Of a DNA stretch of 64,000 nucleotides, positions 1-64,000 are shown piece after piece; position 1 is the first letter of the stretch, and the number at the start of each line of letters is the position of its first letter. The position numbers were made by a program, and so were the translations under genes. The DNA comes from Aquimarina algiphila (lineage in GTDB: Bacteria; Bacteroidota; Bacteroidia; Flavobacteriales; Flavobacteriaceae): NCBI RefSeq assembly GCF_007489275.1, contig NZ_VLNR01000022.1, forward strand, positions 1 to 64,000, in the 5' to 3' direction. The notes under the pieces are model-generated. The model searched no databases, was not told the DNA's origin, and was given only the letters and a program-made list of their open reading frames with translations.

Positions 1-122
1 TACAAGTTATTTAATACACACACTTTTGGGGGTGGGTCAATTTAAACAAGAATAGGTGGGTCAGTTTAAATAGGATTTACTGGGTCAATATAATAGGAAT
101 AGGTGGGTCAGTTTGGCAAGAA
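1..122. mobile_element. Probable terminal repeat region of an IS21-family element
   Basis: Four degenerate copies of a unit built around GGTGGGTCARTTT followed by an AAGAAT or AGGAAT-like tail lie at about 29-52, 53-78, 80-99 and 100-122. Arrays of GGTCA-type repeats of this kind are typical of the ends of IS21-family (istA/istB) elements in Bacteroidota; that assignment is from memory of the family. The transposase genes would lie left of the window. The array stops where the YcxB-like reading frame begins, so this looks like the right end of an inserted element. Without the other end or a target duplication the family call is inference. Confidence 0.5.
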
Positions 123-430
123 TTTCCAGATACAAAAGGCATTTTAAAAAATACGTTGAAGAAAACTATAAAAACCGTATTGATACGTCTGTAGAAATTA
201 TCCTTGATGAAAATTTTGTAAAGGCAAAAGACTTCACTTCTGAAACTAAAATAAACGGAACTGAACTTAAAGAATTAATTGAAACAAAAAACCATTTCTT
301 TATAAAATTGACAACCGATTTATCACTTATAGTTCCAAAACATTCGATTAAGGATAAAGCTGAATTTAAAAGACGTCTGGCAGAATTGGGAACCGAATAT
401 ATTGACGAACTAAATTGGGAATGGAAATAA
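113..430 (+). pseudogene. YcxB-like protein, 5'-truncated by the insertion
   Basis: Residues from about 5 onward match the C-terminal domain of YcxB-like proteins: ETKNHFFIKL, then LIVPKHS, then a short helix. Family members normally have two membrane helices before this domain and are about 160-180 aa; here only about 105 aa remain and the membrane part is missing. The only usable start is a TTG at 113 lying inside the IS21-like repeat, so the first residues (MARI) are element-derived. I read this as the 3' remnant of a gene cut by the element. Expression from an element promoter is possible but not shown. Confidence 0.6.
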
Positions 431-459
431 AAAAGTACTAAGGATAATATACCGTTAGA

Positions 460-1143
460 ATGAATCAAAGAACAAGCAACATACTTTTCAATATTGGAAT
501 TGCATTTCTAATATTAGGTGGAATTGGATTGACCTTTATGGCTTTTTTTACTTTTATCGGATTACCCATTTTTATTATTGGGATAATTCTCATTTCACTG
601 AGTAAAAAAAAATTAAAAACAAAAATCATATGGATTTTTTCTATGATTACTCTTGTAATTTTATTTTGGCCCATTTGGATTAAAATTAATACTGAAAAAC
701 CAGAAACCTACCTCATACCAGAGAATTATTCTGGAAAAATAATAATAGTTTACGGAGAAGATTGTGGAATAGAACCTTTAATAGAAAATGGACGTCGAGT
801 TTTAGAAATACCTAATAACGGAATTTTAATTATTAAGCCTGAATTTGAAGGCGGAATTATTGACCACAAATACTACTTTGTCAACAAAAATAAAGAAAGA
901 ACAAAAATTGAACGATATGAGAATGATTCAGATAGAACTCAACATGTTCCGGGAATTCGATTGATCGGTTCTGGAGGAATTGGCGGAATCATGATTGATG
1001 GAAGTTCTTCAACAGAATCACCTTTAGCAATACGTTATACAGAATTTGAAGTCTATCAAGACACTCTAACTGATTATAATTCTAAGGAAGAACAAAAGTT
1101 TGATTCTTTAATGAAAGATATTGTAAATGAGTGTCGAAACTAA
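460..1143 (+). CDS. Membrane protein with a DUF6843-like domain
   Basis: The 227 aa product has two hydrophobic segments near residues 7-45 and 52-72, then a polar domain beginning YLIPENYSGKIIIVYG. The motif of a proline-bearing start, G-K/V-I and later NGILIIKPEF resembles DUF6843 domains, whose function is unknown. A conserved-looking cysteine lies in the EDCGIEP stretch. The rest of the domain would sit on the outer face of the inner membrane. It lies 30 bases after the truncated YcxB-like gene and just before another two-helix protein. The DUF assignment is from recall of the motif and is moderate. Confidence 0.6.
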   Translation: MNQRTSNILFNIGIAFLILGGIGLTFMAFFTFIGLPIFIIGIILISLSKKKLKTKIIWIFSMITLVILFWPIWIKINTEKPETYLIPENYSGKIIIVYGEDCGIEPLIENGRRVLEIPNNGILIIKPEFEGGIIDHKYYFVNKNKERTKIERYENDSDRTQHVPGIRLIGSGGIGGIMIDGSSSTESPLAIRYTEFEVYQDTLTDYNSKEEQKFDSLMKDIVNECRN

Positions 1144-1157
1144 AAATTTGGATATTC

Positions 1158-1577
1158 ATGAATCATAAAAAGATTTACCGATATACTAATATTGAATTGT
1201 TTGACCTCATCAAAAATGGAGTCAATAAAAATGACGTTAAAAAAGCTGAATTAGAATTAGAAACTCGGAATCTGACTCAAAAACAGTTATCAGAAGTTGA
1301 GATTGGGTACATCAAGTATAAAAAATTCCAAAATGATCGCAAAACTGCTCCTTTGACAACGAGAGAATGGATTCCCCTTTTCTTTTTACCATTTTTTATT
1401 CTTATGCAAAGATGGAGAAAGTATGATCATTTTTCAACGTCAGAATTTGAACGATATGAAAAGTATGGATATGAAGAAAAGGCACGAGAAGCTAGAAAAG
1501 TTCGATGGTATGGAACTTTATTCTGGATTTTAATTATAATAAATATCGTGTTTATTCATAATTACCTCACAAGATAA
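1158..1577 (+). CDS. Small two-helix membrane protein, unknown function
   Basis: I place the start at ATG 1158 (MNHKKIYRY), not at the GTG at 1131 that overlaps the preceding gene; the product is 139 aa. A charged N-terminal helical region of about 70 residues is followed by a hydrophobic segment in PLFFLPFFILMQRW and a second at the C-terminus (GTLFWILIIINIVFI). The first 50 residues, with LKNG/NDVKKAELELETRNL, look like a short helical repeat seen in flavobacterial membrane proteins. I do not recognise a named family. It probably shares a transcript with the preceding membrane protein, as the gap is 14 bases. Confidence 0.6.
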   Translation: MNHKKIYRYTNIELFDLIKNGVNKNDVKKAELELETRNLTQKQLSEVEIGYIKYKKFQNDRKTAPLTTREWIPLFFLPFFILMQRWRKYDHFSTSEFERYEKYGYEEKAREARKVRWYGTLFWILIIINIVFIHNYLTR

Positions 1578-1685
1578 AAAGAGGTAAAAAACACATAATA
1601 TTGTCGCCAATTAAGTAACAATTTACACGACTACGACACATATATTAAACATTACCTGTACGCCATAAACCATTAATAAAGTTAA

Positions 1686-2174
1686 ATGAAACAAGCAATT
1701 TTACTATTTACATACCTAATTATTTCAATCTCATTTTTATCATGTAAATCAGAATCAGAGAAAAAAGATAATCAAATAAGGCAATATACTCCAGCGAACA
1801 AGAATTTATTCAATGAAATATTAGCTATGGATAAAGAGTTTTTTGACGCCTACAATACTTGTGATTTAAAAAAGCAAGCAGACATTTATAGTGATGATAT
1901 AGAATTCTTTCATGACAAAGGTGGATTAATGACCTCAAAACAAGATATTATTGATGGAACCAAACGTAATATTTGTGGAAAAGTAACAAGAACACTATTA
2001 AAAGAAAGTGTTGAGGTATATCCGATTCACGATTATGGAGCAGTACAAATAGGTTTTCATAAATATTACAACAATCAAGAGCCGGATGCTGAATCAATAC
2101 CTATGAAGTTTATATTAATCTGGAATAATCAAAATGGAAAATGGAAAATTAAGAAAGTAGTAAGTCTTCATTAA
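1686..2174 (+). CDS. Lipoprotein with an NTF2-like (DUF4440-type) domain
   Basis: The 162 aa product begins with a lipoprotein signal ending at a lipobox, SFLSC (Cys20), so it should be anchored to the outer or inner membrane. The mature part starts a helix with EILAMDKEFFDAYNTCDLKKQADIY, a typical opening of the SnoaL/DUF4440 cone fold, and ends with the beta strand NGKWKIKKVVSLH that is also typical. No catalytic residues can be assigned. It stands alone, with about 110 bases to its upstream neighbour, and is followed by another lipoprotein of similar type. Confidence 0.75.
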   Translation: MKQAILLFTYLIISISFLSCKSESEKKDNQIRQYTPANKNLFNEILAMDKEFFDAYNTCDLKKQADIYSDDIEFFHDKGGLMTSKQDIIDGTKRNICGKVTRTLLKESVEVYPIHDYGAVQIGFHKYYNNQEPDAESIPMKFILIWNNQNGKWKIKKVVSLH

Positions 2175-2250
2175 GAAAACTAATTTTAAAAAAAACAGTG
2201 GGTAACAATGTATCAAAACACATAAGGTTTTTATACTTAATCTAAAATAT

Positions 2251-2814
2251 ATGAATAGAATTATAATCCTATTATCGTTTTTGACAATTGCATTTATATC
2301 CTGTAAAACTTCTAAAGAAGAAATTGATCAACTTGAAATTGCAAAGCAATACTTTAAGGTTCTTGACAATTCTGATTATACTGGAATAAAGATTTGGTTT
2401 GCAGATAGTTTAATTACCAAAGAAGGAGAATATAAACAGGTTTATTCTCAAAACGAATACCTGGAGTTTCTAAAATGGGATTCTGTTTTTGATCCTAACT
2501 ATGAAATACTGGAAATAGAGCAACAAGACGGAATTATTAAAGCAAAGATTTCAAAAATGGATAAAAGAATCTTTTTCCTTCATGAAGAACCGTTTATAAC
2601 TAATCAAAGTATAAGGTTTCAAAAAAATAAAATAGTTACTGTAGAAATAGATTACGTGAATTTTAATGAAAAAACTTGGGAGAAAAACAAAACTAAACTC
2701 TTAACCTGGATTGACGAAAATCATCCTGAATTAAATGGATTTATATACGACCAAACAGAAACTGGAGGAATAAAGTTCTTAAAAGCAATTGAACTGTACA
2801 AAAACAGAAAATAA
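2251..2814 (+). CDS. Lipoprotein, NTF2-like in appearance
   Basis: A 187 aa product with signal peptide and lipobox (FISC, Cys19). The mature N-terminus has the helix EEIDQLEIAKQYFKVLDNSDY followed by a W-F-D segment resembling the start of SnoaL-like domains, but the C-terminal part (WIDENHPELNGFIYDQTETG) extends beyond a simple NTF2 fold and continues into a helix. I cannot assign a function. It follows the NTF2-like lipoprotein at 1686 by 76 bases in the same direction and may be functionally related to it. Confidence 0.65.
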   Translation: MNRIIILLSFLTIAFISCKTSKEEIDQLEIAKQYFKVLDNSDYTGIKIWFADSLITKEGEYKQVYSQNEYLEFLKWDSVFDPNYEILEIEQQDGIIKAKISKMDKRIFFLHEEPFITNQSIRFQKNKIVTVEIDYVNFNEKTWEKNKTKLLTWIDENHPELNGFIYDQTETGGIKFLKAIELYKNRK

Positions 2815-2995
2815 CGTCCTAAATTACTAGGTATTATGTCATAGTGATTAAGGGATAGCTAGATGTTTTTTGTATATTTAATATGATACTATGCTTGCAA
2901 AATAAAAGCTAGTGAGTAGAAAAATCTACTAATCTTACAAGAGATCGTTGATTAACAACAAAAAATAGATTCTAAATAAAAACGATTAAGAAAAC

Positions 2996-3367
2996 ATGAC
3001 AAATTATATCGACGGATTCGCCCTTCCCATTCCGCAAAATCATCTGGACGAATACAAACATGTTGCCGAAACTGTTGCAAAGATTTGGAAAGAACATGGT
3101 GCACTAGCATATTTTGAGTATGTTGGTGAGGATTTAAAGTTTGAAGGGACACGTACTTTCCCAGAACTCTTAGATGCAAAAGAAGATGAAGTCATTGTAT
3201 TTGGATGGGTTGTATTTGATTCAAAAGCAACACGTGACTTAGCAAATCAAAAGGTCGCTAAAGACCCGAGAATGAATAACTTAATTTCCCCATTAACAGA
3301 TCCTTCAAAAATGATCTTTGATGCCAAACGAATGGTATATGGTGGATTTCAACCTCTCGTCCAATAG
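2996..3367 (+). CDS. DUF1428 family protein (YbaA-like)
   Basis: The 123 aa product starts MTNYIDGFALPIP and contains GALAYFEYVGEDL, VFGWVVFDSKATRD and RMVYGGFQPLV, the hallmark stretches of the DUF1428 family (Escherichia coli YbaA), small cytoplasmic proteins with a dimeric ferredoxin-like fold and no established reaction. Length is usual for the family. Base composition is visibly less AT-rich than in its neighbours, which would fit acquisition from another source. It is monocistronic, with about 180 bases before it and 107 after. Confidence 0.88.
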   Translation: MTNYIDGFALPIPQNHLDEYKHVAETVAKIWKEHGALAYFEYVGEDLKFEGTRTFPELLDAKEDEVIVFGWVVFDSKATRDLANQKVAKDPRMNNLISPLTDPSKMIFDAKRMVYGGFQPLVQ

Positions 3368-3474
3368 ATTAACAAGGGGTCTTGATCAGTTATTGACAAA
3401 AAATTACAACCGATTTTCTATAACTCACCATGAACAAACTGTTATGTACATCGTCTTAAATTAACTGGTACTAA

Positions 3475-3999
3475 ATGAATGATTTCACAAAAATTGATTA
3501 TTTAAAATCTGGAAATAAACGTCAACGACAAGCTTATAAAGTGTTGAAAAAAATTAAGATTTTAGATCACCTTAGAAGTTATAACCCAATTTTAACAGGA
3601 ACAATTCCAATTGATATTGATTTAACCAACAGCGACCTGGATATCATTTGTGAATGTAAAAATTATGAAGAGTTCTATATACTTTTAACTGAATTATTTG
3701 CAAACGAAAAGGATTTTCAAATCAGAACCATAAATTGTAATAATGTGAAATCAATACTAGCAAAATTTAGAATCGAAAGTTTTGAAATCGAAATTTTTGG
3801 GCAGAATATTCCTACTCAAGAACAAAACGCATATAAACATATGATGATTGAGTATAAAATTTTGAAAAAAATGGGAGCAAAATTTAAGACTGACATTAGG
3901 AAACTAAAAAAAGAAGGATTAAAAACTGAACCTGCTTTTGCTAAATTACTAGGGTTAACTGGTAATCCCTATGAAGAATTGTTAAAGGTTCAAATATAA
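3475..3999 (+). CDS. DUF4269 family protein (nucleotidyltransferase-like)
   Basis: The 174 aa product carries GTIPIDIDLTNSDLDIICEC at residues 42-61, a pattern of the DUF4269 family. The spaced acidic pairs (DID, DLD) resemble the metal-binding aspartates of the nucleotidyltransferase fold, but this is a resemblance only. The C-terminal half, with ALKMMIEYKILKK-like helix and a last FAKLLGLTGNPYEELL segment, is also typical of the family. Cytoplasmic, no signal. It stands alone between DUF1428 and DinB genes. Confidence 0.8.
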   Translation: MNDFTKIDYLKSGNKRQRQAYKVLKKIKILDHLRSYNPILTGTIPIDIDLTNSDLDIICECKNYEEFYILLTELFANEKDFQIRTINCNNVKSILAKFRIESFEIEIFGQNIPTQEQNAYKHMMIEYKILKKMGAKFKTDIRKLKKEGLKTEPAFAKLLGLTGNPYEELLKVQI

Positions 4000-4140
4000 A
4001 AACAAAGTATACAATAAGGAAAGTTTATAACCCTTAAAATAGTTCAGGATATTATTTCAAATTTTGTCACTCTTTGTCCTTTTTTGCTAACTTAGTTCAC
4101 TAGCGTCATATGTCAAACACGAATATCTCATAACAACTTA

Positions 4141-4638
4141 ATGAATACCTTAATCAACCACATCGTTGAACAACTAATTGAAGTCCAGAATGGAAAATTA
4201 TGGATTGGGAATAATTTTAATACTAAATTGAATCAAATTGATGAAAATTTGTTTTTCACAAGACCAATAAAAGGTTTGCATAGTATAGCAGAAATAATTT
4301 CTCATTTAACCTTATGGAGACAAGAAACCATATTAAAGATTCGAACCGGAAAAGGAAGTAAAACAGACGATTGTGAAGAAAATTGGCTGAATAATCAAAG
4401 ATTAGAACCAATGGGTTGGCAAAATATCATATTAAAATATAACAAAACCCTAACCGAATTAATAAACCTGCTAGAATCAAAAAGTGATACGTTTCTTGAG
4501 GAAGAGTACTATGATACAGATTTTAAAGATTATTATAAATATAGCTTTGTAATCAACGGAATGTTACACCACGATTTATATCATTTAGGCCAAATAGGAA
4601 TAATCATCAAATATTTGAAAGAAAGTTACAACCAATGA
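4141..4638 (+). CDS. DinB family protein
   Basis: A 165 aa four-helix bundle protein of the DinB/YfiT type. Likely metal ligands are His55 in AEIISHLTLWR and the pair around His144 and His148 in HHDLYHLGQI, the usual three-histidine arrangement. Family members include thiol-dependent S-transferases and many with unknown substrate. No signal peptide. It is monocistronic and one of two DinB-type genes in the accessory region (the other is at 24277). The substrate cannot be predicted from the sequence. Confidence 0.85.
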   Translation: MNTLINHIVEQLIEVQNGKLWIGNNFNTKLNQIDENLFFTRPIKGLHSIAEIISHLTLWRQETILKIRTGKGSKTDDCEENWLNNQRLEPMGWQNIILKYNKTLTELINLLESKSDTFLEEEYYDTDFKDYYKYSFVINGMLHHDLYHLGQIGIIIKYLKESYNQ

Positions 4639-4736
4639 CTCATTGCATGTTGTTTACTTGTATGGGACTAAACCTTTATAAATTGAATTAAAAACAATAG
4701 AGTAAAAAAATAAACGTCATATTAATTAGAAAAAAA

Positions 4737-5396
4737 ATGACAAAAAACATCTATTATGTTAGTGGATTAGGTGCAGATGAAAGAGTTTTTACTTTTTTAA
4801 AAATTGAAAATGCTAATGAAACTTTTATTAAATGGTTAGAACCAAATAAAAAAGAGTCACTTGACTCCTATTCAAAAAGGCTGATTGATCAAATTGATAG
4901 ATCAAAACCAATTATACTTATTGGAGTTTCTTTTGGAGGAATTGTTGTACAAGAAATAGCTAAACATATACAGGTAGAAAAACTTATAATAATTTCAAGT
5001 GTCAAAAGTTTTAAAGACTATGGGCTTAATCTAAAGCTAGCAAGTTTTACGAAAATATATAAGATTGTACCTTCATTTATCCTCAAATGGTCTAATAAAT
5101 TAACTGCCGATTATTATTTTGGTACAGAGTCAAAAGAAGAATCTAAACTATTAAATGCAATTATCAATGATACTGATGAAAGATTCATGGTCTGGGCTAT
5201 TGATAAGATTATGCAATGGAAAAACTTCTCCCAGGCAAAGTATAATATTATACATATTCAAGGTAGTAAAGATAGAATTTTTACAAATAGAAATATAGAT
5301 AATACAATTTGGATTAAAGGAGGTGGTCATTTTATGATCGTAAATAAAGCAAATGAAATATCTGATATTATTAATCAATCTCTAGCCAAGATGTAA
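4737..5396 (+). CDS. Alpha/beta hydrolase
   Basis: The 219 aa product has the N-terminal strand and oxyanion region YYVSGLGADERVF, the nucleophile elbow GVSFGG with Ser66, an acid candidate Asp179 in GSKDR and the catalytic His198 in GGGHFM. This is a compact alpha/beta hydrolase without a large lid. No signal peptide, so cytoplasmic. Close relatives are usually annotated only as hydrolases; the substrate is unknown. It stands alone with roughly 100 bases on its upstream side. Confidence 0.82.
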   Translation: MTKNIYYVSGLGADERVFTFLKIENANETFIKWLEPNKKESLDSYSKRLIDQIDRSKPIILIGVSFGGIVVQEIAKHIQVEKLIIISSVKSFKDYGLNLKLASFTKIYKIVPSFILKWSNKLTADYYFGTESKEESKLLNAIINDTDERFMVWAIDKIMQWKNFSQAKYNIIHIQGSKDRIFTNRNIDNTIWIKGGGHFMIVNKANEISDIINQSLAKM

Positions 5397-5432
5397 AAAC
5401 ATGGTAAATATTAAGAAGTAAATGACTGAAGA

Positions 5433-5552
5433 TTGAAAATAACTAAAGAACAATTTTATCTAAAAAAAGGAGATGAATCTAATAGAGATACCTCATTCTA
5501 TTTCACTTTGATGAATGTGAATGAACAAGAATTATCATATTTAGTAATTTAA
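5433..5552 (+). CDS. Possible 39 aa small protein or gene remnant
   Basis: A TTG-initiated frame at 5433 runs to TAA at 5552 and gives a protein-like product (starting MKITKEQFYLKKGDES, ending ELSYLVI). It fills most of the gap between the hydrolase and the DUF6624 gene. There is no clear ribosome binding site and no recognised family. It may be the start of a decayed gene whose remainder was lost. Weak support. Confidence 0.22.
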   Translation: MKITKEQFYLKKGDESNRDTSFYFTLMNVNEQELSYLVI

Positions 5553-5570
5553 GTCAATAGGAACAATAAA

Positions 5571-6170
5571 ATGGATTACAAAAACATTGCAAAAAGAATA
5601 ATTGAATTAAAAAATGCGGACCTTGAACTTAGGGACAAGCTGATACAAACTGGACAACTCGATGAAGGATATAACAAAGAAATGGAGAAATTGCACAACA
5701 AAAATGCTGAAGCTTTAGATGAAATAATAGATGCAATCGGTTACCCTACAATTGATAAAGTTGGTAAAGAAGCCAATGAAGCAACTTGGTTAATTATACA
5801 ACATTCGATCGGGCAACCTTCTTTTATGAAAAAGTGTGAGAAACTATTAGAAAAGGCTGTAAATGATAATAAAGCAAATCCAAAAAATCTAGCGTATCTA
5901 ACTGACCGAATAGCTGTATTTGAAGGTAATCCACAACGTTATGGAACTCAATTTGATTGGGATAAAAACAAAGAGTTAAGTCCATATAATTTTGACGATT
6001 TGACCAAAGTAAATCAAAGAAGAAAATCAATTGGACTTAATACACTTGAAGAACAAACAGAAATTATAAGAACACAAGCTAAAAATGAAAATCAATCACC
6101 ACCAATTGATTTTGAAAAAAGGAAACAAGAAATTAAAAAATGGCAAAAAAAGGTTGGATGGACAAAATAA
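5571..6170 (+). CDS. DUF6624 family protein
   Basis: The 199 aa product shows the DUF6624 signature in order: an N-terminal helix with LRDKL, then IDAIGYPTIDKVGKEANEA, TWLIIQHSIGQPSFM, LAYLTDRIAVFEGNPQRYGTQ and a C-terminal helix. The QH and YGTQ motifs are the most conserved in the family. Function is unknown; proteins of this type are often found in short-gene accessory regions, sometimes suspected of roles in toxin-immunity or stress. No signal peptide. Monocistronic. Confidence 0.8.
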   Translation: MDYKNIAKRIIELKNADLELRDKLIQTGQLDEGYNKEMEKLHNKNAEALDEIIDAIGYPTIDKVGKEANEATWLIIQHSIGQPSFMKKCEKLLEKAVNDNKANPKNLAYLTDRIAVFEGNPQRYGTQFDWDKNKELSPYNFDDLTKVNQRRKSIGLNTLEEQTEIIRTQAKNENQSPPIDFEKRKQEIKKWQKKVGWTK

Positions 6171-6331
6171 AAACCATCAATAACCAACCTGTTTGAATTG
6201 AAAAAAGAAATAAGAGAAAATTACTGTTATGGTTTTAGTAGTAAAAGATTAAAAAGAGTACAGAAAAATCACTAAATGAGTAACGTTTTGCTTTGTTATT
6301 ATACCTATTTATTATGAAATCTAAATTATAT

Positions 6332-7204
6332 ATGAAAAGATATTTTTTATTGGTCATACTCTCGTTGGGGTTCTTTCTTAATGTATCATGTCAAGAAACC
6401 ACATATAAACCCGTTAAGTATCCAAATAATTATAAAGCCCAAATTGACGTAGTCTATACCAAAATAGAGCATTGGGAAGGTCGTATGGATATATATACTA
6501 ATCCGATTTCAGAAAAACCAACTCCCATTGTTATTAATATTCATGGCGGAGGATGGAATCATGGTGTTAAAGAGTCACAAACTGGTTTTGGATATTTTTT
6601 TAAGAAAGGATTTGCTGTTGCCAATGTAGAATATCGTTTGGTAGACGTTTCTCCAGCCCCTGGAGCGATTGAAGACCTTCGATGTGCGCTAATATATTTG
6701 TATAAACATGCTAAAGCATTAAACATTGATACTAACAAGATCGTTGTAATGGGAGGTTCTACAGGAGGTCATTTGGCTCTTATGACCGGTTTATTGGGTA
6801 ATAATAGAAAATTTGATACGAACTGTGAATATGATACTAAAATTAAAATAGCTGCAATTATTGATAAATACGCACCATCAGATTTAACATTAATGATAAA
6901 GGGATCTGTTAAAAGATGGCTGGGTGATGCTTATAAAAACAAAGAATTTATAGAATCTGTTTCACCATTTTATTATGTAGATAAAAATAGTCCCCCAATA
7001 CTAATTATACATGGTACCAAAGATCCATATGTTCCATATCAACAGTCTGTGCTTCTTTATGAAAAATTAAAAGCAAATAACATTAAAACAGAATTAGTAA
7101 CTATTGAAGGAGGAGGTCATGGAAAATTTTCAAAAGAACAAAGATTAATGTTAAATGAAAAAATATGGAGATTCTTAAACGAATTAGAATTGACAAAGGG
7201 CTAA
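6332..7204 (+). CDS. Lipoprotein alpha/beta hydrolase (BD-FAE/hormone-sensitive-lipase-like esterase)
   Basis: I choose ATG 6332 because it begins a clean lipoprotein signal (MKRYFLLVIL...FLNVSC, Cys20); upstream starts at 6293 and 6314 only add residues before it. The 290 aa product carries the oxyanion motif HGGG (71-74), nucleophile elbow GGSTGG with Ser143, Asp231 in HGTKDPYVPY and His263 in GGGHGKF. This is an exported esterase or carboxylesterase of the alpha/beta hydrolase fold-3 or BD-FAE type, likely acting in the periplasm or at the outer membrane. Substrate unknown. It stands alone. Confidence 0.85.
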   Translation: MKRYFLLVILSLGFFLNVSCQETTYKPVKYPNNYKAQIDVVYTKIEHWEGRMDIYTNPISEKPTPIVINIHGGGWNHGVKESQTGFGYFFKKGFAVANVEYRLVDVSPAPGAIEDLRCALIYLYKHAKALNIDTNKIVVMGGSTGGHLALMTGLLGNNRKFDTNCEYDTKIKIAAIIDKYAPSDLTLMIKGSVKRWLGDAYKNKEFIESVSPFYYVDKNSPPILIIHGTKDPYVPYQQSVLLYEKLKANNIKTELVTIEGGGHGKFSKEQRLMLNEKIWRFLNELELTKG

Positions 7205-7315
7205 GTGTAAATTAAATTTTAGTTGATCTCATAAATACAATTAAAAGTTTACTGCTTTAATCCTGTGCTAATATCATCGTCGAAATGTTGTAGATAATTT
7301 TAAATCTAAATAAAA

Positions 7316-7801
7316 TTGAATATACGCAAAGCAACAGAGCTTGATTATAATCAAGTTTGGGATATCTTTTCAAAGGTTATTGCAACAGGAGACACATATG
7401 TTTTCGATCCAAAAACACCTAAATCTGATTTAAAAAAATATTGGTTTGCAGATTATATGCAAACTTTTATCATTGAAGAAAATAAAACTATTCTCGGAAC
7501 ATACGTTATCAAACCTAATCAAATAGGTTTGGGAAATCATATTGCAAATTGTAGTTATATGGTAAGTCCTAATGCTCAAGGAAAAGGAATTGGAAAAAAA
7601 CTTTGTGAACACTCTATAAAAACAGCTAAAGAAAGTGGATATAAAAGTATTCAATTTAATATTGTTGTTAGCACAAACAAAGGTGCTGTAGAATTATGGA
7701 AACGATATGGATTTAAAATAATTGGAACTACTCCAAATGGATTTAGGCACTCAAAATTAGGATTTGTTAATACTTATATTATGTATAAAGATCTTAGCTA
7801 A
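7316..7801 (+). CDS. GNAT family N-acetyltransferase
   Basis: The 161 aa product begins NIRKATELDYNQVWDIF, normal for a GNAT N-terminus, so the TTG at 7316 is accepted as start. The acetyl-CoA pyrophosphate loop is QGKGIG at 88-93 after YMVSPNA. The C-terminal strand has AVELWKRYGFKIIGT, the usual L-Y-x-x-x-GF motif. Amine substrate unknown. Monocistronic; the next gene faces it from the other strand. Confidence 0.87.
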   Translation: MNIRKATELDYNQVWDIFSKVIATGDTYVFDPKTPKSDLKKYWFADYMQTFIIEENKTILGTYVIKPNQIGLGNHIANCSYMVSPNAQGKGIGKKLCEHSIKTAKESGYKSIQFNIVVSTNKGAVELWKRYGFKIIGTTPNGFRHSKLGFVNTYIMYKDLS

Positions 7802-7841
7802 GAACGAAAAGAAGCACATAAATATCAATATTAAGTGAAAT

Positions 7842-8534
7842 TTAAAAAATTTTATAAAGTGTAGTTACTATACGTCCTTTATTGTCATCTAAAATAACAG
7901 ACAATAATTGTTTTTCTTCTATTACTTTAAGATTAAATGGTGGAGCCAATAAGTCTAAGCCACTTTGCTTCTTCAGTCTAATTCCTTGTCCAGAAATAAT
8001 TTCTTTATTAGGCACAAAATCTCCTTTAGGTAAATGTTCTGTTACAATAACATATTTATAATCGATTAATTTATTTACTATACTTTGTACTTCAGTATTG
8101 GATAAATGTTGTAGTACTTGTCTTAATAAAGCACAATCTCCAGAGGGTAAATCATCTTCTGCAAGATCCAAACAATAGAATTCTAAATTCGCATCTTTAA
8201 ATCTTTCTTTATTATATTCTATCAGGTCTTCTACTATATCTACCGCAATATATTTTTTGGTATGCTTTACCAATTCTTTTCCTACATTAAAATCTCCACA
8301 ACCTAAATCACATACCACAAGGTTTTTTTTGAAGGATGATAAGAATGATGTCAAAACATCAATATATGGATGTACCAATTCGGGGTGATGTGACCCCATA
8401 CCCGAGTAAAAATTAGTTTTGTTATCACCCCAAAGTTTCATTTCATATACCTGTTCCATAGCATCTTTGGTTGGCCAGGGTTTCTTTATTCTTTTAGTCT
8501 CATTTTCTTTCTTCTTCATAAACACTCTATACAA
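7842..8534 (-). CDS. Class I SAM-dependent methyltransferase
   Basis: The SAM-binding motif I is VVCDLGCGDFNVG at about residues 73-85 and a second acidic strand (YIAVDIVEDLIEY) follows at the expected distance. LLRQVLQHLSN resembles motif post-II of small-molecule methyltransferases. The product is 230 aa from the ATG at 8534, or 225 aa from the internal ATG at 8519 (MKKKENETK), which is equally plausible. It is the only minus-strand gene between 1 and 13,100, convergent with the acetyltransferase. Substrate unknown. Confidence 0.8.
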   Translation of the reverse strand: MYRVFMKKKENETKRIKKPWPTKDAMEQVYEMKLWGDNKTNFYSGMGSHHPELVHPYIDVLTSFLSSFKKNLVVCDLGCGDFNVGKELVKHTKKYIAVDIVEDLIEYNKERFKDANLEFYCLDLAEDDLPSGDCALLRQVLQHLSNTEVQSIVNKLIDYKYVIVTEHLPKGDFVPNKEIISGQGIRLKKQSGLDLLAPPFNLKVIEEKQLLSVILDDNKGRIVTTLYKIF

Positions 8535-8752
8535 GTTATAAAAGTATGATGATATGTATTCAGATGTAATTATAAAACAAACCTACAAATTATATGTAAT
8601 AACAGATATTCAATTCTCTATAGCAATCTAATGTGATTTATCCTTTTTGAAGTCAGCAATCCGAATTTATTAGTATTTTAGATTATATAACTAACTGCAT
8701 TGTTTTATGTACCGCACAAATTCTTACGTTAAGTTTTCAAACCTGAATAGAT

Positions 8753-9133
8753 ATGAAAGAACAGCAAAAAAATATGATTGAAAACTATGTTACATCATAT
8801 AATGAGTTTGACATAGATGGAATGTTGAAAAATTTAGACAGAAAAATTGTTTTTGAGAATATGTCTAATGGAAAAGTGGATTTTAGAACTGAAGGAATAC
8901 TTGAGTTTAAAAATCAAGCAGAATCGGCAAAACATTATTTTAAACAGCGTAAACAAATCATTCAGTCTTGGAAATTTGATAAACAAAATGTTACTATTGA
9001 AATTGACTATAAAGCAATTTTGGCTATAGATCTACCCAATGGATTAAAAACAGGAGAAATTTTAGAGGTGAAAGGCAAATCAGAATTTAAGTTCGAAAAT
9101 GGAAAAATTAGAAGTATTACAGATAAAAGTTAA
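8753..9133 (+). CDS. NTF2-like (SnoaL) domain protein
   Basis: A 126 aa cytoplasmic product with the usual SnoaL-like layout: opening helix NMIENYVTSYNEFDIDGML, then D-x-I-V-F-E-N beta segment, a middle helix FKNQAESAKHYF, and closing strands with VKGKSEFKFENGKI. Family members are ligand-binding or isomerase-like cones; no catalytic residues are evident. Monocistronic. Confidence 0.78.
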   Translation: MKEQQKNMIENYVTSYNEFDIDGMLKNLDRKIVFENMSNGKVDFRTEGILEFKNQAESAKHYFKQRKQIIQSWKFDKQNVTIEIDYKAILAIDLPNGLKTGEILEVKGKSEFKFENGKIRSITDKS

Positions 9134-9315
9134 ATACAAAACACAATAAAACGTATTATTAATTATAACAACGTTTTCATACTACAACAAGCTAAGTACA
9201 GTATCAAAAACTAACTGATATTAAGTATCTTTATCCCTGATAAATATTCTCTTATTTCCATTATTAATTCAATACAAATAGTTAAAATCGTATACAAAAC
9301 ATAGTTTTACTCTAA

Positions 9316-10110
9316 ATGCAACACACAACACTTATTATACTCTATTCCATCATCTTTATTGTAAATCTAATTACTCTAAATGGTTTCACCCAAGAGATGA
9401 ATCATAATGCATTGATGGACTCAATTACAAGATCAACAAAAAATGAAACAGAAACCCAGAAAATTGCAGTATTGATATATCAGGATGTAGTCTTACAAGA
9501 TTTTGCCGGACCGATTGAGGTGTTTTCCAAAGCAAAAAAATTGACCAAAGGAAAATATGAAATATTTACAATTGCATTAGATACATCGATAATTCGAACA
9601 GAAAATAATACCATTAGATTAAAACCAGATTATAGTATTAAAGACATGCCAGATGCTAATTACCTAATAATTCCAGGAGCTAGTATGCCTGTTATTAATA
9701 CTTTAGTCCAAAATAATACATTTACTAATTTTATAGCAGATTGGAATGCTAAAGAAAAGACAAAAACGGTCTCCATATGCACTGGTTCTTATTTATTAGC
9801 AAATACAAACGCCTTAGATCATAAAAAAGCTACTACTCATTATTTTGTAGCAGATGATTTTTCTAAACAATATCCGAAAATAAAGTTGATTAAAGATGTA
9901 CGATTTGTAGATGAAGGTAAGTTGATTACTTCTTCTGGAATTACCTCAGGAATAGATGCAGCTTTACATATTGTTGGTAAGCATAGTGGAGAAAAGATAA
10001 AACAAATGATTTCAAGAGCTTTACAATATAAATTTCACGAAAAAGAAGATTGGCCAATAGCACCAAATGGTATGAAATATAGAAGAAAAACCAAAAGCAT
10101 GAATCACTAA
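9316..10110 (+). CDS. Exported or membrane-anchored DJ-1/PfpI family protein
   Basis: The 264 aa product starts with a hydrophobic segment (IILYSIIFIVNLITLNG, about residues 7-23) that looks like an uncleaved anchor or signal, followed by a DJ-1/PfpI domain from residue 50. The family glutamate is Glu68 in GPIEVF and the nucleophile Cys155 lies in SICTGSYLLA, followed by ATTHYF, the layout of isonitrile hydratase and GlxA-type domains. There is no AraC helix-turn-helix tail. The domain is normally cytoplasmic, so the N-terminal segment is unusual. Monocistronic. Confidence 0.82.
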   Translation: MQHTTLIILYSIIFIVNLITLNGFTQEMNHNALMDSITRSTKNETETQKIAVLIYQDVVLQDFAGPIEVFSKAKKLTKGKYEIFTIALDTSIIRTENNTIRLKPDYSIKDMPDANYLIIPGASMPVINTLVQNNTFTNFIADWNAKEKTKTVSICTGSYLLANTNALDHKKATTHYFVADDFSKQYPKIKLIKDVRFVDEGKLITSSGITSGIDAALHIVGKHSGEKIKQMISRALQYKFHEKEDWPIAPNGMKYRRKTKSMNH

Positions 10111-10253
10111 TAATCGATTAGAAAATCTATGATGGGATTGAATAACCGAAGGTTGTCCTGTTTTCATTATGATTTAACAAAATTATCCATGGTAGGGTAA
10201 CATTTTTCAAAGTTGAGATACATACTTATAACGTTAGTATTAATAAAACACAC

Positions 10254-10892
10254 ATGAGACAAATTATTTACTTAATTATTGCGATAACGACTCTAAGTTG
10301 TACAAATCAAGAAAAGAAATTACCAGACAACTTTGATTTTGGAAAAACCGAAAATGGTTCATATAAAAATGAATATTTTGATATGGAAATCTCATTTGAC
10401 CCCAATTGGATTGTTCAAGACAAACAACAGATGAACAATATTATAGAAATGGGTAGTGAATTAACTACAGGAGAGGACAAAAACTTAAAAGCAATCGTTA
10501 AAGCATCACAGGTAAATACAGCCTACCTCCTAGCCGTTTTTAAACATGAAGTTGGTTCGGCAGTCGAATTTAACCCTTCATTCATGGTTGTTGCAGAAAA
10601 TATCAATAATTTCCCTGGGATTAAAAACGGAAGTGATTATCTATTTCACGCAAAGAAGTTATTGGAACAATCTCAAATGTCATATTATTTTGAAAAAGAA
10701 GTGTATGAAAAAACAATCGGGAAATCTACTTTTTACATTATGGAAGCTAAGCTTGACCATATGAATAAAACAGTAATTCAACATTATATTTCTACAGTAA
10801 CAAAAGGATTTAGTCTTTCGTTTATTGTTTCTTTCGCAACTGATAATGGAAAAAATGAGTTATATGAAATCATTGAAAAAATTAAAATATAA
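10254..10892 (+). CDS. Lipoprotein of unknown function
   Basis: A 212 aa product with a short signal and lipobox LSC (Cys16). The mature region reads as an alpha/beta domain beginning YKNEYFDMEISFDPNWIVQD and ending with IVSFATDNGKNELYEIIEKI, a layout reminiscent of PsbP/DcrB-like folds, but I do not recognise a family with confidence. It stands alone upstream of the Crp/Fnr gene. Confidence 0.65.
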   Translation: MRQIIYLIIAITTLSCTNQEKKLPDNFDFGKTENGSYKNEYFDMEISFDPNWIVQDKQQMNNIIEMGSELTTGEDKNLKAIVKASQVNTAYLLAVFKHEVGSAVEFNPSFMVVAENINNFPGIKNGSDYLFHAKKLLEQSQMSYYFEKEVYEKTIGKSTFYIMEAKLDHMNKTVIQHYISTVTKGFSLSFIVSFATDNGKNELYEIIEKIKI

Positions 10893-11032
10893 AGTGAATA
10901 CCATTGTATGTAGTAAAAAATCATTCTATGGTTTGGAAGAATGTATTGCTGTTCACAAAATTTGTTAAACCTAAAAACTTATCGTCTTCTATTACCCTAC
11001 TTGCTACGTACTAACTGCTATCAACAATTAAA

Positions 11033-11596
11033 ATGACACATCCTCTTAGAAAACATATCGAAGAAATCATTAGCCTTACCGATGAAGAGTTTGATTTTGT
11101 TTTAAGTCATTTTGAGCAAATCAAAAAGCGTAAACATCAATATATTATTCAAGAAGGAGAGTTCGTTAATAAAGAATATTGGATTATTAATGGTTGTCTG
11201 AAAAGCTATTTCGTTGATGATAATGGAAAAGAACACATTATCCAATTTGGAATGGAAAATTGGTGGATTACGGATTATGAATCTTTTGTAAAACAAGTCG
11301 CATCTAAAACCTCTATCGATTGTATTGAAGATAGCGAACTTTTATATATCACATATGAAAATAGGGAACGATTAACTGCAGAAATGCATAAGATGGAACG
11401 TTTTTGGGCCAAAAAAAGTAAAATTGGTCGAATTGGACTTCAGAATAGAATTTTATCGCTTTTACAAAACTCTGCAAAAGAAAGATATAACTTACTTCTA
11501 GAACAATACCCTACCCTTTTACAGCGTGTTCCTAAAAAAATGATCGCAGCCTATTTAGGAGTTTCCAGAGAGACACTTAGTAGGTTAAACTCATAA
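11033..11596 (+). CDS. Crp/Fnr family transcriptional regulator
   Basis: The 187 aa product has an N-terminal cyclic-nucleotide-binding-like beta roll (QYIIQEGEFVNKEYWIINGCLKSYF) and a short C-terminal helix-turn-helix (VPKKMIAAYLGVSRETLSRLNS). It lacks the cysteines of FNR. Flavobacterial proteins of this shape usually activate or repress an adjacent gene. Here a Crp-type palindrome lies 26 bases past its stop codon and upstream of the tautomerase operon, so that operon is the likely target. Effector unknown. Confidence 0.87.
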   Translation: MTHPLRKHIEEIISLTDEEFDFVLSHFEQIKKRKHQYIIQEGEFVNKEYWIINGCLKSYFVDDNGKEHIIQFGMENWWITDYESFVKQVASKTSIDCIEDSELLYITYENRERLTAEMHKMERFWAKKSKIGRIGLQNRILSLLQNSAKERYNLLLEQYPTLLQRVPKKMIAAYLGVSRETLSRLNS

Positions 11597-11621
11597 TTTT
11601 CTTTTCTTTTCACCTTCAAAA

Positions 11622-11637
11622 TGTGATCTACATCACT
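11622..11637. promoter_or_regulatory. Crp/Fnr-type operator palindrome
   Basis: TGTGATCTACATCACT shows the half-sites TGTGA and TCAC(t) separated by six bases, the classic spacing for Crp/Fnr dimers. A second, overlapping inverted repeat (CACTT, five bases, AAGTG) follows at 11634-11648. The site lies about 80 bases before the tautomerase start, suitable for activation. Confidence 0.6.
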
Positions 11638-11678
11638 TTAAAGAAGTGACATACCTCCTGTGTACTATTCTCATTACC

Positions 11679-11690
11679 TAGCACCTTTGT
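11679..11690 (+). promoter_or_regulatory. Possible promoter -7 element for the tautomerase operon
   Basis: GCACCTTTGTA resembles the Bacteroidota -7 element TAnnTTTG and is followed by an AT-rich leader up to the start codon. A nearly identical CCTTTGTAnnACTATTAA stretch precedes the SDR gene at 18650, which supports a shared promoter type. No experimental evidence. Confidence 0.35.
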
Positions 11691-11716
11691 ATGACTATTA
11701 ATTTAATAAAAAAATT

Positions 11717-11911
11717 ATGCCATACATTAATATTAAAGTTACTGATGAACAAGTAACATTAGAACAAAAACGTCAATTAATAGCTGGAGTTACTCAGCTA
11801 CTGGTCGATGTTCTCAACAAAGATCCCAAAACCACTCATGTAGTTATTGACGAAGTACCCATCCAAAATTGGGGAGTTAATGGAAATCAATATTTAGGAA
11901 CCAAAAAGTAA
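11717..11911 (+). CDS. 4-oxalocrotonate tautomerase family enzyme
   Basis: A 64 aa product beginning MPYINIKVTDEQVTLEQK. Pro2, which becomes the N-terminal catalytic base after removal of Met, is present, as are the short helix and the VVIDEVPIQNWGVNG end of the family. It keeps the length of small tautomerase-superfamily subunits, which assemble as hexamers or dimers. It is the first gene of an operon, five bases before an SDR gene, suggesting that both act on a common keto/enol compound. Physiological substrate unknown. Confidence 0.9.
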   Translation: MPYINIKVTDEQVTLEQKRQLIAGVTQLLVDVLNKDPKTTHVVIDEVPIQNWGVNGNQYLGTKK

Positions 11912-11916
11912 AGAAA

Positions 11917-12660
11917 ATGAAAAATAAAACAGTAATTATAACAGGAGCATCCACAGGAATAGGTAAAGCAATTGCAAAGCACTTTATAGAAAGAGAAAGT
12001 AACGTTATTATGAATTCTTCTAATGAAGAAAACTTAAAAGCTGCGTACAAAGAACTTGGTTCTCCTTCTAATGCAATGTATTTATTTGGTGATATCAGCA
12101 AACAAGAAACAGGTAAAAAACTCATTGCTCTGGCATTAGATAAATTTAACGCTGTAGATGTGTTGATTAATAATGCGGGAGTATTTTCTCCAAAACCTTT
12201 TTTAGATGTTGAAGAAAAAGATTTAGACCTTTATTGGAATGTAAACCTAAAAGGAACTTATTTCACCTCACAAGCTGCTATTGCAGCAATGTTAAAGCAA
12301 AAAAGTGGTTCGATTATAAATATTGGAACTGTTTTGGTAGAACATGCTATAGATGGATTTCCTGCTACAGCACCATTAACAAGCAAAGGCGCAATACATT
12401 CTTTAACAAGGCAATTAGCCGCTGAATTTGGGAAAAACAATATAAAGATAAACACAATCGCTCCAGGAATAATCAGAAGTCCCTTGCAAGGAAAAATCGG
12501 AATTGAAGATGCTGACAGTTTAGCTGGATTACATTTACTAAATAGAATCGGAGAAGCCAATGAAATTGCCGAAGCAGCTTACTATTTAGCTACTTCAAAT
12601 TTTGTAACAGGAGAAACAATTAATGTAGCAGGAGGACATACCGTTGGCCACGCTATCTAA
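11917..12660 (+). CDS. SDR-family oxidoreductase-like protein lacking the catalytic Tyr
   Basis: The 247 aa product has the Rossmann motif TGASTGIGKA (residues 9-18), NNAGV and a C-terminal TGETINVAGGH, so it binds NAD(P) in the classical SDR way. At the active site, however, the YxxxK motif reads PLTSK within ATAPLTSKGAIH: the Tyr position holds Pro while the Lys is kept. The usual catalytic Ser region reads INIGTVLVEHAIDGF. The change is encoded cleanly and not by a frameshift. It may be a specialised subfamily or a non-catalytic binder. Second gene of the tautomerase operon. Confidence 0.85.
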   Translation: MKNKTVIITGASTGIGKAIAKHFIERESNVIMNSSNEENLKAAYKELGSPSNAMYLFGDISKQETGKKLIALALDKFNAVDVLINNAGVFSPKPFLDVEEKDLDLYWNVNLKGTYFTSQAAIAAMLKQKSGSIINIGTVLVEHAIDGFPATAPLTSKGAIHSLTRQLAAEFGKNNIKINTIAPGIIRSPLQGKIGIEDADSLAGLHLLNRIGEANEIAEAAYYLATSNFVTGETINVAGGHTVGHAI

Positions 12661-12672
12661 AAAAAACAAACG

Positions 12673-13041
12673 ATGTATAAAGAAAATATAAAACAAGTCG
12701 AAACTCTAATCGATAATTACTTTCAAGGCATTTTTAACGGAGATGTAACCAAGCTTGAATCTTGTTTCCACAAAAATGTAAATATATATGGAGATATCAA
12801 TGGTGCTGATTATCTAAAAAGTATAAGCGAATATCTTGAAGGTGTAAAAAATAGAAAAAGTCCTAAAGATTTAAATGAAAGTTTAAAGATGAAAATCATA
12901 GGAATTGACATTATTGGTAAAATTGCCATGGTAAAACTACACGTTCCTATGTTAGGTTATAATTATTATGACTATTTATCTTTGACCAAAATCAATAATG
13001 ATTGGAAAATTGTAAATAAACTATTTAATCATGTAGAATAA
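12673..13041 (+). CDS. NTF2-like protein (lumazine-binding-like)
   Basis: The 122 aa product opens with VETLIDNYFQGIFNGDVTKLESCFHKNVNIYG, a characteristic start of NTF2-like proteins of the putative lumazine-binding type, and closes with YYDYLSLTKINNDWKIVNKLF. It starts 12 bases after the SDR gene and is followed by a strong terminator, so it is the last gene of the three-gene operon. It may bind or isomerise the operon's substrate; this is inference. Confidence 0.82.
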   Translation: MYKENIKQVETLIDNYFQGIFNGDVTKLESCFHKNVNIYGDINGADYLKSISEYLEGVKNRKSPKDLNESLKMKIIGIDIIGKIAMVKLHVPMLGYNYYDYLSLTKINNDWKIVNKLFNHVE

Positions 13042-13070
13042 ATAAGAAATTATCAATATTTATAAAAATT

Positions 13071-13102
13071 ATAGCGGTTTGGATATTAGTTCAAACCGCT
13101 AT
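13071..13102. terminator. Bidirectional intrinsic terminator
   Basis: An 11-base perfect stem, ATAGCGGTTTG paired with CAAACCGCTAT around a 10-base loop, is followed by a T-run on the plus side and preceded by A-rich sequence. It separates the tautomerase operon from the convergent dehalogenase gene. Confidence 0.85.
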
Positions 13103-13108
13103 TTTATC

Positions 13109-14008
13109 TTAATTTTCAAGCTTTAACATGAACTCTTTAATCTTTTCACCTATCAAATCAGGATTATCCTCCTGAATAAAATGAACTCCCTTACCAATAT
13201 TCACAGACTCTAAATTTGGTATATTTTCAATAATCCAATTACGAACAGGCTCTGGCATAAATGCTCCTGGTTCTGCATAAAAAAAGAGTTTAGGAATTGA
13301 AGATTGTTGTAATTTTTCTCTATAATGTTGTACGATCGAAGCTGTCAATTCAGGTTTTCCGTTTAAGGGGACTTGGGATACAAACTTCCAAATTGGTTTT
13401 CTGCTTTCTACAGTCTTAAATGGAGCTTTGTATGCCTCCAACTCCTCTTCTGTCAAAATCCTGGATACCCAGGTAGGTAAAACTTCATTTAAGAATATGT
13501 TATCTTCTGCAATCATTTTCCATCCTTCTGGACCTCTTAATGTATTGAAAAACTCAATATTCTCTTTTGGAAAAAATGTTCCTATATCTTGGATTATCCC
13601 CTCCATAAAAACAATAGCTTTTACATTTTCAGGATGGTTCGCAAAGTAATTAAAACCAAGTCCAGAGCCCCAATCGTGTAGTACCAAAGTAATATCCTTT
13701 AGATTCAATATCGAAATAAGCTTTTCTATATAAGTATATTGCTCCATATACGTATAATCAATAGCTGGTTTATCAGATTTTCCCATGCCGATTAGATCTG
13801 GTACAATAATATGATATCCTGTTCCTTCTACATATGGAGTGATGTTTCTCCATAAAAAACTATTAGAAGGGTTGCCGTGTAGAAAAAGTATTGGACTTCC
13901 CTCTTCTTTTCCAGATTCGAGTACGTGCATCTTGCTGCCATATACTTTATAATAACTCGATCTTGTTTGACTTTGTTGTACCATTATTTGGATGTTATAG
14001 ATTATCAC
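13109..14008 (-). CDS. dhaA: Haloalkane dehalogenase, subfamily HLD-II
   Basis: The product (299 aa; 291 aa from the ATG at 13984, which is the likelier start) hydrolyses carbon-halogen bonds in this family. It has the full HLD-II set: halide-binding Asn46 in FLHGNP, PDLIGMGKSDKP, nucleophile Asp112 with neighbouring Trp113 in LHDWGSGLGF, catalytic Glu136 in FMEG and His276 in GKGVHF followed by QEDNPDLIG. These are the same positions as in DhaA and LinB. It is cytoplasmic. A LysR-type regulator is divergent from it across 70 bases. Natural substrates of marine members are unknown. Confidence 0.9.
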   Translation of the reverse strand: MIIYNIQIMVQQSQTRSSYYKVYGSKMHVLESGKEEGSPILFLHGNPSNSFLWRNITPYVEGTGYHIIVPDLIGMGKSDKPAIDYTYMEQYTYIEKLISILNLKDITLVLHDWGSGLGFNYFANHPENVKAIVFMEGIIQDIGTFFPKENIEFFNTLRGPEGWKMIAEDNIFLNEVLPTWVSRILTEEELEAYKAPFKTVESRKPIWKFVSQVPLNGKPELTASIVQHYREKLQQSSIPKLFFYAEPGAFMPEPVRNWIIENIPNLESVNIGKGVHFIQEDNPDLIGEKIKEFMLKLEN

Positions 14009-14078
14009 TCAAAGGTATAATTCTTGATTATATGAAGAAAATGAATTAATTTTATCATTTCCATAAATTTACTGCATA

Positions 14079-15011
14079 ATGGGTATTTCTTTAAGAAATT
14101 TGAAACTAGTTAACGTGATTGTAAAAGAAGGTTCTGTGACCAAGGCTTCAGAGAAATTATTCCTTTCCCAACCTGCACTAAGTCACCAGTTAAAAAAACT
14201 AGAAGAAGAAATTGGTTTAAAAGTATTTAATCGCCTGAATAAAAAATTAATACTCACAGAGACCGGACAAGTAATATTCAAAACCTCAGAGAAGCTATTA
14301 GCATCTATCGATCTACTTAACTCTGAACTGGATGAAATCAAAAAAGGTAAAAAGAAAAAAATCCGTTTGACTACAGAATGTTATACCTGCTACCATTGGC
14401 TTCCAAAAGTCGTTCAGGAATTTAGAAAGGATAACCCCGAAATCAATGTTCAGATCAATATTGAAGCAACAAAAGAACCTCTTCAATATCTCATAAAAGG
14501 TAAGATTGATATGGCAATTGTAAGCAATACAGCAAATAATCCATCTATCCATTTTGAACCATTGATTACTGATGAAATGGTTGTAATTCTTTCAAAAGAG
14601 AATGATTTGGGTGATTCTAAACATCTTGAATTATCCGATCTTAAAAATCAAAATTTAATTCTCTATGATATTCCCGAAGAAAAAAATTATGTTTTGACCA
14701 ACATTCTACAAAATAATATCAGTTTGGTAAATTCTATTCAAAAAGTTCAACTAACCGAAGCCATCATAGAATTGGTAAGTGCTAATTTGGGTATTTCAGT
14801 TATGGCAAAATGGGCAGTTACTCCATTTTTACAGAATAAGCAGTTAAAAATAATTCCTTTTGAAGCAAATCAAGGGCAAAGAGATTGGTTTATTGCAAGT
14901 CTCAATAAAATTTCAGAAACAGAGAGTTTGTTTATCGAGCAAATCAAAAGAGATTTTAAACAATTAAAAAACATCAAACATGGGAATGATTGGAAATATC
15001 GTAAGAGTTAG
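14079..15011 (+). CDS. LysR-type regulator, MetR-like
   Basis: The 310 aa product has an N-terminal winged helix (SVTKASEKLFLSQPALSHQLKKLE, residues 18-41) and a periplasmic-binding-protein-like effector domain. The stretch ECYTCYHWLPKVVQEF at about 102-117 resembles the ECHTCxxWLMP segment of MetR, which senses homocysteine in enterobacteria. It is divergent from the haloalkane dehalogenase gene across 70 bases, the usual arrangement of a LysR regulator and its target. No methionine genes are nearby, so the sensed ligand here is uncertain. Confidence 0.87.
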   Translation: MGISLRNLKLVNVIVKEGSVTKASEKLFLSQPALSHQLKKLEEEIGLKVFNRLNKKLILTETGQVIFKTSEKLLASIDLLNSELDEIKKGKKKKIRLTTECYTCYHWLPKVVQEFRKDNPEINVQINIEATKEPLQYLIKGKIDMAIVSNTANNPSIHFEPLITDEMVVILSKENDLGDSKHLELSDLKNQNLILYDIPEEKNYVLTNILQNNISLVNSIQKVQLTEAIIELVSANLGISVMAKWAVTPFLQNKQLKIIPFEANQGQRDWFIASLNKISETESLFIEQIKRDFKQLKNIKHGNDWKYRKS

Positions 15012-15480
15012 TCAAAATGAATTAAATACATTTCTTGAAAACTCTGAGTTATTTGAAAACAAAATATATAGCGAGGAGAATTATGATGCAGAATGGAATC
15101 TTGATTTAGATAAATCGTGGGAAGGAATACAATATTTACTTACCGGAAAAGGAATGGCAGAATTAGAAGAACCAAATATCTTAACCAGAGCATTTTTTAG
15201 TTTTCAAATTTTGGATGAAGAACAAGATTTAGGTTATGGACCCGCTCAATATTTGACTTCTGAACAAGTAACAGAAACAAATTCTGAACTTCAAAAACTT
15301 GACATCGATAAACTTAAAAATAAGGTGAGTGGGACTGATATGATTGAAAAAGGAATTTATCCAGAAATTTGGACTGAAAGTGAAGCAATGGAATTCTTAT
15401 TTGATACTTTTAAAGATTTTTTAGATTTTTATAAAAAAGCATCAGAAAATAACGAAGCTATTTTGTCATTTATCAATTAA
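14980..15480 (+). CDS. DUF1877 family protein (YfbM-like)
   Basis: The 166 aa product begins MGMIGNIVRVSQNEL, the characteristic start of YfbM/DUF1877 proteins, which fixes the start at 14980 inside the last 32 bases of the LysR gene. DKSWEGIQYLLTGKGM and the GYGPAQYLTSEQV stretch are also family hallmarks. Function of the family is unknown; some members sit beside polymorphic toxin systems. Translational coupling to the LysR gene is likely from the overlap. Confidence 0.87.
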   Translation: MGMIGNIVRVSQNELNTFLENSELFENKIYSEENYDAEWNLDLDKSWEGIQYLLTGKGMAELEEPNILTRAFFSFQILDEEQDLGYGPAQYLTSEQVTETNSELQKLDIDKLKNKVSGTDMIEKGIYPEIWTESEAMEFLFDTFKDFLDFYKKASENNEAILSFIN

Positions 15481-15543
15481 ATTACTCCATAATCAGGACC
15501 ATGCTACAGCACTGAAGAAACAGTGTTGAAATATTATGATATC

Positions 15544-15975
15544 ATGAAAAAATCCATAACATTTCTAATACTCATCTCTTCTTTTTTAGGATTAAATGCC
15601 CAAAATGAATATGATATTTTAATCAATCAAACATTCATTTCAAGTATTGGATCTGTTTGTGAAGAAACTCCAGAACCTGATCCATGTGCTGGTTTAGAAG
15701 TCTACTTAATTCTAAAATTCACTAAAGAAAACATTTCAATAGTAGAAAAAGAAATCTCAAGCTGTGGCTCTGAATATATTACCTCTAAGCTTGATTATCA
15801 TTGGGAATTAATTCAAAATTCTGAAATTAAGGTACATAGTATCCCTAAAGAAATAGAATACAAATTCTTAAAAGATCTAGTCTTAAAAATGGAAAATGGA
15901 AAAATCATTGGATATAAAAAATTATGGAACAAAAAAACCAGCAGAATCGAATTTAAGAACACAAAATTGTTATGA
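15544..15975 (+). CDS. Exported protein of unknown function
   Basis: The start at ATG 15544 gives a signal peptide (MKKSITFLILISSFLGLNAQ) with cleavage after NAQ. The mature 120-odd residues contain four cysteines that could form two disulfides (SVCEETPEPDPCAG and SSCGSE). The product is 143 aa. I do not recognise a family. Its end lies 37 bases before the AraC gene start chosen below. Confidence 0.6.
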   Translation: MKKSITFLILISSFLGLNAQNEYDILINQTFISSIGSVCEETPEPDPCAGLEVYLILKFTKENISIVEKEISSCGSEYITSKLDYHWELIQNSEIKVHSIPKEIEYKFLKDLVLKMENGKIIGYKKLWNKKTSRIEFKNTKLL

Positions 15976-16012
15976 AATAGACTTTATTTCTAATAAGAAG
16001 AGAATTGAAAAA

Positions 16013-16852
16013 ATGGAAATAATTAATTTACCCGATGACTTAAGGCTACAAGGTTCCTCAACCTTTAAAGTATTTGATTATCAAACTTCCAAAGAATGTT
16101 TCAAACAAATGGTATCTCTACAACAGAATACATTTAGTTTTTTAATCGAGGGGAGTAAAGAGGTCTTTTCGGATACGACATCAATTTCAATAGAAAAATC
16201 AAACTTCTTATTAATGAAGATGGGGCACTGCTTAATGACAGAAAAACTTCCTAACGCTATAGACAATTATAGAAGTATTCTATTTTTCTTTTCAGATGAA
16301 TCCCTTTTAGAATGTATCCAAAAGCATAAAATAGAAAATACTGGTAACTATAATCAAGAATCTATTTATTCCTTTCAATATGATGATTTTTTAAAAACGT
16401 TTGTAAAAGGGCTCATTGACATTAGTAAACTTAATCTTCAAATTCAGGCAAAACTGCTTAAAATAAAATTTGAGGAATTAATATTATATTTAATTCATAT
16501 CAAAGGTCCTGATTTTGTTTTTTCATTAATTTCTGATGTTGATAGTCAACTACAACACTTTATTGAAATCGTAGAAACTAATAAATTAAATAAACTCACC
16601 ATAAAAGAACTTTCATTTTTATCAAATATGAGTGTATCCACATTCAAACGAGAATTTGAAAAACATTTTCATAGTTCACCAAGTAAATGGTTTCAAGATA
16701 AAAGACTAGAGTATTCTGCTTTTCTCTTAAAAAACAAATCAAAACGACCATCTGATATATTCGAAGAAATTGGTTATGAAAGTTTATCCAATTTTATACA
16801 GGCATTTAAAGCTAAGTTTGGAATCACACCAAAACAATATCAATTAGATTGA
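16013..16852 (+). CDS. AraC-family transcriptional regulator
   Basis: I choose ATG 16013 (MEIINLPDD), giving 279 aa, because earlier starts would overlap the exported protein. The N-terminal half looks like a cupin-type sensor domain. The C-terminal ~95 residues form the double helix-turn-helix: KLTIKELSFLSNMSVSTFKREFEKHF and then IFEEIGYESLSNFIQAFKAKFG with the ending TPKQYQ. It is followed by the PEBP gene in the same direction, its most likely target. Effector unknown. Confidence 0.87.
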   Translation: MEIINLPDDLRLQGSSTFKVFDYQTSKECFKQMVSLQQNTFSFLIEGSKEVFSDTTSISIEKSNFLLMKMGHCLMTEKLPNAIDNYRSILFFFSDESLLECIQKHKIENTGNYNQESIYSFQYDDFLKTFVKGLIDISKLNLQIQAKLLKIKFEELILYLIHIKGPDFVFSLISDVDSQLQHFIEIVETNKLNKLTIKELSFLSNMSVSTFKREFEKHFHSSPSKWFQDKRLEYSAFLLKNKSKRPSDIFEEIGYESLSNFIQAFKAKFGITPKQYQLD

Positions 16853-16908
16853 CCTTTTATCAATACTTTTTGAGCTTAATTACACACAGTATCTTTTACA
16901 GTTGTCAA

Positions 16909-16916
16909 TAAATTTG
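16909..16916 (+). promoter_or_regulatory. Possible -7 element upstream of the PEBP gene
   Basis: TAAATTTG fits the Bacteroidota -7 consensus TAnnTTTG and lies 25 bases before the start codon of the gene at 16942. No clear -33 TTG at standard spacing was found, which would fit activator-dependent use. Confidence 0.4.
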
Positions 16917-16941
16917 TACTCATAATTAATTAAAAAACATT

Positions 16942-17499
16942 ATGAAAAAAACAACTATTATTTTAGGAATCATATTGATGATATCGAGTGTCATGTTTGC
17001 TCAACATACGTTTACCTTAACTAGTAACGACTTGGGCGGGGAAGCAACTATCAACGAAGAGTTTAATGGTTTTGGTTGTACCGGAAAAAATCAATCTCCT
17101 CAATTATCTTGGAAAAATGCTCCAGAAGGGACAAAAAGTTTTGCTATAACAATGTACGATCCAGATGCTCCTACAGGAAGTGGATGGTGGCATTGGATTG
17201 TATTTGATATTCCATCTAATAAAAACGAATTGGTATCAAATGCAGGAAACCTTAAATTGAATTTAGCTCCAGAAGGTTCAATCCAAAGCATTACAGATTA
17301 CGGAACAAATGGATATGGTGGACCTTGCCCTCCAGAAGGTCATGGTTTGCATCAATATATAATCACAGTCTATGCTTTAAAAACCAATAATCTTGGGCTA
17401 AGCAAAAGTACTAATCCAGCAGTAGTAGGATATTATCTATGGAATAATACGATAGCAAAAGCAAGTATAGTGACTTACTACAAAAGAAGTAAAGTATAA
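16942..17499 (+). CDS. Exported YbhB/YbcL-type PEBP protein
   Basis: The 185 aa product has a signal peptide ending FAQ at about residue 21 and a phosphatidylethanolamine-binding-protein fold. The ligand-pocket motifs are present: the DPDAPTGSGWWHWIVFDIP stretch at about 73-91 and YGGPCPPEGHGLHQY at 123-137. Bacterial members bind anions; their role is not established. It lies 89 bases after an AraC gene that probably controls it, and it ends at a strong terminator. Confidence 0.9.
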   Translation: MKKTTIILGIILMISSVMFAQHTFTLTSNDLGGEATINEEFNGFGCTGKNQSPQLSWKNAPEGTKSFAITMYDPDAPTGSGWWHWIVFDIPSNKNELVSNAGNLKLNLAPEGSIQSITDYGTNGYGGPCPPEGHGLHQYIITVYALKTNNLGLSKSTNPAVVGYYLWNNTIAKASIVTYYKRSKV

Positions 17500-17523
17500 C
17501 CTATTACTAACAATTATCAAATT

Positions 17524-17555
17524 AAACGCAAGTTCTTATTACTTGCGTTTTTTAT
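17524..17555 (+). terminator. Intrinsic terminator of the PEBP gene
   Basis: AAACGCAAGT and ACTTGCGTTT form a 10-base perfect stem with a 7-base loop, followed by a T-run. Confidence 0.85.
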
Positions 17556-17650
17556 ATATTTTCTATTAAAACGTTAACTCATATAAAAAGTAAAAACCAA
17601 TAAAACTTTACATATTCAGATGTTATGTTTGAATTTCATAACTTTAGAAT

Positions 17651-18559
17651 ATGAATAAAACGCTTAAACTACAAGAATTCTACTCTAAAAACTTAAATTG
17701 GATTCCTGATAATTTAAAAACTGAAATCGGACATTTTAATGTGTTTCAGACAGAAGAATTTTCTGGTCCAAATCCTAAACCTATGCCCTACAGCAGGAAG
17801 GATTATTATAAAATAAGCTTGATACTTGGTAAAAGTAAAGTACATTATGCTGATAAAGTTATAGAAATCAATAAACAAGGACTACTCTTTGCAAATCCTC
17901 AAATCCCGTACAATTGGGAACAAGTAGACAAACAACTAAAAGGATACTTTTGTGTTTTTACAGAAAGCTTTTTCAGCCAATTTGGTGACCTAAATAAATA
18001 CCCTGTTTTTAAATCCGATGGTAACCCTATTTTTGACTTAACATCTGATAATATTACTGAATTTTCAAAAATATTCGAACGAATGTTTACTGAGATAAAT
18101 TCTGATTATGAATTTAAATATGATGTTTTGAGAAATCTTGTCTTTGAGCTCATTCATTCTGCCATAAAATTAAAACCTACAAACCTTTCAATTAACTATC
18201 AATCCAATGCATCCGAAAGAATATCCTCTTTATTCTTAGAACTTCTGGAAAGACAGTTTCCAATAGAAAATGTAAGACAACAAATTAAACTACGAACAGC
18301 ATCAGAATTTGCTAACCAATTAGGCATACATGTAAATCATCTCAATAGAGCATTAAAAGAAATTACAAATAAATCTACCACTACTATAATTGCTAACAGA
18401 CTTTTGCAAGAAGCAAAAATACTTTTATCACATACTAATTGGAATATTTCGGAAATAGCAAATTGTCTTGGTTTTGAAGAGACGGCTCATTTTTCAAATT
18501 TCTTCAAGAAACATACAACATACTCACCTATTCGATTCAGGAAAGAGTTTATTATTTGA
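17651..18559 (+). CDS. AraC-family transcriptional regulator
   Basis: The 302 aa product has an N-terminal cupin-like sensing part (INKQGLLFANPQIPYNWEQ) and a C-terminal double helix-turn-helix beginning near residue 210: ASEFANQLGIHVNHLNRALKE, then WNISEIANCLGFEETAHFSNFFKKH and the ending SPIRFRKE. Family length is normal. It precedes an SDR gene by 90 bases in the same direction; in flavobacteria such AraC genes commonly control the next short-chain dehydrogenase. Confidence 0.87.
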   Translation: MNKTLKLQEFYSKNLNWIPDNLKTEIGHFNVFQTEEFSGPNPKPMPYSRKDYYKISLILGKSKVHYADKVIEINKQGLLFANPQIPYNWEQVDKQLKGYFCVFTESFFSQFGDLNKYPVFKSDGNPIFDLTSDNITEFSKIFERMFTEINSDYEFKYDVLRNLVFELIHSAIKLKPTNLSINYQSNASERISSLFLELLERQFPIENVRQQIKLRTASEFANQLGIHVNHLNRALKEITNKSTTTIIANRLLQEAKILLSHTNWNISEIANCLGFEETAHFSNFFKKHTTYSPIRFRKEFII

Positions 18560-18609
18560 TTTTTACAAATATCTATTTGAAACAGGTAACTTTTTCCTTC
18601 ATATACTCT

Positions 18610-18625
18610 TGACCTTTGTACTATT
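18610..18625 (+). promoter_or_regulatory. Possible -7 element for the SDR gene
   Basis: TTGACCTTTGTACTATT resembles TAnnTTTG and matches the sequence in front of the tautomerase operon at 11681 (CCTTTGTA then ACTATTAA). It lies about 30 bases before the start codon. Confidence 0.35.
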
Positions 18626-18649
18626 AAATAATTAAAAAAACAGTACAAA

Positions 18650-19414
18650 ATGAATCAAAGTAAAATAGCATTAGTAACTGGTGGAAGTAGAGGTTTAGGA
18701 AAAGATATGGCGATAAACCTTGCAAAAAAAGGACTGAACGTTATCCTTACCTTTCATTCAAACAAAACAGAAGCAGAAAAAGTAGTTGCTGAAATTCAAA
18801 AAATAGGTCAAAAAGCATTTTCTATACAATTGGATGTGTCAGACCACTCCCAATACAAAGCTTTTTTTAATGAAAAATTAACTTCAGTATTACGTAAACA
18901 ATTTAATACAACCAAATTTGATTTTCTTATAAATAATGCTGGAACAGGAGTTTATGAACCTTTTCAAACCACAACCTTAGAGAATTTTAAAGATATGGTT
19001 CATATACATTTAATGGCTCCTTATTTTGTAACTCAAAGTGCTTTAACATATTTAAATGATGGTGGAGGAATCATCAATATTTCATCTGGTTTGACCCGGT
19101 TTACTCAAGATGGATTTTCGGCATATGCATCAATGAAAGGGGCAGTTGAGGTGCTTTCAAAATATCAGGCAAAAGAATTGGGAAGTAGAAAAATAAGAGT
19201 AAATATAGTTGCTCCAGGTGCTATAGAAACTGATTTTGGAGGTGGAATTGTAAGAGATAATAAAGAATTAAAAAGTTACATTTCGTCAACAACTGCATTA
19301 GGAAGAGTCGGTTTACCAACCGATATTGGTCCTGTAGTTGCCTTTTTGTGTACGGATGATTCTAACTGGATAAACGGACAAAGAATTGAAGTCTCTGGTG
19401 GAGTTAATCTGTAA
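18650..19414 (+). CDS. SDR-family oxidoreductase
   Basis: The 254 aa product has the cofactor motif TGGSRGLGKD (residues 10-19), NNAGTG, a catalytic Ser in INISSGLTRF and a normal YxxxK motif in AYASMKGA, followed by NIVAPGAIETDF and a C-terminal NGQRIEVSGG. All catalytic residues are present, in contrast to the SDR at 11917. Family members reduce carbonyls with NADPH. It is probably controlled by the AraC gene immediately upstream; substrate unknown. Confidence 0.9.
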   Translation: MNQSKIALVTGGSRGLGKDMAINLAKKGLNVILTFHSNKTEAEKVVAEIQKIGQKAFSIQLDVSDHSQYKAFFNEKLTSVLRKQFNTTKFDFLINNAGTGVYEPFQTTTLENFKDMVHIHLMAPYFVTQSALTYLNDGGGIINISSGLTRFTQDGFSAYASMKGAVEVLSKYQAKELGSRKIRVNIVAPGAIETDFGGGIVRDNKELKSYISSTTALGRVGLPTDIGPVVAFLCTDDSNWINGQRIEVSGGVNL

Positions 19415-19434
19415 AGTTTAGTACCACAGTCAAG

Positions 19435-19466
19435 AAAGTGCAAGCTTACTAGTTTAGCACTTTTTT
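19435..19466 (+). terminator. Probable intrinsic terminator
   Basis: AAAGTGC and GCACTTT pair over seven bases around a 15-base loop, followed by TTT, shortly after the SDR stop codon. Confidence 0.6.
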
Positions 19467-19549
19467 AATATATTTATATGATCTGAAAATTTTACATTTA
19501 TTAAATTTCATTTACAAAACCATAATAATAAGCTTGAAAAATAACTTAT

Positions 19550-19939
19550 TTGGATAAAACGATTAAGAACTTGCATTTAGGTTTATCTGCTACTGTTGTT
19601 TTTGGAGCAGCTTTACTTTATGGTTTCAACCCTAATAAGATTCTTCCTTTGATTTTTGAATTTAAGGTAGATAATCTAGAGCTGAAAAACATTTTCAGAG
19701 CAATTATGGGACTGTACATTGCATTTGCCATATATTGGGTTATCGGAATCAGAAAATCAGAGCATTGGAGAAATGCTACACTTACTAACATTATCTTTAT
19801 GGGAGGACTAGCGTTTGGAAGGTTAATAAGTACGATTCTGGATGGAATTTCAATCCAATATACCATCGGCATGATTTTGGAGTTAATTGTAATGATATGG
19901 GGAATATATAATCTAAAAAATGAAAGCTACAATGCATAA
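19550..19939 (+). CDS. DUF4345 family membrane protein
   Basis: The 129 aa product has four hydrophobic segments (about 8-25, 45-63, 75-92 and 100-120) and the motif FRAIMGLYIAFAIYW, typical of the DUF4345 family of small integral membrane proteins of unknown function. The start is a TTG at 19550; no better ATG exists, and the N-terminal residues fit the family. It follows the SDR terminator and may have its own promoter. Confidence 0.8.
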   Translation: MDKTIKNLHLGLSATVVFGAALLYGFNPNKILPLIFEFKVDNLELKNIFRAIMGLYIAFAIYWVIGIRKSEHWRNATLTNIIFMGGLAFGRLISTILDGISIQYTIGMILELIVMIWGIYNLKNESYNA

Positions 19940-20070
19940 TTAATTATCTATGTAACAATTATGATCTTTTCATCTTTATGAAAACAAAAATGAACTATAA
20001 CATATTGACCTGTAACAATTTGACCTAAAACAACTCTTATATTTAATAGAATCTCTAAATATATAAGAAT

Positions 20071-20832
20071 ATGAATTCTTCAATCAAAAAAATCAAATCA
20101 CCATCTTATTTACACTTATTTCTTTTCATCTTCTTAATTGCCTCTTCCACTACTCTTTTTGCTCAAAAAGAAGAACTTTGGTTTGGAACTTATACTGATG
20201 ACAATGGAAAAATACTTCAAGGAAGGTATAACATCATCAAAAAAGGTAGAGCATTAACAAGTATCGTTCTGGCTCCATACGGAAAATCTCCTATAAAATT
20301 CACCGTAATCAAAAATGATACAATTCAAAGATTTGTCGAGATTTCGTGGCCAAATAAGCCCCATAGAGTTGCAACGCTTATTCAATATACTGATGGGTAT
20401 TATGCCGGAAATTTTGAAGATGGAACAAAAATACTACCAATAGTCATTAAAGAATTTAACTTTCAAGATGCTCAATTACAAGGAAATTGGTTCAAACCGA
20501 ATGAGATTGAAGTAAAAATTATTGATAACACTATTAAATTACTTGACTTTAATGATGATTGGAATAAAAATGATAATAGAATATGTAACTCTAATGATTC
20601 TTATAGTCTTTTCTGTGCACTATACACATCATCTATAAGTATGGATGGAGAATATCGGCACTTAAGACCTGCTGTAAAATTTGTTAGGGAAGCTATACAA
20701 GAAAAATATCCAAAAAAATACGATCATGTGCTTGTCGATTTCAATAACGCTAAAGAAATTACGCTAACAGAATTACATGGAGTTTTAGAATCAGCAAAAA
20801 AAAATCTGATTGCAGCAATGAAAAAAAATTAA
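20071..20832 (+). CDS. Exported protein of unknown function
   Basis: The 253 aa product has a signal peptide ending LFAQ at about residue 31 with a rather long n-region. The mature part is beta-rich (ELWFGTYTDDNGKILQGRYNI, TLIQYTDGYYAGNF) for about 110 residues and then helical near the C-terminus (KFVREAIQEKY, LHGVLESAKKNLIAAMKKN). No family recognised. Single-gene unit. Confidence 0.62.
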   Translation: MNSSIKKIKSPSYLHLFLFIFLIASSTTLFAQKEELWFGTYTDDNGKILQGRYNIIKKGRALTSIVLAPYGKSPIKFTVIKNDTIQRFVEISWPNKPHRVATLIQYTDGYYAGNFEDGTKILPIVIKEFNFQDAQLQGNWFKPNEIEVKIIDNTIKLLDFNDDWNKNDNRICNSNDSYSLFCALYTSSISMDGEYRHLRPAVKFVREAIQEKYPKKYDHVLVDFNNAKEITLTELHGVLESAKKNLIAAMKKN

Positions 20833-20926
20833 AGTTTTAATTTATACTCACCAATAGAACAACTGCTAATCATAAAGTTATATTGTACACAAAATTTAGA
20901 GTAATTTAGTCGTAATTAAAAAACTC

Positions 20927-21394
20927 ATGGAAATTGTATGTAAAGAATATAGCAATGAAAATATTTCTGATATCCTTCAAATGATGAAGGATATCAATAC
21001 TATAGATAGTTACCCTTTTGACGCAAAAATTAGAGAAAAAAACCTAATCGAATTTACAAACAAGCAATCATTAGGGAGATTATATCTAATTAAAAATAGA
21101 TATAATATCATCGGATACATCCTTTTAATATTTGGATTTAGCTTTGAATATGGAGGACACGATGCATTTATCGATGAATTCTACATTAAAGATGATTTTC
21201 GAAATCAAGGCATTGGTAAAATGGTATTAGAATTTATTGAAAAACAATCGCAAAACCTTAAAATTAATGCAATTCATCTGGAAGTAGAACATCATAATAA
21301 AAGTGCTAATCATTTATACTTAAAACAAGGGTTTAAAGATAATCAACGTGCACTATTAACTAAGAGAATAAAAACTAGTACTATTAATAATTAG
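20927..21394 (+). CDS. GNAT family N-acetyltransferase
   Basis: The 155 aa product has IDEFYIKDDFRNQGIGKMVL, in which RNQGIG is the acetyl-CoA loop (about residues 96-101), and the later SANHLYLKQGFKDN motif of the family. Cytoplasmic. It lies 25 bases before a DNA-alkylation-repeat gene and may be co-transcribed with it, but the acetyl acceptor is unknown. Confidence 0.87.
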   Translation: MEIVCKEYSNENISDILQMMKDINTIDSYPFDAKIREKNLIEFTNKQSLGRLYLIKNRYNIIGYILLIFGFSFEYGGHDAFIDEFYIKDDFRNQGIGKMVLEFIEKQSQNLKINAIHLEVEHHNKSANHLYLKQGFKDNQRALLTKRIKTSTINN

Positions 21395-21419
21395 AACCTT
21401 TAGATAATCAAAAGTAACA

Positions 21420-22142
21420 TTGAGAGTAATAACAAAGAAATCTGAAATTAAGGAACTCCTTCAAAAATGTCTGTTAGAATATCACTCTGATGGATTAACA
21501 CAATGTATTTCTAAGCTAAATACTCTAATTCTTTCAAATAAAGTTAAATTTCCATTGTTAGAATACTGCGCAGAAGAATTTTATAAAGAAGTTCCTCAAA
21601 ATAAGCAGTTATCTTTTTGTGATAAAATTCAATCCCTAAAAACCGAAGGCGGAAATGTAATTTTAGGAATTATGTTACAAAAAAGATTACAGGAAAATTT
21701 TACAGAATCTATTAGTAAAGCCACTGCATACATTGCAGATGCAGATATCTGGTATGTTTGTGATATTATTGGAGAACGCGTTTTTGGATTTGCTTTATTA
21801 CATCAACCAAAATCTACAATATCTCAAATAAAAAAATTATCATCTCATGAGTCCAATTGGGTTATACGTTCCTTAGGAGCAGGCATTCATTATGCGATTA
21901 AAAAGGGATTAGATAAAAAGAATGTAAAAACCGTTTTTACATTATTATTATCGATGGCAAATACAAAAGACAAAGAAATAAGACAAGGAGTAGGCTGGGC
22001 TGCGAAAACCACTGCAAAATTTCATCCAGATATTATTAAGTTTTATAGACATGAAATTGATAACCCCAATCAAGTGGCGCATTGGTTTAGAACCAAAATT
22101 TCAATAGGCTTAAACAGAAATAATTATGCCAAAAGAAATTAA
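21420..22142 (+). CDS. DNA alkylation repeat (AlkD-like HEAT) protein
   Basis: The 240 aa product begins at a TTG (21420) and is all-helical with HEAT-like repeats: ADIWYVCDIIGERVFGFAL, SSHESNWVIRSLGAGIHYAIKKG and KEIRQGVGWAAKTTAKFHP. These match the DNA alkylation repeat family to which the AlkD glycosylase belongs. Whether the AlkD catalytic Asp is present cannot be decided by eye. The last 17 bases overlap the start of the radical SAM gene, so the two are translationally coupled. Confidence 0.72.
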   Translation: MRVITKKSEIKELLQKCLLEYHSDGLTQCISKLNTLILSNKVKFPLLEYCAEEFYKEVPQNKQLSFCDKIQSLKTEGGNVILGIMLQKRLQENFTESISKATAYIADADIWYVCDIIGERVFGFALLHQPKSTISQIKKLSSHESNWVIRSLGAGIHYAIKKGLDKKNVKTVFTLLLSMANTKDKEIRQGVGWAAKTTAKFHPDIIKFYRHEIDNPNQVAHWFRTKISIGLNRNNYAKRN

Positions 22143-23028
22143 AGTAAAATCGGTTTTAAACAAAACTAAGAGACGAGATTCTTGGTTTTTAGATGACTAC
22201 ACACTTAATCTATATAGTAGTTGTTCTTTCAATTGTTTATATTGTTATATTAGAGGAAGTAAATACGGGACAAATCTTGAAGAAAGCTTATCGGTTAAAA
22301 CAAATGCAATTGAAATATTAGACCGTCAATTATTTAATCGGGTAAAAAAAGGTCAATACGGAATTATAGTACTCTCATCAGCAACAGACCCCTATCTTAA
22401 AGTAGAGAAAGAGTGTCAATTGACCAGAAGCGCTCTTAAAATAATTGCTAAGCATAAGTTTCCTGTACATATCATCACCAAATCTGATTTAATTGAAAGA
22501 GATTTTGATCTTTTACATCAAATAAACAAAACCGCTATTCTTCCCAATGATCTCACTCATCGTTTAGATCATGGCGTCATCGTCTCTTTCTCCTTCTCTA
22601 CACTTGATGATAACGTATCTAAAATATTCGAAAAAGGAGCTCCCAAACCTTCTAATAGACTAATTGCTTTACATAAAACAAAAAAAGAGAACTTCATAAC
22701 AGGAGTCAGTTTAATGCCTTTGTTACCATTTATTTCAGACACTACAGCACATTTAAACACAATGTTCTCTACCTTTAAAAAAAGTAACATCGATTATATT
22801 TTACCTGCAACGATTACTTTGTTTGGTAATAACAAGGCCGATAGTAAAACTCTAGTGTTAAATGCTATAAAAAAGCATTATCCCGAATTAGAAAATCGAT
22901 ATATAAACTATTTCAAAAAGGGTTCCGAAATGCCTGATTATTATAAAAAAGCTTTTTCAAAAAAAATGAATGAACTTTGTAATGAGTATGGCATAAAGAA
23001 TTGGATAACAAGTAATAATCGTAAATAA
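22126..23028 (+). CDS. Radical SAM protein of the SPL-like group
   Basis: The 300 aa product has a Cx3Cx2C cluster motif, Cys33, Cys37 and Cys40 in SSCSFNCLYCYIRGSK, preceded by LNLYS. This layout, with later TDPYLKVEKE and HIITKSDLIERDFDLL, is typical of the spore-photoproduct-lyase-like radical SAM proteins (Rv2578c-like group). It would bind a [4Fe-4S] cluster and cleave SAM. Overlap with the AlkD-like gene suggests a DNA-related role, but most family members outside spore formers are uncharacterised. Confidence 0.85.
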   Translation: MPKEIKVKSVLNKTKRRDSWFLDDYTLNLYSSCSFNCLYCYIRGSKYGTNLEESLSVKTNAIEILDRQLFNRVKKGQYGIIVLSSATDPYLKVEKECQLTRSALKIIAKHKFPVHIITKSDLIERDFDLLHQINKTAILPNDLTHRLDHGVIVSFSFSTLDDNVSKIFEKGAPKPSNRLIALHKTKKENFITGVSLMPLLPFISDTTAHLNTMFSTFKKSNIDYILPATITLFGNNKADSKTLVLNAIKKHYPELENRYINYFKKGSEMPDYYKKAFSKKMNELCNEYGIKNWITSNNRK

Positions 23029-23067
23029 AGATGAAAATAACCTTAGATCTTTGTGAAAAATAATGAA

Positions 23068-23618
23068 ATGAACCAATATGTCGCTTTTTTAAGAGGAATT
23101 AATGTGAGTGGTTATCATAAAGTTCCTATGATCGAACTTCGTGAAGAAATGCATAAATTAAATTTCAAAAATGTAGCGACAATTTTAAATTCGGGGAACG
23201 TAATATTTGACTCTATAAACAATGACTTAAAAAATCTTGAAAAAACAATTTCTGAACATCTAGAAAAGGTTTTTGGGTTTCTGTTCCGACAATCATAAGA
23301 CAATCGGAAAGGATATATCGTTTGTTAGAGAGTAATCCATTTAGAGATATTGTAAATACAAAAGATATTCGATTGTATATTTCATTTTTGAGAAAAGATA
23401 TTCAAACTGAATTAGATTTTCCCTGGACTAATAATGACAAATCTTATACAATCCTGGAAAAAAGTAACAAAGAAATAATCAGTATCTTAGATTTTTCTAT
23501 AGCCAAAACTCCTAAAGGAATGGAAGCTTTAGAAAGGTATTTTGGGAAGGATATCACTACAAGAAATTGGAACACCATTAAACGAATAGAAAAAAAACTC
23601 AGGGCTGATTTAAACTAA
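23068..23618 (+). pseudogene. DUF1697 family gene broken by a one-base deletion
   Basis: The first part from ATG 23068 (MNQYVAFLRGINVSGYHKVPM) and the second part (ending with ALERYFGKDITTRNWNTIKRI) are both hallmark DUF1697 segments. They lie in different frames. The frame is lost at about 23278-23281: adding one T to the TTT after GGG restores a continuous reading, F-S-V-P-T-I-I-R-Q-S-E-R, that joins them. As read it gives an 80-residue truncated product. It could also be a sequencing error. Confidence 0.8.
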
Positions 23619-23688
23619 AGTTATCATAATTTAAAAAACTTAAATTAACCTTAGAATATTACATATAAAGTATTATTACATTTAAAAA

Positions 23689-24225
23689 ATGAATCCAATT
23701 TTACTTCTAATTACAGAACTCAATACCCAAAACTTGTGGGATGGAGAAATAGAATTGAAAAGAAATGAGTATTTAAAAGTAAAAGGAAGTATTGATACTA
23801 ACTGTTATCTGGTTATCAGTGGTAGTTTAAGAATATTTGTACTGGATGAATTTGAAGAGCATACTATTAGGTTTGGGTATAAAAATAACCTCATTGCCGC
23901 TCTTGACTCATTTTTAAATGAAAAACCATCAGATTTATATATTCAAGCCCTAAAAAAGACGACTTTAAAAGTAATAAGTAAAACAAAACTCATGAATTTA
24001 ATATGGGCGTCTTCCCAAAATATCAAAACATGGAATATCATTCTTGAAGATTTTGTTTTACAACAAATGGAAAGAGAACGAGATATTCTAACCATATCTC
24101 CCTTAGAAAGATACAATCGTGTATTAAAACGTAGCCCTCAACTCTTTCAGGAAATTCCTAATAAATATATAGCATCATATTTGAGAATGACTCCAGAAAC
24201 ACTTTCCAGAATCAAAAAATCTTAA
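23689..24225 (+). CDS. Crp/Fnr family transcriptional regulator
   Basis: The 178 aa product has a beta-roll sensor (CYLVISGSLRIFVLDEFEEHTIRFGY, residues 44-69) and a very short C-terminal helix-turn-helix ending NKYIASYLRMTPETLSRIKKS. No FNR cysteines. It lies 51 bases before a DinB gene that may be its target. It resembles the regulator at 11033 in length and layout. Confidence 0.85.
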   Translation: MNPILLLITELNTQNLWDGEIELKRNEYLKVKGSIDTNCYLVISGSLRIFVLDEFEEHTIRFGYKNNLIAALDSFLNEKPSDLYIQALKKTTLKVISKTKLMNLIWASSQNIKTWNIILEDFVLQQMERERDILTISPLERYNRVLKRSPQLFQEIPNKYIASYLRMTPETLSRIKKS

Positions 24226-24276
24226 TTTCGATCAATGTTTTAAGAGTTTAGAATATAGACTTTTGTAAAAAAAACA

Positions 24277-24843
24277 ATGGAAATAACATCAAAAGACTTA
24301 ATACAGGACTTAATAGAAAGAACCCGAAAAAACATAAACGAAGTAGAAAAATTTAATCAGTTATCAATCGAAGTACTTAACTGGAAAAAAACATCTGAAT
24401 ACTGGAGTATATTAGAATGCTTAGAACATTTAAATTTATATGGAAATTTTTATATTCCTGAAATAAAGCAACAAATAGCAATCTCTAAGCACCATGAATC
24501 AGAGAACTTTAAAAGTGGATGGTTAGGGAATTATTTTGCAAAAAGTATGCTTCCAAAAGAAAAACTAAATAAAATGAAGACATTCAAATCAATGAATCCT
24601 GCTGGGAGTATGCTAAATAAAGATGTATTGAGCACATTTATCAATCATCAATATATGCTCCTTGATGTATTAGATATGTCTAAAAAGGTAAATCTTACTA
24701 AAACAAAAACCGGGATCTCGATTTCTAAATGGCTAAAGCTAAGATTAGGCGATACTTTTAGAGTTGTAATCTATCATAATCAAAGACATATTTTACAAGC
24801 TAAAAAGGTACTGAAAGAGGTCAATAGAAGAAAAACATTATAG
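24277..24843 (+). CDS. DinB-superfamily protein
   Basis: The 188 aa helical product has a first histidine motif SILECLEHLNLYG and a last one VVIYHNQRHILQAKKVL, the arrangement of DinB_2-type metal-binding bundles. The middle contains two further helices with a basic patch. Probably cytoplasmic. It follows a Crp/Fnr gene and ends before a bidirectional terminator at the right edge of the accessory block. Confidence 0.78.
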   Translation: MEITSKDLIQDLIERTRKNINEVEKFNQLSIEVLNWKKTSEYWSILECLEHLNLYGNFYIPEIKQQIAISKHHESENFKSGWLGNYFAKSMLPKEKLNKMKTFKSMNPAGSMLNKDVLSTFINHQYMLLDVLDMSKKVNLTKTKTGISISKWLKLRLGDTFRVVIYHNQRHILQAKKVLKEVNRRKTL

Positions 24844-24885
24844 GCATATCAGCCTAATTAATTTATTCTACATTATACAAAACAG

Positions 24886-24915
24886 AAAAGCCTCACGTAA
24901 AGTGAGGCTTTTTGT
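24886..24915. terminator. Bidirectional intrinsic terminator
   Basis: AAAAGCCTCAC and GTGAGGCTTTTT form an 11-base stem with a five-base loop between the convergent DinB and endonuclease I genes. Confidence 0.85.
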
Positions 24916-24933
24916 TTAAATATTGTCAAAACA

Positions 24934-27510
24934 TTACTGAACTACTATTTTTGTTGAAACCGAACGGGTACCATCATTAAGTTCTATACTATACATACCT
25001 GATTTTACATCATTTAATTCTATTCTATTTTTTGTAGTTTTTCCAGATTTTATAATTCGACCACGCATATCAGTTAATTTAAAACTAATTTCACGGTTAT
25101 CTCCAATACCTAAATTGACATAACTGGATGTCGGGTTAGGATATACTTGAGCTGAAAATATCTGGTTTTCATTCTCTAATTTACCATCAATACTAACCTC
25201 AGCTAATTCTTTGGTTTTAGAAACTGAAGCTCCAATATTTACTGTATAATCTTCTACTTCACCATAACCAAAAGTTTCACAAGAGGTTGGCGCTCCATTC
25301 CATTTCATAGAAACTCGCATTCTAGTTGTACCAGAACTGGCAGAAGTTGGAATCGTAAAATTATATGACAAATTACCTGGATTCGAAGTAGAACCTGTAA
25401 CTACTTGTTCTGAAGCTTCAAAGGATCCATTTTTATTAAAATCGATCCAAACTGCCCAATGTTCGGTATAAGAAGCACTCACAAATCCAACACTTAACAC
25501 AATTGTATTATCACCATAATTGAGGTTTCCTACCTGAGAAGTAAAATCACCATAACCTCCATTAGCTTGAGTAGTATTGGCAATACCTCCTATTCCAACA
25601 TAATCAATAAACTCATAATTTATTGTATTTCCTTTTGATTCACAATAGGATACTATAATATCTTGTGTAGTTACAGTTATCGTATTACTTGATACAGAAT
25701 TATTTCCTGCAGCATCATAAGCCTGTACTGTAAATGTATATGATGTTCCTGTTGTTAAACCAGACACAATATATGTTGTTGAGCCAGTAGTTGTTAACAA
25801 TGTACCATCTTGAAATATAGAATACCCCTCAACATTAATATTATCGGTAGCAGCAGTCCAGGAAAGGTTCACACTATTTTCTGTGATATTAGAACCACTA
25901 AGGTTTGTAGGAACAGATGGAGCTTCTGTATCAACACTATTACCTCCTCCATTAAAAGTATGCTTTCCCAAATCATCAGTTGTATTTTGAGGGAAAGAAT
26001 CCCATTCGATAGATTTATACGTAGACGAAGGAGATGAAATATCTGCTTTTCTTCTTAATGTAACATCTTTTGCAAAATTCGATGATCCTCCATTAAAATT
26101 TCCAATAATATCTATCAAAACATTATTTTTAAACAGACCTACAGGGTCATTACCATTAAAAGTCATCTCTGAAGCCCCAGAAGTTAAATCTGCAACATTT
26201 TTGATTGTATTAGAAGCTGAACTATTTGCTATAACAAAAACATCATTATTGGCTATACTTCCTGATAAATTTAATCCTCCGGACCAAGATCCAGAACCGT
26301 TAGTTTGTCGTTTTATTGTATATCCAGAAAGATTAACCAATGCTCCTGTATAATTTGCTATTTCTAATGCTTTATTATTTGATGATCCCTCTATATATTC
26401 TGAAAAAAATAATGCGGTTGCGTTACCTCCAGAAGAAGCGCTTTGAGTAGTTACCGTTATGGTGCTACTAGAAGCTGATATATTACCAGCAGCATCTTTT
26501 GCCCTTACAGAAAATGAATACGTTGTATTTGCTGTCAATCCTGAAGCACTATAACTAGTCGTTGTAGCCGAGGCCAAAAATGTATTGTTTCTATAAATAT
26601 CATACCCGGTAACACCAACATTATCTGTAGATGTATTCCAAGATAGTACTGTAGAAGTTTGTGTTGTAGAATTAGATACTAAGTTACCCGGCACACTAGG
26701 AGCTTGAGTATCATTACCTCCCCCTACATTTCCGAACCTATCTTCTGCTTGTGGTCCTCCCCAAATTTGTGTCGCAAATGCCGGGTTATCGATAAATGGA
26801 TTCCGGTTTCCTTGAATTCCTTCTAAGATTGGGTTACGCTGTAATTCTAATTGCGATACCGGATCTTCTGCATTCCACTCAAGAAATAATTGAAGCATAT
26901 TACTATCACTTGTTGCAGGAGAACCAATACCAACATTTTTTGGTAAACAACGATCACCATAATGGATATACATATACATCATCATACGCGCTACGTCACC
27001 TTTAAATTCATCTCCAGGATACCAATGTCCTTGAGCCGTGGTTCCTGAGTTTCCAGAACCGTCTGCAAATTTTCTATTTCCTCTGGATGAATTACGTTGT
27101 ACATCAGAAGGTCTTAGATGATGAGCATCAGAACCTGGGCCTGAAGAACCAAGATTTGGGTTTCCTAAAGATCTTGGATAGACATGTTCTCTATTCCAAT
27201 CGGTAGATCCTCCTCCGTTATTATTCACTCCTCGAGTTCTGTCTGTTGTCGTATTTCCATCAGTATCACTAAATCCATAAATCAAAATTACATTAGAAGA
27301 GTCAGAAGGATCCAGGTCTGTTTGTTTTAGAGCATCCCAGACTCCTGGAGTATATGTAAGAAAAGTGGTATGTGTATTTATAACTTTATTACCCAATTCA
27401 TTTTGTAGAGCGTTTCCAGATAAATTAAGATTAACATCATTATAATATGATGGTATTTGACTATAACCAATAATTGGAATAGCCAATAATAAAAGAATTA
27501 TTTTTTTCAT
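24934..27510 (-). CDS. Secreted multidomain endonuclease I, type IX secretion cargo
   Basis: The 858 aa product has a signal peptide (residues 1-18, IGYSQ). An endonuclease I domain follows (about 25-255), with the catalytic DWNREHVYPRSLGN and SDAHHLRPSD motifs of the His-Me-finger fold. Then come a fibronectin type III domain (270-355), a lamin-tail-like domain (362-520), a second FN3 domain (530-612), a GEVED domain (625-760, YTEHWAVWIDFNKNGSF and FGYGEVEDY) and a C-terminal sorting domain (QVYPNPTSSYVNLGIG). It should be secreted through the type IX system and degrade extracellular DNA. It is divergent from the peptide cluster and convergent with the DinB gene. Confidence 0.92.
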   Translation of the reverse strand: MKKIILLLLAIPIIGYSQIPSYYNDVNLNLSGNALQNELGNKVINTHTTFLTYTPGVWDALKQTDLDPSDSSNVILIYGFSDTDGNTTTDRTRGVNNNGGGSTDWNREHVYPRSLGNPNLGSSGPGSDAHHLRPSDVQRNSSRGNRKFADGSGNSGTTAQGHWYPGDEFKGDVARMMMYMYIHYGDRCLPKNVGIGSPATSDSNMLQLFLEWNAEDPVSQLELQRNPILEGIQGNRNPFIDNPAFATQIWGGPQAEDRFGNVGGGNDTQAPSVPGNLVSNSTTQTSTVLSWNTSTDNVGVTGYDIYRNNTFLASATTTSYSASGLTANTTYSFSVRAKDAAGNISASSSTITVTTQSASSGGNATALFFSEYIEGSSNNKALEIANYTGALVNLSGYTIKRQTNGSGSWSGGLNLSGSIANNDVFVIANSSASNTIKNVADLTSGASEMTFNGNDPVGLFKNNVLIDIIGNFNGGSSNFAKDVTLRRKADISSPSSTYKSIEWDSFPQNTTDDLGKHTFNGGGNSVDTEAPSVPTNLSGSNITENSVNLSWTAATDNINVEGYSIFQDGTLLTTTGSTTYIVSGLTTGTSYTFTVQAYDAAGNNSVSSNTITVTTQDIIVSYCESKGNTINYEFIDYVGIGGIANTTQANGGYGDFTSQVGNLNYGDNTIVLSVGFVSASYTEHWAVWIDFNKNGSFEASEQVVTGSTSNPGNLSYNFTIPTSASSGTTRMRVSMKWNGAPTSCETFGYGEVEDYTVNIGASVSKTKELAEVSIDGKLENENQIFSAQVYPNPTSSYVNLGIGDNREISFKLTDMRGRIIKSGKTTKNRIELNDVKSGMYSIELNDGTRSVSTKIVVQ

Positions 27511-27812
27511 TGTGTTGTGAGTTAGTTTATTATGTGTGATTATGCGGATTCGAAACTAAAGTTATTTTCTTAGACTTACTATAGTCAAACGTTATCAAAA
27601 CGTTACCTAGTATGTTGACAATCTAGGAATTAAAAAAAACATTTAATTCAAAATATTAAAAATCAAACCTTTACAAACCTTAACACTTGTTAATAAGTTA
27701 TTTCTTACAACACAAAACCAATAAGAAGACCTTACATATTCGGTGGTTTTTATGTAACTGTTATTCAGTATTTTAAACTAAATTTAAGTACTAACATTTA
27801 AATATACACATC
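27511..27812. other. Divergent intergenic region between the nuclease and peptide genes
   Basis: About 300 AT-rich bases. The right end holds the conserved leader element shared by the peptide genes (27789-27812). A TATTTTAA stretch near 27768 could serve as a -7 box for the first peptide gene. I see no hairpin or RNA gene. Confidence 0.5.
27789..27812 (+). promoter_or_regulatory. Conserved 5' element, peptide gene 1
   Basis: TACTAACATTTAAATATACACATC directly precedes the start. Near-copies stand before peptides 2 (28096-28120), 3 (28447-28471) and 5 (29031-29056), and a looser version stands before 4 (28735-28760). The consensus is ATTAACTTTTAAATATACACA followed by ATG within a few bases, too close to the start to be an ordinary promoter alone. 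It may be the 5' leader with the initiation region. Confidence 0.55.
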
Positions 27813-27998
27813 ATGAAAAAAATCTTAAACCTAACAGGAGTTCAGAAGCTATCCAAGGAACAACAACAAGAAATAAAAGGTGCTTTTGGGCGCGCTACTT
27901 GTTGTCCTAATGGACGAGGATGTCTTATCAGTTTTGGTAACCAAAGTTTTTGCGAACCAGGATATTGTGATCGTTGGGGGCGATGTATTTTTGCCTAA
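27813..27998 (+). CDS. Cysteine-rich secreted-type peptide precursor 1
   Basis: A 61 aa precursor. Residues 1-24 are the shared leader, MKKILNLTGVQKLSKEQQ then QEIKGA, resembling double-glycine-type bacteriocin leaders of Bacteroidota (LxxLSKxEQ...G[GAS]). The core of about 37 residues has six cysteines in the order CC-x5-C-x9-C-x3-C-x5-C and ends RCIFA. Six cysteines suit three disulfides or thioether crosslinks. A terminator follows. Bacteriocin, toxin or signalling peptide are all possible; no partner gene is adjacent. Confidence 0.75.
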   Translation: MKKILNLTGVQKLSKEQQQEIKGAFGRATCCPNGRGCLISFGNQSFCEPGYCDRWGRCIFA

Positions 27999-28015
27999 TC
28001 TCGATACTAATCATA

Positions 28016-28120
28016 CAAAAAAGACAAACTTTAGGTTTGTCTTTTTTATTAGTAAATAATTCTAATTGGAATACCATTATAAGTCAAAAATTGAATTATT
28101 AACTTTTAAATATACACATT
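28016..28120 (+). repeat. Duplicated terminator-spacer module, copy A
   Basis: This stretch, from the terminator to the start of peptide gene 2, matches 28951-29056 before peptide gene 5, with about six substitutions and one indel by eye. Together with the flanking genes it indicates duplication of a gene-terminator-spacer unit. Confidence 0.85.
28018..28047 (+). terminator. Intrinsic terminator after peptide gene 1
   Basis: AGACAAAC and GTTTGTCT form a stem (28022-28029 with 28035-28042) around TTTAG, followed by six T. An identical hairpin follows peptide gene 4. Confidence 0.85.
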
Positions 28121-28297
28121 ATGAAAAAAATCTTAAATCTAACAGGAGTTCAGAAACTATCTAAAGAACAACAACAAAATATTAATGGATCAGCTTCGAG
28201 AGGAGTTTGTTGTCCAAGTGGCAGAGGTTGTCTCATTGCCGGACGTTTTTGTGAACCAGGTCGTTGTAATCCTTGGGGAGGATGTGTCTTTTACTAA
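28121..28297 (+). CDS. Cysteine-rich secreted-type peptide precursor 2
   Basis: A 58 aa precursor. The leader is identical to peptide 1 for 19 residues and ends QNINGSA, where GS replaces GA. The core has six cysteines, CC-x5-C-x6-C-x3-C-x5-C, and contains FCEPGRC and the ending GCVFY, close to peptides 1 and 4. It is preceded by the conserved ATTAACTTTTAAATATACACA element. No obvious terminator separates it from peptide 3, which has its own candidate promoter. Confidence 0.75.
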   Translation: MKKILNLTGVQKLSKEQQQNINGSASRGVCCPSGRGCLIAGRFCEPGRCNPWGGCVFY

Positions 28298-28388
28298 AAA
28301 CATAAACAAAACACACATAATCAACACCTTAACCTGTTTAACCCTTTTAATTTAATACCCCAAATTTATAAATATCATGAACATAAAC

Positions 28389-28419
28389 TTGTATTCCCAA
28401 TAAACGTCTTATAACTTTA
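28389..28419 (+). promoter_or_regulatory. Candidate promoter of peptide gene 3
   Basis: TTG at 28389-28391 and TAACTTTA at 28412-28419 lie 20 bases apart, close to the Bacteroidota consensus of -33 TTG and -7 TAnnTTTG. The start codon is 52 bases downstream. Confidence 0.45.
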
Positions 28420-28471
28420 GAATACATATTTATACCTGAATTTTAATTACTAACTTTTAAATATTTACACA

Positions 28472-28657
28472 ATGAAAACAATATTGAAGCTAACAGGAGT
28501 GCAAAAACTAAGTAAAAAAGAACAACAGGATGTAAATGGAGCCAATTTTTCCAGACCTTATTGCAATGGCCCTAATAGATGCTGTGTAAGAACTCCAAGT
28601 GGAATAGAATTTTGTGACTATGGATACTGTGTTAGTGGCAGATGTATCTGGGCATAA
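28472..28657 (+). CDS. Cysteine-rich secreted-type peptide precursor 3
   Basis: A 61 aa precursor and the most divergent copy. The leader is MKTILKLTGVQKLSKKEQQ then DVNGA. The core has six cysteines but in a shifted order, C-x6-CC-x9-C-x3-C-x4-C, so the vicinal pair lies second rather than first. It ends RCIWA. The same conserved element stands before the start. Its divergence suggests an older duplication than the pairs 1/2 and 4/5. Confidence 0.75.
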   Translation: MKTILKLTGVQKLSKKEQQDVNGANFSRPYCNGPNRCCVRTPSGIEFCDYGYCVSGRCIWA

Positions 28658-28673
28658 TAAAATATAAATAATG

Positions 28674-28712
28674 AAAAGAGGATGACTTTATTGCATAAGG
28701 TGATCCTTTTTT
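28674..28712 (+). terminator. Intrinsic terminator after peptide gene 3
   Basis: GGATGACTTTAT and ATAAGGTGATCC pair at 10 of 12 positions around a three-base loop, followed by six T. Confidence 0.75.
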
Positions 28713-28760
28713 GGTTAGAAAGCATATCTCAATTCGTATTAACTTTAAATTAAATATATA

Positions 28761-28937
28761 ATGAAGAAAATCTTAAATCTAACAGGGGTTCAGAAATTAT
28801 CCAAAGAACAACAAGGTCAAATTAAAGGTGCAGCTTTCGCTGGTTGTTGTAGTCCAAACAGGTGCCGAGTAAGCTTTCCAGGAGGAAGTTTTTGTGAGCC
28901 TGGACGTTGCACAAGTTTTGGTTGTATCTTTTACTAA
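28761..28937 (+). CDS. Cysteine-rich secreted-type peptide precursor 4
   Basis: A 58 aa precursor with leader MKKILNLTGVQKLSKEQQ then GQIKGAA. The core has six cysteines, CC-x4-C-x9-C-x3-C-x4-C, with FCEPGRC and a CIFY end shared with peptides 1 and 2. Its upstream element is the loosest of the set. It is followed by a terminator identical to that after peptide 1. Confidence 0.75.
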   Translation: MKKILNLTGVQKLSKEQQGQIKGAAFAGCCSPNRCRVSFPGGSFCEPGRCTSFGCIFY

Positions 28938-28950
28938 GAACGCAATTAGT

Positions 28951-29056
28951 ATAAAAAGACAAACTTTAGGTTTGTCTTTTTTATTAGTGAATAATTCTAA
29001 TTGGAATACTATTCTAAATCAAAAATTGGATTATTAACTTTTAAATATATACAAAA
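28951..29056 (+). repeat. Duplicated terminator-spacer module, copy B
   Basis: Near-identical to 28016-28120; it includes the same hairpin (AGACAAAC at 28957-28964, GTTTGTCT at 28970-28977) and the leader element in front of peptide gene 5. Confidence 0.85.
28953..28982 (+). terminator. Intrinsic terminator after peptide gene 4
   Basis: An 8-base stem, AGACAAAC with GTTTGTCT, loop TTTAG, then six T; same sequence as the hairpin at 28018. Confidence 0.85.
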
Positions 29057-29242
29057 ATGAAAAAAATTTTAAATCTTACAGGAGTTCAGAAATTATCTAA
29101 AGAACAACAACAAGAAATAAAAGGTGCTATAAGAAATTACGGTTGTTGCAATAGTCAACAATGTCGTGTAAAACTAGCGGGTGGTGCTTTTGGTTGTGAA
29201 TATTCACTTTGTATTGATGGTTTTTGTCAATACTTGTATTAA
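29057..29242 (+). CDS. Cysteine-rich secreted-type peptide precursor 5
   Basis: A 61 aa precursor with a leader identical to peptide 1 through KEQQQEIKGA. The core has six cysteines, CC-x4-C-x10-C-x3-C-x4-C, and differs in sequence from the others (AFGCEYSLCIDGFCQYLY). The combination of identical leader and changed core suggests rapid diversification of the mature peptide. It lies just before a decayed sixth copy. Confidence 0.75.
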   Translation: MKKILNLTGVQKLSKEQQQEIKGAIRNYGCCNSQQCRVKLAGGAFGCEYSLCIDGFCQYLY

Positions 29243-29269
29243 ACACTAATCGTAAAAATTATTCTTGTT

Positions 29270-29432
29270 AAAAAAATCTTAGAATTAAGTAGAGTTCAGA
29301 AATTATTCAAATGAACATTAAGGAAGAATTAAAGGAACCAGAAGAAATCCAGGATACTTTAATATTCAATGTGATCTAAGAGGTATAGGTAATTCTCTTT
29401 GTCTAAATAGTATATGTACAAATCTCTATTAC
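29270..29432 (+). pseudogene. Decayed sixth peptide precursor
   Basis: The leader is recognisable (KKILELSRVQKLFK) but the start codon is replaced by GTT at 29267, a TGA stands at 29312 and a frameshift follows. The core remains in another frame: RNPGYFNIQC, then SLCLNSICTNLYY, matching the end of peptide 5 (SLCIDGFCQYLY). Only three of six cysteines are left. This is a remnant and not a functional gene. Confidence 0.75.
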
Positions 29433-29440
29433 AAAATTCT

Positions 29441-29480
29441 AAAACAACCTCTTATTTCAAAAAACAAGAGGTTGTTTTTA
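29441..29480. terminator. Bidirectional intrinsic terminator
   Basis: AAAACAACCTCTT (29441-29453) and AAGAGGTTGTTTT (29466-29478) form a 13-base stem with a 12-base loop between the peptide cluster and the convergent ackA gene. Confidence 0.85.
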
Positions 29481-29485
29481 AGTCA

Positions 29486-30676
29486 TTATGAGGACAGCAC
29501 TTCAAATGATTGCTTAGCAATCTCTAATTCTTCATTTGTTGGGATAACCAATATTTTTACTTTTGAAGAAGGTAAGTTAATCTCTCGAATCTCTTTTGAT
29601 CGTATCTCGTTTTGTTTTGTATCTAATTGAATCCCAAGGAACTCTTGATCATTACACACTAACTCTCTAATAACACTAGAGTTCTCCCCTATTCCTGCAG
29701 TAAATACAATAGCATCTAAACCGTTCATTACCGATGCATAAGCACCAATAAATTTTTTGATTCGATATGCATTCATCTGTAATGCCAATTTACAATCTGA
29801 ATTTCCTTTTTCTGCTTCGGCTTCAATATCTCTTAAATCACTATATCCTGTTAACCCCAGCATTCCACTTTCTTTTTGTAAGAGGTTATTTACTTCATCT
29901 AATGAATACCCTAGCGAGTTTACCATATAAAAAATAACCGCCGGATCAATATCACCGCATCGTGTCCCCATAATTAAACCATTCATAGGTGCAAACCCCA
30001 AAGTATGATCAATACTTTTACCATCTTTGATCGCTGTCATACTACATCCATTCCCTAAGTGAATCGTAATAATTTTTGAGTTCTTTTTCTTTTCCAAAAA
30101 CGCTATTGCTTTTTCTGAAACATATTTATGACTAGTTCCATGAAAGCCATAAACCCTAATATTATTCTCATCCAAAAATGTATTGGGAATTGCGTATTTA
30201 TAAGCATCAACAGGCATGGTTTGGTGAAAGGCTGTATCAAATACTGCAACTTGTTTTGCCTCAGGAAAAATTTCTTCAGCTACCAGGATTCCTTCAAGAT
30301 TAGCAGGATTATGCAATGGAGCTAATACTGATAGTTTTTCTATTTTTTGTTTTACTTCTTCAGTAATTTCAACTGTTTCAGCAAAAGTACTCCCTCCATG
30401 AACCACCCTATGCCCTACGGCTTCAATTTCTGAAGCTGCCTGAATAACGCCTATTTCTTTATCCATTAAATAACTTGCAATAAATTGCAAACCATCCTTA
30501 TGATTATTAATTATCTCTGTCGCTTCAATTTTATTGATATCTGACCGATAGCTAATTTTTGCATTATCCAATCCAATACGTTCTACCAATCCAGAGCAAA
30601 TAACTTTTGCCTCTGGCATGGTAAATAATTGAAACTTTATCGATGAACTTCCTGAGTTTAATACAAGTATTTGCAT
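29486..30676 (-). CDS. ackA: Acetate kinase
   Basis: The 396 aa product interconverts acetyl phosphate and acetate with ATP. It starts MQILVLNSGSSSIKFQL, the phosphate-binding first motif of the ASKHA fold, and has GHRVVHGG, the AVFDTAFHQTMP stretch with the catalytic Asp, GFHGTSHKYV and IFTAGIGENS. Length is normal. It lies 20 bases after pta in the same direction, so the two form the standard acetate overflow operon. Confidence 0.97.
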   Translation of the reverse strand: MQILVLNSGSSSIKFQLFTMPEAKVICSGLVERIGLDNAKISYRSDINKIEATEIINNHKDGLQFIASYLMDKEIGVIQAASEIEAVGHRVVHGGSTFAETVEITEEVKQKIEKLSVLAPLHNPANLEGILVAEEIFPEAKQVAVFDTAFHQTMPVDAYKYAIPNTFLDENNIRVYGFHGTSHKYVSEKAIAFLEKKKNSKIITIHLGNGCSMTAIKDGKSIDHTLGFAPMNGLIMGTRCGDIDPAVIFYMVNSLGYSLDEVNNLLQKESGMLGLTGYSDLRDIEAEAEKGNSDCKLALQMNAYRIKKFIGAYASVMNGLDAIVFTAGIGENSSVIRELVCNDQEFLGIQLDTKQNEIRSKEIREINLPSSKVKILVIPTNEELEIAKQSFEVLSS

Positions 30677-30696
30677 GATCTTCTTTTCTCTTTTTT

Positions 30697-32790
30697 TTAT
30701 AATCCTTGAGCTTGAATTGCAGTAATAATCACCGTATTGTATACATCATCTACAGTACATCCCCTACTTAGGTCATTTACGGGTTTATTTAACCCTTGTA
30801 ACATTGGACCTATTGCTAATGCACCTGTTTCTCTCTGCACAGCTTTGTATGTATTGTTTCCTGTGTTTAAATCTGGAAAAATTAAAACACTGGCCTGACC
30901 TGCAACTTCGGATTCCGGAAGTTTACTTTGTCCTACTCTCATGTCTACCGCAGCATCATATTGTATCGGACCTTCTATTTTAAGATCAGGACGCTTCTCT
31001 TTAACAATCGAAGTTGCAGTTCTTACTATTTCTACATCCTCACCTTTACCAGAATTCCCTGATGAATATGACAGCATTGCAACCTTTGGTTCGATCCCAA
31101 AAGCAGCAGCAGACTCTGAAGAAGAAATTGCTATTTCTGCTAATTCTTCGGCGTTTGGATTTGGATTTATCGCGCAATCACCAAATACCGAAACTCGATC
31201 TTCGAGACACATAAAAAATACAGAAGAAACCACTTTTACTCCTGGTTTTGTCTTAATAAACTGTAGTGCTGGACGAATAGTATGCTGAGTAGTATGAACT
31301 GCTCCCGAAACCATTCCGTCGGCATGTCCCATATAGATCATCATTGTACCAAAATATGATACATCTGCCATCATATCTTTAGCCATATCCAGGTTTACAT
31401 TTTTATGCTTTCTCAATTCATAAAATGTCTGTACATAATCATCATAATGAGGAGATTCTGTTGGGAAAACAATATTTACTTTACTAAAATCAATTGGGAT
31501 ATCGAGTTGTGTAACTTTATTTTTTATTTTTTTTTCATTTCCGATTAAGGTAATGTCTACAACTCCGGAAGCTAATAATCTTGAAGTTGCCCTTAAAATT
31601 CTTTCATCGGATCCTTCAGGAAGAACAATATGCTTTTTATGCTTTAATACACGTCTTAATAAATTATACTGAAACATACGTGGTGTTAACCCCTCTGATT
31701 TAAAAGTAATCATTCTATCTGCCAGGCGATCTTCATTAGCATATTTCTCGAATGTACTTATAGAGGTGTTTATTTTTTGTAAATTATCCAAATAAACTTT
31801 TGATTTAATAGCTCCTATCCTATTCGCAATAGAAAATGTGCCACTTGGAACGGCTATAATCGGAAATGATAAAGAAACCCCTTCTATAAGTTTAAGAATT
31901 GATTGTTCAGGAATTATTCCCCCTGTTAATATAATTCCTGAAATCTTAGGGTAGTTATCAGAAATATTTGCCTGTAACACTCCCAAAATAATATCTGCAC
32001 GATCCCCAGGTGTAATCACCAGACTATTATCCTTAAGATGAGTTAAATAGTTTCGTAATTGCATGGCTCCCACTCCAAAACTACCTGCTTGATTATTTAA
32101 ATATTCTTTACCAAACAAAACATTTCCATCTAACTCATTGACAATCTCTTTGATTGTTGGATTTAATAAAGAATTGATCTTAGGAATTACAATTCGATCT
32201 ACCTCATTAGTGAAATCATTTTCAAAAACACGTTCTAATCCATCTTCATTCCCTTGGGTAACTTTGTTTGCAACAACGGCCAAAACTTCAACATCTTTAC
32301 TATTAAAAGTATCATAGGCGAGCTTTAAATTACCTACAATTTCTTTATTGGTCTTATCCAATCCACTGGCTACTATTACTGCCGGAATTCCTAAATTTTT
32401 TGCTATAACAACATTTATGTCAAACTCAATAATACTGCCTTCATCAGAAAAGTCGGTTCCTTCTACAAGGACAAAATCGAATTTTTCTTCAAGATTTTTA
32501 TATTTTGTTATAATACCATCTATAATCTCTCCTGCCTTACCTTCATTATACTTCTGAAGCACTTCACTTCTGGTATACGCATATGCTTTTTTGAAATTAA
32601 TATCTAACTCAAAATGAGAAATTACAGTATTGATATGGTTATCTACTTCTCCTGCTGCAGGATCATCAATTATTGGTCTAAAGTATCCTACCCGGGCAAC
32701 CTTGCCCAGAAGCATACGCATCATCCCTAAAACAACAATAGATTTACCACTATTCGGTTCGATAGTAGCAATATAAATGGCTTTACTCAT
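30697..32790 (-). CDS. pta: Phosphate acetyltransferase (long form)
   Basis: I place the start at 32790 (MSKAIYIATIEPNSGKS), giving 697 aa; an ATG at 32829 would add 13 untypical residues. The N-terminal part is the P-loop-like domain of long Pta enzymes (EPNSGKS), the middle is a DRTGG domain (PGDRADIILG) and the C-terminal ~330 residues are the transferase domain (VLPEGSDERILRA, YSSGNSGKGED and GPMLQGLNKPVNDLSRG). It makes acetyl phosphate from acetyl-CoA for AckA, encoded immediately downstream. Confidence 0.96.
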   Translation of the reverse strand: MSKAIYIATIEPNSGKSIVVLGMMRMLLGKVARVGYFRPIIDDPAAGEVDNHINTVISHFELDINFKKAYAYTRSEVLQKYNEGKAGEIIDGIITKYKNLEEKFDFVLVEGTDFSDEGSIIEFDINVVIAKNLGIPAVIVASGLDKTNKEIVGNLKLAYDTFNSKDVEVLAVVANKVTQGNEDGLERVFENDFTNEVDRIVIPKINSLLNPTIKEIVNELDGNVLFGKEYLNNQAGSFGVGAMQLRNYLTHLKDNSLVITPGDRADIILGVLQANISDNYPKISGIILTGGIIPEQSILKLIEGVSLSFPIIAVPSGTFSIANRIGAIKSKVYLDNLQKINTSISTFEKYANEDRLADRMITFKSEGLTPRMFQYNLLRRVLKHKKHIVLPEGSDERILRATSRLLASGVVDITLIGNEKKIKNKVTQLDIPIDFSKVNIVFPTESPHYDDYVQTFYELRKHKNVNLDMAKDMMADVSYFGTMMIYMGHADGMVSGAVHTTQHTIRPALQFIKTKPGVKVVSSVFFMCLEDRVSVFGDCAINPNPNAEELAEIAISSSESAAAFGIEPKVAMLSYSSGNSGKGEDVEIVRTATSIVKEKRPDLKIEGPIQYDAAVDMRVGQSKLPESEVAGQASVLIFPDLNTGNNTYKAVQRETGALAIGPMLQGLNKPVNDLSRGCTVDDVYNTVIITAIQAQGL

Positions 32791-32911
32791 GTACATAAAT
32801 TTGGTGTATACAAAGATACGGTAATGCACTAATGTACCATAAAATCATATGATATTAAAACTGTTTTCTACGATACTATTATGTTATTAACAGTTTGATT
32901 TTAATTTCAAT

Positions 32912-32945
32912 AAAAAAAGGTTTAGAAAAACTCTAAACCTTCTTT
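32912..32945 (-). terminator. Intrinsic terminator of the DUF2911 gene
   Basis: A 9-base stem (AGGTTTAGA at 32918-32926 with TCTAAACCT at 32932-32940). On the minus strand it is followed by a U-run encoded by the A-run at 32912-32918. Confidence 0.75.
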
Positions 32946-32970
32946 AAAAAACTATAAATTTTGATTTTTT

Positions 32971-34071
32971 TTAATTTATATCTTCTCCTTTTTTAAGTTT
33001 CTCAAGAGCAGCCGTTAACCTTGGTTTAAATCTTTCTGGTGCTTTTGTCATTGCTATATTTAAAGATTTTACGGCATTTTTATAATCTCCTTTTGCAGAA
33101 TATGCCCTTGCCAAACCAAAATTTGAAGGCCATGCACCGTTATTATTCTTTACATTATCTTTTAAAATAGCTAACGCTTTATCATTTTGTTTTTGGCTAA
33201 TCAATCCGGTTCCTAATTGAAAAACCTGACTTGCATTACCTAATTTAGCTGCTTTATCAACAAGTGTCATAGCATCATTTGTTTTTCCTTGTTTTACTAA
33301 GATCTGTGATTTAAGAGATAAATTTGAGAATGTTTCTTTGCTAAAAAAGTTCCCGCTAATAGAACCATTAATCCACTCTAAAGCTTTGTCTAATTCACCT
33401 GCATTAAAAGCATAATTTGCTGCATTATCCCAATTTGATTGAGTAAACCCTGAAGTATTACGAAGGTCATTTTTAATTCCCGCCATTACTATGCTCTTTA
33501 CATCTACTTCTATTTTAAACGGAATTTCTTTTTTCTCCCATCGTAGAGCCGCTACAGTACTATTGGCTTCAATTATAGGGAACGAAAAGCTCAAAATTTC
33601 TGTGTGTGGTGCCTCTTTAGTTTTGACATCTACTCTTAAAGCATCTTCTTTTTCATCATAAAAATAACTTCCCCAAGAAGTAGAATTATTAGAAAATATT
33701 ATGGTAGCTCCTCCATCTTCTTTTAATGCTATATGTAAACCATAGATTCCTGCCTTAATATCTTTTCCTTCTACCTTTACGTCATTTGTAAATTCAATAG
33801 TTGTATTAAGATTAGCTCCGGCTCTCCAAGGTGCTGCCTTTGATGTACCAAAACCAAGGTCATTATAACCATAAGGTACTAATTTGCCCCATATTTCGCG
33901 TTCTTTTACACTAGGTCTTCCATAATCAATTGTAATATTAGTAATTCCCACACGTTGCATTACCTGTGCACGTTGGCTTCCCTCGGGCGTCTTTAATTGT
34001 GCCTTCGTATCAATTGTGAATAGCATCATTGCTGCCGCAATACATGCGATAATAAGGTTGGAGTTTTTCAT
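32971..34071 (-). CDS. Exported DUF2911 and TPR protein
   Basis: The 366 aa product has a signal peptide (cleavage near TKAQ, residue 24) and a DUF2911 domain (about 27-175) with ITIDYGRPSVKEREIWG, LVPYG, APWRAGANLNTTIEF and AGIYGLHI. The C-terminal half is helical with TPR-like repeats (about 210-360). DUF2911 proteins are periplasmic or surface proteins of Bacteroidota with unknown role. Monocistronic and closed by its own terminator. Confidence 0.85.
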   Translation of the reverse strand: MKNSNLIIACIAAAMMLFTIDTKAQLKTPEGSQRAQVMQRVGITNITIDYGRPSVKEREIWGKLVPYGYNDLGFGTSKAAPWRAGANLNTTIEFTNDVKVEGKDIKAGIYGLHIALKEDGGATIIFSNNSTSWGSYFYDEKEDALRVDVKTKEAPHTEILSFSFPIIEANSTVAALRWEKKEIPFKIEVDVKSIVMAGIKNDLRNTSGFTQSNWDNAANYAFNAGELDKALEWINGSISGNFFSKETFSNLSLKSQILVKQGKTNDAMTLVDKAAKLGNASQVFQLGTGLISQKQNDKALAILKDNVKNNNGAWPSNFGLARAYSAKGDYKNAVKSLNIAMTKAPERFKPRLTAALEKLKKGEDIN

Positions 34072-34280
34072 GACTGACTTTTTGATTTAATAATTATTTA
34101 CAAATAGAAATCGATCTCGATTTCTACCCCAAAACAATGTAAGAGGTAATTATTAATCCTAATGTTACGATAGTGTTAAACTCAATAAAAAATTAATAAT
34201 AGATTGTTAAACCACTCTTTACTTAACAACTAATTAACAAAACTATATTGCTATTATTTTTAAGGACATGCTTTAGCTTC

Positions 34281-35348
34281 TTAAAAATTAACCCCTAATT
34301 CCAATTCAAAACCAAAATCTGTTTTATATACTTTGGATGTTTGAACTTGTTGAAATATATTAGCTCCTATAACAATCCCAAAGTCTTTAAAAGGGATAAG
34401 TTTTATCCCTTGTTTTGCGTTTATACCTATCAAAAAATTAGTCCGTTTCCTGTTTTCTGTGTTTCTTGTAACTTCAACACCTATTGGCACTCCAATACCT
34501 AAACCAACATATACTCCCGGGAACATTTTAAAATATCCATCAAAACCTGCTCCTAGTGCAAAATAATCAACAGATTTGTATCCTTTATTCCTCAATGACT
34601 CTGGCTTTATTTTATAGGTACTATACGATAATACAAACGGTAAAATAAAACGATCTTCACTATCTGAAAATCCTATATAACTAATGTTATACCCTTCTCT
34701 ATTTTTACTAAAAAGTTGTTTATATGTTAAAATATCAAACCACTTACCCAATTTGGGTACTGTAGCCAAAGAAATTGGTTCTTTGGATGCCCTAAACTCT
34801 AATGTATCCTTTTCAGAAGTTTTATTTTCTTTATAGTTTTTTACAAAAAGTTGCATGCAATATTCTAATGTTGCTCTAATATTCTTTTCATGACTTTCAA
34901 ATATTCCCGATGTATTCGATATGTCAAAAATCTGATCTTCGTAATGATTAATATTAAAAATTTCTTTTAATGAATTTTCTTTTTTTTCAAAGAAAATTAG
35001 ATGCGCATATGCTCTTGTTGTTACAGTATTTATAGCACTTTGTGATTGCTGTATTTCTAATGCTTTAATTTTAATATAAATTGGCGTAGCTTCTTTTGAA
35101 AAAGGAAAAGAAACATCCATAAATTCCTGAATTGCTTTTGACGCATTTGGATTTAATATTACTGTACTTTGTTTTCCTGAGCTATTATCTACATTACCTA
35201 ATGACTTTTCTTTTCTTTCGTCCCTTATATCCTTTACATATATTGATATATTATCTGTTTCAAAGAGAACTGTATTAAGACGAATCCTTTCTTGAGCGAA
35301 TGTTGTAAAGGATATAACTAAAAGCAGTATTGTGCATTTATATTTCAT
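34281..35348 (-). CDS. Exported protein, possible outer-membrane beta-barrel end
   Basis: The 355 aa product has a signal peptide (SFTTFAQ, residues 1-18). The first ~180 residues are mixed alpha/beta. The last ~150 contain alternating amphipathic strands with Gly turns (YFALGAGFDGYFKMFPGVYVG, FGIVIGANIF) and a final Phe (ELELGVNF), features of an outer-membrane strand series. I do not recognise a family. It lies 12 bases after the gene at 35361 on the same strand and is likely co-transcribed. Confidence 0.65.
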   Translation of the reverse strand: MKYKCTILLLVISFTTFAQERIRLNTVLFETDNISIYVKDIRDERKEKSLGNVDNSSGKQSTVILNPNASKAIQEFMDVSFPFSKEATPIYIKIKALEIQQSQSAINTVTTRAYAHLIFFEKKENSLKEIFNINHYEDQIFDISNTSGIFESHEKNIRATLEYCMQLFVKNYKENKTSEKDTLEFRASKEPISLATVPKLGKWFDILTYKQLFSKNREGYNISYIGFSDSEDRFILPFVLSYSTYKIKPESLRNKGYKSVDYFALGAGFDGYFKMFPGVYVGLGIGVPIGVEVTRNTENRKRTNFLIGINAKQGIKLIPFKDFGIVIGANIFQQVQTSKVYKTDFGFELELGVNF

Positions 35349-35360
35349 AATCCCTCAATT

Positions 35361-35759
35361 TTATAAATGACTATTATACACAACTTCGACTTCTTTAATC
35401 TCTGCTACGTCAAAGCGCAGTATTAAGTTCTCAAAACTTAAACTTACGATATAGGCTTTTATCGTTTCATTGTTATCATCGATCATCAAAATATAACCAC
35501 CATTATTATTTAATATCCAGGTTCCGGTTTCTATTGTATTTTCTGACTTAGAAACAAATGTTCCATCTTCCTTAAAATGTATATAATCATTCTTTTCTTT
35601 TTTGGATGGTGAATACTCTTTGCTCTTAATTTTATAACTATTCAAATGCCAGATTTCAAACAAATTAGTCTTGTCTATTTTTTGAGCATTGATAGTATTG
35701 ATAAAAAAGATTAATCCTATTCCTATTAAAGCAAAGGCCATTTTGATTTTATATTCCAT
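35361..35759 (-). CDS. Exported lipocalin-like protein
   Basis: The 132 aa product has a signal peptide ending INAQ at about residue 26. The mature part reads as a short beta-barrel of the lipocalin-like type found in flavobacteria: LFEIWHLNSYKI, then YIHFKEDGTFVSKSENTIETGTWILNN-like strands. Ligand unknown. First gene of a two-gene unit with the one at 34281. Confidence 0.65.
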   Translation of the reverse strand: MEYKIKMAFALIGIGLIFFINTINAQKIDKTNLFEIWHLNSYKIKSKEYSPSKKEKNDYIHFKEDGTFVSKSENTIETGTWILNNNGGYILMIDDNNETIKAYIVSLSFENLILRFDVAEIKEVEVVYNSHL

Positions 35760-35961
35760 ATCGTTATTCTAATGTTTTGAACAAAAATATAGATCGCAAA
35801 AAGTATGGTGTTTGTTCTTTTTGGACAAAAACAAAAAATTGATTTTGTTAAGAAAACTTAAGTTTAAAATGGATCAGAAAACTATAAGGTTACTTTTATA
35901 GATAGTAGTGTTATGCAGAAAATTGAGCCTTAATGTATTGTATCTTTAGCTATGTATCAGT

Positions 35962-36002
35962 AAAACTCTACCAGCATGATACTATCACGATGGTAGAGTT
36001 TT
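35962..36002 (-). terminator. Intrinsic terminator of the TlpA-like gene
   Basis: AAAACTCTACCA and TGGTAGAGTTTT form a 12-base perfect stem with a 17-base loop, lying just past the stop codon of the minus-strand gene at 36018. Confidence 0.8.
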
Positions 36003-36017
36003 ATCTATTTAATATAC

Positions 36018-37247
36018 TTATTCTTTTGATAATTGATCAACAAATTCTTCAAATTCCTTTTTGAAATCAACATATTTTTGACCTGTCGCGGGCCCATTAA
36101 AACCTGTATGGATTTTACGTACTTTCCCCTTTTTATCTATAAAAATGGTCGTAGGATAGGATAACACATGATTAAGCATAGGTAATTTCTCTTGTGCCTT
36201 TTGTTTGTCTGAGGTACCATATTGAGCAAGAAGAATTGGATATTCTACATTTAATTTTTCTTTCAGTCTCTTTATTGACTTAAAGGCCTTTTCTTCAGTT
36301 TTTGCATATTCAAAAGCTAAGGCGACAAGCTTTACATCTTCAGAAGTGTTACGATTATAAAAATCTACATAGTACTTAGTTTCATCCATACAATTTGGAC
36401 ACCAGGTACCCATAATCTGCACTACTACTACTTTGTTTTTAAACTGTTCATCCTGAAGTGAAACTTCTTTTCCATTGGTATCAGGAAAACTAAACGTCAA
36501 ACTATCATACCCTTCTCTTAAGAACGTTAATGAATCTTCAGACGGTAATTTAAAGTGCTCATTTCTTTTGGCAACAAACGGTTCTTTCCAATGGTTTCCA
36601 GAATAGAAAGAGCCATTAAGGGTACTATCTGTTACTTGCGCTGTAAACAGAAATGCATGCGCACCATCAAAAGTAGATAATTGCAACTCATTATTATTCA
36701 TTACTCCTTCTAAGTAACGGTAGTCCCCGGTGGTTGTTCTAAATGTTCCTGTAACAATATTTCCATTTTGTTTAAAAATCCCTTTAGCAATATATCTATC
36801 TTCTTTATTGTCTTCACTAAAAACAGCCTCCCAATTCCCTGTAATATTGTATTCTTCCTTTGATTCAATATCAAATCTATCCTGTTCTCCATATTTTGCT
36901 TCAAATGGTACTACTCTATCCAAACTTTCTTTAATAAAACTACCCGAAATAGTCACAGAATCCACAAATTTTGCTGCAACATATCCTTCAAATACAGGAA
37001 ACTTGATGGTAATTGAATCTCCACTGACCACAACTTCATCAACATTTATAGTTTCTTCTGCATTAAAAATCTTTAAAGTATGATCTTCCATAACCTCCAT
37101 TAAAAAAGGCAGTTTTTTATTGTCCTGAACTTCTAACGTTGCTCTCCAAGGACCACTTTTAAGATGCATTATTTTGCTGGTTTGATCTTTCTTACAAGAA
37201 GAAACAATAACTAAAGAGAATAAGATAAGTGTGATAATTCTTTTCAT
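36018..37247 (-). CDS. TlpA-like thioredoxin-fold lipoprotein
   Basis: The 409 aa product has a lipoprotein signal (VSSCKK, Cys18). The first ~225 residues are beta-rich and resemble the DUF4369-like or lipocalin-like N-terminal parts seen in Bacteroidota TlpA proteins. From about residue 255 there is a redoxin domain with VVVQIMGTWCPNCMDE, in which WCPNC is the CxxC site, and a cis-Pro region SYPTTIFIDKKGKV. It should reduce disulfides in the periplasm. Partner unknown. Monocistronic. Confidence 0.87.
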   Translation of the reverse strand: MKRIITLILFSLVIVSSCKKDQTSKIMHLKSGPWRATLEVQDNKKLPFLMEVMEDHTLKIFNAEETINVDEVVVSGDSITIKFPVFEGYVAAKFVDSVTISGSFIKESLDRVVPFEAKYGEQDRFDIESKEEYNITGNWEAVFSEDNKEDRYIAKGIFKQNGNIVTGTFRTTTGDYRYLEGVMNNNELQLSTFDGAHAFLFTAQVTDSTLNGSFYSGNHWKEPFVAKRNEHFKLPSEDSLTFLREGYDSLTFSFPDTNGKEVSLQDEQFKNKVVVVQIMGTWCPNCMDETKYYVDFYNRNTSEDVKLVALAFEYAKTEEKAFKSIKRLKEKLNVEYPILLAQYGTSDKQKAQEKLPMLNHVLSYPTTIFIDKKGKVRKIHTGFNGPATGQKYVDFKKEFEEFVDQLSKE

Positions 37248-37394
37248 TATAGAAATTTTATAAAGAGTCCGGAAAGTTACTTAAAACTTACCGAATTATT
37301 TCAGTTCATTTTATATAAACATTTTGGTATCTGTTTATTTTAACAGGCAGATTCAATATATTATCTTTACCGACTGAATTAAGAAAGATCACAA

Positions 37395-39830
37395 ATGAAG
37401 ATTTCATATAACTGGCTAAAACAATTTGCTAACCTAGATTGGGATGCAGAAAAAACGGGTGAACTCCTTACTGATTTAGGACTAGAAGTTGAAGGAATAG
37501 AAGCTTACCAAAGTGTAAAAGGAGGTTTAGAAGGAGTTGTTGTAGGGCAAGTTCTTAACTGTGAGAAACATCCAAATGCAGATAAACTAAAAATCACAAA
37601 AGTTGATTTAGGAAATGGAGAACCTGTTCAGATTGTATGTGGAGCACCTAATGTATCTGCTGGCCAAAAAGTACCAGTTGCAACTATCGGAACTAAGCTT
37701 TATGACGATAAAGGTGAAGAATGGACTATAAAAAAAGGAAAAATCAGAGGCGAAGAAAGTCATGGAATGATTTGTGCCGAAGATGAATTAGGATTAGGAA
37801 AAGGTCATGACGGAATCATGGTTCTTAATTCTGACATTCCTGTTGGGACAAAGGCTGCAGAAATATTTGATATCGAAAATGACTATGTTTTTGAGATAGG
37901 ACTAACTCCAAATCGTGCTGATGCAATGAGTCACTGGGGTACAGCAAGAGATCTAAAAGCTGGTCTACTTCAAAAAGATCTTAATATAGAACTTATTACT
38001 CCGTCTGTGAGTAATTTTAGAGTAGAAAATCGATTAAAGAAAATCGATATCGAAGTTACTAATCAAGATTTAGCACCTAGATATTGCGGTTTAACAATTT
38101 CTGATATTAAAGTAAAAGAATCTCCATCTTGGTTACAACATAGACTAAAAGCTATCGGAATAACCCCTAAAAATAATGTAGTCGATGTCACCAATTATGT
38201 ATTACATGAGCTGGGACAGCCTTTACATGCATTTGACGCACATTATATTGAAGGTGATAAAATTGAAGTAAAAACAGTAGAGGCAGGAACAAAGTTCACA
38301 ACTCTTGATGAAGTAGAAAGAGAATTACACGAGGAAGATTTAATGATCTGTGATGCTGTTAAACCTCTTTGTATTGCAGGAGTATTTGGAGGAATGAACT
38401 CTGGAGTTTCAGAAACAACGACTTCTATTTTCTTGGAAAGTGCATATTTTAACCCCGTTAGTATTAGAAAGACGGCAAAAAGACATAGTCTAAATACAGA
38501 CGCTTCTTTTAGATTTGAACGCGGTATTGATCCCAATATTACAGAGTACGCATTAAAAAGAGCCGCACTACTAATACAGGAACTTGCTGGTGGAAATATC
38601 TCTAGTGAAATACTAGATCTATATCCTAAAAAAATCGAAGATTTTCAAGTGTTTTTGTCTTTTGAAAACGCAACCAAACTTATTGGAGAAGAACTTCCTC
38701 AAGAAACTATAAAACAGATTCTAACCTCGTTAGATATCAAAATTAATAGCGTTACAGAAAGTGGGATTGGTCTTACCATTCCTTCTTATAGAAATGACGT
38801 ACAAAGAGAAGCCGATGTTATAGAAGAAATTCTAAGAGTATACGGGTATAACAATATTGCATTTACTCAAAAATTAAATGCCTCGATCTCTAATATTGAT
38901 AAATTTTCAGATCATAATGTGCAAAACATAATATCAAATCAACTGGCAGGGCAGGGATTTAATGAGATGATGGCAAACTCGCTTACTACACCAGAATATA
39001 TTCATTTAAGCGAACAGTTAAAAACTGAAAATAATGTAGAAATGCTTAATCCGCTTAGTAATGATTTAGCAGTAATGCGACAGTCTATGCTCTTCTCTGG
39101 TTTAGAAGCTGTATCTTATAATAGTAACAGAAAAAGAGCAGATCTTAAATTTTTTGAATTCGGTAAAACTTATCATCATTATCAAGAAGATAGTAGAATA
39201 GAAAACAAGCATTTAAGTATCATTATTACAGGAAACCGGTCTAAAGAAAGTTGGAGAATTAATAACAGCTCCCAAGTTAGCGACTTCTTTTATTTAAAAG
39301 GTGTTGTATTATCTGTATTGGAACGCCTAAGTATAAACAGATTAAAAACAACTCCAATAAAAAACGATATATTTTCTGAAGGGATTTCATTAACTGTCGG
39401 AAAAGCTAAAGTTGTTGATTTTGGAATTATTAAAAAATCAATTCTTAAGCATTTTTCTATTGCTCAAGAAGTACTTTATGCTGATTTTAATTGGGATGCT
39501 GTTTTAGAGTATGCAAAACATAATAAAGTAAAGTATTCTGATATTTCAAAATTTCAAGAGGTACGTCGGGATTTTGCTCTTCTTTTGGATAATGATGTAA
39601 AATTTGAAGAAATTCATACCATTGCCAAACAGACCGAAAAACAACTATTAAAAGATATAAATTTGTTTGATGTTTATCAAGGTAAAAATCTACCTAAAGG
39701 TAAAAAATCATATGCAGTAAGCTTTACTCTACTTGACGAAAAGAAAACACTTACAGATAAACAAATTGACAAAATTATGAACAAACTACAACATAATTTT
39801 GAAAATAAGCTAGGTGCAGAACTTAGATAA
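37395..39830 (+). CDS. pheT: Phenylalanine-tRNA ligase beta subunit
   Basis: The 811 aa product starts MKISYNWLKQFANLDWD. It has the tRNA-binding (EMAP) domain at about 45-155 (HPNADKLKITKVDLG), B3/4 editing domain (ENRLKKIDIEVTNQDLAPRY onwards), B5 domain, the FTERIDPNI-like ligase core (FRFERGIDPNI) and the C-terminal anticodon-binding FDX-ACB domain (KFQEVRRDFALLLD). Length is normal for flavobacteria. The alpha subunit pheS is not adjacent, which is common in this group. Confidence 0.97.
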   Translation: MKISYNWLKQFANLDWDAEKTGELLTDLGLEVEGIEAYQSVKGGLEGVVVGQVLNCEKHPNADKLKITKVDLGNGEPVQIVCGAPNVSAGQKVPVATIGTKLYDDKGEEWTIKKGKIRGEESHGMICAEDELGLGKGHDGIMVLNSDIPVGTKAAEIFDIENDYVFEIGLTPNRADAMSHWGTARDLKAGLLQKDLNIELITPSVSNFRVENRLKKIDIEVTNQDLAPRYCGLTISDIKVKESPSWLQHRLKAIGITPKNNVVDVTNYVLHELGQPLHAFDAHYIEGDKIEVKTVEAGTKFTTLDEVERELHEEDLMICDAVKPLCIAGVFGGMNSGVSETTTSIFLESAYFNPVSIRKTAKRHSLNTDASFRFERGIDPNITEYALKRAALLIQELAGGNISSEILDLYPKKIEDFQVFLSFENATKLIGEELPQETIKQILTSLDIKINSVTESGIGLTIPSYRNDVQREADVIEEILRVYGYNNIAFTQKLNASISNIDKFSDHNVQNIISNQLAGQGFNEMMANSLTTPEYIHLSEQLKTENNVEMLNPLSNDLAVMRQSMLFSGLEAVSYNSNRKRADLKFFEFGKTYHHYQEDSRIENKHLSIIITGNRSKESWRINNSSQVSDFFYLKGVVLSVLERLSINRLKTTPIKNDIFSEGISLTVGKAKVVDFGIIKKSILKHFSIAQEVLYADFNWDAVLEYAKHNKVKYSDISKFQEVRRDFALLLDNDVKFEEIHTIAKQTEKQLLKDINLFDVYQGKNLPKGKKSYAVSFTLLDEKKTLTDKQIDKIMNKLQHNFENKLGAELR

Positions 39831-39872
39831 AACAACTTAGGATACGCTTTAAAAGCGCATCCCAAGTTGTTT
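39831..39872 (+). terminator. Probable terminator of pheT
   Basis: AACAACTT and AAGTTGTT form the outer stem, with GGAT/ATCC and CGCTTT/AAAGCG inside, broken by single mismatches. The T-run is weak. Confidence 0.6.
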
Positions 39873-39970
39873 AGAACTTCTAATTTGATACGACAAATTT
39901 GTGGATAATCATATTTTGTTGCATTTTTGGCGTGCCTAAACTTATTTTTTCTAACTAAACACTCAACCAA

Positions 39971-41830
39971 ATGAAAAAAATCTATGTCATTTTTCTGGCA
40001 ATTTTATCAATTAGTTTTGGATATTCACAAGACAAACTTTGGGAAGTTGATCTCAAAGAAACACTATACGAAGTAGGTTGGATCAAGCAATCTAATGATG
40101 GTCTTATTATCGCTTCTGGTGCAAAAGGTTTATTAGCCATGAACAACACCACTGGAGAAACCGTATGGCATAATAAAGAACTTAAAGCTGTTGATAAAAA
40201 CACTTTTCTTACCATTGATGGTTTACCTCTTTTTTATGTTGAATATATACCACTAGCTGGTAAAACAAGAGGTATTATTATTAACTCTAGTAATGGAGAC
40301 ATTGTTTTTGATACTAAAGATGATGGTTATAGAATAAAAGACTTTACCATATTACAAAATAATGGTGTAATCCTTTTTGAACTGACTAAAGACAAAGAAC
40401 GCTATCTTATGAGTTTCAGTCTAAAAACTTGGAAAAAAGAATGGATAACAGCGCTTGGAGAAAGTAAGGGCTTCATTAAAAGCCTTATTTCAAAAAGAAG
40501 TTTTATAGATCATGGACCATATTTTAACAAAGAGAATAATTTGATTATCGGTATCAAAAATCAAATATTTACTATAAATGGTACTAATGGAGAAATTGTA
40601 TGGAAACACGAAGCTGATAAGCGAATTAAAGCATTGGTATATTCTGACATTAATAACAGCCTTTATCTTGGTATCAAAAAATCCAATAAACTTACAGTAC
40701 TAGACCCCATAAATGGAAGTGATATAACTCCCGGTAAATTAAAACTACGAGGAACACTAATAGATGTACGTCCAGATGAAGCTAACAATCTAATTGTTGT
40801 AGAAACAGAAGGTTTTAATATTATTGATCCAAAAACAAATGTGTTTAAATGGAAAAAAAGCTTCAAAATAGATTTTCTAGACGAAGTAATTCCTCATCCA
40901 AAAGGTTTTATTGCCATTGGTAAGCATGAAAAAGATGGTACTATAGCTCTAGTTAATCCCGAAGGAGATAAAATCTGGGATAGTAAAGTTAAAGGATATG
41001 CATATTATGTGACTCCTACAGAAAAAGGTATTATGTATGTATCTACTGAAAGATCAAATATTCTTGATTTTGTAAAAGGAAAAGATGTATGGGATAAAGA
41101 TGTGAAATTTAAATCAATCCCGGCAGTTACTTATGATGAAAAGGAAGAAAAAGTAGTACTTTTTGAGAATAAAAAGGGATACAAATTTGATTTAAAATCT
41201 GGACAAATAGAATTATTTGCAGAAGATATCGCTCTAGAAAATGTGAAAAAGAAAACCCCACTTGTTGCAGAATATGTAAAAGATGGCGGATATCTATTAT
41301 TTACCGAACAACATATCTCCTTGTTATCTCCTACAGGAACCTTAAAGTATACTCAGTATTATGAACCTGCATCTAGTCTAAAAGGTTTTGCACAAATGGC
41401 TGAAATAGGATTAGCAGTGGCTGGTGTAGATCTTGATATTGGTGGAGCTTTGGAAAATATTGATCAACTTTCTGCCTTGTCTAGCGGTGTTTACAGAAGA
41501 TCAACAGATCAAAATGATGGTACAGCTACAGAATCTATGGTAGCTGGCTTATATGTTGGAGACGGTCAAAATATGGCTACTGTTTTTGAAATTACAAAAA
41601 CCAGATACTCTAATTCAAAAAGTATTAAGGACCATCAATTTATAGTAGCAAAAATAAAAAGCGACACTGCTCCTACAAAGCATTCTATAAATATGATTAA
41701 CAAAAAAACCGGAGCAATTGATAAACAAATTGATCTTTTAGATAAAACACCAAACTATCTAATAGATGTGATCGATGATGTTATTTTCATTAATGAAAAA
41801 AATCATTTGATTTCTTCATATAAGTTTTAG
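39971..41830 (+). CDS. Exported PQQ-like beta-propeller protein
   Basis: The 619 aa product has a signal peptide (ISFGYSQ, about residues 1-19) and tandem strands with WEVDLKETLYEVGW, GLLAMNNTTGETVWHNKEL, IFTINGTNGEIVWKHEA and ALVNPEGDKIWDSKV, the tryptophan-docking style of PQQ-like repeats. The N-terminal about 440 residues would form the propeller; the C-terminal part is less regular. BamB-like or ligand-binding roles are possible; function is not predictable. Monocistronic. Confidence 0.8.
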   Translation: MKKIYVIFLAILSISFGYSQDKLWEVDLKETLYEVGWIKQSNDGLIIASGAKGLLAMNNTTGETVWHNKELKAVDKNTFLTIDGLPLFYVEYIPLAGKTRGIIINSSNGDIVFDTKDDGYRIKDFTILQNNGVILFELTKDKERYLMSFSLKTWKKEWITALGESKGFIKSLISKRSFIDHGPYFNKENNLIIGIKNQIFTINGTNGEIVWKHEADKRIKALVYSDINNSLYLGIKKSNKLTVLDPINGSDITPGKLKLRGTLIDVRPDEANNLIVVETEGFNIIDPKTNVFKWKKSFKIDFLDEVIPHPKGFIAIGKHEKDGTIALVNPEGDKIWDSKVKGYAYYVTPTEKGIMYVSTERSNILDFVKGKDVWDKDVKFKSIPAVTYDEKEEKVVLFENKKGYKFDLKSGQIELFAEDIALENVKKKTPLVAEYVKDGGYLLFTEQHISLLSPTGTLKYTQYYEPASSLKGFAQMAEIGLAVAGVDLDIGGALENIDQLSALSSGVYRRSTDQNDGTATESMVAGLYVGDGQNMATVFEITKTRYSNSKSIKDHQFIVAKIKSDTAPTKHSINMINKKTGAIDKQIDLLDKTPNYLIDVIDDVIFINEKNHLISSYKF

Positions 41831-41858
41831 AGATACTAAAATTTAAAACTTAATTTCA

Positions 41859-41892
41859 AAAGAGGCTGTTTTATGAAACAGTCTCTTTTTTT
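41859..41892 (+). terminator. Intrinsic terminator
   Basis: AAAAGAGgCTGTTT and AAACAGtCTCTTTT pair with one mismatch around a short loop and run into eight T, after the beta-propeller gene. Confidence 0.82.
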
Positions 41893-42078
41893 TGATTTAT
41901 TTGTATTTGACTTTTTTTGAAATTAATCACCATCCTATCGTACACAAATTAGTTCTAAAACTTATATCTTTATCCTAAAGCAGTAGATAAAACAGTAAAT
42001 GACATATAGGTGACATAGATATGTCGTAACAAAAATCGTGAGCTCTTGATAGCTTTGTTCTAAACAAAAATCAAAATT

Positions 42079-42636
42079 ATGGAAGATCGATCAATAGCAA
42101 AAAACTTAGTATATCAACGTAAGTTAAAAGGATACACTCAAGAAGAACTCTCAGAACGAACTCACGTTACCATTCGAACTATACAACGTATTGAAAAAGG
42201 TGAATTAAATCCACATTTACAAACTGTCAAACTTCTTGCTACTGCGTTAGAAATCGAAGTTGATGACCTATTAATCTTAGAGGATCCAAAAGAAGAGACG
42301 ATTCAGAAAAAATGGCTATTACTAATGCACGGAATTCCTATTTTAGGATTAGGTATTCCCTTATGCAATATACTGATTCCTTTATTTTTATGGATTCATA
42401 AAAGAGAGGATCATAAAATTTATGATATTCATGGAAGAGCAATTGTTAATTTTCAGATCACCATTACGATCCTATTTGTATTATCTCTTATCGCATTAGT
42501 AACCATACCTGGTGCCTTTTTCTTTTTTATTGCGGTTATCCCATTTAGTATTATTGTAATGATTAAAAATGTAATATCTGCTATAAATTCTCAAAAATGC
42601 TATTATCCACTCTCTATTCCTTTTATTAAAAAATAA
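42079..42636 (+). CDS. XRE-type regulator fused to a DUF4870-like membrane domain
   Basis: The 185 aa product has an N-terminal XRE/Cro helix-turn-helix (residues 5-60, KNLVYQRKLKGYTQEELSERTHVTIRTIQRIEKG). A C-terminal part has three hydrophobic helices (about 78-95, 115-138, 142-165) and the motif HGRAIVNFQITI characteristic of DUF4870 membrane proteins. The protein is thus a DNA-binding domain tethered to the inner membrane. Target and signal unknown. Monocistronic. Confidence 0.85.
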   Translation: MEDRSIAKNLVYQRKLKGYTQEELSERTHVTIRTIQRIEKGELNPHLQTVKLLATALEIEVDDLLILEDPKEETIQKKWLLLMHGIPILGLGIPLCNILIPLFLWIHKREDHKIYDIHGRAIVNFQITITILFVLSLIALVTIPGAFFFFIAVIPFSIIVMIKNVISAINSQKCYYPLSIPFIKK

Positions 42637-42982
42637 AAAAATCAATAAAAATACTAAGCATTATATTTCTTTTGTACGTCATAAACTTCTCTAATAGTCA
42701 TACTATACGAATCTCCTTATGAATTTGGAGTATTTAAAAAAATCCATAGTGATCGTCTCATACCCATTTGATCGTATTTCAGAAAACAGGAAAAGGAGTG
42801 ATGATAATACTAGATAAATTATTCTTAAAGAACTTCTTAAAATTGTATTACATGACATTTATATTCCTTGGAAATGAAAAAAATTATATGATATACAAAA
42901 AATAAAACACATATAATATTCTAATAAAAAAAGCCAGAATCGAATGATTCTGGCTTTTATATTTTCATAAGCTTTTAGTAAT
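42637..42982. other. Intergenic region between the XRE and TPR genes
   Basis: About 345 bases of AT-rich sequence without a convincing gene. Short open frames are interrupted by stops on both strands. The right end holds a terminator at 42926-42958 for the minus-strand TPR gene. Confidence 0.5.
42926..42958 (-). terminator. Intrinsic terminator of the TPR gene
   Basis: AAAAGCCAGAATC and GATTCTGGCTTTT form a 13-base stem around GAAT; the A-run on its left supplies the U-tract on the minus strand. Confidence 0.85.
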
Positions 42983-44257
42983 CTAGTTACCTCCTTCTAA
43001 AGCTTTTAATTTACTTTTCATTTCATCAGCTTTTGGATTGTCAAGCTGATAATAGATATTCATCAAAGTACGGATAGCCTCTACATTGTCTGGCTTACTT
43101 TTTAAGGCTCCTTCAAGATAAGGGACAGCATTTTTGTATATATTCTGTCTTTCTACCTTAAGTTCCTCATATCTTTTATTGTCTTTTGAAGATGTACCCA
43201 GACCATTCATTTCATCAACAATCTTAGTTTCTCCACCTAGGATAATAGAAGCAATATTAATTTGAGCTGCAGTATAATCTGGCTTCAATTCTAATGCTTT
43301 TTTATAATATCCTAATGCTTGGTCATTATCTCCAAGACGAGATGCACTAACACCTAAATTATAAAGTAAGTCTGGATTCTCAGGATCATTAGCAACAATC
43401 TGCTCCATAATTTCTTTATACTTAGCGATGTTTCCTAACTTATAATATACATCAGCTTCAGCTTGCATTAAAGCTGCATCATTAGGATTTTCTTTTTTTG
43501 CATCACTTATAGCAGCTACAGCTTCTTCATCTTTTCCTTGACTCATATAGATCAATGCTATATTTTTAGCAATCTCTCCTTTTTTAGATTCAGAAGTGCG
43601 AGTTTCTGGTTTGATGTATGAACCAGATTTCACAGATGCATCTCTAATCAATTTTGAATCAAAAGGCTCTACTTTACCTGTTGCTTTATCTGTTGCAACA
43701 AATTCAGTTTTAATACCACTAAAATTAAGTTCTTTTAACTCTTTGTAGTATAATAATGCTTTATCATAATCTTTTGCATTAACAGAATTACCAGCAGCAT
43801 AATATAAATATGTTGTATCTGCTTTATTGGTTTTATATCCTAAATATAATTTTTCTGCTGCACCTTTATAGTTTTTAGCATTTTGATCTTTAATTGCATT
43901 TTCTATTAAAGCTTGACGCAATAACTGCAATTTTTGGCTAGCATCTGCAGTATACTTAGATCCACCTGCCGTTTTTTCAATCTCTATTGATTTATTATAA
44001 GCATCTGCAGCAGCTTCTACTTTCTCTAAAGATTCTCCAGACGAAGATGCCAAGACCTGACCTTTAAAGAAATAAAATTGAGCTTTCATTTTTTCATCAG
44101 CCATATCTAACTGCCCCTCTGCAGCTTTCAATGCATCACTAGCAACATCCATATTTCCGGATTTAAGCGCCTTTGCAGCAGCTTTTAATGCTTGTTTTTG
44201 AGAAAATCCAATAGCACTAACTGCTAAGAACAGTACTACGATAAATTTAGTCTTCAT
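42983..44257 (-). CDS. Exported TPR-repeat protein
   Basis: The 424 aa product has a signal peptide (MKTKFIVVLFLAVSAIGFSQ) and at least five TPR-type helix pairs, e.g. ALLYYKELKELNFSGIK, NPDLLYNLGVSASRLGDNDQALGYY and KALELKPDYTAAQINIASI. Helical solenoid proteins of this type are common in flavobacterial envelopes. It starts 27 bases after the gyrA stop on the same strand, so it is likely co-transcribed with gyrA. Confidence 0.85.
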   Translation of the reverse strand: MKTKFIVVLFLAVSAIGFSQKQALKAAAKALKSGNMDVASDALKAAEGQLDMADEKMKAQFYFFKGQVLASSSGESLEKVEAAADAYNKSIEIEKTAGGSKYTADASQKLQLLRQALIENAIKDQNAKNYKGAAEKLYLGYKTNKADTTYLYYAAGNSVNAKDYDKALLYYKELKELNFSGIKTEFVATDKATGKVEPFDSKLIRDASVKSGSYIKPETRTSESKKGEIAKNIALIYMSQGKDEEAVAAISDAKKENPNDAALMQAEADVYYKLGNIAKYKEIMEQIVANDPENPDLLYNLGVSASRLGDNDQALGYYKKALELKPDYTAAQINIASIILGGETKIVDEMNGLGTSSKDNKRYEELKVERQNIYKNAVPYLEGALKSKPDNVEAIRTLMNIYYQLDNPKADEMKSKLKALEGGN

Positions 44258-44284
44258 TACTTGAGTTTTTAAAATGGGATTTAA

Positions 44285-46828
44285 TTATTGTTTCGTTTTA
44301 TCATCAATATTCGTGCCATCTGAAGCATTATCAGCATCTGTCATAGGAGAATCTACATCTTCTACAATTTCTGCATCATCTATATCGTCTTCATCATGCA
44401 TAACTTTTGCTACTGCCGCAATAGAATCTTTACCTTTTAAGTTAATTAAACGTACTCCCTGAGTTGCACGTCCCATCACTCGCAAATCTTCTACGGCTAA
44501 CCTAATAGCTATTCCTGATTTATTTATAATCATCAGATCATCAAGATCAGTAACATTTTTAATAGCTACCAGATTACCTGTTTTGTCGGTTACAGAAATA
44601 GTCTTAACCCCTTTACCTCCTCTATTCGTAATTCGATAATCTTCTAGCTTTGAACGTTTTCCGTATCCGTTCTCTGAAACCACTAAGATATTACTTTCCA
44701 TCTCATTTACAGCAACCATACCAATTACTTCATCTTTTTCATCTGCTAATCGTATACCTCTTACACCTGAAGCACCACGTCCCATAGGTCTCGTTTTCTC
44801 TTCTTCAAAACGAATAGCCTTACCTGATCGTACTGCTAGCATCACCTGACTTTTACCATCTGTTAGCTTAGCCTCTAGAAGTTCATCATCATCTTTAATG
44901 GTAATTGCGTTTATACCATTTGTTCTTGGTCTGGAGTATTGTTCTAAAGATGTCTTTTTGACCTGACCTTTTTTCGTTGCCATAATGACATAATGAGAAT
45001 TAATGTACTCTTCATCTTTAAGATCTTGAGTACAAATAAAAGCTTTCACTTTATCATCACTATGAATATTAATCAAGTTTTGTATCGCTCTACCTTTTGA
45101 TGTTTTACTTCCTTCTGGTATTTCATATACTCTCATCCAGAAACATTTTCCTTTTTGTGTAAAGAATAACATATACTGGTGATTAGTCCCTACAAACAAA
45201 TGCTCAAGAAAATCTTCATTACGTGTAGTACTTCCTTTTTGTCCTACTCCTCCTCTATTTTGTTTCTTGTATTCATTAAGAGATGTTCTTTTGATATAAC
45301 CTGCATGCGAAATCGTAATTACTACTTTTTCATCAGGAATCATATCTTCAATACTTAAATCTCCTCCAGCATATTCTATCTGAGAACGACGTTCATCACC
45401 GTATTTTTCTTTTATTTCGGCAAGTTCTTCTTTGATAATTGTCATTCTACGATCTTTCTTCTCCAAGATATCCTTAAGATCTTCGATAGTCTTCATCAAA
45501 TCTTCATACTCTGCACGTAACTTATCTTGCTCCAGACCAGTTAACTGACGTAATCGCATCTCTACGATTGCTTTAGCCTGTATCTCAGATAGCTTAAAAC
45601 GTTCAATAAGCTTTTCACGAGCCTCATCAGCATTAGAAGAAGCACGGATTAAAGCAATGACTTCATCAATATTATCAGAAGCAATGATTAAACCTTCTAA
45701 AATATGAGCTCTTTCTTCTGCCTTTCTTAATTCATATTTTGTACGACGAACAACAACCTCATGTCTATGTTCTACAAAATAATGAATCATTTCTTTTACA
45801 TTCAACAACTGTGGCCTTCCATTAACAAGTGCAATATTATTAACACTAAAAGAAGACTGTAATGCGGTATATTTGTATAAAAGATTTAAAACGATATTAG
45901 GTATAGCATCACGTTTTAATACGTATACAATACGCATCCCTTTTCTATCAGACTCATCTCTGATCGTAGAAATACCATCTATCTTTTTGTCATTAACCAG
46001 ATCTGCAGTCTTTTTAATCATATCTGCTTTATTGACCTGATAAGGAATTTCAGAAACAATGATACATTCTCTACCATTTACTTCTTCAAAACTTGCTTTT
46101 GCCCGGATAACAATACGTCCTCTACCTGTTTTAAAGGCTTCTCTAACCCCATCATATCCATAAATTGTACCTCCTGTAGGGAAGTCAGGAGCCTTTATAT
46201 GCTGTATTAACTCATCTATTTCGATGTCGTTATTATCGATATAAGCTACCGTACCATCTACAACTTCAGTCAAATTATGAGGAGGCATATTTGTGGCCAT
46301 ACCAACCGCAATACCAGAAGCTCCATTAATCAAGAGTCCTGGAACCCTTGTTGGTAAAACTGTAGGCTCTTGTAGTGTATCATCAAAATTAAATGTATGA
46401 TCTACGGTTTCTTTTTCTATATCTGCAAGCATATCTTCAGATATCTTTCTCATTCTTGCCTCTGTATAACGCATAGCAGCAGGACTATCTCCATCTACAG
46501 AACCAAAGTTACCTTGACCATCAACTAACATATACCTTAAACTCCATTCCTGAGCCATACGTACCATTGTGTCATATACCGAGGTATCTCCATGAGGGTG
46601 ATATTTACCAAGTACTTCACCTACAATTCTTGCAGACTTCTTATGGGCACTACTGGCTTTAACACCCAGTTCATACATACCATATAATACACGCCTATGT
46701 ACAGGCTTAAGACCGTCTCTAACATCTGGAAGTGCACGAGAAACAATAACCGACATTGAGTAATCAATGTAGGCAGATTTCATCTCATCCTCGATGTTGA
46801 TGGGTATAAGCTTTTCTCCTTCAGCCAT
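44285..46828 (-). CDS. gyrA: DNA gyrase subunit A
   Basis: The 847 aa product has the breakage-reunion domain with catalytic Tyr121 in [10 protein letters not shown], the quinolone-determining stretch [20 protein letters not shown] (Thr82, Asp86; no sign of the common resistance changes), a coiled gate and a C-terminal six-bladed DNA-wrapping domain. An acidic tail ([20 protein letters not shown]) ends the protein. It supercoils DNA with GyrB, which is not in this window. The TPR gene follows by 27 bases. Confidence 0.97.
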
Positions 46829-47198
46829 AAAAAATTTATTTTATTCTAAAATTGATTAATTAAACGGGCTAATTTAAGTAAATTAAGACGGTTTTAACAG
46901 CTATTGACCTATGTAATATACGTAATTTATTAACAATGATCAGGATGTATATGGTTAATAAGTCTACTATCTTAGGTTTTGATTATTAAAGCTTTTTTTG
47001 TCTATTTACCATTAGAAGTGAAAAACATTAACAAAAACTACTTGTTTGAGTGACTGTTTTTGAAAGAAAGGAATTACATGACAAAATTTCCTATTCAGTA
47101 TAGATATATGTTAATCATCGATTAAAAGGAATAGTTTTTGTCAATGTAATTCTAAAAATTACTATTTTAGTTATAAAGAAAAAGAAAGAGTATAATTT
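46829..47198. other. Divergent promoter region between gyrA and clpC
   Basis: About 370 AT-rich bases with the start regions of two housekeeping genes. The right end holds a candidate clpC promoter. No hairpin, RNA gene or coding frame was seen. Confidence 0.5.
47135..47170 (+). promoter_or_regulatory. Candidate clpC promoter
   Basis: TTTTTG at 47135-47140 and TATTTTAG at 47163-47170 lie about 22 bases apart, close to the Bacteroidota -33/-7 pattern, about 29 bases before the ATG. Confidence 0.4.
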
Positions 47199-49757
47199 AT
47201 GGATGATAATTTTTCACCCAGAGTTAAAGATGTTATTGCTTACAGTAAAGAAGAAGCTCTGAGATTGGGGCACGATTTTATTGGTACAGAACATCTTATG
47301 TTAGGATTATTACGTGATGGAAGTGGGAAAGCAATTAGTATCCTTGATGCGTTAGATATAGATTTGACTAATTTAAGAAGAAAAGTTGAAATCCTTAGCC
47401 CTGCAAATCCTGATATAGCGGTGGCCTCAAATGAAAAAAAGAATTTACATTTAACTAGACAAGCAGAAAGAGCATTAAAAACTACTTTTTTGGAAGCAAA
47501 ACTATTTCAAAGTTCTTCTATTAATACTGCTCATCTTCTGTTATGTATTCTAAGAAATGAAAATGACCCAACTACAAAGCTTTTAAATCGTTTAAAAGTG
47601 GATTATGATAACATTAAAGACCAATTTAAGTTTATGATAACGAACGAAGAAGAATATATAGATAACCCAAAAGCAGAATCTTTCTCTGAAGATGATGATG
47701 ATTTGACAGGAGATGCGTCTAAAGAAAACCCTTTTAATTCTCCATCTGGAGGAAATAAAGCGGGTAAAAAATCAAAAACTCCTGTTCTAGATAATTTTGG
47801 AAGAGACCTTACTGCAATGGCAGAAGAAGGTAAATTGGATCCCGTTGTCGGTCGATCAAAAGAAATAGAACGTGTTTCCCAGATTCTTAGTAGACGTAAG
47901 AAAAACAACCCTTTATTAATAGGAGAGCCTGGAGTTGGTAAATCCGCTATAGCTGAAGGACTTGCCCTAAGAATTGTACAACGAAAAGTCTCTAGAATAT
48001 TATTTGACAAAAGAGTAGTTACTCTTGACTTAGCTAGCCTTGTTGCCGGAACCAAATACAGAGGTCAATTCGAAGAACGAATGAAGGCTGTTATGAATGA
48101 ACTAGAAAAGAATGATGATATTATTCTTTTCATAGATGAAATTCACACTATTGTAGGTGCCGGAGGAGCAACCGGAAGTCTTGATGCTTCAAATATGTTC
48201 AAACCTGCTTTAGCAAGAGGTGAAATTCAATGTATAGGAGCCACAACTTTAGACGAATATCGACAGTATATCGAAAAAGATGGAGCTTTAGAAAGAAGGT
48301 TCCAAAAAGTAATTGTAGAACCTACTAACATAGAAGAAACTATAGAAATCCTTAATAATATTAAGGAGAAATATGAGGAGCATCACAATGTTAGCTATAC
48401 ACCAGAAGCTATAAAAGCTTGTGTGAAGCTAACCAATAGATATATGACAGATCGTTTTCTTCCAGATAAAGCTATAGATGCTCTGGATGAAGCAGGCTCC
48501 AGAGTTCATATTACTAATATCGACGTTCCTAAGAAAGTTTTAGATTTAGAAAAAAAATTAGAGGAAGTTAGAGAACTCAAAAATAGTGTTGTCAAGAAAC
48601 AGAAATATGAAGAGGCTGCAAAACTTAGAGATGATGAGAAAAATCTTGAAAAAGAACTAGGAGTTGCTCAAGAACAATGGGAAAAAGAATCGAAACTGCA
48701 TAAAGAAACAGTAGATGAAGAAAATGTTGCTGATGTAGTTTCTATGATGACAGGAATTCCTGTAAATCGTATTGCCCAAACAGAAAGCAATAAACTAGCG
48801 GAGTTACCAAGCCTTATTATGGGTAAAGTTATTGGGCAAGACGAAGCTGTTACCAAGGTCGTAAAAGCAATACAACGTAATCGCGCAGGACTTAAAGACC
48901 CAAACAAACCGATTGGATCCTTTATATTTCTTGGACAAACAGGAGTTGGTAAAACTCAATTAGCAAAAGTATTAGCTAGAGAACTTTTTGATAGTGAAGA
49001 TACACTCATTCGTATAGACATGAGTGAATACATGGAAAAATTTGCTGTTTCAAGGCTTATAGGAGCTCCTCCGGGATATGTTGGCTATGAAGAAGGTGGA
49101 CAACTTACAGAAAAAGTAAGAAGAAAACCATATGCTGTCATTTTATTAGATGAAATCGAAAAAGCACATCCTGATGTTTTTAACATGATGCTTCAAGTTT
49201 TAGATGATGGATATTTGACAGATAGTTTGGGTCGTAAAATCGATTTTAGAAACGCTATAATTATAATGACCTCTAATATTGGAGCTCGTAAATTAAAAGA
49301 TTTTGGACAAGGAGTAGGATTCGGAACTACAGCCAAGAAATCTCAGGCAGAAGATTATGCAAAAGGAGTTATCGAAAATGCTTTAAAAAAGGCATTTGCT
49401 CCCGAATTTTTAAATCGAGTAGATGATGTTGTAGTTTTTAATGCTTTAGAAAGAGAAGATATTCATAAAATTATTGATATCGAACTTGATAAGCTATACG
49501 GAAGAATCAAAAGCCTTGGATATGATTTATCCCTTAGTGAAAAAGCTAAGGATTACATAACAGAAAAAGGGTTTGATAAACAATACGGAGCAAGACCACT
49601 AAAAAGAGCTATTCAGAAATATATAGAAGATGCTTTGGCTGAAGAGATTATAAATGCTCAACTACAGGAAGGTGATAGTATTTTCATGGATATGGATGAT
49701 GATTCTGGAGAACTTACAATAACCATTAAGAAAGCCGAAAAATCAGCTGAATCTTAA
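47199..49757 (+). CDS. clpC: ATP-dependent Clp protease ATP-binding subunit ClpC
   Basis: The 852 aa product has the Clp N repeat domain (1-145), an acidic linker (158-180), the first AAA domain with Walker A GEPGVGKS (242-249) and IDEIHTIVGAGG, a UVR-motif coiled middle domain (KQKYEEAAKLRDDEKNL), and a second AAA domain with GQTGVGKT (about 580) and LLDEIEKAHPDVFN, followed by the C-terminal D2-small domain. It unfolds substrates for ClpP. Monocistronic with a strong terminator after it. Confidence 0.95.
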   Translation: MDDNFSPRVKDVIAYSKEEALRLGHDFIGTEHLMLGLLRDGSGKAISILDALDIDLTNLRRKVEILSPANPDIAVASNEKKNLHLTRQAERALKTTFLEAKLFQSSSINTAHLLLCILRNENDPTTKLLNRLKVDYDNIKDQFKFMITNEEEYIDNPKAESFSEDDDDLTGDASKENPFNSPSGGNKAGKKSKTPVLDNFGRDLTAMAEEGKLDPVVGRSKEIERVSQILSRRKKNNPLLIGEPGVGKSAIAEGLALRIVQRKVSRILFDKRVVTLDLASLVAGTKYRGQFEERMKAVMNELEKNDDIILFIDEIHTIVGAGGATGSLDASNMFKPALARGEIQCIGATTLDEYRQYIEKDGALERRFQKVIVEPTNIEETIEILNNIKEKYEEHHNVSYTPEAIKACVKLTNRYMTDRFLPDKAIDALDEAGSRVHITNIDVPKKVLDLEKKLEEVRELKNSVVKKQKYEEAAKLRDDEKNLEKELGVAQEQWEKESKLHKETVDEENVADVVSMMTGIPVNRIAQTESNKLAELPSLIMGKVIGQDEAVTKVVKAIQRNRAGLKDPNKPIGSFIFLGQTGVGKTQLAKVLARELFDSEDTLIRIDMSEYMEKFAVSRLIGAPPGYVGYEEGGQLTEKVRRKPYAVILLDEIEKAHPDVFNMMLQVLDDGYLTDSLGRKIDFRNAIIIMTSNIGARKLKDFGQGVGFGTTAKKSQAEDYAKGVIENALKKAFAPEFLNRVDDVVVFNALEREDIHKIIDIELDKLYGRIKSLGYDLSLSEKAKDYITEKGFDKQYGARPLKRAIQKYIEDALAEEIINAQLQEGDSIFMDMDDDSGELTITIKKAEKSAES

Positions 49758-49779
49758 AAACAAACTGAATTATAATTAA

Positions 49780-49816
49780 AAAAGACTACTATAGCTATAT
49801 AGTAGTCTTTTTTTTA
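49780..49816 (+). terminator. Intrinsic terminator of clpC
   Basis: A 13-base perfect stem (AAAGACTACTATA at 49781-49793 with TATAGTAGTCTTT at 49798-49810), four-base loop and a long T-run. Confidence 0.9.
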
Positions 49817-49886
49817 CTTAATCTATTGACGACTAAAAATTTATAATTTTTTAAGTTTATCTTTGTTAGACTAACAAATCAATTTA

Positions 49887-50282
49887 ATGATTACATCTTT
49901 TGATTTCAACTTTGGTATAGTTGAAGTACATAATGACTATATTTTGTCAGTCATGAAAGAAGGAGTCACTGTTTTCTCAAAATACAATGACCTTCTAAAA
50001 ATGGGAGCTAATCAATACTACAAAAACAAGCCTTTTGTATATATAACAAATAGAATAAATTCATATTCTGTAGATCCCGCTATCCATATGGAGATGTCTA
50101 AAATAAAAAATTTGATTGGAGTTGCTGTAATATCTAGCGATCCTAGACAAAAAATGCAAACCAAATTAGAAAAATCACTTTTCAAAAAAGAATTCAAATT
50201 ATTCGAAACTCTGGAACAAGCTTTAGAGTGGAAAAATGAAATTTTGAAAAAGCATATTCGTGATTCAAAAGATGTTAATTAA
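49887..50282 (+). CDS. STAS-like (SpoIIAA-like) protein, copy 1
   Basis: The 131 aa product starts SFDFNFGIVEVHNDYILSVMKEGVTV and continues NQYYKNKPFVYITNRINSYSVDPAIHMEMSKIKNLIGVAVIS, an alternating strand-helix pattern of the STAS-like SpoIIAA type found in small flavobacterial proteins. No phosphorylatable Ser is obvious. It forms a tandem pair with the gene at 50396 and shares about half its residues by eye. Partner unknown. Confidence 0.7.
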   Translation: MITSFDFNFGIVEVHNDYILSVMKEGVTVFSKYNDLLKMGANQYYKNKPFVYITNRINSYSVDPAIHMEMSKIKNLIGVAVISSDPRQKMQTKLEKSLFKKEFKLFETLEQALEWKNEILKKHIRDSKDVN

Positions 50283-50395
50283 ACAAAAACTCTACTATTT
50301 TTAATATATTCGTCATTCACAATAAGGGAAAAACACTTTTTTTTCATCTTATTTAAAGATTAAACTCATATCTTTAAAAAGCTAAGGCATACTAA

Positions 50396-50773
50396 ATGGT
50401 TACTTCATATAATTTTGATTTTTGTCATATAGAAATTTATAATGACTATATAAAAGCTGTAATGAAAGCTGGAATTACAGTTTCTCCTGAGCACAATACC
50501 ATTTTATTACAAGTTGTAGAAAAACATTTTAAAAATAAACCTTTTGTATATCTTACCCATAGGATTAACTCCTATGCTGTAAATCCAACCATATATTTAG
50601 AGACGGCTAAAATCAAAAACTTAGTAGGATTTGCTGTTGTATCAAACGATCCGAAACAAATCATGCAAACTAAAGTTGAAAAAATATTTTTCGGAAAGGA
50701 ATTTAAACAATTTGACACTATAGAAGCTGCATTAAACTGGAAAAATGAAATCATTAAAAAATATAAGGATTAA
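50396..50773 (+). CDS. STAS-like (SpoIIAA-like) protein, copy 2
   Basis: The 125 aa product is a paralogue of the preceding gene: SYNFDFCHIEIYNDYIKAVMKAGITVSPEH and KNKPFVYLTHRINSYAVNPTIYLETAKIKNLVGFAVVSNDPKQ align without gaps, while the N- and C-termini differ more. It has its own spacer of 113 bases. The duplication suggests two interacting or sub-functionalised proteins. Confidence 0.7.
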   Translation: MVTSYNFDFCHIEIYNDYIKAVMKAGITVSPEHNTILLQVVEKHFKNKPFVYLTHRINSYAVNPTIYLETAKIKNLVGFAVVSNDPKQIMQTKVEKIFFGKEFKQFDTIEAALNWKNEIIKKYKD

Positions 50774-50803
50774 TCAACCCATATCAAAAAATATATAAAT
50801 ACA

Positions 50804-50839
50804 AAAAGAGCAGTTATCTATAATGACTGCTCTTTTTTT
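50804..50839. terminator. Intrinsic terminator
   Basis: AAAAGAGCAGT and ACTGCTCTTTT form a stem around an 11-base loop, serving copy 2 of the STAS-like pair and the convergent rny gene. Confidence 0.82.
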
Positions 50840-50859
50840 ATATTAGATTTCAAGCTTAT

Positions 50860-52428
50860 TTACTTAGCTATATTTACCGCTCTTGTTTCTCTTATCACTG
50901 TTACTTTTACCTGACCTGGATATGTCATATCTGTTTGGACTTTTTGAGAAATTTCAAATGAAAGACTAGCTGCTTTTTCATCATTTACCTTTTCGCTTTC
51001 TACAATTACTCGTAATTCTCTTCCTGCTTGAATTGCATACGCTTTTTTAACTCCATCAAATCCAAAGGCTATACCTTCTAAATCCTTTAGTCTTTGTATA
51101 TAAGAATCTAACACCTGACGTCTTGCTCCTGGTCTTGCTCCACTAATCGCATCACAAACCTGAACTATTGGAGAAATCAAAGAAGTCATTTCTACTTCAT
51201 CATGGTGAGCACCAATCGCATTACAAACTTCTTTCTTTTCACCGTATTTTTCTGCCCATTGCATTCCTAATATAGCATGCGGCACCTCGGTTTCAGTATC
51301 AGGAACTTTCCCTATGTCATGAAGCAACCCTGCCCTCTTCGCTAGTTTAGGATTTAATCCTAATTCTGCAGCCATTACTCCACATAATTTTGCTACTTCT
51401 CTAGAATGCTGTAAAAGATTCTGCCCATAAGAAGATCTGTATTTCATTCTTCCTATAGTCTTAATTAACTCTGGATGTAATCCATGTATTCCAAGATCGA
51501 TTACGGTACGTTTTCCTACTTCGATGATTTCTTCATCAATTTGTTTTCTGGTTTTTCTTACGACCTCTTCAATTCGCGCTGGATGAATCCTTCCATCGGT
51601 TACTAATTTATGTAAAGATAAACGAGCTACTTCTCTCCTTACAGAATCAAAACATGATAAGATAATAGCTTCTGGGGTATCATCAACTATAATTTCTACT
51701 CCGGTTGCAGCTTCAATTGCTCTGATATTTCTTCCTTCTCGACCTATAATTCTACCTTTTACATCATCACTTTCGATATTAAATACAGAAACACAGTTCT
51801 CTATTGCCTCTTCTGTCCCAATTCTTTGAATTGTATTAATAATGACTTTTTTAGCTTCTTGCTGCGCAGTTAATTTAGCTTCTTCTATGGTGTCTTGAAT
51901 CACGGCCATGGCATCAGTTTTTGCCTGTCCTTTTAAAGATTCTACCAACTGTTCTTTTGCCTCTTCTGCAGACAAACCTGATATCACTTCTAATTGCTGT
52001 ACCTGGCTTTTATGTAATTTTTTAAGTTCACTTTGTTTCTTTTCTAAATAATCTTGACGTTGTTGTGTCTCTTTTATTTTTTCTTCTAACTCTGTGTTTA
52101 GCTTTTTACTTTTTGATAATTCATTAGAAACTTGAGATTCTTTATCTCTAGTTCTCTTCTCGGCTTCTGCAATTTTTTTATCTCTGGATAATATTACTTT
52201 TTCATGTTCAGATTTTAACTCTATAAATCTTTCTTTAGCTTGTAAAATTTTATCCTTTTTAATGGTCTCCCCTTCGCTTTTTGCGTCTCTTATTATGCTT
52301 TCAGAAGTTTTCTTAGCACTTTTAATCATTTCTGATGCTTTGCTGCGCTCCAAGACTTTAGCGATGATAAATCCTATCACCAATCCTGCGATCCCGGCAA
52401 CTATCAAAAATATAATATTATTATCCAT
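50860..52428 (-). CDS. rny: Ribonuclease Y
   Basis: I place the start at 52428 ([19 protein letters not shown]), giving 522 aa. A start further upstream would run through the 6S RNA gene. There is a single N-terminal membrane helix, a long coiled coil (residues 35-200), a KH domain ([23 protein letters not shown]) and an HD domain ([10 protein letters not shown], and HHDEVEM) that provides the hydrolase. It initiates mRNA decay at the membrane. It follows zapA and the 6S RNA on the same strand, a conserved order in flavobacteria. Confidence 0.95.
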
Positions 52429-52451
52429 AATTTGTGTTAGTGTTTGTATAT

Positions 52452-52620
52452 AAAAAAAGCCTGCACTAGCAAAGGTTCTGTATAAACTCTGTAAAAACAG
52501 GTTTAGGGCTAACAAATTGCTCAAGAATCCGCTCTATGGCGGCGCGCTTTTACAACTTAAACTCACCCTTTTTAAATAATTCTTGTTGAGTTTATCAAAA
52601 TAACAACTAGTGCAGGCAGT
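52452..52620 (-). ncRNA. ssrS: 6S RNA (Flavobacteria type)
   Basis: The region between zapA and rny has a long closing stem (GCCTGCACTAG at 52459-52469 with CTAGTGCAGGC at 52607-52617). Read on the minus strand it ends with this stem followed by a U-run (52452-52458), as expected for a terminated RNA. Length about 165 nt and position next to zapA and rny fit the Flavobacteria 6S RNA family, which sequesters RNA polymerase. An internal hairpin is formed by AACTCACCCTTTTT and its partner. Assignment rests on location and structure by eye. Confidence 0.8.
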
Positions 52621-52644
52621 AACCTTTATTTATTTTAAAGAACG

Positions 52645-52935
52645 TTATGATAAATGATCATGTAGCAAATCGTTTAATTCATTCAATCTATTTGCCACAT
52701 TAATCATATCATCATCTTTATCTATAGTCTTTTGTTCTACTTGTGCAGCAAATTGCAAAGCACACATTGCTAATACATCTTGCTTATCTCTAACCGCATA
52801 ACTTTGCTCAAATTGCTTAATCATAACTTCTATCTTTTTTGCAGCCTTCCGTAAACCTTCCTCTTGATCAGGGTTAATTGTCAATGGATACACTCTGTCT
52901 GCAATAGATAATTTAATTTTAAGCTTATCTGCCAT
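52645..52935 (-). CDS. zapA: Cell division protein ZapA
   Basis: The 96 aa product has the ZapA pattern: an N-terminal beta-hairpin (KLKIKLSIADRVYPLTINPDQEEGLRKAAKKI) and a long helix containing DVLAMCALQFAAQ. ZapA tetramers bundle FtsZ filaments at the Z-ring. It lies seven bases after a small coiled-coil gene and upstream of 6S RNA on the minus strand. Confidence 0.9.
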   Translation of the reverse strand: MADKLKIKLSIADRVYPLTINPDQEEGLRKAAKKIEVMIKQFEQSYAVRDKQDVLAMCALQFAAQVEQKTIDKDDDMINVANRLNELNDLLHDHLS

Positions 52936-52942
52936 ACTTTAT

Positions 52943-53233
52943 TTACTCAGAGAGTTGAGCAATACACATATCAATCTCTCTTATTAAAGCGTTTATTTTG
53001 AGCTTTGTTTCTCTTTTATGTTCGTCACTGCCTAGCATTGCATTAGCATTTTTGAGGGCACTGAATTTTTCTTCCCAATGCTTTAATTGATCTGCCTGAT
53101 CCTCTGAATTGGACTCTAATGCAACAATTTTCTCTTTTAGATCTGTATTTTGTTGTTTCAATAATTCATGCTTATGAAGCAACTTACTTATTCTATTTTC
53201 AAGAGAATCAATAATTTCAATTAAATCACTCAT
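52943..53233 (-). CDS. Small coiled-coil protein paired with zapA
   Basis: The 96 aa product is almost entirely predicted coiled coil (leucine-rich heptads in IIDSLENRISKLLHKHELLKQQ, then KIVALESNSEDQADQLKHWEEK) and ends with a helix ALIREIDMCIAQLSE. It is immediately upstream of zapA and translationally linked by a seven-base gap, so it probably acts with ZapA at the division site. Its size and coiled coil recall ZapB but I do not see evident homology. Confidence 0.72.
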   Translation of the reverse strand: MSDLIEIIDSLENRISKLLHKHELLKQQNTDLKEKIVALESNSEDQADQLKHWEEKFSALKNANAMLGSDEHKRETKLKINALIREIDMCIAQLSE

Positions 53234-53326
53234 TGATAACTTTTACACAATACTTCGTTACACAAAGTTAACATACCAATTGAAAAAACCCAATAGTTTT
53301 TAAACTAATTTTAATGCTATCCCTTA

Positions 53327-54445
53327 TTATACTTCAATCTTTAATATTTCTTCTACTTTAGTCAAGGATGATGCTATTATCTGATGCATATCATAGTAAC
53401 GATATTCTGCTAATCTTCCGCCAAAAATAACATGTTTAGATTTCTTTGATTCTTCTTTGTACTTCTTAAACACATCTTGATTCCTATCGTTATTAATTGG
53501 ATAATATGCTTCTTTACCTCTATCCCAACTTTCGGGGTATTCTCTTGTTATGATTGTTTTATCCTGTTTTCCAAATTCAAAATGTTTGTGTTCTATAATC
53601 CTAGTAAACTTGTACTCTGAATCATTATAATTAACAACTGCATTTCCCTGATAATTTTCTACATCATGCAATTCATGCTCAAATCGTAATGACCTATATT
53701 CTAATTGTCCATACTTATAATCAAAAAACTCATCTATCTTACCTGTATAAACCACTTTATCTGCCAAAGATTCTAACGCTACTCTATCTTCAAAAAAATC
53801 AATGTTAGTTTTTGTTTCGATACCTTCCAATAAACCATTAATGATAGTATTGTAACCTCCAATTGGTATGCCTTGATAAATATCATTAAAATAATTATTA
53901 TTATATGTATATCTAACTGGCAACCTTTTAATAATAAAAGCCGGTAAATCTGTGGCTTTAGTCCCCCATTGTTTCTCTGTATACTCTTTGATAAAGGTTT
54001 CATAAATATCTTTACCTATTAATGATAAGGCTTGTTCCTCAAGATTTTTAGGAGATTTCACACCATATTCCTTTATCTGCCCATCAATTATCTCTTTTGC
54101 TTCCCGAGGTGTTTTGGTCCCCCATAATTGATAAAAAGTATTCATGTTAAACGGTAAGTTATATAACTTTCCTTTTGACAATGATAGAGGAGAATTTATA
54201 TAATTATTAAATGTTGCAAATTGATTTACATAATCCCAAATTCGCTTATCATTTGTATGAAAAATATGAGCCCCATACTTATGTACATTAATTCCTTCTT
54301 TTTGTTCACAATATACATTGCCTCCAAGATGTTCTCGTTTATCAATTACCAAACATTTTTTATTGTGTTTGGTCATTTCGTGAGCAAAAACACTTCCAAA
54401 TAATCCTGCCCCTACAATCAGATAATCATATTTTTTTTCTTTCAC
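53327..54445 (-). CDS. glf: UDP-galactopyranose mutase
   Basis: The 372 aa flavoprotein converts UDP-galactopyranose to UDP-galactofuranose. It starts with the FAD-binding YLIVGAGLFGSVFAHEM and has VIDKREHLGGNVY, HKYGAHIFHTND, the GTKATDLPAFIIKRLPVRYTY region and FGGRLAEYRYYDMHQ close to the C-terminus, where the conserved Arg and Tyr bind substrate. Length is normal. It is divergent from a galactofuranosyltransferase gene. Confidence 0.95.
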   Translation of the reverse strand: MKEKKYDYLIVGAGLFGSVFAHEMTKHNKKCLVIDKREHLGGNVYCEQKEGINVHKYGAHIFHTNDKRIWDYVNQFATFNNYINSPLSLSKGKLYNLPFNMNTFYQLWGTKTPREAKEIIDGQIKEYGVKSPKNLEEQALSLIGKDIYETFIKEYTEKQWGTKATDLPAFIIKRLPVRYTYNNNYFNDIYQGIPIGGYNTIINGLLEGIETKTNIDFFEDRVALESLADKVVYTGKIDEFFDYKYGQLEYRSLRFEHELHDVENYQGNAVVNYNDSEYKFTRIIEHKHFEFGKQDKTIITREYPESWDRGKEAYYPINNDRNQDVFKKYKEESKKSKHVIFGGRLAEYRYYDMHQIIASSLTKVEEILKIEV

Positions 54446-54624
54446 TCTACTTGTTTTTTCTTAAGAAGCTTCTATTTCAATTTCAATTTTCAAAACTAAT
54501 ACATTTATAGCTAATTTACGTGCATATTTATAAGATGAAAAAATCACAACTTGATAATCCTTATATGATAGGGTATAAAAAATAAAATGTATGTATCTTT
54601 CAAGCCACAAATCGATATATTTAT

Positions 54625-55671
54625 ATGATGGGATATTTTATTTCCAGAAATTACAAATCTCTTTTTAATGCTGCTGGAAAAGCAAAAACAGATTGTGAGT
54701 CTATTCTTGCGCAAATGGGATTCAAAAATCTCGGATTCAAACAATCTTCAATACCAAATTCTGCAATAGGTACTATCAAAAACTTTTTAGGCATAACATA
54801 TGCTTTATTAAGATTACCATATAAAAGCACATTATGCACTCAATACCCATTAAATAAATTTAGAGGGTATGTCTTATTCATGGCAAAGCTCAAAAAGTGT
54901 AAAATTATTACTATAGTTCATGATGTTCGATTTTTAAAAGGAAGAACTGGTAATGCAGATAAAGAATTAAAGAAAATTATTACATCCAATGCCATTATTG
55001 TTCATAACGATGCTATGAAAAACTGGTTTCTTGAACAAGGTGTTAAAATACCTATTATTGTACTCGGTATCTTTGATTATATTCTCAAAGATGGACTTCC
55101 TGATCAAAATGATAATAACCAGGGAGAAAAACCTCATGAAATAGTGTATGCAGGTGGATTTGGTGAAGGTAAAAACTCTTACATATACGATCTTGATACT
55201 CTTAATGAAAAGAATTTTAAGATGAACCTATACGGTATAGGTTTTGATTATCAAAAACTAAAAATTTCTAAAGAAGAATCTGTTCTATCCTATGAAGGTG
55301 CATTTCCTTCTGATGTCGTGGCCTATCATATCAAAGGTTCATTTGGGCTAGTCTGGGATGGTATTTCAACAGAAGAATGTAGTGGACAATATGGACAGTA
55401 TCTCAAGTACAACAATCCACACAAAACTTCCTTGTATATCTTATGCGGATTGCCAGTTATTGTTTGGGATCAAGCAGCTATCAGTTCATTTATTAAAGAA
55501 AATAATATTGGCTTTACGATATCTAATTTAGATCAATTGAGTGATATTCTTGATAATTTATCAGTAGAAGAATATAAAGAAATGAAAAGTAACGTTAATA
55601 ATGTTAGAACCAAAATCATTTCTGGTGGGTATTTAAACGACGCAGTTAATCAAGCATTAAAAATTACCTAA
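54625..55671 (+). CDS. Galactofuranosyltransferase-like glycosyltransferase
   Basis: The 348 aa product has a GT-B-like fold. The donor region carries FGLVWDGISTEECSGQYGQY followed by YNNPHKTSLYILCGLPVIVW, characteristic of the beta-1,6-galactofuranosyltransferase group (WbbI-like), which adds galactofuranose to O-antigen or other polysaccharide. The neighbouring glf gene supplies its UDP-galactofuranose donor, which strongly supports the call. No membrane segment; likely acts on the cytoplasmic face. Confidence 0.8.
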   Translation: MMGYFISRNYKSLFNAAGKAKTDCESILAQMGFKNLGFKQSSIPNSAIGTIKNFLGITYALLRLPYKSTLCTQYPLNKFRGYVLFMAKLKKCKIITIVHDVRFLKGRTGNADKELKKIITSNAIIVHNDAMKNWFLEQGVKIPIIVLGIFDYILKDGLPDQNDNNQGEKPHEIVYAGGFGEGKNSYIYDLDTLNEKNFKMNLYGIGFDYQKLKISKEESVLSYEGAFPSDVVAYHIKGSFGLVWDGISTEECSGQYGQYLKYNNPHKTSLYILCGLPVIVWDQAAISSFIKENNIGFTISNLDQLSDILDNLSVEEYKEMKSNVNNVRTKIISGGYLNDAVNQALKIT

Positions 55672-55733
55672 CCTACCAAAAAAATAAGTAGTTTTATAGA
55701 CAATTGACAAACATTCATATATTTTCCCCTTAT

Positions 55734-57422
55734 ATGTATAAATTTTTAATTTTCAGTTTACTAAGTTTCTCCCTTTGTTATGGGCAAAAAGATCTTCCAA
55801 AAGATTATTTCATTCACCCATTAGAAATCCCTATTACAGCATCAGGTACGTTTGGAGAATTAAGATCCAATCATTTCCATTCTGGACTAGACATGAAAAC
55901 CCTTGGAGAAGAAGGACTTAACGTTTATGCATCTGCGTCTGGTAGAATAAGTAGAATTAAGATTTCACATGGAGGATATGGAAAAGCTTTATATGTTGTT
56001 CATCCAAATGGATATACCAGTGTATATGCTCATTTAAAAAAGTTTTCACCAGAAATAGAGGCTTTTGTAAAAGAAAGACAATACGCTAAAGAATCTTATG
56101 AAATAGAGCTTTTTCCTAAATCTGGTTCTTTACTCGTAAAACAAGGCGATATTATTGCATATAGCGGTAATACCGGAGGAAGTTCTGGACCACACCTTCA
56201 TTTTGAAATTAGAGATCCAAGATCAAGACCAATGAATCCTATGATTTTTGGCATAGAAGTAAAAGACACAAAAAAACCCATTATAAATAGTCTATGGGCA
56301 TATAGTTTGGATAAAAACACTCATATTAATGGCGTCCAAAAACCCGTAAAATTAAAATTAACTCCTCAAGAAGATGGAAATTTTAAAGCAGAAAATGTAA
56401 ATGTTTTTGGAAAAATTGGATTCGGAATTTCTACCATTGACAAACAAGATTTGGCAACAAATAGTAATGGTATCTATGAAATTGTAACAGAAATTAATGG
56501 AGAAAAGAATTTAAGATTAGAGATGAATCGATTTTCTTTTGCCGAAACACGATATGCAAATCGACTTATAGACTATGCTTACTATAAAAATCATCGTAGT
56601 AGAATAACCAAACTATTTATTGAAAAAAATAATCCTTTAACCATTTTTAAAAGTAGTATTAATAAAGGTATACTTACAGCTGAAGATGGATTGTCCTATA
56701 ATTATAAAATCCATGTAAGAGATTTTAAAAACAATAAAGTAACCATATTAGTTCCTCTACAAGGGAAAAAAGTTGACCCTATTATCAAGAAAGAGATCAT
56801 TACAACGCCAGACTTTGCTAAAACAAGCGAAAATTTCACTTATAGTAAAGGTATTTTTGATCTATTGATTCCAAAAGGCAGTCTGTATGAAGATACCTAT
56901 CTTGATATTTCAGTTAATGGCGAAAAAGCAAAAATTCATAATAACGCGACCCCATTACATAAAAATATGACATTAGTTTTTGATGTATCTCGTTATACTG
57001 AAGAAGACAAAAAGAAACTTTATATCGGAAGAATAAATGGTTCTAAGAAGCCATACTATTCCAGAACTTCAAAAAAAGGAAACCGTTTTTCTACAAGAAC
57101 AAGAACTTTTGGGACGTATTCCTTATTTTCTGATCAACAAAAACCAACAATAGTCCCCATCAATGTTGCCAATAAGAAATGGATATCTAAGGCAACTCAC
57201 CTTAAAATAAAGATTAATGATTCTGAATCAGGAATAAAAAATTATAGAGGAACTATAAATGGAAAATTCATTTTATTAGAATATGACTATAAAACAGGAA
57301 TGTTGGTTTATGATTTCAATGATAAAATTATCACAGATTCAGAAAATAATTTTAAACTTGTGGTGTTAGATAATGTAGGAAATAGAGCAACATTCGAAAC
57401 CACATTTTTTAGAAAACCTTAA
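55734..57422 (+). CDS. Exported M23-family metallopeptidase
   Basis: I choose ATG 55734 because it starts a signal peptide (MYKFLIFSLLSFSLCYGQ). The 562 aa product has a peptidase M23 domain (about 25-170) with the metal ligands HSGLDMKT and HLHFEIRDP and VYAHLKK. The long C-terminal part is beta-rich and Ig-like. M23 enzymes cleave peptidoglycan cross-bridges or act as divisome factors when residues are missing; here the ligands look complete. The next gene, a TonB-dependent receptor, starts 14 bases later. Confidence 0.9.
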   Translation: MYKFLIFSLLSFSLCYGQKDLPKDYFIHPLEIPITASGTFGELRSNHFHSGLDMKTLGEEGLNVYASASGRISRIKISHGGYGKALYVVHPNGYTSVYAHLKKFSPEIEAFVKERQYAKESYEIELFPKSGSLLVKQGDIIAYSGNTGGSSGPHLHFEIRDPRSRPMNPMIFGIEVKDTKKPIINSLWAYSLDKNTHINGVQKPVKLKLTPQEDGNFKAENVNVFGKIGFGISTIDKQDLATNSNGIYEIVTEINGEKNLRLEMNRFSFAETRYANRLIDYAYYKNHRSRITKLFIEKNNPLTIFKSSINKGILTAEDGLSYNYKIHVRDFKNNKVTILVPLQGKKVDPIIKKEIITTPDFAKTSENFTYSKGIFDLLIPKGSLYEDTYLDISVNGEKAKIHNNATPLHKNMTLVFDVSRYTEEDKKKLYIGRINGSKKPYYSRTSKKGNRFSTRTRTFGTYSLFSDQQKPTIVPINVANKKWISKATHLKIKINDSESGIKNYRGTINGKFILLEYDYKTGMLVYDFNDKIITDSENNFKLVVLDNVGNRATFETTFFRKP

Positions 57423-57436
57423 AACCTAAATACTTT

Positions 57437-59905
57437 TTGAAAAATCAATTTTTCTTCCTTCTGATTTCGCTGATTTTAATCAGTATTTCAACTTCGGCTC
57501 AAAATGCTACGATTAAAGGTGTAGTTCTAGATGAAAATAATATTCCAGTTCAAGGTGCTAATATCACTTACGATAATTCGGGTACTCTGTCTGATAAAAA
57601 TGGGGTATATCAACTTAGAATACCTGCCAATCAAGATGTTGAAATCAATATATCGCACATAAGTTTAAAAAATCTTCTGTTCACTATTAATCTCCAGGAA
57701 AATCAGGAATATGAATTAAACCCAGTACTAAAGACAGATGTTGAACAAATCAGCACGGTAGTTATCTCAGGTAGGGAAAGAAAAGTAGTGGAAGGAATCA
57801 CTACATTAGACCCAGAGACCATACGCTCTACCCCTTCTGCTAATGCAGGTGTAGAAGGCCTTCTTAAAAGTTTACCTGGTGTAAGTTCTAACAATGAATT
57901 AAGTACACAATACTCTGTTCGGGGAGGAAATTTTGATGAAAACCTGGTATATGTTAATGAGATTGAAGTATACAGACCTTTTTTAATTAGATCAGGTCAA
58001 CAAGAAGGGCTAAGCTTTGTTAACACAGACTTGGTTCGTAATGTAGATTTTTCTGCCGGAGGTTTTCAGGCAAAATATGGAGATAAACTTTCATCTGTTC
58101 TAGATATCACTTACAAAAGACCTACGCGATTAGGAGCAACAGCCAACTTAAGTCTATTGGGGGGCAGTGTTTCTGCTGGCGGAATTTCTAAAAACAAAAA
58201 ATTGGCTGCTATTGTTGGTGTTCGATATAGAGATAACAGCCTATTGGTAGACGCAAGAAATACTGAAACTAATTTCCAACCGAGATTTGCTGATGTACAA
58301 ACGTACCTTTCCTATAATTTCTCTGATAAGTTTGAACTAGGTTTTTTAGGCAATGTAGCGCTTAACACCTATGATTACGAGCCTTTACGAGAACAAGTGA
58401 ATTTTGGAACCTTGCAAACAGTACAAGCTTTAACAGTGCTTTATGACGGACAGGAAGAAGATCGATACGAAACTTATTTTGGAGCGTTTAAAGGAACTTA
58501 TAAACCTAATGACAATCTAACATTAAAGTTAATTACATCAGCTTATCATACACAAGAACAAGAGCATTATGATATTTTTGCAGCTTACGCTTTAGGGACT
58601 GTAAATACTGATATTGGAAGTGAAGACTTAGGTCAGGTAGAATTTAGTGAAGGGATCGGATCCCAATTAACTCATGCCAGGAATGATCTGGACGCCTTAA
58701 TTTTCAATATAGAACATAAAGGAACCTATACCGCAGACAAGCATCAATTTGACTGGGGTGTAAAATACACATCAGAAGATATCAGAGATCGATTACAAGA
58801 ATTTGAAATCATTGATTCTGCTGGTTTTTCTATACGTCCACCAATTTCTGACTTTATAAATGATCAACCTTATACTCCATTCGTTAGTCCAATTGTTCCA
58901 TTTACTAGTGTTAGAGCAACAAATAAAGCAAAAATTGATCGCATTTCGGGATATGCTCAATATAGCTTACGTTCACATATAAAAGAAAATGAAATTTGGG
59001 CAAATATTGGCATACGGTCTCATCACTGGAATATTTCAGGAAATACAGTTAACAGTAGTGATTCTCAAATTGTATTTAGTCCAAGAGCACAAATTGCAAT
59101 TAAACCAAACTGGAAAGCTGAAATGATTTTTAGAGCTTCTGGCGGGTTATACCATCAACCTCCTTTTTACAGAGAGCTAAGAGATTCTTTGGGTGTAGTT
59201 AGACCAGAAGTAAAAGCCCAGCAGTCCATACACATCGTTTTGGGTAATGATTATAGCTTTTCTATGTGGAAAAGACCTTTTAAACTTACAACAGAAGCCT
59301 ATTATAAAAAATTGACTGACGTAAATCCATATACAATCGAAAACGTAAGAATACGATATCGAGCAAGAAATAATGCAGAAGCATATGCTTATGGGCTAGA
59401 TCTTAGATTAAATGGAGAATTTGTTCCCGGAACTGAGAGCTGGGTAAGTCTTGGGTATTTAAAAACAGAAGAGAACATTGATAATCGCGGGTATATATCA
59501 AGACCTACAGATCAAAGGTTAAAAATCGGAGTGCTGTTCCAGGATTATGTACCAACTATACCTAGTCTAAAAATGTACTTAAATATGGTATATCAAACAG
59601 GAGTACCAGGCGGATCTCCTAGTTATGCTGATCCTTATGATTTTCAGACCCGATTAAGAGACTATCGAAGAGCTGACTTAGGAATATCATATGTTGTAGT
59701 AGATAAAAATAAAAGACTTAGAAAAGGTCATTTTCTTAATACGTTCAGAGAATTAAGTCTTGGGTTCGAAATTTATAATATTTTTGACAATCAAAATTCA
59801 ATCACAAATACCTTTGTAAGAGATGCTTCAACTCAGCGCCAATTTGCAATTCCAAATTTTCTGACCCCAAGAGTTTTTAATGTTAGACTCGGAATGAAGT
59901 TTTAA
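57437..59905 (+). CDS. TonB-dependent outer-membrane receptor
   Basis: The 822 aa product starts at a TTG (57437) with a signal peptide (ISISTSAQ). It has a carboxypeptidase-like regulatory domain (22-100, ATIKGVVLDENNIPVQGANIT), a plug domain (110-225; YSVRGGNFDENLVYVNEIEVYRP) and a 22-strand type barrel ending in Phe. It is not accompanied by a SusD gene, so it is not a polysaccharide-utilisation pair. It is co-oriented 14 bases after the M23 gene. Substrate unknown. Confidence 0.92.
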   Translation: MKNQFFFLLISLILISISTSAQNATIKGVVLDENNIPVQGANITYDNSGTLSDKNGVYQLRIPANQDVEINISHISLKNLLFTINLQENQEYELNPVLKTDVEQISTVVISGRERKVVEGITTLDPETIRSTPSANAGVEGLLKSLPGVSSNNELSTQYSVRGGNFDENLVYVNEIEVYRPFLIRSGQQEGLSFVNTDLVRNVDFSAGGFQAKYGDKLSSVLDITYKRPTRLGATANLSLLGGSVSAGGISKNKKLAAIVGVRYRDNSLLVDARNTETNFQPRFADVQTYLSYNFSDKFELGFLGNVALNTYDYEPLREQVNFGTLQTVQALTVLYDGQEEDRYETYFGAFKGTYKPNDNLTLKLITSAYHTQEQEHYDIFAAYALGTVNTDIGSEDLGQVEFSEGIGSQLTHARNDLDALIFNIEHKGTYTADKHQFDWGVKYTSEDIRDRLQEFEIIDSAGFSIRPPISDFINDQPYTPFVSPIVPFTSVRATNKAKIDRISGYAQYSLRSHIKENEIWANIGIRSHHWNISGNTVNSSDSQIVFSPRAQIAIKPNWKAEMIFRASGGLYHQPPFYRELRDSLGVVRPEVKAQQSIHIVLGNDYSFSMWKRPFKLTTEAYYKKLTDVNPYTIENVRIRYRARNNAEAYAYGLDLRLNGEFVPGTESWVSLGYLKTEENIDNRGYISRPTDQRLKIGVLFQDYVPTIPSLKMYLNMVYQTGVPGGSPSYADPYDFQTRLRDYRRADLGISYVVVDKNKRLRKGHFLNTFRELSLGFEIYNIFDNQNSITNTFVRDASTQRQFAIPNFLTPRVFNVRLGMKF

Positions 59906-59915
59906 AATGATTGTA

Positions 59916-61064
59916 TTAACTCTCAATAAACTTTTTTAACACATCTACCGTATAATCTACTTCTTCTTTAGTATTATACTTCGAAAAAGAAAAACGCACA
60001 GAGGGTTTTTGCATATCATCTTCAGAAAGAATTTCAGTTAGGACATGTGAGCCTTTACTACTTCCACTCTGACAAGCACTTCCTTTAGAACTGGCTATAC
60101 CATTAATATCTAAATGAAATAGTAATATTCCTGCCTTCTCATTAGAAACCGGGAGACAAATATTGATTAATGTATATGTACTATGCCCAGCAGTGCAGCA
60201 GTCTGCATTAAATTTTACTCCTTTAATATTATGTTTTAACGTTTCTACAAAGTATTGTTTTAACTCTATTATATAGTTCTTTTCTTGTTCTAGGTTTTCA
60301 TAAGAAAGTCGCAGTGCTTCATCCATTCCCACGATATTATGTACACTTTCGGTTCCAGCTCTATACCCTCTTTCTTGCTCTCCACCAAAAATCAATGGTT
60401 TCAGCCCAGAATTTTTTCTTATATAAGCAAACCCCACTCCCTTTGGACCATGAAATTTATGCGCACTCACCGCTGTAAAATCCACATGTATCTTGTTAAA
60501 ATCAACTTCATAATGTCCAATTGACTGTACCATATCACTATGAAAAAGCGCATTATACTTTTTACATAAATCCCCAACGCGCTCTATGTCAAGCATTGTT
60601 CCAACCTCATTATTAATATGCATCAGACTTACTAGAGTTTTATCATTTGATTTATCAAGTAGAGATTCTAAGTGCTCATAATCAATAGCTCCATTTTTTT
60701 GTACGCTTACATAACTCACTGATGCCTCTGTACGAGTTTCGATTTCTTGTACAGTATGTAGTACTGCATGATGTTCTATTTTTGAAGTAATTATATGACG
60801 TACTCCAAGATCTCTTACTGCACTATTTATTACAAGATTATCAGCTTCTGTACCTCCAGATGTAAATATAATCTCTGAGGCACTAACCCCAAGACGACTG
60901 GCTATATTTTTTCGTGTATGTTCTATATGGTTCTTAGCAGAACGTCCATACCCATGGGTAGAAGACGGATTTCCAAAATCCTCTTCTAAAACTGAAACCA
61001 TCTTTGTGATAACTTCTGGTCGTAATTGCGTAGTGGCTGCATTATCAAAATAAACCTTTTGCAT
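59916..61064 (-). CDS. Cysteine desulfurase (IscS/NifS type)
   Basis: The 382 aa PLP enzyme has VYFDNAATTQLRPEV, the PLP Lys in SAHKFHGPKGVGFAY (about residue 202) and the sulfur-accepting Cys in KGSACQSGSSKGSHVL, an extended loop typical of group I desulfurases. It provides sulfur for iron-sulfur clusters or thiolation. No isc or suf genes are adjacent. Convergent with the TonB-receptor gene. Confidence 0.93.
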   Translation of the reverse strand: MQKVYFDNAATTQLRPEVITKMVSVLEEDFGNPSSTHGYGRSAKNHIEHTRKNIASRLGVSASEIIFTSGGTEADNLVINSAVRDLGVRHIITSKIEHHAVLHTVQEIETRTEASVSYVSVQKNGAIDYEHLESLLDKSNDKTLVSLMHINNEVGTMLDIERVGDLCKKYNALFHSDMVQSIGHYEVDFNKIHVDFTAVSAHKFHGPKGVGFAYIRKNSGLKPLIFGGEQERGYRAGTESVHNIVGMDEALRLSYENLEQEKNYIIELKQYFVETLKHNIKGVKFNADCCTAGHSTYTLINICLPVSNEKAGILLFHLDINGIASSKGSACQSGSSKGSHVLTEILSEDDMQKPSVRFSFSKYNTKEEVDYTVDVLKKFIES

Positions 61065-61283
61065 AAAACAAAATAATTAAATATATAAACTGATTATTGG
61101 AGAAATTTTAAGAATACAAAATTAGTTTAAATAAAATTATTTTCAGCCAGGCTCGTTATAATCTTTCAATTCCTTTACTTTTGTCAGAAATTGTTAAAAC
61201 ATTATAAAATCAGAACATTTTCTATTTTCATTCGTCCTTAAGAGTAGAAATAAATGATTTTAATACATATAAATTTTAATTAG

Positions 61284-62297
61284 GTGAAAAAGCTATTTTC
61301 TTTTCTTTTTTCAATGGTACTGTTGTCTTCTTGCGACGATGGAGATATAATAATTACAAGTTTTGAGTTTGATGATGTTGATTTACAATTTTGCGAGGGA
61401 GCAAAAGAAAATGAATTTGTCTTTTTTAAAATTAACGAAAGTAACAATGAAGCTATTTCCTATAATTTTATAAGCGAAATATTCTCTGACACTATACCTA
61501 CGACATCTTCGATAATAATCGACCTTACTGATGGAACTAATGATTTAATTTACAGAACTTTTAACATCCCTGTCACCGCAACATATTATTGCTCTAATGT
61601 ACCATCTAGTGACATTAGGATTATTGAAGAACTAATTGGATCCTCTGGTACTGCAGAAATCACAAATGAAATCATTACCGAAGATGATGATGATGGTGTA
61701 GATCCAATCGATGAATCTGGAGGTATTGACCCCTTAGGAGATATAGACAATGATCAGATCCCAAACTATCAGGACAGTACTGCTAATGGAAGCCAGGCCG
61801 GCCCCACCTGTCCTGACACCAATGAGGATGGTATCTGTGACACATTAGAATCTATATTTGATACTGATGGAGATGGTATCCCTAATTATAAGGATCAGGA
61901 TGACGATAATGACAATATCCTAACGAGTGTAGAGTTGCAAAATGGTATTCCTAATGATGATAGTCCTAGAGATACTGATGGAGATGGCATACCAGACTAT
62001 CTTGAAGAAGATGATGATAATGATGGTGTTCTGACTAGAAATGAAGATGCAGATCAAAATGGAAATCCTAGGGATGACAGAGATGCTTCTAATAATTTAT
62101 ATTACTTAGACAATACTATTCAACCTCCTGTTGTAACTGTAGAACCTGCTCTTGATAATACTGTGCAAACTACTTTTAGAGCTATTTTAGAAATAAACAA
62201 TCTTATTCTTAATGGCAACACAGATAATTTCCAGGACGGAGAATTTAAATTTGGTTTTAGAGATCGCACCATTCCTAAGACTACAAAAAAAATGTAG
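61284..62297 (+). CDS. Lipoprotein with thrombospondin-type-3-like repeats
   Basis: The 337 aa product, from a GTG start, has a lipobox (LLSSC). A beta-sandwich-like N-terminal domain (20-130) is followed by an acidic linker and two DTDGDGIP repeats with EDDDNDG, matching calcium-binding thrombospondin type 3-like repeats (about 150-270). The C-terminal ~60 residues are another domain. Such repeats often act as stalks for surface display. It shares its first domain with the next gene and is probably transcribed with it. Confidence 0.78.
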   Translation: MKKLFSFLFSMVLLSSCDDGDIIITSFEFDDVDLQFCEGAKENEFVFFKINESNNEAISYNFISEIFSDTIPTTSSIIIDLTDGTNDLIYRTFNIPVTATYYCSNVPSSDIRIIEELIGSSGTAEITNEIITEDDDDGVDPIDESGGIDPLGDIDNDQIPNYQDSTANGSQAGPTCPDTNEDGICDTLESIFDTDGDGIPNYKDQDDDNDNILTSVELQNGIPNDDSPRDTDGDGIPDYLEEDDDNDGVLTRNEDADQNGNPRDDRDASNNLYYLDNTIQPPVVTVEPALDNTVQTTFRAILEINNLILNGNTDNFQDGEFKFGFRDRTIPKTTKKM

Positions 62298-62316
62298 AAT
62301 ACACTAGAATATAATT

Positions 62317-62850
62317 ATGAATAAAGTATTTTTCCTTATTATTTTCACTCTTTTGATTAGCTGTAGTGAAGGAGATATTATCGAAAATGATATTAGTAAT
62401 TTTACTGCTCCTTTAGAAAATTGTTCTAATCAAAGTAATGATACTTTTGTTTTTTTTAAAACAGATTCTGAGATCAATCAATCCATATCGCTTAGTTTTA
62501 CAAGTACTGTTTTTGAGTTAAATACTATCCCAGACAATGAAGAGTTAACATTAACCATAACACTTGATGGTACTGCAAATGTTTTGATCTATAGGCAATT
62601 CGATACTGCTATTAATGGCAGTGAGTATTTTTGTAGCAGTGTACCTCCTGGAGACATCACGGTAACTCAGGAATTAATAAGCTCTAATGGAAATGCAGAA
62701 ATTAAGTATACTTTACTAAGTGAGACTATGACTGAAGCTACATATACCAGAACCTTTACTCTTAACGACATTACTTTGGAAGGACCTGATATTGCCATAC
62801 GACAGGAAGTACTAGAATTTGGCAATGATGAAATTACTATTACTAAATAA
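62317..62850 (+). CDS. Lipoprotein paralogue of the preceding gene, without the repeats
   Basis: The 177 aa product has a lipobox (LISC) and one domain that aligns with the first domain of the preceding gene: NCSNQSNDTFVFFKTDSEINQSISLSFTS corresponds to CEGAKENEFVFFKINESNNEAISYNFIS, and FCSSVPPGDITVTQELISSNGNAEI corresponds to YCSNVPSSDIRIIEELIGSSGTAEI. It lacks the DxDxDG repeats. It starts 19 bases after the first gene. Function unknown. Confidence 0.75.
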   Translation: MNKVFFLIIFTLLISCSEGDIIENDISNFTAPLENCSNQSNDTFVFFKTDSEINQSISLSFTSTVFELNTIPDNEELTLTITLDGTANVLIYRQFDTAINGSEYFCSSVPPGDITVTQELISSNGNAEIKYTLLSETMTEATYTRTFTLNDITLEGPDIAIRQEVLEFGNDEITITK

Positions 62851-62851
62851 C

Positions 62852-63400
62852 TTATTTAGGATTTTGGACGATATAAATCTCCATTGCACCTAACCCATAT
62901 TTTTTATAATCGGCATCAGAGATCCTAACATTATCATATCTACCTAACAAATAAGTAAGCTCTTCTTTTAAAACTCCTTGACCTACTCCATGAATAAATA
63001 CCACTTTTGGTATACGTTTATGAATTGCAAAATCTAATTGTCTTTTTGCTGTATCTAATTGCAATGTAACCATATCGTAATTAGTCATTCCTTTTGTTGA
63101 TTTTGTTAATTTATGGATATGCAAATCCACTTCCATAGGAGGAATATGACGTTCCTTTGGTTTTACCATAGGTCTTTTAGGCTTCTTTTTAAAAACCTCT
63201 TTCTCTTGTAAATTTCTATTCACTTCTTCATATGAAGGAATAATTATATCTTCAGATTCAATTTTCACTACTTCTTTTATTAAAAAAGTCATATCAAAAT
63301 CATCTTCAGTTTCAATAGTCACTTCCTCCGTAGTTAGCCCAACAACCTTTCCTGTAATAGGTTCATCCAGCACCGATACTATATCTCCCAACTTTATCAT
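62852..63400 (-). CDS. Smr-domain (MutS-like) protein
   Basis: The 182 aa product has an N-terminal small beta domain (KLGDIVSVLDEPITGKVVGLTTEEVTIE) and a C-terminal Smr domain (about 88-180) with DLHIHKLTKSTKGMTNYD and IHGVGQGVLKEEL, where HGxGxG is the nuclease-like signature. Family members cleave or bind DNA or RNA; the substrate here is unknown. Two bases separate it from a small membrane gene that lies upstream on the same strand. Confidence 0.88.
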   Translation of the reverse strand: MIKLGDIVSVLDEPITGKVVGLTTEEVTIETEDDFDMTFLIKEVVKIESEDIIIPSYEEVNRNLQEKEVFKKKPKRPMVKPKERHIPPMEVDLHIHKLTKSTKGMTNYDMVTLQLDTAKRQLDFAIHKRIPKVVFIHGVGQGVLKEELTYLLGRYDNVRISDADYKKYGLGAMEIYIVQNPK

Positions 63401-63402
63401 AT

Positions 63403-63618
63403 CTACTCTTCTTCTTCTTCAACATGTTGATATGCATCAACTTCTGTTTTTGATTTCACATTCGTATTGACTAGAAATACTCCAGACATTAAAAAAACGA
63501 CTCCAATGATTTGAATATAATAATTCTTTACTGAAGAAGAAATTTCACTAATAACTGCTATTGTTCCTAAAACAATAAAAAGTACACTTATAATCTTTTT
63601 AAATTTATTATAATTCAT
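63403..63618 (-). CDS. Small membrane protein of unknown function
   Basis: A 71 aa product with two hydrophobic helices (about 8-24 and 33-50) and a glutamate-rich tail (EEEEE). It precedes the Smr gene by two bases and is probably in one transcript with it. Confidence 0.62.
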   Translation of the reverse strand: MNYNKFKKIISVLFIVLGTIAVISEISSSVKNYYIQIIGVVFLMSGVFLVNTNVKSKTEVDAYQHVEEEEE

Positions 63619-63715
63619 ACCTGCAAAAATATTAAATAATAGATTTTTAATCCTCTAAATATTTTAAATAACTTAATTATGTATATTGCACATAACAAAT
63701 AGTAAAATATTGCCC

Positions 63716-64000
63716 TTGGAAAAATACATGCTTCCTTGTTTAAATAAAAAGTTATTTGGTGTTGATTGTTTAGGCTGCGGTATGCAGAGATCAATCGTAC
63801 TGTTATTAAAAGGAGAGTTCTCTGCAGCTTTTCATATGTACCCCGCGATATATCCATTAATGCTTTTACTGGCATTTATTGGTTTCAACTTTTTTATTCA
63901 ATTCAAAAATGGGAAATCTATTAAGGTAGGTTTAATGATTTTTACGGCGCTTACTATGATTATAAGCTATGTTATCAAAATGAAAGTTCATTTTAACTAA
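63716..64000 (+). CDS. DUF2752 family protein
   Basis: The start at TTG 63716 gives EKYMLPCLNKKLFGVDCLGCGMQRSIV, the typical opening of DUF2752 proteins (C-x-CGxQR signature), and is preferred over 63686 and the ATG at 63728. The 94 aa product has two more hydrophobic helices. Function of the family is unknown; members may sit in the inner membrane. The stop codon TAA is the last codon of the window. Confidence 0.8.
   Translation: MEKYMLPCLNKKLFGVDCLGCGMQRSIVLLLKGEFSAAFHMYPAIYPLMLLLAFIGFNFFIQFKNGKSIKVGLMIFTALTMIISYVIKMKVHFN

What the first reader, a model, noticed from the sequence alone, without database searches (positions are those of the whole stretch)
27813..29432. Array of six-cysteine peptides behind a near-invariant leader
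Five intact genes within 1.45 kb share the leader MKKILNLTGVQKLSKEQQ then xIxG[AS], while their cores differ and keep six cysteines in patterns such as CC-x4/5-C-x6-10-C-x3-C-x4/5-C. A conserved leader with variable cores is the hallmark of exported ribosomal peptides, as in bacteriocins with double-glycine leaders. The core family is not one I recognise as described.
Basis: partly seen in the sequence, partly recalled or inferred. Interest (0 to 1): 0.85.

Follow-up and report, generated by a model that had tools for sequence, protein, structure and literature searches.

The report
Array of exported disulfide-rich bacterial peptides
A marine bacterium carries five tandem genes for small six-cysteine peptides behind a shared export tag, part of a set of about thirty such peptides in its genome that appears to be served by one dedicated disulfide-forming machine; the family and its link to that machine seem undescribed, and what the peptides do is unknown.

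Summary
Confirmed: five intact genes (58-61 aa, six Cys each) plus one decayed copy. The genome is an Aquimarina. The locus is old: in 17 of 19 named homologous loci it lies beside the same endonuclease gene, with up to six copies. Core types are conserved between species under purifying selection, so the cores are a few conserved types, not hypervariable. The five proteins match no Pfam or NCBIfam model over its cut-off.

The wider finding: the leader marks about 30 peptides in this genome (up to 55 in relatives), mostly scattered; cysteine number is even in 22 of the 23 examined. Three of them here, and one or more in most relatives examined, lie next to a 529-aa fusion of a C39-like domain without the catalytic cysteine, a VKOR and a DsbA-like thioredoxin. 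Across 199 Flavobacteriaceae genomes leader and fusion co-occur (21 of 23 leader genomes), also after correction for descent. A conserved C39 ABC exporter with an intact active site is encoded elsewhere.

Best reading: secreted peptides with three disulfides, cut after GA/GS, exported by a C39 transporter and oxidised in trans by the VKOR fusion. Antimicrobial use is plausible but unshown; there is no room for immunity genes within the array.

The parts
27813..27998 (+). peptide gene 1, type A core (CC-x5-C-x9-C-x4-C-x5-C)
28121..28297 (+). peptide gene 2, type A-like core with short loop (CC-x5-C-x6-C-x4-C-x5-C)
28472..28657 (+). peptide gene 3, type B core (C-x5-CC-x9-C-x4-C-x4-C)
28761..28937 (+). 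peptide gene 4, type C core (CC-x4-C-x9-C-x4-C-x4-C)
29057..29242 (+). peptide gene 5, divergent type C core (CC-x4-C-x10-C-x4-C-x4-C)
27813..27884 (+). 24-aa leader of gene 1 ending GA; the other leaders are at 28121-28192 (GS), 28472-28543, 28761-28832 and 29057-29128 (all GA)
29265..29432 (+). decayed sixth copy (stop codons in all frames)
28017..28047 (+). terminator-like hairpin after gene 1 (14-pair stem, -13.8 kcal/mol, z -5.8), then a U run
   Evidence: the consensus scan did not list it
28953..28981 (+). terminator-like hairpin after gene 4 (fold of -13.2 kcal/mol, z -4.4), then a U run
   Evidence: not listed
29441..29478 (.). terminator-like hairpin between the decayed copy and the acetate kinase gene (17 pairs, listed on the - strand); also folds on + (-15.5 kcal/mol, z -6.6)

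Best explanation
The five genes encode precursors of small secreted peptides. The 24-residue leader is read by a peptidase-containing C39 ABC exporter (best candidate: the conserved exporter at G000:C202:32809-35007, with an HlyD partner), which cuts after GA or GS and releases a 34-37-residue core. A membrane fusion protein encoded elsewhere (G000:C13:51316-52902: C39-like domain without catalytic Cys, VKOR, DsbA-like thioredoxin) binds the same leader through its C39-like domain and pairs the six cysteines into three disulfides at or beyond the inner membrane. One machine serves about 30 leader peptides, most of them scattered, which is why the array carries no enzymes of its own. Shown: leader family, conserved cysteines, domains and redox cysteines of the fusion, linkage and co-occurrence of fusion and leader peptides. 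Inferred: cleavage, export, oxidation, leader binding, choice of exporter. The biological role is most likely antagonism of other organisms (about 0.4 on its own), unproven.
For: Leader profile A4: 31 matches in this genome, matches in 44 of 52 Aquimarina genomes. Cysteine parity with a pattern blind to cysteine: even in 22 of 23 own-genome cores, 14 of 16 and 21 of 24 at fusion loci, 18 of 18 in named arrays, counting distinct cores with two or more Cys (the first two sets share the C13 locus). The fusion has VKOR and Thioredoxin_4 over cut-off and C39 just under it (20.8 against 22 bits; 23.3); in ten relatives VKOR is over cut-off in 10, Thioredoxin_4 in 7, C39 in 6. Six redox cysteines are invariant in the 55 proteins that could be taken from 58 loci (the script asked for a CxxC somewhere). 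Leader peptides with two or more Cys lie within 1.5 kb of the fusion in 21 of 30 Aquimarina and 17 of 28 other Flavobacteriaceae loci; controls 0 of 13 window pieces, 1 of 30 and 0 of 28 reversed loci. In 199 Flavobacteriaceae genomes 21 of 23 leader-positive ones have the fusion; independent-pair sign test median p 0.0039 on 88 of them. Nine of 34 fusion paralogues lie within 80 bp of a C39 exporter, eight of these exporters being 87-93% identical to the C202 one. The C202 exporter keeps the DCG and His motifs. One leader peptide of another genus is over the cut-off of TIGR01847 bacteriocin_sig.
Against: The fusion orthologue itself is never within 6 kb of a listed exporter (0 of 39), and none of 30 C202-type exporter loci has a leader peptide within 1.5 kb, so the choice of exporter is indirect. 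Five distant fusion paralogues lie about 4 kb from C261-type exporters, the type that here sits with a LanB, so the fusion family may also serve other peptides. Within Aquimarina the genomes lacking both fusion and leader form one clade of small genomes, so that split is one event, and leader number rises with genome size (rho 0.77). Two leader genomes lack the fusion and eight fusion genomes lack the leader at the thresholds used. Leader position -7 is Gln, not the hydrophobic residue of classical double-glycine leaders (recalled). The array has no fusion nearby. No expression or mass data.
Confidence: 0.62

Rival explanations
1. Same maturation, but the peptides are signals or developmental/biofilm factors sensed by the cell or its kin, as the GG proteins EbfG1-4 support biofilms in Synechococcus.
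For: No room for immunity genes in the array; cores conserved between species; AraC-type regulators, most with TPR repeats, lie near some leader-peptide or exporter loci (L036, L032, L055, L033). EbfG precedent: abstract of PMC4997328.
Against: Over 20 different cores in one genome is many for a signal; no receptor identified; such regulators may be common in flavobacteria (not counted here).
Confidence: 0.22
2. RiPPs modified in trans by another enzyme (lanthionine-forming LanB/C, MNIO or radical SAM) and not simple disulfide peptides.
For: The genome has a split LanB (Lant_dehydr_N and Lant_dehydr_C) cluster at C261 and an ATP-grasp/SPASM-like/C39 group at C13:14757-19204. Five distant fusion paralogues in relatives lie about 4 kb from C261-type exporters.
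Against: No MNIO family member in the genome (control rings in 2 of 14). The C261 cluster has its own precursor with an unlike leader. C261-type exporters were listed in 8 of 52 Aquimarina genomes, but just above the E 1e-100 limit of that search, so 8 is a lower bound, against 44 with the leader. Even Cys numbers and the redox fusion point to disulfides. LanC and radical SAM enzymes were not searched for as families.
Confidence: 0.12
3. Cytoplasmic metal- or redox-binding small proteins; the leader is a folded N-terminal part and not an export signal.
For: Cysteine-rich; no exporter gene beside the array.
Against: The leader alone is shared with about 25 further matches elsewhere in the genome, mostly with unlike cores, and ends in G[GASNK] in nearly all; linkage to a membrane oxidase.
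Confidence: 0.04

Closest known systems
Pediocin-like and related class II bacteriocins with a thiol-disulfide accessory protein (PedC; BlpG for thermophilin 13; BdbA for sublancin 168)
   Same: Small peptide, ABC exporter, and a thioredoxin-fold helper linked to disulfide formation (PMC4919988: abstract, and section 8; the double-glycine leader and C39 exporter of pediocin are recalled)
   Different: Here the helper is a VKOR + thioredoxin + C39-like fusion apparently serving about 30 mostly scattered precursors; no room for immunity genes in the array; another phylum
NCBIfam NF047798 leader_Chryseo 'bacteriocin-like protein'
   Same: Leader ending in a GG-like site; the only NCBIfam match to each of the five leaders
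   Different: 12.0-14.1 bits against a cut-off of 23.5
Pfam PF14406 Bacteroid_pep
   Same: Ribosomal peptides of Bacteroidetes; touches two of the five leaders
   Different: 13.2-14 bits against a cut-off of 25
EbfG1-4/PteB of Synechococcus elongatus
   Same: Several small GG-motif secreted proteins dependent on the peptidase of one transporter (abstract of PMC4997328)
   Different: Biofilm role shown there; no VKOR fusion mentioned in the abstract
HlyB-type exporters with a C39-like domain without the catalytic Cys (recalled)
   Same: A degenerate C39 domain used for substrate binding
   Different: Here it is fused to VKOR and thioredoxin, not to an ABC transporter

Membership tests
Double-glycine-leader peptides exported by C39 ABC transporters | Leader ending GG/GA/GS with hydrophobic residues at set positions | tested here: inconclusive
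   GA or GS end, Ile/Val at -4, Leu at -12, Val at -15, but Gln at -7 (the classical positions are recalled). The five do not reach TIGR01847 bacteriocin_sig; one of six leader peptides from other places scanned does
Double-glycine-leader peptides exported by C39 ABC transporters | C39 exporter with intact catalytic Cys and His encoded in the genome | tested here: met
   Four full-length C39 ABC transporters; C202 has DCG and HYVV motifs
Double-glycine-leader peptides exported by C39 ABC transporters | Cleavage and export shown | not testable with these tools
   needs mass spectrometry and an exporter knock-out
Class II bacteriocins | Immunity gene beside the precursor | tested here: not met
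   Gaps of 103-174 nt between peptide genes; flanking genes are a secreted endonuclease I and acetate kinase/phosphotransacetylase. An unlinked immunity gene is not excluded
Class II bacteriocins | Antibacterial activity | not testable with these tools
   needs synthesis or a culture assay
NF047798 leader_Chryseo | Score over curated cut-off | tested here: not met
   12.0-14.1 bits against 23.5
PF14406 Bacteroid_pep | Score over gathering cut-off | tested here: not met
   13.2-14 bits against 25. The genome search rang nowhere, controls included, so it adds nothing
Lanthipeptides (class I) | Dehydratase encoded with the precursor | tested here: not met
   None beside the array; a LanB cluster with its own precursor lies on another contig
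MNIO-modified Cys-rich RiPPs | MNIO (PF05114) enzyme in the genome | tested here: not met
   0 matches in own genome; control rings in 2 of 14
Known disulfide-rich folds (defensin, knottin, antifungal PAF) | Fold match to a solved structure | tested here: inconclusive
   Models of pLDDT 80.7 and 87.6; no Foldseek match at E 0.001 or better; VIA-align best Z 2.2

The most novel reading that the evidence does not exclude
Flavobacteria have a dedicated trans-acting oxidative folding and export pathway for double-glycine-type peptides: a C39-like pseudo-peptidase domain captures a common leader and a fused VKOR-DsbA module installs the disulfides, which lets one machine serve dozens of mostly scattered, independently evolving disulfide-rich peptides (up to 55 leader matches per genome), including the Aquimarina six-cysteine array.
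Probability: 0.5. Interest if true: 0.8.

Novelty: new variant of a known kind. Interest (0 to 1): 0.66.

Why it matters
If true, it gives a leader tag and an oxidase that together locate hundreds of undescribed disulfide-rich peptides in marine flavobacteria, which cluster-based mining can miss because precursors and machinery often lie apart. It would also be an example of a C39-like domain serving an oxidase instead of an ABC exporter, and a Gram-negative counterpart of the PedC/BdbA helpers of Gram-positive bacteriocins.

Tried and rejected
Chance or artefact: rejected. Hypervariable cores under diversifying selection: rejected for same-type cores. A Bacteroidetes-type promoter box (TAnnTTTG, recalled) upstream of array genes: 6 of 55 distinct upstream stretches, shuffle mean 3.8, not supported. 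Known fold of the cores: no convincing match by sequence or structure. Anti-phage defence models: no match for the five. MNIO enzyme: none. Genus-level co-occurrence as independent evidence: withdrawn after the rpoB tree put the seven negatives that could be placed in one clade. The fusion against PDB sequences gave only weak hits, the best a DsbA-like chain at E 0.013 over the thioredoxin part.

Threshold notes: of the 44 leader-positive Aquimarina genomes two are weak (G003 E 0.02, G062 E 0.0016). The loose patterns (22 of 30, 23 of 28 loci) include some clearly false ORFs, so the strict counts (21 of 30, 17 of 28) are used. The genus profile search mixes array members with dispersed relatives, so its 27 of 33 is not a count of arrays. 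One search took 55 proteins from 58 loci; three (L151, L153, L172) gave none by its rule. The tree used 88 of 199 genomes: five positives (G133, G157, G212, G222, G269) were left out because no rpoB place was found or listed, and four negatives because completeness was under 90%; the rest are 27 loci given automatically and counted negative (less those four), three given automatically and positive, and places I picked from the listed rows, 39 of them negatives. The rpoB tree lacks G013 and G021.

Paper searches with VKOR or vitamin K epoxide reductase and C39, bacteriocin, double-glycine, Bacteroidetes or RiPP terms: three found nothing, one found a drug-microbiome review, and none of the eight papers holds 'vitamin K epoxide reductase'. 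Searches on Aquimarina bacteriocins, Bacteroidetes Cys-rich leaders and flavobacterial double-glycine peptides listed none whose title or abstract start describes this family; one search showed 12 of 38 and 15 of 18. Subscription papers are mostly not held, so this is not proof of novelty. Of PMC10734526 and PMC7440613 I saw passages only.
Full report
THE OBSERVATION. Five intact ORFs on the + strand (27813, 28121, 28472, 28761, 29057; 58-61 aa) share the leader MK(K/T)IL(N/K)LTGVQKLSK and carry six cysteines each. Gaps between them are 122, 174, 103 and 119 nt. A sixth copy at 29265-29432 is decayed, with stops in all three frames. Terminator-like hairpins follow genes 1 and 4 and the decayed copy, so the array is probably several small transcription units; the consensus scan listed only the last of these hairpins.

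WHERE IT IS. The window's flanking genes are a secreted endonuclease I (Endonuclease_1, fn3, Por_Secre_tail) on the left and acetate kinase and phosphotransacetylase on the right. Of 19 named homologous loci, 17 are titled Aquimarina or uncultured Aquimarina, one is a Bacteroidia MAG and one Flavobacterium sp. 9AF, which with the kinship tables places the genome in Aquimarina. In 17 of the 19 (L037-L053) the left neighbour is the same endonuclease gene as in the window; in 11 the right neighbours are also the same acetate kinase pair; in two (L054, L055) neither. By the ORF pattern these 17 loci hold up to six copies (L050, matched by tblastn only, shows none by the pattern). The array profile matches 27 of 33 same-genus genomes and 0 of 23 genomes of other genera in the order (some matches are dispersed relatives). 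The locus is therefore old and vertically held.

CORES. At the loci matched by the array profile I took 166 leader peptides with 111 distinct cores: 109 have six cysteines and two have four (some genomes appear under two handles, which does not affect distinct cores). Two layouts dominate: CC-x4..11-C-x5..10-C-x4-C-x4..8-C (types A and C) and C-x5..7-CC-x4..9-C-x4-C-x4..8-C (type B), that is, one cysteine moves from beside C1 to beside C3. A four-cysteine member at G000:C1:114392 (L227) resembles type B and has lost the third and fourth cysteines together, which suggests (inference) that they pair. In L037 identical cores sit behind different leaders and one leader form carries two different cores, so leaders and cores have been shuffled between copies. 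Same-type cores are conserved: type A median dN/dS 0.0 (79 pairs), type B 0.18 (39 pairs); their leaders 0.12 (117) and 0.11 (33) (pairs not independent). AlphaFold gives small beta-rich models (pLDDT 80.7, pTM 0.47; pLDDT 87.6, pTM 0.55) with no convincing match to solved folds.

THE LEADER IS GENOME-WIDE. A single-leader query found 25 places in the genome at E 10 or better, and a 22-row leader profile finds 31 at E 0.05 or better. Apart from the array these are mostly single genes with unrelated neighbours and unlike cores. With a pattern that ignores cysteine, 22 of 23 distinct own-genome cores with two or more Cys have an even number; the odd one has a further Cys in its leader. Across 52 Aquimarina genomes the leader occurs in 44, with up to 55 matches; the number rises with genome size (rho 0.77 in 46 genomes).

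THE FUSION PROTEIN. Three leader peptides on contig C13 lie just downstream of a 529-aa protein with VKOR and Thioredoxin_4 over cut-off and a C39 match just under it. In ten relatives VKOR is over cut-off in 10, Thioredoxin_4 in 7 and C39 in 6. Four VKOR cysteines and the thioredoxin CxxC are invariant in the 55 homologues taken from 58 loci. The first 130 residues have no cysteine in 44 of 55; in three distant homologues (L167, L170, L171) a Cys near the N-terminus might be the ancestral catalytic one (inference). Leader peptides with two or more Cys lie within 1.5 kb of the fusion in 21 of 30 Aquimarina loci and 17 of 28 other Flavobacteriaceae loci by the strict pattern; controls give 0 of 13 window pieces, 1 of 30 and 0 of 28 reversed loci.

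CO-OCCURRENCE. In 52 Aquimarina genomes the eight without leader matches are exactly the eight without the fusion; two of the 44 positives are weak in the leader. An rpoB tree of 50 of these genomes shows that the seven of the eight that could be placed form one clade, so this counts as one event. Across 199 Flavobacteriaceae genomes, nearly one per genus, 21 have both, 2 the leader only, 8 the fusion only and 168 neither (Fisher 8e-20, uncorrected). On an rpoB tree of 88 of these, of 12 pairs on independent starred branches that differ in the leader, the fusion goes the same way in 9.4 on average and the other way in 0.2 (median p 0.0039, range 0.002-0.039; the reverse test on 15 pairs: 9.9, 0.0, median p 0.002). 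The link therefore holds after correction for descent, on a tree with many weak branches.

THE EXPORTER. Four full C39 ABC transporters are encoded. The C261 one sits with a split LanB and HlyD; the C13:17018 one with a RimK-like ATP-grasp protein and a sub-threshold SPASM match; the C3 one with HlyD. The C202 one, with an HlyD partner, has orthologues of 83-96% identity in 40 of the other 51 Aquimarina genomes. Some exporter hit at E 1e-100 occurs in 43 of 44 leader genomes and 3 of 8 without. Orthologues of the C202 exporter lie within 80 bp of a fusion paralogue in eight genomes. That makes it the best candidate, but none of 30 such loci has a leader peptide within 1.5 kb, and the fusion orthologue itself is never within 6 kb of a listed exporter (0 of 39). 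Of the 34 paralogues 17 are, five of them about 4 kb from C261-type exporters, so fusions may also serve other peptide classes.

MECHANISM. Inferred: the leader is cut after GA/GS during export, and disulfides are made by the fusion, with the C39-like domain as leader docking site. The closest working analogue is PedC/BlpG/BdbA, thioredoxin-fold helpers of Gram-positive bacteriocins (PMC4919988, abstract and section 8). Role: antagonism is my first guess, a signal or biofilm role the main rival (EbfG precedent, abstract of PMC4997328). The lack of room for immunity genes in the array and the conservation of cores between species speak against a classic narrow-spectrum bacteriocin.

NOVELTY. 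No Pfam or NCBIfam model over cut-off covers the five proteins; one leader peptide of another genus (L154) does pass TIGR01847 bacteriocin_sig, which fits the double-glycine class. The listed paper searches found no description of the fusion or its link to leader peptides. Surveys of flavobacterial biosynthetic clusters mention Aquimarina RiPP-like clusters (passages of PMC10734526) or bacteriocin clusters in the family (passages of PMC7440613) but, in what I read, not this family. I class it as a new variant of a known kind: double-glycine-type exported peptides with an unfamiliar trans-acting oxidase.

Noticed in passing
G000:C261:64500-84400 (L033): Class I lanthipeptide-type cluster: split LanB (Lant_dehydr_N and Lant_dehydr_C), HlyD, C39 exporter, a precursor with an unlike GG leader and an AraC-type regulator with TPR-like repeats.
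   Followed up: partly
G000:C13:14757-19204 (L035:6758-11205): RimK-like ATP-grasp protein, a protein with a sub-threshold SPASM match and a C39 exporter in a row: looks like a grasp-with-spasm RiPP system (label recalled).
   Followed up: partly
L036:11025-12725, L032:8850-10586, L055:1893-3599 and 5314-8157: AraC-type HTH proteins, most with TPR repeats, next to leader-peptide or C39-exporter loci, three around one peptide in Flavobacterium sp. 9AF; possible sensors of secreted peptides.
   Followed up: no
L227 (G000:C1:114200-114800): Type B homologue that has lost its third and fourth cysteines together, a natural hint at a disulfide pair.
   Followed up: partly
L037:5001-6937: Identical cores behind different leaders and different cores behind one leader form: shuffling or gene conversion within arrays.
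   Followed up: no
L167, L170, L171: Distant VKOR fusions have an N-terminal DNC motif that may be an ancestral catalytic C39 cysteine.
   Followed up: no
L032:3317-3445: Small cysteine-free GG-leader peptide beside the C3 C39 exporter, on a contig with a phage-type integrase.
   Followed up: no
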